Virus record (IMG/VR): IMGVR_UViG_3300032093_000664
Location: 1-27,988 of that record
Direction: 5' to 3' (one strand)
Length of the DNA stretch: 27,988 nt
Source: a virus
This document shows positions 1-27,988 of this stretch, piece after piece (positions within the stretch are counted from its first letter, which is position 1; the number at the start of each line of letters is the position of its first letter). The notes beneath the pieces are model-generated. The model ran no database searches. It worked only from the letters and a program-made list of their open reading frames with translations, and was not told the DNA's origin. A program made the position numbers and the translations under genes.

Positions 1-2
1 CT

Positions 3-1889
3 GATGATGAAAACGGTAATATGGGTATTGTTGATAATACATTAATTGTATTCAGTGGTGGTACTGGTGCTACATTGGTATTCACAGCAACAACCGTAGC
101 GAATGCTTATAAATTTGAATATAGAATTAATGCTAGTTTAGGATCACCAATACCAGATCAATGTATATGGGCCTTTAATGAAAATATATGGTCAAATAAT
201 GCTGTGTATTGGTCAAGCTGTTCAACAACACCTGGTGTTGTACCTAAACCCGGTTTCTATGGGGCCTCACAAAAAATAGCTTGTAGAGGCGATAATAACT
301 ATTTGGTCTTTTATTCTGGTACAACATTTGGTTTAGGAACACTTGTATACACCAATCCAACTTTAACTACACCAGTTCCAAATGGATGGTTCAGTGATTT
401 TACAACTTTATACAGGGTTCTTGGAGGTGCGTTATTTTCAACAGAAGCTTGTCCAGCTTGTTTAGAAGATCCTGAAACAATTAATTGGCAAATAGATTAT
501 TCTTATAATTCTGATGTTGCAACAGGATTTACATTAGCTGAAATGGATATACGAAATTATCCAATGACAGAACCAGATTGTGTTGGTGGTTTTGGTGCTG
601 TAAATTATTTTACACCATCATCTTATGTAAATTATTCTGGTTTAACTGGATCAACAAGTTGGTCAGGATCAACTTCATTTGATGGGCAAACACAAGGTTT
701 AAGACGATTAGTTGTTGATATTAACAATTGTTATCAGCCTACTACTTGGCCATCAATTATAAGATCTGGAAGTAATATTGCTTTATTTATAAACAATACA
801 TTCATAAAAAATTATGATTATTGGTGGACTAATAATGGTGGTGGATATGGTGGTGCAATGACGCCTTGTAGTGGTTTAACACAATATACTAGAACTAGTG
901 TTTATTTTGACAATGTAACAATCAATGAAAATGATAATGTAAAAATCGTATTCACGGATAATTTTATAACACCTTGGCAAAAAAGTCAATTTGAATATAA
1001 CTGGTCAAATTCACAAACAACTAGTAGAAATATAAGTGGCTATACATTTGGTGGTAGTGGTACATATTTTGTACCTAACTATTCAGCAACAGTTACTGGA
1101 ACTACTGGCACATATTTAACACCTTTAAATACAAATGCTGCTGGTGAAATATCTGCGCAATTATTTTTTAGAATATCTAATTCTGGTGTAACTGATACAA
1201 TAACAACTAGAACTATAAAACTATTCCAAGATAGTGTTGAATTAACTGGATATACTGTAACTCAAACTGGATTAACTGTTCCTGTAATACCTAGTAATTT
1301 ATTAAGATTTTATACTAACTGGCCAACAACTGTAGGCACTAAATTGGTTACAAATAAGTGGCAGATTACAGATGTATTTGCATCACCTACACCCACACCA
1401 ACGCCTACACCTACAATGACACCTACACCAACGCCGACGGCAACACCATCATATATTGCACCAATATTCCAATATAGATATACAGCAACAAGTAATAGTA
1501 GTACAACTAGTAAAGCTGTAACAAATATGACTGCCACATTTAATAGAGACGGTGGTTTAGGTACTAATACATATTCTAGAAGTAATTTAACTTGGACTAG
1601 TAGTGCAAATAATATAAGTCCATCTCAAGCTATGGATGTTGTACACGTTGGATCAAACACGGTTACAATCACTAGAAATATTATGAAGACATCTGCTGGA
1701 ACTGTAGTATTAGACGATACTAGATGGAGGATATTAATTAATAATGTGGTTGTAGCTACGTATACAAATACATCAAATAGAACTGTACCGTTCCAACCAT
1801 CAACATTAAGTGAATCATACACATTTAATAATGTTGTAATAAACTCTGATGATGATGTAGTAATTGAAGTATTAGATACTCAAGTATAA
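3..1889 (+). CDS. Virion-associated protein with Pro-Thr linker (5' partial)
   Basis: This is a large Ser/Thr/Asn/Gly-rich, beta-type protein with no enzymatic motif that I recognise. Counting from the ATG at 21, a Pro-Thr linker lies at about residues 456-477, with a separate domain of about 145 residues after it. Both halves contain segments of the style NENDNVKI and NSDDDVVI, which suggests related beta-sandwich units. The frame is open to the left edge of the window. The ATG at 21 lacks the A/T-rich leader seen before other genes here, so I think the true start lies upstream and the gene is partial, though ATG 21 cannot be excluded. The next gene has the same linker type and the tape measure gene follows, so a tail-tip, fibre or decoration role is likely. 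That role is inference. The specific function is not recognised. Confidence 0.75.
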   Translation, partial: DDENGNMGIVDNTLIVFSGGTGATLVFTATTVANAYKFEYRINASLGSPIPDQCIWAFNENIWSNNAVYWSSCSTTPGVVPKPGFYGASQKIACRGDNNYLVFYSGTTFGLGTLVYTNPTLTTPVPNGWFSDFTTLYRVLGGALFSTEACPACLEDPETINWQIDYSYNSDVATGFTLAEMDIRNYPMTEPDCVGGFGAVNYFTPSSYVNYSGLTGSTSWSGSTSFDGQTQGLRRLVVDINNCYQPTTWPSIIRSGSNIALFINNTFIKNYDYWWTNNGGGYGGAMTPCSGLTQYTRTSVYFDNVTINENDNVKIVFTDNFITPWQKSQFEYNWSNSQTTSRNISGYTFGGSGTYFVPNYSATVTGTTGTYLTPLNTNAAGEISAQLFFRISNSGVTDTITTRTIKLFQDSVELTGYTVTQTGLTVPVIPSNLLRFYTNWPTTVGTKLVTNKWQITDVFASPTPTPTPTPTMTPTPTPTATPSYIAPIFQYRYTATSNSSTTSKAVTNMTATFNRDGGLGTNTYSRSNLTWTSSANNISPSQAMDVVHVGSNTVTITRNIMKTSAGTVVLDDTRWRILINNVVVATYTNTSNRTVPFQPSTLSESYTFNNVVINSDDDVVIEVLDTQV

Positions 1890-1913
1890 ATAAATTAAAA
1901 TATATATAAGATT

Positions 1914-2987
1914 ATGCCAATAAAATATATAAAACAAATAATTAATCAGGACTTTGTATATCCAAATAATGAAGTATCTGAATATGATCAAGAGATTGTA
2001 CACGATCTGAATGAAAATTCTGTGTCAGGAACTGTAGTAACTCTTACAGCTACAACAGCCACATCAACTGGAATGACATTTAGTATAAGCACAACTTGGT
2101 CATTAAATAGTGCTGAACCATTTATTAGAAACTCAAATTCTTTGAGTATATACTCTGTGCATATGTTAGCTCCAGGTCAAAATTATTATAAGCCTTGGAG
2201 GATTGTACATAGTAGAAGTGCAACATATAGTGGTCAAACATCATTTAGTGAGACTGGCGCTACGTTTTCAGTAACTGCAGCTCAAGCCGGTGTTGCATCA
2301 TTTGTACCTGGAACATATTATTTTGAAGTTAGATTTATTGGTCATAGAGCGATATATCCGGTTATGGTTCAAAGAACTATTGGTATACCGCCTTTCCCAG
2401 TAGCACCAACCCCAACACCGACCCCTACAGTAACGCCAACAGCAACACCTACACCAACCCCAACTTCTACATTTAGTGGAACCACTGGTGTAACATTAAA
2501 CGTAACAGATACTGGTTATATCAAATATGATATGGCATCTGGTACAACTTATCAATATATTGGAAGTACTGGAACGGTTGTATTAACTAACTGTTTGGAT
2601 TGTGATACAGTTAATGTTGGTATTCCATTTGCTGATTTAGCTGCATTTACAATTACTAGTTGTGGTAATCCTTGTGGTGGTGGTCCAGCACCTACACCAA
2701 CACCTAGTGCTAGTACAATATATGTTTCAACAAATAGGGAAATATGTTCAGATTTTTGTACAACTAACTATTTGATCACTCAACCTGTTACAACAACAGC
2801 AGCATCTTATGCAGCATTAGTGCCTGGAGATTACATTTATGGATTAGTTGCTGGTACTTATTGGTATGCATATGCTGCTACTTCAACAAGTACTGGAAGT
2901 GGTGTCTTTAGAATAGCTGAAGTAGATAGTAGTGGTTACGTATTAAGCATAGCACAATGTAGTGGATCAAGTTGTGATATACTATAA
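1914..2987 (+). CDS. Virion-associated protein with two Pro-Thr linkers
   Basis: This is a 357-residue beta-rich, Ser/Thr/Gly-rich protein. It has an N-terminal domain (about 1-160), a Pro-Thr linker (about 164-186), a middle domain with paired cysteines (segments LTNCLDCD and TSCGNPCGGG), a second short PTPTP linker near 259-264 and a C-terminal domain with further cysteines. The linker type matches that of the preceding gene, which ends 24 bases upstream, so the two are probably co-transcribed parts of the same appendage. The ATG is preceded by A/T-rich sequence and no Shine-Dalgarno motif. Low-complexity Pro-Thr linkers are commonly used to join adhesion or decoration domains in phage virions. 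The role here is inferred from composition and from its position just before the tape measure gene. I see no enzymatic signature. Confidence 0.8.
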   Translation: MPIKYIKQIINQDFVYPNNEVSEYDQEIVHDLNENSVSGTVVTLTATTATSTGMTFSISTTWSLNSAEPFIRNSNSLSIYSVHMLAPGQNYYKPWRIVHSRSATYSGQTSFSETGATFSVTAAQAGVASFVPGTYYFEVRFIGHRAIYPVMVQRTIGIPPFPVAPTPTPTPTVTPTATPTPTPTSTFSGTTGVTLNVTDTGYIKYDMASGTTYQYIGSTGTVVLTNCLDCDTVNVGIPFADLAAFTITSCGNPCGGGPAPTPTPSASTIYVSTNREICSDFCTTNYLITQPVTTTAASYAALVPGDYIYGLVAGTYWYAYAATSTSTGSGVFRIAEVDSSGYVLSIAQCSGSSCDIL

Positions 2988-2999
2988 AAATTTACCCAT

Positions 3000-3197
3000 A
3001 TGAAAATATATATTGAGATAGACAAAAATAAAAAAGACAAAGTAATCTTTAGAAACAATATAGAAAATATTGAAATATTCAGATACTTTTTTGAAAACCA
3101 CACCTTTACCTTTGATTTTTTTCAAAGCTTAAAAGGTGATAAAGAACTGTTGAACAAGGCTTTTAAAGAAGAATTATATCAACATACCTTAAACTAA
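3000..3197 (+). CDS. Small hypothetical protein (65 aa)
   Basis: The product is a short charged protein rich in Lys, Asn, Phe and Ile, with no recognisable domain. It sits 12 bases after the preceding virion gene and 10 bases before the tape measure gene, on the same strand. The tight packing supports it being translated as part of the tail operon. A small partner of the tape measure protein is possible by position, but nothing in the sequence shows this. Confidence 0.65.
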   Translation: MKIYIEIDKNKKDKVIFRNNIENIEIFRYFFENHTFTFDFFQSLKGDKELLNKAFKEELYQHTLN

Positions 3198-3207
3198 CTA
3201 ATTAACT

Positions 3208-6036
3208 ATGGCTAAAAGAATTTTAATTGAGTATGATGTAGACAGTAAAGACCTGAAAATAGCTGGTCAGGAAACCCTATCATTAACTCAACAACTTCGT
3301 ATCTTAAAGAAAGAACTTCAAAGAGGTGATCTTAAACCAGAACAATTTGATATTCTTCGTAAAAAAATTGGTGATACTGAAGATCAAATAGCTAGAACTA
3401 CCACAAGATCAAAAGACTTTTTGGGAGTATTGGCTACATTGCCAGGTCCTGTTGGTACGTTTGGTGCATCTATATTAGGTGTTGTTGATACCTTAAAAGT
3501 GTTCTCCGGTTTTTCATTCAAAGATATTAAAAACTCTTTGGGTGATTTAGGTGATGATGTTGTTGAAATTACCAATGGATTTTTAGGTCTTGGTGATGCA
3601 AAAAAGAAAACAGAAGAGTCCACAAAATCTTTAACAACCGCTACTCAAGAAAGTGTTGCTGTTACAGAAAACAATTCTTCAGCATTAGCGGCAAATGCTG
3701 CACAAGGCGCTGTTGTTACCAATGCTATTTCTAAACAACAAGAAGCATTAAAAGCATTAGCCAAAGAACAACAATTTGCTACGGTATTATATGATAGTAA
3801 GGGAAATGCTATGATTAAGGCTACCAAGCCTATCAAAGATATGACCCAAGCAGAAGCTGCATTATTTGCACAACAAAGAGCAGCTTTAGTACAAAGTGGT
3901 GTACTAAAAACAAAAAATATGGAACTAGCTGGTAGCTATGAAACAGCAACAGCTGGTATAGTTACAACCACGGTAGCAACAAATACATTAACGGTAGCAC
4001 AAAGAGCAGCAGCATTTGCTGGTCAAGCGTTAAAGGTTGTATTAGCATCATTAGGTATTGGTCTTGTTATCATCGCTATAACAGAATTAATTAGCTTACT
4101 TACAGAATGGGCTAGTGGTACAAAAGAAGCTGAAAGAGCACAAAAAGAATTTAATGATGAATTAGAAAGAACTACTACATTATTAGAACTTGATCTAAAT
4201 GATACCAGAAGACGTAATGCAATTAGAATAGCAGAATTAAAAGCTGCTGGTGCATCTGAAAAAGAAATAAGAAACCAACAGCTAAAAGAGTTAAAAGAAA
4301 ATTTAGATCTTGTTAATCAAGCTGTTATAGATGCAGCTAAACTTGAAAATGCTACATTAAAAAGAACAGATGAAAAAGCTGTTGAAGATTACACTACAAT
4401 CAGTAAAAAAAGAACAGAACTTGAACAAAAAGCTAAAGATATAAGGACTCAAATTCGTGTAGCTGAGTTAACTGGTATTGCTGATGACAACAAAAAGAGA
4501 TTAGAACTAAATAAAAAATCTGCTGACGATGAATACAACAGAAAGTTAAAAGAACTTGATGCATTAATTCAATTAGAGGTAGATAAAGATAATACAGATG
4601 AAAAGAGATTAGCTGATTTTCTTGATAGAAAAATGAAGCTAATAATGACCAAAGAAAAGTTGAGTGCTGCTGAACAACAATTAATGAGACAGCAAAACTC
4701 ACAAAAGGTCAAACAAGCTTTGGACGAAGACTCACAAAGATTACAAGATTACTTCAAGAAAGTAGAAGATATTAGAATTGATGCAATAGCAGATGAGGAA
4801 CAAGCTAGAGTTGAGGCTAGAGAAAATAAGGTATATTTTGATAAGATAGCACTTAGCAGAGACAAAGAGTTTATCAAGAAAAGCAAACAAGAACAAGATA
4901 AATTATTCAAAGACCTTGAAATTGCTGCTCAACAAGATATTCTTAAGATACGTGAAGAGTTTTTCTTAAAGAGATTGCAAATAGCACAAGATCAAGCAAT
5001 CGCTGAAGTTGATGCTTTAACAAGATTAAAAGACCAAGAGAATAATATAAACAATGTTCGTTTACAACAATTAGGTGATTTTACTGCTGTATATGGTGAT
5101 TACTTCTTTGGTAACAAAGGTTTAAAAGCATTATATGCAAAATATTTTGTTGATCTTAGACAAGTATATACAGATGAATTTAATGCAAATACAGCGATAT
5201 TTGACGCTGAACAAATTCAACTTGATCAAGCATTAGCAAACAAAACTTTGTCTCAAGAAAAGTATGATGAGAGAATAAGAGAACTAAACGAAAAGAGATT
5301 ACAAAATAACGAAGAGTTTACTCAACGTCAAATCCAATTAGATCAATTAGAGGTAGATTCTAAGAGAGCTAGTGCGGATAAGACCGTAGAGATTGGTGCA
5401 CAGTTGGTTAACTTATTAAGTGCTGTAGCCGGTAAGAGTAAAGGTATTCAAATAGCTGCAGCTATTACAGAAGCTGGTGTGGCTATCGCTAGAATCATTA
5501 TAGATACCCAAAGAGCGATCATCGCGTTTAGTGCGTCAGTTGCACCATTAGGCCCGGCTGGTGTTCCTATTGCGGCTGGATACGCTGTTAAAGCTAAGAT
5601 TGCTGCAGCATTAAGTATTGCTACAATTGTTGCACAGGGTATCAACAAATTAAAAGAAATTAAATCTGCTGGATCTGGAGAAGGTGAAGGTGGACAACAA
5701 TCAAATAGATTGGGTAGAGGATATGCTGATGGTGGTATTGTAAGAGGTCCAGGTGGTCCTAAATCAGATAGTATTAATGCTAGACTATCCAATGGCGAAG
5801 CTGTAATGACAGCTGGTGCAGTAACTATGTTTGCTCCATTATTGTCAATGATGAACCAAATGGGTGGAGGTGCTGCGTTTACATCTAGTTTAAATACAGC
5901 ATTACCTGATAGACCAGCAGTAGCACAACCATCATTAGAACAATCAGAAATGATCGTTAAAACATATGTGGTTGAGAAAGAATTAACAGATGCTCAACAC
6001 AGACAAGCTAGATTAAAGAACCTATCCACATTATAA
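3208..6036 (+). CDS. Tape measure protein
   Basis: The tape measure protein sets tail length and is expelled during DNA delivery. At 942 residues it has the expected build. Long Lys/Glu/Gln-rich helical, coiled-coil stretches occupy about 300-720. Hydrophobic segments lie near 277-300 and in a long Ala/Ile-rich stretch at about 743-820. Near the C-terminus, from about residue 839, is the motif YADGGIV-x-GPGG followed by SDSI-x-A-x-LSNGEAV, which is very typical of siphophage tape measure proteins. At the usual scale of about 0.15 nm per residue, this length would predict a tail of roughly 140 nm. That figure is a general rule applied here, not a measurement. The gene lies between the appendage genes and the capsid-assembly genes, and a promoter-like box follows its stop. 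Confidence 0.93.
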   Translation: MAKRILIEYDVDSKDLKIAGQETLSLTQQLRILKKELQRGDLKPEQFDILRKKIGDTEDQIARTTTRSKDFLGVLATLPGPVGTFGASILGVVDTLKVFSGFSFKDIKNSLGDLGDDVVEITNGFLGLGDAKKKTEESTKSLTTATQESVAVTENNSSALAANAAQGAVVTNAISKQQEALKALAKEQQFATVLYDSKGNAMIKATKPIKDMTQAEAALFAQQRAALVQSGVLKTKNMELAGSYETATAGIVTTTVATNTLTVAQRAAAFAGQALKVVLASLGIGLVIIAITELISLLTEWASGTKEAERAQKEFNDELERTTTLLELDLNDTRRRNAIRIAELKAAGASEKEIRNQQLKELKENLDLVNQAVIDAAKLENATLKRTDEKAVEDYTTISKKRTELEQKAKDIRTQIRVAELTGIADDNKKRLELNKKSADDEYNRKLKELDALIQLEVDKDNTDEKRLADFLDRKMKLIMTKEKLSAAEQQLMRQQNSQKVKQALDEDSQRLQDYFKKVEDIRIDAIADEEQARVEARENKVYFDKIALSRDKEFIKKSKQEQDKLFKDLEIAAQQDILKIREEFFLKRLQIAQDQAIAEVDALTRLKDQENNINNVRLQQLGDFTAVYGDYFFGNKGLKALYAKYFVDLRQVYTDEFNANTAIFDAEQIQLDQALANKTLSQEKYDERIRELNEKRLQNNEEFTQRQIQLDQLEVDSKRASADKTVEIGAQLVNLLSAVAGKSKGIQIAAAITEAGVAIARIIIDTQRAIIAFSASVAPLGPAGVPIAAGYAVKAKIAAALSIATIVAQGINKLKEIKSAGSGEGEGGQQSNRLGRGYADGGIVRGPGGPKSDSINARLSNGEAVMTAGAVTMFAPLLSMMNQMGGGAAFTSSLNTALPDRPAVAQPSLEQSEMIVKTYVVEKELTDAQHRQARLKNLSTL

Positions 6037-6047
6037 TCATAAAAATT

Positions 6048-6055
6048 TATATTTA
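6048..6055 (+). promoter_or_regulatory. TATATTTA promoter-like box before the protease gene
   Basis: The box TATATTTA lies 5 bases upstream of the protease ATG. The extended string TATATTTATTAGTA also occurs at 17982. No TTTG element is visible at the proper upstream distance. If it acts as a -7 element, the transcript would begin about at the ATG. Confidence 0.45.
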
Positions 6056-6060
6056 TTAGT

Positions 6061-7752
6061 ATGAAGAAAGATAAAATTATAGAACTAAGAATAGACGAAG
6101 AAGATCCAATATCAGGAATTGATAGTATATCCTTAGTTGATGAACCGGCGATTGAAATTAACTGGGTAGCTTTTAACAAAGAAAAAGCACACGAATTTCA
6201 TATCCCAGATGGTGAAGATAACAAATACCTTGAGATGTTAATTGCAAAAGCTGAGGCTGAAGAAGATCTATTGGCTGAAGGTTATGTTATTGATCATATA
6301 GAATTATTGGATAGTAAGGAAGTATTTGCCACTAATCCAAACGCAAATTCAGAATGGGATGAGCCGGATTTTAAGGTAAGATATAAGTATATGCTTAATC
6401 CGCGTATAACTGGTCAAGCAGCTGTTATAGACACAACTAGAGCATTCTGTAAAGATTTGGTTAATAAGAACTATGTGTGGCGTGTAGAAGAGATGGACAA
6501 CCTTAGAAATGAGTTTGGTGATAGTGCATTAGTGTGGAGAGGTGGTTACAATTGTAGACACATTTGGGGTAAGATGGTATATAGAAAAGATGCAACAATT
6601 GTAAACAAAGCATCTATCAATAAAGGTAAGGTTGACGTGGATGGTTTTCCAAGCGGCTTAAATCCTGAACTAGATATTATCGGTTACCCTCAACCAGATA
6701 CAACAACAGAAAGAACATTAAATAATCCAAGTCCATCTACTATTAGAAACTTAGGGTTATCTAAACAAAAATTTGAATATCCATTATTCCCAACTAAAGA
6801 AGAAGCTGAATACTATGCTGAAGAGGTATTGAATTGTAAGGGTTCTCACGAACACGATGTTAATGGTAAAATTTATTATATGCCGTGTGAAGAACATCCT
6901 GAAGATATGGGATATGATGTGGGTACAATAACTGGTTATGTTGATCCGGATATTAAGAAGAAAAAGAAAAAAGAAGATTTTGAATCATATACAGATTATC
7001 CATTGGCAGCATCAGATAATGCTAGAAGAGCGTTAAAATGGGCTGAAAAGAATGGATGGGGATCTTGTGGAACACCCGTGGGGAAAGCCAGAGCTAATCA
7101 ATTAGCGTCTAGACAGGCCATTTCAGAGGAAACGATCTCTCGTATGGCTTCATTTGAAAGACATAGACAAAACAAAGATGTACCTTATGATGAGGGTTGT
7201 GGTGGATTAATGTGGGACGCTTGGGGTGGCACAGCTGGTATTGAATGGGCACAAAGAAAACTTAGACAAATTGAAAACGCTAAATTCAATAATCAAAAAT
7301 TTGAAATACAATCAGAAGATAAGCGTATAGTGGTTGGGCCAGCAATGGTACCAAATTTACGCATCTTCAGAAAAGATAAAAAGGGTAATCCATATCACGT
7401 ATTTTTTACAGATAAAACCATACGTATGATTGCTGAAAAGTATATGCGTAACAAATATATTGATAACAACGATACCAACCACGATGGTAAAGCTGTTAGA
7501 GATGTTTATGTGATTGAGTCTTGGATCAAAGAAGACGAGAACGATAAGTCAAACAAGTATGGATATGACCTACCAATAGGTACCTGGTTTGTATCAATGA
7601 AGGTAAAAGATGACAATGTGTGGAAGAAAGTTAAAGAAGGAAAGCTACGTGGATTTAGCGTTTCTGGCTACTTTGAAGAGATTGAACAATTTGCTAGAGA
7701 AGAAATGTTCCTTAGCGAATTAGCTAAATTGCTAAAAACAATAAAAGAATAA
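6061..7752 (+). CDS. Prohead protease, XkdF-like, with additional N-terminal modules
   Basis: This 563-residue protein appears to join several modules. Residues 20-38 (SLVDEPAIEINWVAF) are typical of the start of Bacteroidota phage head-maturation proteases. Residues 127-170 (TRAFC to NCRHIWG) resemble the Cys/His motif of minor head proteins of the Mu gpF type. Residues 313-405 contain NARRALKWAEKNGWGSCGTP and a conserved block ending GCGGLMWDAWGG. The C-terminal part, about 422-540, resembles the XkdF/S78-like protease fold: His474 in NHDG, IESW at 485-488 and GFSVSG at 531-536 with Ser533 as likely nucleophile. The scaffold-like and capsid genes follow directly, as expected for capsid maturation. 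Catalytic residues are assigned by motif only. Confidence 0.82.
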   Translation: MKKDKIIELRIDEEDPISGIDSISLVDEPAIEINWVAFNKEKAHEFHIPDGEDNKYLEMLIAKAEAEEDLLAEGYVIDHIELLDSKEVFATNPNANSEWDEPDFKVRYKYMLNPRITGQAAVIDTTRAFCKDLVNKNYVWRVEEMDNLRNEFGDSALVWRGGYNCRHIWGKMVYRKDATIVNKASINKGKVDVDGFPSGLNPELDIIGYPQPDTTTERTLNNPSPSTIRNLGLSKQKFEYPLFPTKEEAEYYAEEVLNCKGSHEHDVNGKIYYMPCEEHPEDMGYDVGTITGYVDPDIKKKKKKEDFESYTDYPLAASDNARRALKWAEKNGWGSCGTPVGKARANQLASRQAISEETISRMASFERHRQNKDVPYDEGCGGLMWDAWGGTAGIEWAQRKLRQIENAKFNNQKFEIQSEDKRIVVGPAMVPNLRIFRKDKKGNPYHVFFTDKTIRMIAEKYMRNKYIDNNDTNHDGKAVRDVYVIESWIKEDENDKSNKYGYDLPIGTWFVSMKVKDDNVWKKVKEGKLRGFSVSGYFEEIEQFAREEMFLSELAKLLKTIKE

Positions 7753-7757
7753 AAAAA

Positions 7758-7787
7758 TTTGGTTATATATACGAATTTTTATATTTA
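7758..7787 (+). promoter_or_regulatory. Bacteroidota-type promoter candidate before the scaffold gene
   Basis: TTTG at 7758-7761 is followed after 18 bases by TATATTTA at 7780-7787, in the 63-base gap between the protease and scaffold-like genes. It would give these highly needed capsid genes their own transcript. The spacing is slightly shorter than the 19-21 seen at other sites here. Confidence 0.5.
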
Positions 7788-7815
7788 ATAATAAGAAGAA
7801 AAAATAAATACAATT

Positions 7816-8559
7816 ATGTCAAATTCTAAAACTGCAATTCAAGAAATTAAAAAGCTTATGAAGCAGTTCGGTTTTATGTCTGATGAACCGGTTCTAAAGT
7901 CATTCAAATTGGAAGATAATACAATTGTGGAAGCAGCTGACCTTAAGGTTGGTGAGGCTATCACAAAAATATCTGAAGAGTTTGAAAGAGTGGCTTTGGA
8001 AGATGGTGCTTACCGTTTAGTTGAAAACTTCAACTTAGAGGTAAAAGAAGGTAAAATCGTATCTGTTAATGAGATTTTCTTAGACGCTAAGTTAATGGAC
8101 GGTACAATCGTAAAGGTTGAAGGTGACGGTTTGGTAGAAGGTGCAGCTGTTAAAGTTGTTACTGAAGAAATGCCAGACGGTGTTCCAGCCCCAGATGGTG
8201 TACACGAGCTAGAAGACGGAACTAAAATTGAAACTATGGGTGGTATTATTTCTAAAATCGAAGAGAAAATAGAAGAAGCTGAACCAGCTGTTGAGATTGA
8301 AGTAGAAGCTGCTAAGAAAGAAGATATGGGTGGTATGGAAGAAGTATACAGCCTATTGAAAGATATGATGGAAAAAATATCTGAAAAAATGAAAAGTATG
8401 GAAGATAAGATGTCTGCTGTTGAAGCTGACTTTGATGCTTTCAAAAAAGCTCCAGCTGCTAAAAAAATAGCTGATGGAAAAACAGACTTTAATAAAACGT
8501 CTAATTCTGATGATGAAATTTCAGACAGAATTATGGCATTAAGAAAATTAAATAAATAA
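7816..8559 (+). CDS. Capsid scaffold-like protein
   Basis: This is a strongly acidic 247-residue protein. Its N-terminal helix is followed by a beta-rich region containing repeated D-G-T/K turn patterns (for example ELEDGTKIETMGG), then an acidic Glu/Ala stretch and a C-terminal coiled coil rich in Met, Lys and Glu (about 175-215). It ends in a basic tail (RIMALRKLNK). Acidic, helical proteins between the maturation protease and the major capsid protein usually act as internal scaffolds that guide procapsid assembly and are then cleaved. Function is inferred from composition and position. A separate promoter candidate precedes the gene, and the capsid gene starts 13 bases after its stop. Confidence 0.7.
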   Translation: MSNSKTAIQEIKKLMKQFGFMSDEPVLKSFKLEDNTIVEAADLKVGEAITKISEEFERVALEDGAYRLVENFNLEVKEGKIVSVNEIFLDAKLMDGTIVKVEGDGLVEGAAVKVVTEEMPDGVPAPDGVHELEDGTKIETMGGIISKIEEKIEEAEPAVEIEVEAAKKEDMGGMEEVYSLLKDMMEKISEKMKSMEDKMSAVEADFDAFKKAPAAKKIADGKTDFNKTSNSDDEISDRIMALRKLNK

Positions 8560-8572
8560 AAAAATTAAAACT

Positions 8573-9553
8573 ATGAAAATTTATTCAAAAGAAGAATTTG
8601 CTTATGCCGTAGGTGGTATTACTGGCTTCACAGACGAAGTTGGTGGCCAATTACTTTCTAAAGCATTAGTAGGTGCTCAGACACCAAAATATGTTAATGT
8701 ACGTTTGGGCATTAAAGGCTCTCAAGCACTTAACCTATTAGACTCAAACGCATCAGTGATGTTCCAATCTGGCGCTTGTTCATTAACACCAACAGGAACA
8801 ACAACTTACACTCAAAGAAACTTAGTAACGCAACACGAGACGTATTTTGAACAATTATGTTACAAGGACTTGTGGGATACGTATCAGTCAATGTTGATGA
8901 AGCCAGGTCAAACTAACGAAGATGTTCCGTTTGAACAAGCGATCGCTGACCTAAAAATTAAGCAAATCCAACAAAGAGTTGAATCTAAGTTATGGACTGC
9001 TTCAACTGGTGGTACAGATTCATTCAACGGTTTCAGCAATTTGATCGTTACAGGTGCTACTTCAGTTGCTAACTCAAGTGGTACTACTTTCTCAAGCTCA
9101 GCTGCTTATGGTGTATCTGGTAACCCAATCACTGAAGTTGACAAATTAATCAACGTATTATCTGACGACGCACAAGCTCGTGAAGACTTAATTGTGTTTA
9201 TGTCTTATGCTAACTTCAGATTGTATGTACAAGCGTTAACAAGAGCTAACTTCTTCGTTAACTACATTGGTGGTGCAAAAGCTATCGGTGGACCAGATTC
9301 TTATGAAGCAATCCATCCAAATAGTAACGTAAAAGTTGTTCCAACTCTAGGTTTATCTGGAAGTGGTAAAGTTGTAATCGGACCAGCTGAATATATGGCG
9401 GTTGGATTTGACCTCGTTTCAGATCACCAAAAATTAGATATGTGGTATAGCAAAGATTTTGATGCTGTAAGATTGAGAGCTAATTTCAACTACGGTGCTC
9501 AAATCGCTGTGTTCTCTGGAACCAACTATTTTGCAACAAACAACGTAGCATAA
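8573..9553 (+). CDS. Major capsid protein
   Basis: The 326-residue product lies directly behind the protease and scaffold-like genes, the normal place for the major capsid protein. It has an N-terminal helical region, a middle region with ETYFEQLCYKDLWDTYQS and EQAIADLKIKQIQQRVESKLW (a long-helix pattern suited to an HK97-like spine helix), and a C-terminal beta-rich part ending in an Asn/Phe-rich tail. No signal peptide or membrane segment is visible. Its DNA looks more evenly codon-balanced than that of its neighbours, with more C-ending codons, which would fit high expression; this is an impression only. A GC-rich hairpin follows 23 bases after the stop. The HK97 fold itself is inferred. 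Confidence 0.85.
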   Translation: MKIYSKEEFAYAVGGITGFTDEVGGQLLSKALVGAQTPKYVNVRLGIKGSQALNLLDSNASVMFQSGACSLTPTGTTTYTQRNLVTQHETYFEQLCYKDLWDTYQSMLMKPGQTNEDVPFEQAIADLKIKQIQQRVESKLWTASTGGTDSFNGFSNLIVTGATSVANSSGTTFSSSAAYGVSGNPITEVDKLINVLSDDAQAREDLIVFMSYANFRLYVQALTRANFFVNYIGGAKAIGGPDSYEAIHPNSNVKVVPTLGLSGSGKVVIGPAEYMAVGFDLVSDHQKLDMWYSKDFDAVRLRANFNYGAQIAVFSGTNYFATNNVA

Positions 9554-9576
9554 TCTATTCATCTAGATAAAAAACC

Positions 9577-9597
9577 TGTGGGGTGAAAGGCCCCACA
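9577..9597 (+). terminator. GC-rich hairpin after the capsid gene
   Basis: TGTGGGG (9577-9583) pairs perfectly with CCCCACA (9591-9597) around a 7-base loop. The hairpin is not followed by a T-run but by AAATTTAAAATAAA. It may therefore stabilise the capsid mRNA 3' end or cause only partial termination, rather than being a classic intrinsic terminator. Confidence 0.5.
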
Positions 9598-9635
9598 AAT
9601 TTAAAATAAACGAAAAAAAATAATATACATAAATT

Positions 9636-10196
9636 ATGAGTTGCTATATTTCACAAGGTATCTCTTTAAACGAATGTTCAGACAGTATTGGTGGTATACA
9701 AGCTATTTTCATCGCTGGTGGATCAGGAACTACTACTGGTGGTTTAACTGGTTACACATATGATGGTGATGATCAAATCACTGGTATTACTGGTACGTCT
9801 GGTACAACTTTATACAAATTCAATTTGAAGCGCGGAACTTCATCTCTTACTCAAAATATCCAAAAGAGCTTTGAGAATGGTACTGTATTCTTTGAACAAG
9901 TATTGGAAGCTGTATTGTTTAAGTATGATGCTGACAAGAGACTAATTTTAGAAAGCTTAGCACAAAAAGATAATTTACAAATCATCGCGGTTGATCAAAA
10001 CAATGTTTACTATATGTGTGGTCAAGTAAGAGGTATGTATGTATCTGGTGGTGCAGCAACATCTGGTCTAGCACTAGGTGATAGAAATGGTATGAACATT
10101 ACGTTTACAGGTCAGGAACCCGTTCCGGCTAGAGTAATTGCTTGTTCAACTGATGCTGGCTTAGATGCTTTAGTATCGGGTGCCGTAATCGGATAA
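9636..10196 (+). CDS. Probable major tail (tube) protein
   Basis: The product is 186 residues and beta-rich. The C-terminal half (DKRLILESLAQKDNLQIIAV, then a Gly/Ala-rich turn, then LGDRNGMNITFTGQEPVPA) has the layout of phage tail-tube subunits, in which a strand containing 'G-D-x-x-G-x-x-x-T-F' is followed by a Glu and Pro. The N-terminus (MSCYISQGISLNECSDSIGG) is similar in style to that of small tail proteins of Bacteroidota phages. It lies right after the capsid gene and ends with a strong terminator, so it would be highly transcribed, as a tube protein must be. A different small virion protein, such as a head-decoration protein, is the main alternative. Confidence 0.6.
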   Translation: MSCYISQGISLNECSDSIGGIQAIFIAGGSGTTTGGLTGYTYDGDDQITGITGTSGTTLYKFNLKRGTSSLTQNIQKSFENGTVFFEQVLEAVLFKYDADKRLILESLAQKDNLQIIAVDQNNVYYMCGQVRGMYVSGGAATSGLALGDRNGMNITFTGQEPVPARVIACSTDAGLDALVSGAVIG

Positions 10197-10241
10197 GTAA
10201 CAACGTAGGTTGTGAATCTCAATATCTATTCTTTCGAAAAG

Positions 10242-10266
10242 AGGGCGTTATTACGCCCTTTTTTTT
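10242..10266 (+). terminator. Intrinsic terminator after the tail tube gene
   Basis: AGGGCGT (10242-10248) and ACGCCCT (10253-10259) form a perfect 7-bp stem with a TATT loop, followed at once by a run of eight T (10259-10266). This is a textbook Rho-independent terminator on the plus strand. Confidence 0.92.
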
Positions 10267-10294
10267 ATTAATTCAGTTTCAAAATCAATTTTTT

Positions 10295-10302
10295 TATATT
10301 TA
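10295..10302 (+). promoter_or_regulatory. TATATTTA promoter-like box before the portal operon
   Basis: TATATTTA follows a T-run just after the terminator and lies 18 bases before the ATG at 10321. Its place between a terminator and a new operon supports a promoter. There is no clear TTTG at the expected upstream position. Confidence 0.5.
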
Positions 10303-10320
10303 TCTATATAGGGTTAAGTT

Positions 10321-10692
10321 ATGATTATACTAAATAAAGACCAGCATAATGAGTTGGTGTTAAATATTAACAACAATTCAAGAGCTTCGTTTACCGGATA
10401 TACATTAACATTTACACACGTTCTGTCACAAGAAGTTAAATCTTATAACGTTTCAGTATCATCTGCTGAATATTCTGAGAATGACAGATACTGTACAATA
10501 GAATTGAATTTACAACAACCAGGACAAGACTTAAATTATGAAGGTGATTATATGCTTCAAATTTATGGTAATGGGACAACACTTGTATATACAAATCTAG
10601 CTAGATTAAATGGTACAACAGAAGATGCAACATTTGTTGAATACGCGTCACCAAATGAAAATAACGAAAACTACATTTACATAGACGATTAA
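10321..10692 (+). CDS. Small beta-rich virion-type protein of unknown function (123 aa)
   Basis: The sequence alternates hydrophobic and polar residues in a beta-sandwich-like pattern (GYTLTFTHVLSQEVKSYNVSV, then CTIELNLQQPG, then YMLQIYGNG) and ends in an acidic, Asn/Tyr-rich tail (NENYIYIDD). It is the first gene of the transcription unit that continues with the portal gene 2 bases later. Small proteins of this shape next to the portal gene occur in several Bacteroidota phages, but I do not know an assigned function. A capsid-decoration or stopper role is possible but unproven. Confidence 0.7.
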   Translation: MIILNKDQHNELVLNINNNSRASFTGYTLTFTHVLSQEVKSYNVSVSSAEYSENDRYCTIELNLQQPGQDLNYEGDYMLQIYGNGTTLVYTNLARLNGTTEDATFVEYASPNENNENYIYIDD

Positions 10693-10694
10693 TT

Positions 10695-12026
10695 ATGAGT
10701 GAAAAACAAAAATATCAATTAAATAAAATTAGTTTCACACAGGAACCTATGCTTCCGATATTCTCAGAAATATTCAATAGAAGCCCTTGGGTTTATTATG
10801 GTGAAAACAATCAAATGCCACAGTATCTTATTTCAAGATATAACAACTGTGCCATACACAAAGCTATTGTTACATCAAAGGTAGAACAGATTATGGGTGA
10901 CGGAATAGTATCATTAAACAACCCAATGGCTACAATAAACCTAATAAACGGGAAAGAGAATGTTGCTGAGGTAATGAAGAAGTGTGCTCTTGATCTTGTA
11001 TTATTCGGTGGTTATGCACTTAATGTTATTTGGTCTAGAGACAGACAAAGTATAGCTGAAATATACCACTTAGACTTTAGCCGTGTTAGATGTGGAAAAC
11101 TAGACGACAATGACGAAATTAAAAAATACTATTATTCACCTGATTGGACGAATACAAGAAAATATGCACCTCAAGAATATGATGCATTTAATCAAGAAGA
11201 TGGTGAAGCATCTCAAATCTATTATTACAAACAATATGTTCCAAGTAATAGTTATTACCCTCAGCCAGATTATTCTGGTGGTTTGGCTGCTATTGAGATT
11301 GATGTAAACATTAAAGAGTTTCATCAGAACAATCTTAAGAACGGAATGTTGCCAAGCCTTTTCATATCTATGAACAATGGAATACCAGGTGAGGAAGAGC
11401 AAAAGATTATTACAAGAGCTTTAGAAGAGCAATATTCAAGCGTTAACAACGCTGGTAGACCGATCATCTCTTTCAACGAGAGCAAAGAATTGGCACCAGA
11501 AATTACGCAAATATCACCATCAGCAAATGATGGATATTATGCTGCAATCTATAACGACATTCAACAATCTATATTATCAGCACATAGAATTTCAACCGGA
11601 GAATTATTCGGTATTTCTACAGCTGGTAAGTTAGGTAGCAAAGACGAAATTGCTACACATATCTATTATGTGCGTAAGACTGTAATAGAGCCTTATCAGA
11701 AGCAGTTATTGGGTGTGTTTGATAAGTTGGTATCAATGAAGTTTCAGAAGCCTACAACGTTTGAAATTAAGCCATTAACCATATTTGAAGTTGGTGATGT
11801 TGTTGAAGAACCATCTGTTGTAAATGCACCAGAGGTTCCAGTAGAAGCTGCTGCTGTAAATGAGAATATCAAAGGTATGAAAGGCCGCGAATATCAAGCA
11901 CTTATGAGAATAGTGAGAGAATATAATAAAGGTAAAATAACCAGAGAAATGGCAAAACAAATGTTAAAAAGTGGCTACGGTTTAGCAGAAGAAGATATGA
12001 ACATTTGGCTTGGCGAAGAAGAATAA
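10695..12026 (+). CDS. Portal protein
   Basis: The portal forms the dodecameric ring through which DNA is packaged and released, and it docks the terminase. This 443-residue protein has portal-type features: an N-terminal segment WVYYGENNQMPQYLISRY, then AIVTSKVEQIMGDGI, a central segment with hydrophobic strands around LFGGYALNVIW, and later HRISTGELFGISTAGKLGSKDEI, which resembles the region before the wing/stem of portal proteins. The C-terminus is helical and charged (about 390-443). Length is in the usual range. It is followed by a connector-like gene, consistent with a head-completion module. Unusually, it lies after the capsid and tail-tube genes and far from the terminase. Confidence 0.88.
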   Translation: MSEKQKYQLNKISFTQEPMLPIFSEIFNRSPWVYYGENNQMPQYLISRYNNCAIHKAIVTSKVEQIMGDGIVSLNNPMATINLINGKENVAEVMKKCALDLVLFGGYALNVIWSRDRQSIAEIYHLDFSRVRCGKLDDNDEIKKYYYSPDWTNTRKYAPQEYDAFNQEDGEASQIYYYKQYVPSNSYYPQPDYSGGLAAIEIDVNIKEFHQNNLKNGMLPSLFISMNNGIPGEEEQKIITRALEEQYSSVNNAGRPIISFNESKELAPEITQISPSANDGYYAAIYNDIQQSILSAHRISTGELFGISTAGKLGSKDEIATHIYYVRKTVIEPYQKQLLGVFDKLVSMKFQKPTTFEIKPLTIFEVGDVVEEPSVVNAPEVPVEAAAVNENIKGMKGREYQALMRIVREYNKGKITREMAKQMLKSGYGLAEEDMNIWLGEEE

Positions 12027-12047
12027 ATTAAAACTAATTAAAATAAT

Positions 12048-12668
12048 ATGGCCGGCGTACTACTAGTCAGTGAAACAAAGCTAAAACAATTTACCAGCAT
12101 TAATGCCAACGTCCCAATGGACACATTAAGATCTGAAATTCAAGTGGCACAAGATGTAGAGTTACAACCTTTACTTGGAACACTTTTTTATAATCATTTA
12201 TTATCACAAATATCATCAACTGGTAATACATTGAATAATGATGAATTAACATTGGTTAATGATTATATTCAACCATTTCTAATCCAGGTTGCATATTTTA
12301 CATCCATACCGTTTTTACATTATCGCGTAATGAATAGAGGCATTGTAGAGGGTGATGCTGAAAATGCTAGAAGTGTTGATATTGAAACAATGAAGTATCT
12401 ACGTACTATCCAAAAACAGAGAGCAGATTTTTATAAGATGCGTTTACAAGATTATCTTATAACTGGTAATGGCCAGGGTAAATATCCTCAGTATGAACAA
12501 GCATCAACACAAGATGGTATGATCCCAGATCGTATGGCAAAATATAATAACCCGATTGTTCTTAACCATACATCAAGAAAAGGATGGTCAATGGAAAGAA
12601 TTGCTAGAAGTATGCCAGTGTATTCTGAATTAGAACAAAACTATAAAAACTGTCCAGACTGCTTATAA
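12048..12668 (+). CDS. Head-tail connector candidate
   Basis: This is a 206-residue, mainly helical protein. The N-terminus (LLVSETKLKQFTSINANVPMDTLRSEIQVAQDVELQPLLG) and the pattern of four or five helices after it match the small adaptor proteins that sit under the portal ring. The C-terminus ends in a short Cys motif (NCPDCL). It lies 22 bases after the portal gene, the standard place for a connector or adaptor. I recall a domain family of unknown function in Bacteroidota with this N-terminal pattern. The name is based on helix pattern and synteny, not on a specific catalytic motif. Confidence 0.6.
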   Translation: MAGVLLVSETKLKQFTSINANVPMDTLRSEIQVAQDVELQPLLGTLFYNHLLSQISSTGNTLNNDELTLVNDYIQPFLIQVAYFTSIPFLHYRVMNRGIVEGDAENARSVDIETMKYLRTIQKQRADFYKMRLQDYLITGNGQGKYPQYEQASTQDGMIPDRMAKYNNPIVLNHTSRKGWSMERIARSMPVYSELEQNYKNCPDCL

Positions 12669-12669
12669 T

Positions 12670-12930
12670 ATGAATAACGAATTATTATTAATTATATCAA
12701 ATGCATTAACAGCTGTTGCTGGTTTTTTTGTAGGTAAAAGACGTAGCGATGCAGAAACAGATAACCAAGTTTTGCGCAATCTTGAGCTATCTGTTAATCT
12801 ATATAAAAATATTATAGATGATCTAAAGGCTGAAATACACGAATTAAACGTAAAGATACAAGACCTAGAAAAAAAGGTTGAAAGCTTAATGACCGAAAAT
12901 AAAAATCTAAAAAGAAAGAATGGATTATGA
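12670..12930 (+). CDS. Small membrane-anchored coiled-coil protein
   Basis: The 86-residue product begins with one hydrophobic segment (about 3-22, LLLIISNALTAVAGFFVG), followed by a basic stretch (GKRR) and then a long coiled coil with heptads of Leu, Ile and Val to the C-terminus. This shape is seen in holin-like or inner-membrane spanin-like lysis proteins, and also in unrelated small membrane proteins of phages. No endolysin is next to it, so a lysis role is only a possibility. It is joined to the preceding gene by a TAATATG stop-start junction. Confidence 0.65.
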   Translation: MNNELLLIISNALTAVAGFFVGKRRSDAETDNQVLRNLELSVNLYKNIIDDLKAEIHELNVKIQDLEKKVESLMTENKNLKRKNGL

Positions 12931-13142
12931 AAATAGACAACGAGAGATTACCAGAACCTAAACCAGAAGAATTACATTATACAAAAAAAGGTGATTACCA
13001 TAATAGAATGTTTAAAGAAACAGCTTCTGAAAAATACGGTATTACAAATATTGATTTTGCCAATTGGATAAATAAAACATTTGATGAGTACTACTTACAT
13101 AACAAACATATAACATATCGCGAATATAAAAAATTAATATAA
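12927..13142 (+). CDS. Small hypothetical protein (71 aa)
   Basis: The start overlaps the preceding stop by four bases (ATGA), which suggests translational coupling. The product is hydrophilic, rich in Lys, Glu, Tyr and His, with no domain I recognise. A helical C-terminal half (FANWINKTFDEYYLHNKHI) is likely. Function unknown; its place in the operon suggests expression with the portal and connector genes. Confidence 0.65.
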   Translation: MKIDNERLPEPKPEELHYTKKGDYHNRMFKETASEKYGITNIDFANWINKTFDEYYLHNKHITYREYKKLI

Positions 13143-13143
13143 T

Positions 13144-13479
13144 ATGGAAAAGCATCAAATAATCCACAAGTTTAGAGTTGAAAACCTATCTCAGAAAAAA
13201 GGTTGTGGCTGCAAAAAGAAAAACTTTGAAGAAGGTGAAATGGATAATCCGTGTTGGGAAGGTTACGAACCAATAGGAACAAAAATACTAGATGGTAAGG
13301 AAGTTCCCAATTGTGTGCCTATGGAAGCTAAGAAAGTCAAACAAGGTTTTCCTGTACCATCACCAGAAGGATCAGAAGATGAACAAGGTTTCATTAGTAG
13401 ATGTATGAGAGACATTGGTGGTGAATATGATCAAGATCAAGCACTAGCTATTTGCTATTCTAAGTGGAGAGGTGAATAA
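13144..13479 (+). CDS. Small Cys-containing protein resembling protease-associated modules
   Basis: The 111-residue protein contains KKGCGCKKKN near the N-terminus, then NPCWEGYEPIGTKILDGKEVPNCVP, and a C-terminal stretch FISRCMRDIGGEYDQDQALAICYSKW. Both later motifs occur, in my memory of the families, as short accessory modules in head-maturation proteases and structural proteins of Bacteroidota phages, often fused to the protease. Here they form a free-standing protein. Four of the cysteines lie in the two conserved motifs. It ends the plus-strand operon, and a two-way terminator follows. Function is not known; an interaction with the head is a guess. Confidence 0.7.
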   Translation: MEKHQIIHKFRVENLSQKKGCGCKKKNFEEGEMDNPCWEGYEPIGTKILDGKEVPNCVPMEAKKVKQGFPVPSPEGSEDEQGFISRCMRDIGGEYDQDQALAICYSKWRGE

Positions 13480-13500
13480 GTTCTTTTATTGTTTATAAAA

Positions 13501-13528
13501 AACCCCTTCCAAATTAATGGTTGGGGTT
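13501..13528. terminator. Bidirectional terminator between convergent operons
   Basis: AACCCC (13501-13506) pairs with GGGGTT (13523-13528), extended inward after two T-T mismatches by CCA/TGG. A T-rich tract follows on the plus strand (TTCTTTTTT) and an A-run precedes it, which is a T-run on the minus strand. The stop codon of the minus-strand gene (13514-13516) lies inside the loop. Confidence 0.8.
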
Positions 13529-14131
13529 TTCTTTTTTATGCTTCCAAATATATCCTCCAGCGGTCGGTGTTTTCTTTTGTCCTCTAGCACAGTTTGAAAT
13601 TGCTGTTGGAGATATATTTAAACTATTTGCCGCTTCTTTTAATGAATTAAATGTTTTTATAAATTTACCATCTTTTGTATATTGATCAATTTTTTTATAT
13701 TTTTTAATTTTTTCAAATTTAGGTATAGTTTTCTTTTTTTCATATGACCATAAAAATCCGCGGTAAGTTTTAGTTTTTAAATTACCAGCGGCACAATCTC
13801 GTATATATCTAGCTTTTAATCCGGTTGCATTGGCTGCTTCGTCTTTATCTTTATAAGATGCAATATGATTACCATTCAAATCATATTGATGTATTTCGTA
13901 TCTTTTGTATATTCTCTTAGTCTTATGCTCTAATAATTCTGCTGGTAACTTAATATAATACTTGTAAGTATAAATATAATTATGACAATAAGACCACCTA
14001 CCTTTTAAATGTTCAAGTAAAAACGATGATGCTATTTTATCAATATAAGCAGCAGCCTCTGCACTTTCATACTCAGTAATAAAATTACCAGTTAAATCGT
14101 ATTTATATATTTTGCCTTTTGAATATGCCAT
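13514..14131 (-). CDS. NUMOD1-repeat DNA-binding-type protein, no nuclease domain
   Basis: The 205-residue protein consists of three repeats, at about 7-60, 78-130 and 147-198. Each has the NUMOD1-like pattern: Y-D-x-x-G-N/K-hydrophobic, then a Ser/Glu-Ala-Ala helix, then C-x-x-G with Lys/Thr, ending G-Y/F-x-W. Repeat 3 (IDQYTKDGKFIKTF and GGYIWKH) is closest to the consensus. NUMOD1 modules are normally DNA-binding segments of homing endonucleases, but no HNH or GIY-YIG catalytic motif is present. The first repeat is clearly related to that of the neighbour 3 bases upstream, including a shared YIKLP segment, so the two are paralogues. DNA binding is inferred; the target is unknown. Confidence 0.75.
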   Translation of the reverse strand: MAYSKGKIYKYDLTGNFITEYESAEAAAYIDKIASSFLLEHLKGRWSYCHNYIYTYKYYIKLPAELLEHKTKRIYKRYEIHQYDLNGNHIASYKDKDEAANATGLKARYIRDCAAGNLKTKTYRGFLWSYEKKKTIPKFEKIKKYKKIDQYTKDGKFIKTFNSLKEAANSLNISPTAISNCARGQKKTPTAGGYIWKHKKENPNH

Positions 14132-14134
14132 GAC

Positions 14135-14494
14135 TTAATCTTTTAATTTCCAAATATAACCTCTGTGTGTCTTTAGTTTACCTTTTAAACATTTGACAAC
14201 AGAAGATTCGTCAAAACCAAACCTTGAGGTATGTTCTACTCTATCAAAGATATTAATCAAATTCATTTGATCATCATACTGATAGATCTTAGAATATCTA
14301 AGCATTAGAGTTTTTGGTAACTTAATATACATTTTATGTGACCAATAAGAATCACAATGTGTTTTTGTTTTACCTTTTAAACAAGCACACAAGGTAGACT
14401 TATCTGTTTTTATTATATGTGCTGCAGAGGCTGCATTAGCATACTCTTTAACAAAGTTACCATCTAAATCGTACTGATAAACTTTACCGTTCAT
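14135..14494 (-). CDS. Two-repeat NUMOD1 DNA-binding-type protein, no nuclease domain
   Basis: The product has 119 residues and two NUMOD1-like repeats, about 4-55 and 69-116. The first begins VYQYDLDGNFVKEY and the second ends RGYIWKLKD. Between them is the linker MYIKLPKTLM, nearly the same as YIKLPAELL in the three-repeat neighbour, so a tandem gene duplication is likely. It starts 6 bases after the AAA+ ATPase gene stops, and its own stop is 3 bases before the next start, so the three genes form one transcription unit. No catalytic residues of a nuclease are visible. It may be a solo DNA-binding protein or a decayed homing-endonuclease part. Confidence 0.72.
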   Translation of the reverse strand: MNGKVYQYDLDGNFVKEYANAASAAHIIKTDKSTLCACLKGKTKTHCDSYWSHKMYIKLPKTLMLRYSKIYQYDDQMNLINIFDRVEHTSRFGFDESSVVKCLKGKLKTHRGYIWKLKD

Positions 14495-14499
14495 AAGAA

Positions 14500-15339
14500 T
14501 TATTTTTTAAATTCTTGTTCCCACTTAGTTTTATAGTTCTTTGGGTTTTTAACATATGTCTCAAGCATCTGTTCTACTTGTCTAATTGTTCTGCGTTTCA
14601 AATCAGACCAGTTATCATAAAAGAATTGACAAGCCTCAACTCTAATTGACATAGGAACACCTTTAGGAATATATGGTGAATTTAAAATCATTGTTGTGAT
14701 ATAACCCCATTGTGTTGTTGGTGGCATTGTAAAATCTCTTACATTAAATCTATCTGCTATTGCTGACAAGTGACTATCTCTAGACGTTCTAACTTCATCA
14801 GAAGAAGGTAGCTTAATGTTTGAAGCCATAACAAATACTATATTATCTGTAGGTACTTTAAAACCACCACCCTTTTGTGTAAAGTGTTCAATGGCTCTTC
14901 TACCGGCATCATCGGTATTGTTAAGAAGATTATTCATATTCTTCATATATGAATAGCATCTTTCATCTCTCAATAAGTTTTTAAACATATTAAGATCGTC
15001 CGGCTTATAAAGCAAACTTTCGCAGTCGTCAAAATAAATGTAATGAGTGTCCTTTGGTTTTAGGTCTTTAACTATTAAAGCTAACATAATACCAAACTGT
15101 GCCATTGTAACACCGGCACCAATAATGGTAACATTTTTATTATGTTTGTCAAACTTATTCTTTAAGGTATATGACTTAGCCATACCAGGACTTGACTGAA
15201 TATAGAAATGTGGGAAATTGTCTTTGGATGTATAACTGACAATCTCATCAGCAATTTCAAATAAACGTGTCTTTTGCTTTTCGCCTTCTTTGATGTAACC
15301 CATCAATTCGTCTGAGAATAACTGTGTTTTCTTTTTCAT
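14500..15339 (-). CDS. AAA+ family ATPase with altered Walker A
   Basis: I read a 279-residue AAA+ type protein starting at ATG 15339. A longer frame from TTG 15363 is unlikely because that codon overlaps the -7 promoter element. Visible motifs are Walker A-like SSPGMAKS (49-56, Lys55, Ser56; the usual Gly before Lys is Ala), Walker B YIYFDD (100-105), sensor 1 Asn174 in VMASN, and a likely arginine finger Arg197 in ADRF. The C-terminal 70 residues are helical. Such proteins use ATP to remodel DNA-protein complexes, for example helicase loaders. It heads an operon with two NUMOD1-repeat proteins, which may supply DNA targeting. The substrate is unknown. The Ala in the P-loop may weaken but need not abolish ATP binding. 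Confidence 0.8.
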   Translation of the reverse strand: MKKKTQLFSDELMGYIKEGEKQKTRLFEIADEIVSYTSKDNFPHFYIQSSPGMAKSYTLKNKFDKHNKNVTIIGAGVTMAQFGIMLALIVKDLKPKDTHYIYFDDCESLLYKPDDLNMFKNLLRDERCYSYMKNMNNLLNNTDDAGRRAIEHFTQKGGGFKVPTDNIVFVMASNIKLPSSDEVRTSRDSHLSAIADRFNVRDFTMPPTTQWGYITTMILNSPYIPKGVPMSIRVEACQFFYDNWSDLKRRTIRQVEQMLETYVKNPKNYKTKWEQEFKK

Positions 15340-15360
15340 ATTGTTTTTAAATTTGTCCCA

Positions 15361-15393
15361 CAAAGTTAAGAAAACTTTTGTGATATCACCAAA
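15361..15393 (-). promoter_or_regulatory. Bacteroidota-type promoter with palindromic operator for the AAA+/NUMOD1 operon
   Basis: Read on the minus strand, TTTG (plus 15390-15393) is followed after 21 bases by TAACTTTG (plus 15361-15368), an exact match to the -33/-7 pattern TTTG and TAnnTTTG. Directly beside the -33 box, inside the spacer, is a perfect 10-base palindrome GTGATATCAC (15380-15389). A second inverted repeat, AAAGTT/AACTTT (15362-15367 and 15373-15378), overlaps the -7 box. The layout suggests repression by a dimeric DNA-binding protein. Confidence 0.7.
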
Positions 15394-15431
15394 TTTTTTT
15401 TTATAAAAAACGTAACTAATTGATTATCAAT

Positions 15432-15459
15432 AAAAAAGGCCAGCGTAGAAACGCCAGCC
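15432..15459 (-). terminator. Minus-strand intrinsic terminator
   Basis: On the minus strand GGCTGGCGT pairs with ACGCTGGCC around TTCT, nine pairs of which two are G-U, followed by TTTTTT. On the plus strand those two positions become A-C mismatches, so the structure is directional and serves the minus-strand gene ending at 15487. Confidence 0.85.
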
Positions 15460-15486
15460 GTATTTACCATTATTAGAAAAAAAAAA

Positions 15487-15699
15487 TTAAATATCATCTT
15501 CGTCACTAATCATATTTTGTATCTCTAAAGAGAAATATGTGTTTTGACGAGGTAAGTCCCTACTTTCTAAATATCTTAGAATATCTTTTTCGCTTGGGCT
15601 AATTTCATTTAGTTGCCAATGTAAAAACTTTGATGTTTCGCTTTCATCTAGGCTAAATGAATAAAGGACTTTCTGTGTTGTTTCAAACTCAATTAACAT
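15487..15699 (-). CDS. Small hypothetical protein (70 aa)
   Basis: The acidic 70-residue product (MLIEFETTQKVLYSF, ending SDEDDI) has no recognisable domain. Its start overlaps the end of the upstream 46-codon gene by 11 bases in another frame, and a directional terminator lies 27 bases after its stop. These features make it a real second gene of a two-gene unit. Function unknown. Confidence 0.65.
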   Translation of the reverse strand: MLIEFETTQKVLYSFSLDESETSKFLHWQLNEISPSEKDILRYLESRDLPRQNTYFSLEIQNMISDEDDI

Positions 15700-15829
15700 C
15701 TTCAGCTGTTTTAAGGGTTAATACTTCTTCTGTAACTTCTTCGTGATCAATATCTTCAACCACGGTTTGGTAAATGCTTACCAGTCCATTCTCTTGTAGT
15801 TCTAAGAACCATTCTGTTGTTTTGCTCAT
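15689..15829 (-). CDS. Tiny acidic protein (46 aa)
   Basis: This 46-codon frame starts at ATG 15829 and stops with TGA at 15689. The product begins MSKTTEWFLELQENGLVSIY and is rich in Glu, Val and Thr. It is supported by a promoter-like pair just upstream on the minus strand, by the 5-base distance between the ATATTTA box and ATG seen at other genes here, and by coupling to the next gene. It was found by reading the gap in the minus strand. Function unknown; small acidic phage proteins are often inhibitors of host proteins, but that is only a general observation. Confidence 0.6.
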   Translation of the reverse strand: MSKTTEWFLELQENGLVSIYQTVVEDIDHEEVTEEVLTLKTAEDVN

Positions 15830-15834
15830 AACTA

Positions 15835-15867
15835 TAAATATTTGTTTATAATGCTAATATAGGCAAA
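15835..15867 (-). promoter_or_regulatory. Promoter candidate for the two tiny minus-strand genes
   Basis: On the minus strand TTTG (plus 15864-15867) is followed after 21 bases by AATATTTA (plus 15835-15842), with the ATG 5 bases further on. Spacing equals that of the AAA+ operon promoter. The short distance to the ATG implies a leaderless or nearly leaderless transcript. Confidence 0.5.
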
Positions 15868-15893
15868 ACTTTTGAAAGAAAAAAATTTGAAGG

Positions 15894-15974
15894 AAAAAAA
15901 ACACCGGTTGGAAAAAAAATGATACAATGGCAGTAGTAATCAAATAAATTAGTGGAACCTAAACATCCAACCGG
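15894..15974 (-). repeat. Long-loop inverted repeat followed by a T-run on the minus strand
   Basis: CCGGTTGGA (15904-15912) and TCCAACCGG (15966-15974) are perfect 9-bp arms separated by 53 bases. On the minus strand the second arm is followed, two bases later, by eight T. It may be a second, back-up terminator for the upstream minus-strand gene or the 3' end of a small RNA. The 53 bases of loop contain no convincing reading frame. Confidence 0.5.
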
Positions 15975-15991
15975 CTTACAATAAATATAAC

Positions 15992-16028
15992 AAAAAAAAA
16001 CCAGGAAGTACACCACTCTTCCCGGTTT
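15992..16028 (-). terminator. Minus-strand terminator of the OB-fold-like gene
   Basis: On the minus strand AAACCGGGAAG pairs with CTTCCTGGTTT (11 pairs including one G-U) around a 9-base loop, followed by a run of T. It lies 22 bases after the stop of the gene ending at 16051. Confidence 0.85.
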
Positions 16029-16050
16029 AGCAAAAAAACAATATGAACTT

Positions 16051-16458
16051 TTATTTATTGGAAAACTTTAGCTTGAGGCTATTGGAAATTCTACAAATCT
16101 CTTCTGCGATCACTTCAATCTCTTCTAGATTTGCTTTTCCAGCAACCACCAAGTTACAAGCGTTGGTGATAGCGTTACCAACCATAGCACCAACCCCACC
16201 ATCATACGACGTAGTTGTTTTTGTCTGTAGTTGTTCCTGAGTTTGTACTCTAGTAATTGTTCTCTTCAAAGCATCTTTGATGGTGAAAGATAGTTCTTCA
16301 CCGGCTTGAAGAAAGTCTGGTTCTTTGGACTTTGAACCATAAACATAAGGTTGCTCGTCTCCGTTGAAGAGAACTTCGTGGTAATAAATTGTGTTACCAT
16401 CTGGCGCATTCCAAGACTTTGTGAATGCACATTTTTGAATCTTTTTTGTCTGTACCAT
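16051..16458 (-). CDS. OB-fold-like protein, possible single-stranded DNA-binding protein
   Basis: I read 135 residues from ATG 16458. The open frame extends to 16677, but the extra part is Phe/Ser-rich, overlaps the promoter and is not credible. The N-terminal 75 residues alternate in a beta-strand pattern with aromatic residues (AFTKSWNAPDGNTIYYHEVLF, then QPYVYGSK, then ELSFTIKDALKRTITRV), compatible with an OB fold. The C-terminal part (VGAMVGNAITNACNLVVAG and a following helix ending RISNSLKLKF) is helical. Phage ssDNA-binding proteins combine these features, but the acidic C-terminal tail typical of SSB is missing. The gene stands alone with its own promoter and terminator. The functional call is tentative. 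Confidence 0.5.
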   Translation of the reverse strand: MVQTKKIQKCAFTKSWNAPDGNTIYYHEVLFNGDEQPYVYGSKSKEPDFLQAGEELSFTIKDALKRTITRVQTQEQLQTKTTTSYDGGVGAMVGNAITNACNLVVAGKANLEEIEVIAEEICRISNSLKLKFSNK

Positions 16459-16479
16459 ATAACTATTTTTTATTATAAT

Positions 16480-16487
16480 CAAATATA
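16480..16487 (-). promoter_or_regulatory. TATATTTG promoter box of the OB-fold-like gene
   Basis: On the minus strand TATATTTG, an exact TAnnTTTG match, lies 21 bases upstream of ATG 16458. A TTTG element at about 20 bases further upstream is not visible. The position fits a transcript with a leader of roughly 14 bases. Confidence 0.55.
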
Positions 16488-16533
16488 TATAATTTTTCCG
16501 AAATAAAAAAATTTGACCATAAATTTTTTGGGA

Positions 16534-16565
16534 TTTGGAACTTTTGCTAAAAAAGTGTATATTTA
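16534..16565 (+). promoter_or_regulatory. Promoter candidate of the structured non-coding region
   Basis: TTTG (16534-16537), 20 bases, TATATTTA (16558-16565). The same pair with the same spacing recurs at 16873-16904. It faces the plus strand and is divergent from the OB-fold-like gene. No convincing gene begins after it, so its product may be an RNA. Confidence 0.55.
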
Positions 16566-16571
16566 TTTTTG

Positions 16572-16860
16572 TAGACCTTCTGACAGGAAAAGGAAGGTTC
16601 TCGTCCCAAGGGTAAGCAACACGAGTTGAGAGTAGGGATCTGAATGGTGGCAGTAGACTGTAGGATTGAAATAACATCTAAACATAACGGTTCAGGCGTA
16701 CCATCTACAAAAAAGGTTTTCTTCCATAATACAGATATGGGGCAATTGTTGAGGTTCACACGTTTAACATAGACTGGTCTGTAAAAAGTTGAAGGCTGTG
16801 TGGATAACTGGTGTAAAAACCTTAGGAGGAAGAAGTGTGTCTACACCATCCCTAAACATT
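16572..16860 (+). ncRNA. Putative structured non-coding RNA
   Basis: The stretch of about 300 bases between two matching promoters holds no convincing gene. It is visibly less AT-rich than other gaps here and contains several pairings: ACCTTC/GAAGGT (16575-16580 with 16593-16598), CTCGT/ACGAG (16600-16604 with 16621-16625) enclosing CCCAAGGG, and TGGTGTA/TACACCA (16809-16815 with 16842-16848). GTAGAC at 16571-16576 can also pair with GTCTAC at 16839-16844, which would close the molecule. It does not match tmRNA, RNase P or tRNA motifs that I know. An alternative is the 42-codon frame at 16644-16772, which lacks a normal leader. The ends are estimates and no clear terminator is seen. Confidence 0.45.
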
Positions 16861-16872
16861 CTAAACAAGAGT

Positions 16873-16904
16873 TTTGGAAAAGAAGAAAAAAACATATATA
16901 TTTA
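16873..16904 (+). promoter_or_regulatory. Promoter candidate for the three small genes
   Basis: TTTG (16873-16876), 20 bases, TATATTTA (16897-16904), with ATG 16925 following 20 bases later. It is identical in boxes and spacing to the candidate at 16534-16565. Confidence 0.6.
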
Positions 16905-16924
16905 GTACTAAAAGGCAGTAGTAT

Positions 16925-17140
16925 ATGAGTAGTAAGAAAACATTTAAAAAACTTTTACAAGAACAAAGTCAGTGTATACATCCCCAACTTAGCCAGGATG
17001 AAGTTTGGATATTAGGTTGTTACAAAAGTTATATCCAACAGGGTATGAAAACAAATTGTCCTGAAAGGTTGAAGTACCTCAAAGGATGGTGGAAAGGATG
17101 TTTAAAAAATTATAATAATAAAAATAAAAAAACAAACTAA
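16925..17140 (+). CDS. Small Cys-containing hypothetical protein (71 aa)
   Basis: The basic product contains four cysteines spread over 45 residues (in SQCIHP, LGCYKS, NCPER and KGCLKN) and a Trp pair in LKGWWKG. The even spread is not a classic CxxC zinc finger. It is the first of three tightly packed genes driven by a good promoter candidate. The C-terminus is a low-complexity Asn/Lys tail. I do not recognise the family. Confidence 0.65.
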   Translation: MSSKKTFKKLLQEQSQCIHPQLSQDEVWILGCYKSYIQQGMKTNCPERLKYLKGWWKGCLKNYNNKNKKTN

Positions 17141-17141
17141 A

Positions 17142-17378
17142 ATGGAGAACAAACAACAAGAAAGAAAACCAATGTACTTTCGGGATGGAAGTATTGGTGT
17201 AAAACAGTTTCAAGAACTAACAAATTCTCAACAGAAAGACTATGTAGCTTCGCTACTATTACTTGAAGAAAAAGTATTAGACTCTAGTGACAAATACATC
17301 CTCAACTTTTTTACAAAAGTATATTTCCCAGAACTTCTTAAGAAGAATAACAAAAAGACTATAACTATGGAAATATGA
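17142..17378 (+). CDS. Small hypothetical protein (78 aa)
   Basis: The product is hydrophilic at the start (MENKQQERKPMYFRDGS) and helical afterwards (QQKDYVASLLLLEEKVL). It begins 2 bases after the preceding stop and overlaps the next start by four bases (ATGA), so translation is likely coupled. No known domain is visible. Its role may be linked to the nuclease-like protein that follows. Confidence 0.65.
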   Translation: MENKQQERKPMYFRDGSIGVKQFQELTNSQQKDYVASLLLLEEKVLDSSDKYILNFFTKVYFPELLKKNNKKTITMEI

Positions 17379-17791
17379 AAGACAGAAAAACTTTTTTAAC
17401 CAATCTCAAAGAAGCAGAACTAATAAAACTACTTAAAACTAAATTAATACCAGATCTTCAAGACACAAGTGAGTTTAATAGGAAAGATGGTTACAGTCCG
17501 TCTACGGACGTTATATTTGAGTTTAAATGTCGTGGACGACACTACGATACCCTTTTGATGGATAAGCCCAAATATGACGCTCTAATGCGTTCTAAAAGGG
17601 TAAGGTTTGTTGTCTCAACACCGGAAGGTATATGGTCTTGGAATTTGAAGAAGTTAAAAGACTTAGTATGGGAACAAAGAGAACTGCCAGGATCAACTTG
17701 GTATTATAGGGCATTCCCAAATGTTATAAAGACTGTAACATATTTGGATATAAAAGATGCAAAAAACTTAACAAATATTTTGTTATCTTAA
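17375..17791 (+). CDS. Possible PD-(D/E)XK nuclease-like protein
   Basis: The 138-residue protein has an N-terminal helix pair, then STDVIFEFKCRGRHYDTLLMDKPKYDALM and a later strand pair VRFVVSTPEGIWSWNL. Asp45, Glu49 and Lys51 in D-x3-E-x-K, preceded by Asp38, could form a PD-(D/E)XK active site as in resolvases and small phage endonucleases. The Asp-to-Glu spacing is shorter than usual, so the first acidic residue could instead be Asp38 or a Glu in the first helix. The fold is inferred from strand order and the FEFK motif only. It overlaps the upstream gene by four bases. A hairpin AACAAA/TTTGTT (17770-17784) lies at its end. Confidence 0.5.
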   Translation: MKDRKTFLTNLKEAELIKLLKTKLIPDLQDTSEFNRKDGYSPSTDVIFEFKCRGRHYDTLLMDKPKYDALMRSKRVRFVVSTPEGIWSWNLKKLKDLVWEQRELPGSTWYYRAFPNVIKTVTYLDIKDAKNLTNILLS

Positions 17792-17809
17792 ATATTTTGT
17801 GTATATTAG
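17779..17809 (+). promoter_or_regulatory. Promoter candidate of the first small RNA
   Basis: TTTG (17779-17782), 19 bases, TATATTAG (17802-17809), one mismatch from TAnnTTTG. It overlaps the last codons of the nuclease-like gene and points into a hairpin-rich gap. Confidence 0.4.
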
Positions 17810-17815
17810 TATTGA

Positions 17816-17903
17816 TCTAGAATTTCTGTAAACCAACGCCGTGATCTTCCCAGAAGGTAGCGGACAAGACCTCTGACGGGATGTTAGGGGTCTTGTAGTT
17901 TTG
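17816..17903 (+). ncRNA. Putative small RNA with two hairpins
   Basis: After the promoter candidate come two strong hairpins and a short T-run. Hairpin 1 is 17839-17863: CCGTGATCTTC and GAAGGTAGCGG around CCA, with one mismatch and two G-U pairs. Hairpin 2 is 17864-17896: ACAAGACCTC pairs with GGGGTCTTGT with one G-U, followed by AGTTTTG. There is no plausible reading frame. It looks like a short transcript of about 90 bases ending in a weak terminator. It could equally be a leader attenuator of a longer transcript. Confidence 0.45.
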
Positions 17904-17958
17904 TGCCAAATGTGGAAGTTTTATTGTGCCAAATTCAGAAAAAAAAATTCTTATATAT

Positions 17959-17989
17959 TTTGTTTTTTAGAAAAAAGTTCTTATATTTA
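17959..17989 (+). promoter_or_regulatory. Promoter candidate with extended TATATTTATTAGTA box
   Basis: TTTG (17959-17962), 19 bases, TATATTTA (17982-17989). The extended string TATATTTATTAGTA equals that before the protease gene at 6048. Confidence 0.6.
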
Positions 17990-17995
17990 TTAGTA

Positions 17996-18066
17996 CATAT
18001 TAACTATAAATACAACTTAAGTCCAGCCAAGGTTTTTGCTCCATCACCTAGCTGGACTTTTGCTTT
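17996..18066 (+). ncRNA. Putative 70-base RNA or attenuator leader ending in a terminator
   Basis: From the estimated start at about 17996 to the terminator at 18066 there are only about 70 bases. AAGTCCAGC (18019-18027) pairs perfectly with GCTGGACTT (18051-18059), extended by AGG/CCT inside, and is followed by TTGCTTTT. Either it makes a free small RNA, or it attenuates transcription into the zinc-finger/HTH gene at 18087. A box at 18075 just after the hairpin may restart transcription. Confidence 0.5.
18019..18066 (+). terminator. Terminator or attenuator hairpin before the zinc-finger gene
   Basis: A perfect 9-bp stem (18019-18027 with 18051-18059), loop of 23 bases, then TTGCTTTT. It sits 21 bases before the next gene's start at 18087. 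Confidence 0.65.
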
Positions 18067-18074
18067 TAAACCAG

Positions 18075-18081
18075 ATATTTA
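18075..18081 (+). promoter_or_regulatory. ATATTTA box 5 bases before ATG
   Basis: ATATTTA lies exactly 5 bases before ATG 18087, the same distance as before the protease gene (6061) and the 46-residue gene (15829). It may be a promoter giving a leaderless mRNA, or an A/T-rich translation signal. Confidence 0.35.
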
Positions 18082-18086
18082 TTATT

Positions 18087-18794
18087 ATGCGTCGTTGCAA
18101 TAAATGTGATTTAGAAAAAGACGATAAGCAGTTTTATACTTACTACCATTCAACACAGAAGAAGTATAGGACCAGAAAGATCTGTAACGAATGTATAGCT
18201 AAACAAAAAGCTGAATATAAACAAAGGCTTAAACCACAAATATCTCAACCTGTGATAGAAGAACCAATTGAATTTATACCACCAGATGATTATCAGTATT
18301 GTCAGGACTGTGAACAATGGTTACCAAATACAGAATTTTATAAACGCTTAAAGATTAGATGTAAGGCTTGTGAACTTGAAATGGATCGCAGAGAAAGACA
18401 GAAATACTTAAGCGAAAATGGTGGTAGTGCTAAGGTATGGAACAATCCAAACACATATGTGGATATTTATCAGAAAGAACAAACATTTGAAATTATGAAA
18501 GTAATGGGTTATACTTTCAACGAAGAGAATGGTGTTTGGTATAAATTACCTTGGAAAGACAAAGACGGTAACTTCCCATTATTAGATAGTTATGGTAGAC
18601 CAAGTAGAAAATTTACGAAGCGTAAACCACATACCAAAAGAAAAAGATCTGAGATAACCCAAGAAGAAAAGGATGAAGTTGTAAATTTGCATTTAGAAGG
18701 TTATTCTAATAAGCAAATAGCAAAACTAACAGGTCAAGCAAACGGAACAGTATGGCGATGGGTAGAAAAGCACAAGTCAAAATTGATGAAATAG
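18087..18794 (+). CDS. Zinc-finger and HTH DNA-binding protein
   Basis: I start this 235-residue protein at ATG 18087; an upstream in-frame ATG at 18036 lies inside the terminator hairpin and is rejected. There are two C4 zinc-binding pairs: Cys4/Cys7 with Cys33/Cys36, and Cys72/Cys75 with Cys92/Cys95. A basic linker (KRKPHTKRKRSEI) leads to a C-terminal helix-turn-helix at about 190-230 (EEKDEVVNLHLEGYSNKQI, then TGQANGTVWRWVEKHK), of the type found in resolvases and terminase small subunits. It lies at the head of the regulatory run before the sigma-like factor, so transcription control is likely. A packaging role is an alternative because the terminase is close by. Confidence 0.72.
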   Translation: MRRCNKCDLEKDDKQFYTYYHSTQKKYRTRKICNECIAKQKAEYKQRLKPQISQPVIEEPIEFIPPDDYQYCQDCEQWLPNTEFYKRLKIRCKACELEMDRRERQKYLSENGGSAKVWNNPNTYVDIYQKEQTFEIMKVMGYTFNEENGVWYKLPWKDKDGNFPLLDSYGRPSRKFTKRKPHTKRKRSEITQEEKDEVVNLHLEGYSNKQIAKLTGQANGTVWRWVEKHKSKLMK

Positions 18795-19030
18795 ATATTC
18801 CGAAAGACTATTTTGACCTTAAGAGAGAGGATAAGGAAGAGCTATGTGAATACATAGCGAACAAAATATATTTGATGGTAGATAGATCAACACACGTTGG
18901 GATGAATAGAGATGCGGTTGTGGATTTAATTATTCAATCATCATTAATAACAAACGAGGAAGAAGAAAATTATGAGATGTGCCAAGTGCTCGTGGATATT
19001 AGAAAACTAATAAATGAAAAAAAAGATTGA
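18752..19030 (+). CDS. Conserved-looking small acidic protein (92 aa)
   Basis: The start lies 43 bases inside the preceding gene, in another frame; a second ATG at 18758 is equally possible. The product has a basic start (MGRKAQVKID), then IDIPKDYFDLKREDKEELCEYIANKIY and a helical, acidic rest. This is the style of conserved small proteins of Bacteroidota phages, but I know of no function. It overlaps the sigma-like factor gene by 17 bases, so the run of genes is very compact and probably translationally coupled. Confidence 0.68.
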   Translation: MAMGRKAQVKIDEIDIPKDYFDLKREDKEELCEYIANKIYLMVDRSTHVGMNRDAVVDLIIQSSLITNEEEENYEMCQVLVDIRKLINEKKD

Positions 19031-19532
19031 GAGCTATATAACCAGAAACTATTACCAACTGCTTAAAATAGCTAAGAAATTAACAAACAACCACGATCTA
19101 CACCAGGACTTATTACACGAGGTTATCTTACAGATATTAGAAAAAGACGATGTGGTTCTAAAGACATATGATGATGATTCAATTAGATATTATATTGTAG
19201 CCATCATCCGCATCAATTGGAACAGCAAAACCTCACCATTCTACTACAAGATCCGCAGAGAAATATCTAAATATACGGATCTAACACCCATACTAGAAAT
19301 AGAAGAAGACCAACAACAATTTGAAAAAGAATTAATTTTTTCTATATTAGAGGTAAGCTACACAGAGTTAAACTTTTTCCATAAGGCGTTAATGGATGCC
19401 TATTTGATATTAGGTTCAATGAATAAAGTATCAAGAGAAATGGAGATACCTTTAACATCTGTGCAGACTTATATAAGACAAGCTAAAAGCAAAATAAAGG
19501 AAGACGTAAATAAAAGATTAAAAGATTTATGA
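19014..19532 (+). CDS. Sigma-70-like (ECF-type) transcription factor
   Basis: The 172-residue protein has the two-domain layout of a small sigma factor. Residues 13-45 (LLKIAKKLTNNHDLHQDLLHEVILQIL) resemble sigma region 2.1-2.2, with the core-binding acidic/hydrophobic helix. Residues 57-85 (IRYYIVAIIRINWNSKTSPFYYKIRRE) fit regions 2.3-2.4. An acidic linker leads to a region 4-like HTH at about 132-160 (LGSMNKVSREMEIPLTSVQT, then YIRQAKSKIK). Such factors recruit host RNA polymerase to phage promoters. It overlaps both neighbours. The window carries a recurrent TATATTTA promoter-like box that it could recognise; this link is inference. Confidence 0.72.
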   Translation: MKKKIESYITRNYYQLLKIAKKLTNNHDLHQDLLHEVILQILEKDDVVLKTYDDDSIRYYIVAIIRINWNSKTSPFYYKIRREISKYTDLTPILEIEEDQQQFEKELIFSILEVSYTELNFFHKALMDAYLILGSMNKVSREMEIPLTSVQTYIRQAKSKIKEDVNKRLKDL

Positions 19533-20065
19533 AATTAAGAAAGATAGCCGGAGAGATACACACAGAAGCACCAAGCGACCATTGGAGGTTTCTACCAATA
19601 GATGGTCAAACAATTTTAGATTTAGGTTGCGGAATAAACTCAGAACATACACCAACACCAATGTACTGGATACAGAACAAAGCTAAGTTTGTAGCTGGTG
19701 TAGATCCATCAGCACAAAGCTACGAATGGTTTAAAACAAACTTCAATATAAAGAACTTTGTAATACACCAGGATTATATTGATAGAATTGAAAAGTTCCA
19801 ATTATATTTAGGATATTACAAACCTGATGTACTAAAGATGGACATAGAAGGTGGTGAGTTGTATTTAAATGGCTTAGACCCACAATATTTATCTGGTATA
19901 AGACACATTGGTATAGAGTATCATAACCTACCTTGTCTGGTATCTTGTGAAAGATTATTACAGGATAATGGATACGAGATAGAGTTTTACAAGTTCCCAC
20001 ACTTAGATATTGAATACCAGGGTGTTTTATATGCCCATAAAAAATCTATAATAACCAATAAATAA
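19529..20065 (+). CDS. FkbM-type SAM-dependent methyltransferase
   Basis: The 178-residue protein shows motif I ILDLGCG (29-35), an acidic residue after the second strand in GVDPS (Asp59), and the FkbM-like motif DVLKMDIEGGE (100-110), followed by GIRHIGIEYHN. FkbM enzymes methylate hydroxyl groups of sugars or natural products using SAM. In a phage the substrate could be a nucleotide, a glycan on DNA or a cell-surface sugar, but nothing here decides this. At this length it is close to a bare catalytic domain. It overlaps the sigma-like gene by four bases (ATGA), so it is coupled to it, an unusual pairing. Confidence 0.75.
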   Translation: MKLRKIAGEIHTEAPSDHWRFLPIDGQTILDLGCGINSEHTPTPMYWIQNKAKFVAGVDPSAQSYEWFKTNFNIKNFVIHQDYIDRIEKFQLYLGYYKPDVLKMDIEGGELYLNGLDPQYLSGIRHIGIEYHNLPCLVSCERLLQDNGYEIEFYKFPHLDIEYQGVLYAHKKSIITNK

Positions 20066-20081
20066 TATATACATATATATG
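20064..20081 (+). repeat. 18-base leader box before the Cys-rich gene, copy 1
   Basis: The 18 bases AATATATACATATATATG, ending in the start codon, occur identically before the gene at 22124 (22109-22126). A partial match precedes the tail tube gene at 9636. It may be a promoter or a translation-enhancing leader. Confidence 0.5.
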
Positions 20082-20369
20082 GGATGTACCAGCTGTAAAA
20101 AGAAGAAAGTAGCACAATCACCAGAAGAACTACACAGTCAAGAAATAACTGAGTGGAATGGTGGTCAACCAACTTGGGAAGAGATTAAACAAGCATATGA
20201 TGATCTAACAAGTTATGGAGGTGTTAAACCAGGGAAACACGAATCAATCAATAAGGTTTATCAAGCATTATTTGGTGAACCATTTAACTTTGGATGTGGT
20301 GGCTGTGGAAGCTATCAAGCCAAAAGGTTTCATAATTATATAACAAATGCCGAAGGAAAATCAAGTTAA
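20079..20369 (+). CDS. Small Cys-rich protein (96 aa)
   Basis: The protein starts with MGCTSCKKKK and later has FGCGGCGSYQAKRFHNYI, giving two CxxC pairs that could bind one metal ion. The middle is helical (TWEEIKQAYDDLTSYGG and NKVYQALFGEP). It ends 23 bases inside the terminase small-subunit gene. Similar short Cys-rich proteins near the terminase occur in related phages as far as I recall, with no known function. Zinc binding is inferred from the motif. Confidence 0.7.
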   Translation: MGCTSCKKKKVAQSPEELHSQEITEWNGGQPTWEEIKQAYDDLTSYGGVKPGKHESINKVYQALFGEPFNFGCGGCGSYQAKRFHNYITNAEGKSS

Positions 20370-20736
20370 CGAACTACAAGCAGAAGAAAGGATGAACAGA
20401 GTATTTGAGATGATGCTATACGAGCATTTATCTTGGAATGAGTTTAGAACCAAAGCTGCTAGAGAATTTAACATAACACCCAGACAAGCCGAGAACTTAT
20501 GGAAAGAGGCTAGAACCAGATTAAAAGAAAGGTTCCAACAGAATAATGAAGAGATTCTAGAAAACCATTTAAATCAATTATATGATTTACTTAAAAGGGC
20601 TCGTGATGATAATAATAAAAGAGTTGAAAGAGAGACCTTGGCGGATATTGCTAAGATACATCAACTGGAGGTTAAAAAGGTGGATGTAACCAGTAATGGC
20701 CAACCGATCGCGATTAACATTAACATAACAGAATAA
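20347..20736 (+). CDS. Terminase small subunit candidate
   Basis: The 129-residue, helical protein has an HTH-like N-terminal part (LSWNEFRTKAAREFNITPRQAENLWKEARTRL), a basic helix and a coiled-coil-like middle (ENHLNQLYDLLKRARDDNNKRVERETL), ending in a short beta strand (GQPIAININITE). This matches the DNA-recognition plus oligomerisation layout of small terminases. It is directly upstream of the large subunit, the usual order. It overlaps the preceding gene by 23 bases. A weak hairpin (20742-20760) separates it from the large-subunit gene. Confidence 0.78.
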   Translation: MPKENQVNELQAEERMNRVFEMMLYEHLSWNEFRTKAAREFNITPRQAENLWKEARTRLKERFQQNNEEILENHLNQLYDLLKRARDDNNKRVERETLADIAKIHQLEVKKVDVTSNGQPIAININITE

Positions 20737-20741
20737 TTTTT

Positions 20742-20760
20742 TTGCGCATTGACTGTGCAA
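20742..20760 (+). terminator. Weak hairpin between terminase genes
   Basis: TTGCGCA (20742-20748) pairs with TGTGCAA (20754-20760) with one G-T pair around TTGAC; CGTTTCGTTTTT follows. It might reduce transcription into, or tune translation of, the large subunit. It may also be chance. Confidence 0.3.
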
Positions 20761-20776
20761 CGTTTCGTTTTTGACT

Positions 20777-22105
20777 ATGGATATAGATATTAATTTAACT
20801 AAGAAGCAATCTCAAGCTTGGAAACTATTGATGGACAATAGCACAACTGAGATATGTTTTGGTGGATCAGCCGGTGGCGGTAAGTCATTTATCGGTACAT
20901 TATGGATTGCAACCATCTGCATTCAATATCCTGGTATCAGAACATTGATTGGAAGAACGGTATTGCAACAACTTAAGATGACCACACTCAATACTTTATT
21001 TGAAGTATTACAAAGAATGGGATTAAAATCTGGTGAGCATTATACATACAATGGTCAATCTAATATTATTACTTTCTATAATAAGTCAGAGATAATACTA
21101 AAAGATTTAGCATTTAATCCTAGCGATCCAAATTACGATAGCCTTGGTGGTATTGAAGTAACTGCCGTATATATTGATGAGGCCACACAAGTACCTCAAC
21201 TAGCTTATAATATCTTAAAATCTAGGATTCGTTATAAATTAACACAATATAATCTAATTCCTAAGATGTTATTAACATCCAACCCTGGACAAACTTGGTT
21301 AAAGAAACTATTCTTTATACCTTATGTACAAGAAACATTGGATGAAAACAAAGCATTTATACCAGCACTACCACTTGACAATCCACACTTACCAGCATCA
21401 TATATACAGATGCTAAAAGAATTACCACCAGCTCAACGTAAACGTCTGCTAGAAGGTGATTGGAATTATGAGACAGATTTAGATAGTTTATTTGAATTTG
21501 ATTCAATTACAGAATCAGTGTTTAAATTTACACCTCAACCACAAGATAAGAAGTATATCTCATTAGACGTAGCTAGGTTTGGATCAGATAGGTCCGTAGC
21601 GATCGTTTGGAGCGGTCTGGTGGCGATAGATATGAAGATCTATACCAAACTATCAACCGTTGAATTATCGTCCGAAATTCAAGAGCTAATAGCGAAATAC
21701 GGGGTGCATCCATCAAACATCATTGTGGATTCTGATGGTGTCGGCGGAGGTACGGCTGATATTCTTAGAGCAACCAATTTTGTTAACAATGCAAAAGCGT
21801 TACATAACCAGAATTTTACAAACCTTAAATCACAATGTTATGTAAAACTATCTGAGTTATTTAAAGAAGGAAAAATATCAATTAATATTTTAGACCCATC
21901 TAGCATTGATGAGTTGACTCAGGAACTATTAGCCATTAAATTAAAGGATGTGGATAAAGATAATAAGGTTGGTGTACAGTCAAAAGAAGATATGAAAAAG
22001 ATATTAGGTAAGTCACCTGACTTATCTGACGCATTTATGATGCGTATGTTACCAGAAATAAAGAGCACAAAAGCTACAGGACGTTATGCTTTGGCCACAT
22101 TATAA
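20777..22105 (+). CDS. terL: Terminase large subunit
   Basis: This ATP-driven packaging motor and nuclease is 442 residues from ATG 20777; a TTG at 20771 in the same frame is less likely. The ATPase domain has Walker A GGSAGGGKS (29-37), Walker B VYIDEA (131-136, catalytic Glu135) and coupling motif TSNPG (167-171). The RNase H-like nuclease domain has acidic residues Asp264 (SLDVA), Asp318 (IVDSDGVG) and Asp415/Asp418 (SPDLSDAF). The length is normal for the family. It follows the small-subunit candidate, but the portal lies about 8.7 kb upstream behind an inverted island, an uncommon separation. Confidence 0.95.
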   Translation: MDIDINLTKKQSQAWKLLMDNSTTEICFGGSAGGGKSFIGTLWIATICIQYPGIRTLIGRTVLQQLKMTTLNTLFEVLQRMGLKSGEHYTYNGQSNIITFYNKSEIILKDLAFNPSDPNYDSLGGIEVTAVYIDEATQVPQLAYNILKSRIRYKLTQYNLIPKMLLTSNPGQTWLKKLFFIPYVQETLDENKAFIPALPLDNPHLPASYIQMLKELPPAQRKRLLEGDWNYETDLDSLFEFDSITESVFKFTPQPQDKKYISLDVARFGSDRSVAIVWSGLVAIDMKIYTKLSTVELSSEIQELIAKYGVHPSNIIVDSDGVGGGTADILRATNFVNNAKALHNQNFTNLKSQCYVKLSELFKEGKISINILDPSSIDELTQELLAIKLKDVDKDNKVGVQSKEDMKKILGKSPDLSDAFMMRMLPEIKSTKATGRYALATL

Positions 22106-22108
22106 AAC

Positions 22109-22126
22109 AATATATACATATATATG
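22109..22126 (+). repeat. 18-base leader box before the chaperone-like gene, copy 2
   Basis: Identical over 18 bases to 20064-20081, again ending in the start codon. Both copies lie immediately after a stop codon of the upstream gene. Confidence 0.5.
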
Positions 22127-22861
22127 CTTAAATTTAAGATTGAAGATATTGAATACAAAGTACCGGAATTTATAAACATAGAAAACTATGTTAAAATATA
22201 TAAGGTAAAAGACTTATTTAAAGATGAATACTTTGCAGCAAAGGTTGTAAGTATTGTTTGTGATGCACCCTTACAAGATTTATTAGACACAGATTATGAA
22301 GAGGTCTATCTATTGGCTGCAGAAATTATGGGATCATTACCATTAGAAAAGCCACAATTTATAGATAGATTTGAATTGGATGGTGTTAAGTATGGTTTCT
22401 TTCCTAACTGGAAGGATCTAACGTTCGCAGAATTTGTTGACCTAGATACAATATCAACGAAGAAACCAGAAGAGTTATTGGATCTAATGCACATATTAGC
22501 TGCAATTATGTACAGACCAATTCTAGAAGAACGATCTGAACACGATTATACAATTGAAAAGTATAATGTAGATACAATGAAGATACGAGCAGAACTATTT
22601 AAAAAGAAGCTAGACATCAAGTACGTTTTAGGCGCACAGTTTTTTTTTATCAAGTTCGTAAGCAGATATTTAAGTTATTCCCATCTATCTTCGATGCAGA
22701 ATCTATCGATATGGATGAAGATCAAAATGGTTTGGAATCTGAGAAAATGGATATGGGCAGCAATAAGACGTTCCAAAAAATCTACGGATGGTACGTTATC
22801 GTCAACAAAATTGCTGGAAACGATTTTACAAAACACGAATATGTCTACAACAAAACAGTAA
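22124..22861 (+). CDS. Tail-assembly-chaperone-like protein, zero frame
   Basis: The first 172 residues form a helical, acidic protein (FKIEDIEYKVPEFINIENYVKIY, then KYGFFPNWKDLTFAEFVDLD, then LLDLMHILAAIMYRPILEE) in the style of phage tail-assembly or baseplate chaperones. At 22640-22648 there are nine T. After them the zero frame runs on for about 70 residues that are rich in Trp, Arg, Lys and Ser and look unnatural. The -1 frame from there continues with a better-looking sequence to 22950. A shift on T-TTT-TTT gives a 275-residue fusion, as in the G/GT chaperones of lambda-like phages. A homopolymer sequencing error is the main alternative. Confidence 0.7.
   Translation: MLKFKIEDIEYKVPEFINIENYVKIYKVKDLFKDEYFAAKVVSIVCDAPLQDLLDTDYEEVYLLAAEIMGSLPLEKPQFIDRFELDGVKYGFFPNWKDLTFAEFVDLDTISTKKPEELLDLMHILAAIMYRPILEERSEHDYTIEKYNVDTMKIRAELFKKKLDIKYVLGAQFFFIKFVSRYLSYSHLSSMQNLSIWMKIKMVWNLRKWIWAAIRRSKKSTDGTLSSTKLLETILQNTNMSTTKQ
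22640..22648 (+). other. T9 slippery site for -1 frameshift
   Basis: Zero-frame codons are CAG TTT TTT TTT ATC. The all-T heptamer T-TTT-TTT fits the X-XXY-YYZ rule, and after slipping by -1 the next codon is TAT. The -1 frame is open from 22603 to 22950. Polymerase slippage on nine T would have the same effect. Confidence 0.55.
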
Positions 22862-22950
22862 TGGAGGTTTTAAATCAAACAGCCTTTCTGATTGACTATG
22901 ACAAAGAGCAAAATCGTTTACAAAAAGAAGCTCAAAGACAGAATAAATAA
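22711..22950 (+). CDS. -1 frame extension of the chaperone-like gene
   Basis: This frame can start at ATG 22711, but it is open upstream to 22603, and the stretch after the T-run (YQVRKQIFKLFPSIFDAESID) reads as a natural continuation of the chaperone-like protein. I therefore read it as the C-terminal part of a fusion made by frameshifting rather than as a separate gene. The product is acidic, then helical (NKTFQKIYGWYVIVNKIAGND and VMEVLNQTAFLIDYDKEQ) with a basic, Gln-rich end. It overlaps the zero-frame end by 151 bases. Confidence 0.6.
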   Translation: MDEDQNGLESEKMDMGSNKTFQKIYGWYVIVNKIAGNDFTKHEYVYNKTVMEVLNQTAFLIDYDKEQNRLQKEAQRQNK

Positions 22951-22959
22951 TGGATTTTT

Positions 22960-22967
22960 TATATTTA
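22960..22967 (+). promoter_or_regulatory. TATATTTA box before the duplicated tail gene
   Basis: TATATTTA follows a T-run, 8 bases before ATG 22976. No TTTG is seen at the expected distance upstream. Confidence 0.4.
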
Positions 22968-22975
22968 TATTATAG

Positions 22976-23992
22976 ATGCTAGTTAATTATAAAACAATAA
23001 TTCAAGATCTTAGCGGTATATCATACTACCATCCCCAAATAAATTCATTTGGTTTTGGTGATATTACACAAATAACTGCAGATGTTGAGACCAAATTAAG
23101 CCCTGTATATCCAAAAGCATATGTAGTTCCAAGCACTGTGAATTTAGCACAGAATAGACTATTATATAATTTTTCATTGATTATAATGGATAGAGTTAAT
23201 GAGGATATGAGTAATCAGGAAGATGTGATGAGTGATACGCTTGAGATAGCAAAAGATATATTTACCATATTATATCAATCATATGCGTCACAATACGGTG
23301 GCTTTTCAGTTGATTACACACCTTTGTGGGGTCCCAATTTCACACCATTCTTAGAAAGATTTGAAGATATTGTTGCTGGATGGACCCTTAATATACAAAT
23401 TGAACAACCATTTAATTATAACCAATGTGTTCTTCCGTTTACATCTGGTGCTACACTTCCAACACCACAAGAGATATTTTATGTTAACTATAAGCAACTA
23501 CTAGGTGATATACAGAACCTAGCTAATAATCATCCACAGGTTAATTCATACGGATATGGTGATCTAACAGAATTAACTGTAGACTTAAACACAAAACTAT
23601 CACCAGTATATCCTAAAGTATATGCTATACCACAGGATACCATATTAGACCAAAACCAATTAACATATAACTTTCAAATAATTGTAGCAGATAGATTGAA
23701 TGAAGATTATTCTAATCAAAGAGATTTAATGAATGATACTTTAGAAATATGTAAGGATTTGTTCACTAAGCTATATTTATCTGAGTATCAATCCCAATGG
23801 AATGCATCAGTAGAACCTTTCTTAGAGAGGTTTGATGACATTTTAGCTGGTTGGACAATGAACATTACATTGACTCAACCACACGATTATAACAGATGTA
23901 CATTACCTGAGCAACCATTTGCTGGTAATAAAAAGTGGTATGAGTTAGCGGAACTTTGGAATGAAATAAATAAGAAATGGAAAAAAATATAA
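22976..23992 (+). CDS. Tandemly duplicated tail/neck-type protein
   Basis: The 338 residues consist of two homologous domains, about 4-153 and 171-311. Both contain the order N-Y-K, then H-P-Q-(I/V)-N-S-(F/Y)-G-(F/Y)-G-D, LSPVYPK, an NF-hydrophobic strand, (D/A)DR-(V/L)-NED, a helix with DTLEI, then PFLERF-(E/D)-D and AGWT. The alternation of strands and one long helix resembles tail-completion or terminator proteins, which are usually single-domain. The C-terminus is basic and Trp-rich. A fused double domain could form rings with half the subunit number. The specific function is not certain; its place between the chaperone-like gene and the fibre supports a tail role. Confidence 0.75.
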   Translation: MLVNYKTIIQDLSGISYYHPQINSFGFGDITQITADVETKLSPVYPKAYVVPSTVNLAQNRLLYNFSLIIMDRVNEDMSNQEDVMSDTLEIAKDIFTILYQSYASQYGGFSVDYTPLWGPNFTPFLERFEDIVAGWTLNIQIEQPFNYNQCVLPFTSGATLPTPQEIFYVNYKQLLGDIQNLANNHPQVNSYGYGDLTELTVDLNTKLSPVYPKVYAIPQDTILDQNQLTYNFQIIVADRLNEDYSNQRDLMNDTLEICKDLFTKLYLSEYQSQWNASVEPFLERFDDILAGWTMNITLTQPHDYNRCTLPEQPFAGNKKWYELAELWNEINKKWKKI

Positions 23993-23998
23993 AATAAT

Positions 23999-24139
23999 AT
24001 GAATTACAAAATAATTTGGGCCAACGGCTCAGAAAACAAACCAACCTTATTGGAGAATGTTAAGTTAACAAAAGAACTAATAGAAAATTTAGAAGCTCAA
24101 TATGGTGATAGCATAATTTCAATAAAACCAACACATTAA
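23999..24139 (+). CDS. Tiny hypothetical protein (46 aa)
   Basis: ATG 23999 opens a frame of 46 codons ending with TAA at 24137-24139. The product (MNYKIIWANGSENKPTLLEN and a following helix with LIENLEAQYGD) fills an otherwise empty gap between two virion genes. It has the usual AAAATAATATG start context and joins the next gene by TAATATG. Function unknown. Confidence 0.6.
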   Translation: MNYKIIWANGSENKPTLLENVKLTKELIENLEAQYGDSIISIKPTH

Positions 24140-24140
24140 T

Positions 24141-27100
24141 ATGTCAAATTTAGGTAATCAATATATAAGCGCCTCTTATCAATCAGTTTTAAATGTCGGT
24201 ACTGGTTCTGGTGATTATATTACATCAACATTAAAACCATTAACAGATGGTTATGGTACAAGTGTACCTATTAAAGTTTCAACCACATCTGTTGAACTTA
24301 GTGGTAGCATATCATTAACTGGATCATTGGTAAGCTCAATTATTCCAGCTGTATCTAACTCAATAGATCTTGGTTCACCGACTAAACCATTTAGACATCT
24401 ATATGTTGGATCTGGTTCAATATATCTAGATGATCATCAGGTATTATCTTTGGATTTACCAGGAACAGATACAACGATTGCTGCACCACCAAGTGGTACA
24501 GTACAATTATTAAATGATGTTGTATTCTCATCACAAGAAGGTTTAGGTTATCAAGGTGCCCCTGGTTTTACAATTGTAGGTGGTGGTACGCAATATGTTA
24601 GCCAGACAAGATATTCTGGTGATACCATTTCTTATCATACTGGTTCACATTTTAAAACAAACTATTGGGTTAATAATCTTAACCAAATTACCGGAGCAAC
24701 ATCTTTAGAATTAGATTATTTTAAAGATAACTTGAAGTTAGCAACAATTGAAAACTCAAGACATCTTCCAACATATGAGGATAGCCAATATATTGTAACA
24801 AGTATCTATGAGGGTACTGGTTCTTATAATGGTGTTATTTCTTTTCAACATTTAGATAGAATTAACAGTGAATACTCACAGTTAAGCATTGGAGATGATT
24901 CAGTATATTTGGGTGCTGGTAATCTATCTGGTTCATCACCAATTCCTCAAAGTAATTTTTATGTTACAGAACAATCAATTAGAGGTGATTTTTCAAATCA
25001 AGCATCATCAGCATCATTCCAATTAACTGGTAGCTTATTTGAAGTTACTGGTGCAATTAAAGCTACTGATGGTTATATTGGTAATGTACAAGGTACTGCT
25101 TCATTCGCATCTAACGCAAATAGTGCATCATATGCATCAACTGCTTTATCCGCATCATTTGCACAAGATAGTGATGTAGCTAATAGTGCAATATCAGCAA
25201 TCTCCGCTGACACATTAGAAGGAACTGGATCAGCTGTATTCGCTACAACTGGATCTAATACATTCAATGGTTCACAGACAATCTCTGGATCATTAAATGT
25301 AACTGGTTCAATCACAGCACTTTCTGCATCAATAACTTATTTACAAACAATATATCAAACATCATCTGTAATCTTCACATCAGGATCTAATATCTTAGGT
25401 GATGAAGCTAGTGATGTTCAAACATTAAACGGTACAGTTAATGTACCATTAGGTAATTTAAATGTTACTGGAGCAACTACAGCATCTGCTGGTTTCTTTG
25501 GTAACTTACAAGGTACAGCATCTTATGCATCAAATGCGTTGAGTGCTAGTCAAGCACAGAACGCTGTATCAGCATCTCAGGCTCAGAATGCTGTTAGTTC
25601 ATCACATTCAACATATGCTGAGAATGCTGGATTATTAAATGGTACAGGTTCTGGTGTTTTTGCAACTACTGGTTCAAACGTATTTTTTGGACAGGAAACA
25701 ATTAATGTTATAGATCCATTCAATATTGGTTTAACAATTAATAGTGGTTCTGGCGCACAAGCACAAAGTATATATTTCCAAACAAACGAGTTTGGTGGTA
25801 ATTCACAACCAACTGTTTTCTTAAATGGTATCAATACATATTTGCAATCTAATGGTAATATGAATTTTGAAAACGCACCAGGTGGTGTAGGTTCAGGTTC
25901 AATCAACTTCACAACTAATGGTGATTTAGGATTTACAACAAATGGTACTGGTAAAACTATTAATTTTATAAACAATAATGGTTCAATTAATTTGAGACCA
26001 TTGGTTAATATAACAGGTAGTTTAAATATTAGAAGTGGAAGTTTATCAACTATTTCTAATAATACAACAATCAATATTGACAACTACTTAACAAGTTCAT
26101 TAGGTGGTCAATCAAATATTATATTAGGTTGGGGTGATAATCCAAATCCAGGTGGTGCTGGTGCATCACAAGCAAACTACACAGGTTCATTAAGAATAAC
26201 TGGTAGTAACAACATTGTATCAATGCCACAAATTAGGCCATCATTATTCTTAGCTGCTTGGGCTGGACATAGTGGTTATATAAGTGGTTCACATAACTGG
26301 ATTAATGGTAATAATGCTGGTATCTTTATGTCTACTGGTTCATTGTTACCAGCAAAAACTTCAGGTAATGTACTTGGTTTTGGTTCTTCAATCGGATTAA
26401 GCTTTACATCTAGTTCTTTAGCTGCACCAACCATTCAACAAAATACAATATATGGTGGTCAAATAAATTTAGTTCACAATAGTGGTTCTGCCGCTGTTGG
26501 TGTAAACTTATTAAATGGTGGTGCTATATCATCAACACAAGCTTTTGTAACTAATACAGCAGCAGTAACTTCAGGAAACTTAATTAATGGAAATACAATC
26601 ATATTAAATCATCTTAGTAGTTCAATTGTTTATGCTACTAATATTAGTAATGCACAAGTAACCATTAATAATGCTGTAAGCTCATCAATAACTAATAATA
26701 CACTTACTGTTGGAGGTAACGCATTTTTAGGTTCATCACATACAATATTTGCTTCTGGTTCACAATCAAGTAACGTAACTAGAAATATTACAAATAACTT
26801 ACTTGGTGGTGTTAGTATTAACGTATCATCATCAGCTGTTTCATCATCTAATGCTAACTTAATTTCAACTATAGCATATGGTAATAACCTACACGTTTCA
26901 GCTTCACATAATGCTGGTACAAATGGTGGATCAGCATTCTTTGGTAGATTTAATGATACTGGTAGTTTAGCATTAGCACAGGACATTGTGTTTGCTGTTG
27001 GTTCTGGTCTATCAAATACACAAAGAAGAACAACTTTTTGGATTGACTCTGGTTCAGCAGTATTTGTATCAAGTTCATTAAATGTAATTGGTGCTGGCAC

Positions 27101-27749
27101 TAATGTAATGAATGTGACTGGTGGAATGAATATATCTTCTTCTGCAGCATATGCATTAGATATTAAAGGTTTCAATACAAATATAACTGGTGCATTAAAC
27201 GTAACCGGATCATCAACAATAATCGGTAATACAAATATTACTGGTTCATTGGGTGTTAGCGGTTCTGTTACAATAGCAAACGCTGGTGATCTTACAATGT
27301 ATGGTCACAAGATGTTTAATGCCGGACAGTTTTGGTCTAACACAACCCAAAGCGGAAGTGCTGGTGTAAGTGGATCATTAAACTTTGATGCTTCAGGAAG
27401 TATAGCTGGTGTGTCATTGGTAAGTGGTTCAAGATTAACTGTTGCAAATGGTGGTACATATAATGTACAATTCTCAGCACAGATTGAAACATCTGCTGGT
27501 GCTGACAGTGCTTATGTATGGTTTAAAAAGAATGGAACAAATATAGGTGATAGTGCAACAAAAGTTACACTAGCAAATAATACTGCACAGGTAATGACGG
27601 TTAATATACTAGATGATGCTTCAGCAAATGACTACTATGAATTGGGTTATCAGTTTACAAATGGTAACGCAACCGTATTAGCAGAAGCAGCTAGTGGAAA
27701 TATCCCAGCAATACCATCAGTAATAGCAACAGTAACACAAGCTAGATAA
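24141..27749 (+). CDS. Large tail fibre or adhesin with C-terminal jelly-roll-like domain
   Basis: The 1202-residue protein is very rich in Ser, Gly, Asn, Thr and Ala. An N-terminal segment near 60-105 (NSIDLGSPTKPFRHLYVGSG, then SIYLDD) is typical of fibre shafts. Two related repeats lie at about 313-380 and 453-520, each with an Ala/Ser-rich pseudo-repeat (QGTASFASNANSAS or QGTASYASNALSAS), then GTGSAVFATTGSN or GTGSGVFATTGSN. A long beta-helix-like stretch with LNVTGSI-type repeats follows. The last 140 residues, from about 1062, (TYNVQFSAQIETSAG, then VWFKKNGTNIGDS, ending IPAIPSVIATVTQAR) resemble C1q/TNF-like jelly-roll tips of phage fibres. It probably binds the host surface. The receptor is unknown. 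Confidence 0.82.
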   Translation: MSNLGNQYISASYQSVLNVGTGSGDYITSTLKPLTDGYGTSVPIKVSTTSVELSGSISLTGSLVSSIIPAVSNSIDLGSPTKPFRHLYVGSGSIYLDDHQVLSLDLPGTDTTIAAPPSGTVQLLNDVVFSSQEGLGYQGAPGFTIVGGGTQYVSQTRYSGDTISYHTGSHFKTNYWVNNLNQITGATSLELDYFKDNLKLATIENSRHLPTYEDSQYIVTSIYEGTGSYNGVISFQHLDRINSEYSQLSIGDDSVYLGAGNLSGSSPIPQSNFYVTEQSIRGDFSNQASSASFQLTGSLFEVTGAIKATDGYIGNVQGTASFASNANSASYASTALSASFAQDSDVANSAISAISADTLEGTGSAVFATTGSNTFNGSQTISGSLNVTGSITALSASITYLQTIYQTSSVIFTSGSNILGDEASDVQTLNGTVNVPLGNLNVTGATTASAGFFGNLQGTASYASNALSASQAQNAVSASQAQNAVSSSHSTYAENAGLLNGTGSGVFATTGSNVFFGQETINVIDPFNIGLTINSGSGAQAQSIYFQTNEFGGNSQPTVFLNGINTYLQSNGNMNFENAPGGVGSGSINFTTNGDLGFTTNGTGKTINFINNNGSINLRPLVNITGSLNIRSGSLSTISNNTTINIDNYLTSSLGGQSNIILGWGDNPNPGGAGASQANYTGSLRITGSNNIVSMPQIRPSLFLAAWAGHSGYISGSHNWINGNNAGIFMSTGSLLPAKTSGNVLGFGSSIGLSFTSSSLAAPTIQQNTIYGGQINLVHNSGSAAVGVNLLNGGAISSTQAFVTNTAAVTSGNLINGNTIILNHLSSSIVYATNISNAQVTINNAVSSSITNNTLTVGGNAFLGSSHTIFASGSQSSNVTRNITNNLLGGVSINVSSSAVSSSNANLISTIAYGNNLHVSASHNAGTNGGSAFFGRFNDTGSLALAQDIVFAVGSGLSNTQRRTTFWIDSGSAVFVSSSLNVIGAGTNVMNVTGGMNISSSAAYALDIKGFNTNITGALNVTGSSTIIGNTNITGSLGVSGSVTIANAGDLTMYGHKMFNAGQFWSNTTQSGSAGVSGSLNFDASGSIAGVSLVSGSRLTVANGGTYNVQFSAQIETSAGADSAYVWFKKNGTNIGDSATKVTLANNTAQVMTVNILDDASANDYYELGYQFTNGNATVLAEAASGNIPAIPSVIATVTQAR

Positions 27750-27750
27750 T

Positions 27751-27988
27751 ATGGACTTAAATGCGATTGCACCGATTATTGAAAACAAATTCAAAGAGGC
27801 GTTAGCTGAAAAACGCTACCCCTTTGGATTTGCTAAGAAACAAGGTATATCAAATAAGATCGCAACAGGTTCATTATATAATAGTGTAAAAGTAAGTGTT
27901 GTTCCTGGTAATAACACTGAAATTATACAAATAACAATGAATGACTATGGTCAATGGGTACAGTCTGGAAGACTGAGAGGTAAAAAGG
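27751..27988 (+). CDS. gp10-like neck/tail protein (3' partial)
   Basis: The frame starts at ATG 27751, one base after the preceding stop (TAATATG), and is open to the window end, so only about 79 residues are visible. The pattern of an N-terminal helix (IAPIIENKFKEALAEKRYP), ATGSLYNSVKVSV, a strand with IIQITM and NDYGQWVQSGR-x-RGK matches the small structural proteins of the HK97 gp10 type, in which a 'Y-(G/A)-x-x-(V/L)-x-x-G' segment follows a 'G-x-L-x-x-S' turn. These proteins act in tail completion. The call is by motif order and context. Confidence 0.62.
   Translation, partial: MDLNAIAPIIENKFKEALAEKRYPFGFAKKQGISNKIATGSLYNSVKVSVVPGNNTEIIQITMNDYGQWVQSGRLRGKK

Follow-up and report, generated by a model that had tools for sequence, protein, structure and literature searches.

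The stretch of viral DNA analyzed here (27,988 nt, hereafter the window) carries a compact unit of three minus-strand genes separated by intergenic gaps of 5 nt and 3 nt. An AAA+ ATPase gene is followed by two partner genes, and the ORF coordinates agree with the layout and the 13514-15393 span proposed in an initial annotation. The promoter and terminator predicted there for the unit were also found. The features are as follows:

15361..15393, minus strand: promoter of Bacteroidota type, TTTG-N21-TAACTTTG, the only match in the window
14500..15339, minus strand: AAA+ ATPase, 279 aa, T4 NrdC.10 / phrog_1250 superfamily, NUMOD-partnered branch
15172..15195, minus strand: Walker A, SSPGMAKS, aa 49-56, from alignment columns
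15025..15042, minus strand: Walker B, YIYFDD, aa 100-105, from alignment columns
14135..14494, minus strand: partner 1, nuclease-less NUMOD1 array of 2 units, 119 aa
14378..14485, minus strand: NUMOD1 unit 1 of partner 1; together with the [YF]-Y-x-K-x-P motif after it, this is the conserved N-terminal unit, a candidate docking element
13514..14131, minus strand: partner 2, nuclease-less NUMOD1 array of 3 units (the first partial), 205 aa
14048..14113, minus strand: NUMOD1 unit 1 of partner 2, partial, the same N-terminal unit as in partner 1
13790..13894, minus strand: NUMOD1 unit 2 of partner 2
13586..13696, minus strand: NUMOD1 unit 3 of partner 2
13497..13532, minus strand: intrinsic terminator hairpin, likely bidirectional (-17.1 kcal/mol, z -4.9)
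13503..15418, no strand: whole cassette, the stretch missing in the sister phage L027, from flank comparison

The ATPase start was taken as ATG 15339, the likely choice since TTG 15363 falls inside the -7 element of the promoter. As 1.76 chance promoter matches are expected over the whole window, the informative part of the promoter match is its position alone. An element resembling it precedes the AAA gene of the related phage L009; the idea that each AAA gene has a conserved Bacteroidota promoter was considered and rejected, as only the window and L009 genes have one. The earlier placement of the unit inside the virion gene cluster was roughly right: head-connector genes lie on one side and early/terminase genes on the other, and the site between them is a variable accessory region. 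Across the portal relatives, the region around the cassette is a hotspot of minus-strand accessory genes.

Three agreeing lines of evidence (motif columns, profile membership, and a structural model) establish that the ATPase belongs to the AAA+ proteins, as the initial annotation had stated. Pfam returned no AAA match. In PHROGs, the protein matched phrog_1250, the family of T4 NrdC.10, at 1.6e-8, and this was the best family for every AAA+ tested, with values from 1.8e-13 to 1.7e-5 for the others. The Walker A, Walker B, sensor-1, and Arg-finger columns are conserved between the window ATPase and its relatives, the Walker A motif being a GxAKS variant in the window copy versus GxGKT/S in the relatives. 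The same variant is found in MCM and RavA, which are active AAA+ proteins. AlphaFold2, supplied with an eight-row alignment (about 25-54% identity), produced a confident AAA+ fold (pLDDT 87, pTM 0.80); an earlier model built from just 4 sequences fell short (pLDDT 61), so the Foldseek matches obtained with it were discarded. The top viral structural match was A0A7R7EFP9 (283 aa, TM 0.90), which from its length and identity is probably a protein of the type found in the Burkholderia phages FLC6 and FLC8. Below it came AAA+ proteins, among them nrdC.10 of Aeromonas phage 25 (Foldseek TM 0.71/0.62, E 1.8e-9). Among solved structures, it is a generic AAA+ fold, NorQ (TM about 0.45-0.53), HslU, and RuvB (about 0.45-0.5) being nearest; many AAA+ folds score alike there, so the similarity to NorQ is no family assignment and no functional subfamily is given. 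A PDB sequence search gave no significant match. PADLOC models matched neither the window ATPase nor that of L096, and gave one 20-bit MADS match for the ATPase of L093.

The partners proved to be NUMOD1 proteins with two and three copies, as had been proposed, the first copy of the 205-aa protein being partial. Pfam NUMOD1 (PF07453, cut-off 22.8 bits) scored 38.8 bits over 2 stretches of partner 1 and 54.3 bits over 3 stretches of partner 2, and I-HmuI_NUMOD-like (PF22083) was also above its cut-off. NUMOD-type modules are established DNA-binding parts of homing endonucleases (PMC2988022, PMC1564403). The nuclease motif reported as missing is indeed missing: no nuclease model matched the window partners at E<=1, and no GIY-YIG, HNH, LAGLIDADG, or other nuclease domain was matched in any partner across the loci described below. 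The two window partners share an N-terminal DNA stretch (70% identity over 88 nt). Almost all NUMOD1-type partners (seven were compared) have an N-terminal unit with an aromatic-rich [YF]xK.P-like end, one variant being MTLP in L007.

The partners match homing-endonuclease profiles in the DNA-binding part only, and their PADLOC matches are likewise to homing-endonuclease models over the NUMOD parts, besides one 12-bit match at chance level. Moreover, residues 155-204 of partner 2 are 48-53% identical to the tails of endonucleases of crAss-like phages. These likenesses, together with the homing genes present in the same hotspot, would fit a shield against homing, in which the partner occupies the target sites of competing homing endonucleases and the AAA+ protein evicts or turns over the bound enzyme. 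We regard this as improbable, as the shared modules are widespread and no matching pair of endonuclease and partner target was identified.

Our analysis uncovered a conserved adjacency, with an AAA+ gene immediately followed by one or two genes for nuclease-less NUMOD/I-TevI-type arrays in 14 phage loci (the window, L007, L008, L009, L092, L093, L095, L096, FLC8, FLC6, and L113-L116). AAA+ identity across these loci goes down to ~23%, the distance between the AAA+ and partner genes is -11 to 73 nt, and the phages span sizes from 28 kb (a phage whose signals are of Bacteroidota type) to 225 kb (Burkholderia jumbo phages). The relatives are mostly metagenomic contigs, many of them fragmentary. 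A partner scored above the curated Pfam cut-off in 12 of the 14 loci; those of L096 and L115 had no significant Pfam NUMOD match and were counted by position and N-terminal similarity. The neighborhood sought from the start in other phages, AAA+ and then NUMOD genes, is present in L007, L008, and L009 (AAA 53-54% identical to that of the window, also beside head-connector genes) and beyond them. L092 combines a 29% identical AAA with a NUMOD1 partner. In FLC8, FLC6, and the jumbo contigs L093 and L095, the partners carry NUMOD3 and an I-TevI-type DNA-binding domain, and in the L096 group (AAA about 23%) I-TevI-type, NUMOD3-like, or zinc-finger-like modules follow a common N-terminal motif. The association is a single evolutionary one and not 14 independent ones; the argument for the pairing is that adjacency persists through great divergence and changing modules.

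The pairing bears directly on the view that the partners are decayed homing endonucleases that came to lie beside an ATPase gene by chance. Their modules are clearly of homing-endonuclease origin, but adjacency and gene order are conserved across very distant phages, and the ORFs are intact, with a partner-specific N-terminal unit and no nuclease remnant. The AAA+ core is under purifying selection (dN/dS 0.04-0.11). Decay is thus very improbable and was rejected on the conserved adjacency. Homologues scattered singly or decayed would have been expected if the genes did not belong together; they were found side by side in the 14 loci, which, with the dN/dS of the ATPase, strongly supports the initial proposal that ATPase and nuclease-less arrays form one unit.

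The cassette AAA+ proteins and the T4 NrdC.10 family have in common the phrog_1250 profile, the fold, and the Walker A/B, sensor, and R-finger columns. However, NrdC.10-type proteins are longer (~325-350 aa) and do not have the GxG/VPT insert seen before sensor 1 in the cassette AAA+. They also occur without a NUMOD partner (a NUMOD gene was immediately downstream of 0 of 12 NrdC.10-type homologues), while the cassette AAA+ is always partnered. A single branch with 99/98 support splits the tree into 13 partnered and 11 unpartnered AAA+ rows, leaving the cassette proteins outside the NrdC.10 clade. The AAA proteins of Gundel_1, Vibrio 1.207.B, and phiA41 belong to other AAA+ families and were retained as outgroups only. 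In the literature, NrdC.10 is listed only among conserved ORFs, its AAA match being marginal (PMC1524935), and nothing on its function, or on a combination of NUMOD with AAA+, was found in the open-licence literature. Two pattern scans of 84,980 bacterial and archaeal genomes returned no relatives of the AAA+, nor did plasmids yield any, so the unit seems confined to phages as far as pattern scans can tell, given that they miss distant relatives.

Comparison of related genomes showed that the cassette is accessory and portable, having been gained, lost, and transferred. The sister phage L027 is 99.9% identical to the window up to 13502 and its homology resumes at 15419 (83%), so that the whole unit from promoter to terminator is missing there. 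Most portal relatives are without the cassette, and searching 26 related virus records in full recovered the AAA+ from just five, all already known. SURPRISE13, which is about 82% identical to FLC8, has no unit between the flanks at FLC8 5956 and 7395 and holds an unrelated gene instead. In a similar manner, the partner gp128 and the AAA+ protein gp129 of FLC6 have no homologue in the close relatives RSL2/RSF1, which are the best match for 228 of the 241 FLC6 products (PMC8066314). Transfer is seen in L007 and L009, where the AAA+ proteins are 87% identical and the partners 39%; since this AAA+ similarity exceeds that of the portal (62%) and MCP (61%), the AAA+ has moved between the two phages. 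L115 and L116 share DNA homology from about 100 bp upstream of the AAA+ gene to about 65 bp inside the partner, and their flanks are non-homologous in the available stretches.

This behavior would also fit a selfish, homing-like cassette, a mobility element in which the ATPase replaces a nuclease of its own: the partner would mark the target in cassette-free genomes, and the AAA+ would help host or phage recombination to copy the unit in. The clean presence or absence at one site in L027, the L007/L009 transfer, and the non-homologous flanks of the L115/L116 unit all speak for it. So does L046, where a gene with GIY-YIG-like sequence and a weak NUMOD1 below the cut-off (3888-4370, minus strand) sits exactly at the cassette site of the window. 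The unit has, however, no recombinase or nuclease, and a search for target-site duplications and element-type end repeats gave nothing convincing. The only repeat noted is an AT-rich, imperfect (89%) direct repeat of 18 bp, one copy at each cassette edge (window 13486-13503 and 15394-15411), possibly a recombination seam, possibly chance. A swap of the partner at a fixed locus in FLC6/FLC8, described next, is also not whole-unit mobility. We consider the selfish cassette unlikely, although it is the strongest alternative.

In FLC6 and FLC8 the AAA+ proteins are identical (283/283) and the flanking DNA is 96-98% identical, but the partners are only about 36-37% identical. DNA homology ends 41 bp into the partner gene and returns 30 bp before its end. 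Among the 228 ORFs shared by the two phages (median identity 99.3%), the partner ranks fourth lowest; some other ORFs are as diverged, and some of the other low-ranked ones may not be genuine or may be read in a different frame. Two adjacent related genes at 184604-185815 of FLC8 (LC667450.1), 37-48% identical to their FLC6 counterparts, are among the most diverged and look like surface or decoration proteins. The same pattern holds for L115 and L116, with AAA+ proteins 92% and partners 35% identical. Within L116, the paralogous partners are 69% identical over the first 42 aa versus 21% over the rest. Conservation of the partner N-terminus differs between groups, being clear for the L096 group, only moderate for the NUMOD1 group, and weak for FLC8/L093. 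The partner body has therefore been replaced, whereas the AAA+ stays, as does the extreme N-terminus of the partner in some pairs. The initial annotation had been silent on this hypervariability and swapping, as well as on the occurrence in jumbo phages and the membership in the T4 NrdC.10 family (phrog_1250).

A constant ATPase, a conserved partner N-terminus, and a replaceable DNA-binding body fit a motor with exchangeable specificity subunits. We tentatively favor, at a strength approaching an even chance, a portable AAA+ motor whose interchangeable specificity subunit steers it to DNA, with phage conflict as the most likely use. The module would consist of a conserved AAA+ ATPase and one or two specificity subunits built of homing-endonuclease-type DNA-binding modules only (NUMOD1, NUMOD3, I-TevI-type HTH, and sometimes zinc-finger-like). 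The conserved N-terminus of the partner would dock onto the AAA+ oligomer, and its NUMOD array would recognize a specific DNA sequence, a role suggested by that of NUMOD modules in homing endonucleases. The ATPase might then remodel or strip nucleoprotein at the bound site, interfering with foreign DNA such as co-infecting phages, other mobile DNA, or host loci, and targeting would be altered by partner exchange, as for HsdS and the target-recognition domains of restriction systems. Against this reading, the unpartnered NrdC.10 branch shows that the AAA+ is able to function on its own. Specificity swapping and patchy presence favor a conflict role over housekeeping on the phage's own DNA; it is this evolutionary pattern that points to conflict as the most likely use. 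A precedent for phage-phage interference through homing-type DNA targeting is that by homing endonucleases between co-infecting jumbo phages, PhiPA3/PhiKZ (PMC12908238, review).

Housekeeping would take the form of a replication or transcription factor, likened to a pair of initiator and helicase loader, in which the partner reads an origin or operator of the phage itself and the AAA+ acts as a loader or remodeler of the replisome or RNA polymerase. Several neighbors agree with it, as NrdC.10-type relatives lie near clamp loader, regA, topoisomerase, or helicase genes and the FLC8 unit adjoins a DnaB-like helicase. Two AAA+ relatives also have weak matches to phrog_50, a DnaC-like loader (8e-4 and 9e-3), and the DNA-binding domain of I-TevI works as an autorepressor (PMC2988022). 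Nevertheless, the cassette is accessory, missing in most portal relatives, L027, and SURPRISE13, and its partner changes completely between otherwise near-identical genomes, so that any self site would need to change too. A role on the phage's own genome is rather unlikely for these reasons. Of the functions first suggested for the unit, replication loading has thus become less likely, because the cassette is missing in close relatives and the partner is replaced in near-identical genomes; the anti-competitor reading stands, as does the selfish cassette.

Returning to the motor with exchangeable targeting, each component comes from a known protein family, and the novelty is the two-component arrangement. 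Compared with GIY-YIG/HNH homing endonucleases with NUMOD tails (I-TevI, MobB, and I-HmuI types), the partners contain the same NUMOD1, NUMOD3, and I-TevI modules but differ in having no detectable nuclease domain, a fixed AAA+ neighbor, and a distinct N-terminal unit. MoxR-type AAA+ proteins with an adaptor (NorQ-NorD, CbbQO) likewise pair an AAA+ with a separate target-recognizing partner; that partner is a VWA protein, whereas the cassette partners are NUMOD DNA-binding arrays. TnsC, MuB, and IstB are AAA+ proteins whose DNA sites are chosen by a separate specificity protein (TniQ/TnsD). The cassette may work like these, but it is without element ends, and no transposase of the kind expected for Tn7, Mu, or IS21 was found among the neighboring proteins searched. 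Type I restriction systems keep a constant motor and replace the hypervariable DNA-recognition subunit HsdS by recombination. The swap in FLC6/FLC8 has the same pattern, although the cassette has no methylase or nuclease and its proteins are unrelated.

Going one step further, and held somewhat more loosely, these units may constitute an undescribed class of nuclease-free, DNA-sequence-programmed phage AAA+ systems, whose motor is re-aimed against rival genomes by exchanging arrays. If so, DNA-binding modules of homing endonucleases would have been put to use as the exchangeable targeting part of a motor ATPase, and DNA would be aimed at without being cut. The widespread NrdC.10 AAA+ family, to which no function is attached, gains a testable context, and the cultured FLC6/FLC8 pair offers a natural experiment, with the same motor and a different targeting subunit.

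Some further genes were observed in the same genomes. The hotspot of L077 holds an HNH_3 and NUMOD4 endonuclease gene (12963-13364, minus strand), and GIY-YIG and HNH homing endonuclease genes lie near the AAA+/partner units of L115 (1135-1728, minus strand) and L113 (6001-6579, minus strand). Hotspot proteins of L029 (11183-11974, minus strand) and L054 (2932-3819, minus strand) begin with a twin-arginine-like signal (RRDFLKNS...LASVVETLTP). In the L054 protein, NUMOD3 (57.5 bits) comes after this signal, perhaps together with a degenerate GIY-YIG-like stretch; it is odd for a phage NUMOD protein to bear a leader. Elsewhere in the window, the gene at 18036-18794 encodes an endonuclease VII-like N-terminus fused to a sigma/HTH-like C-terminus, and it adjoins a sigma-factor-like gene at 19014-19532.
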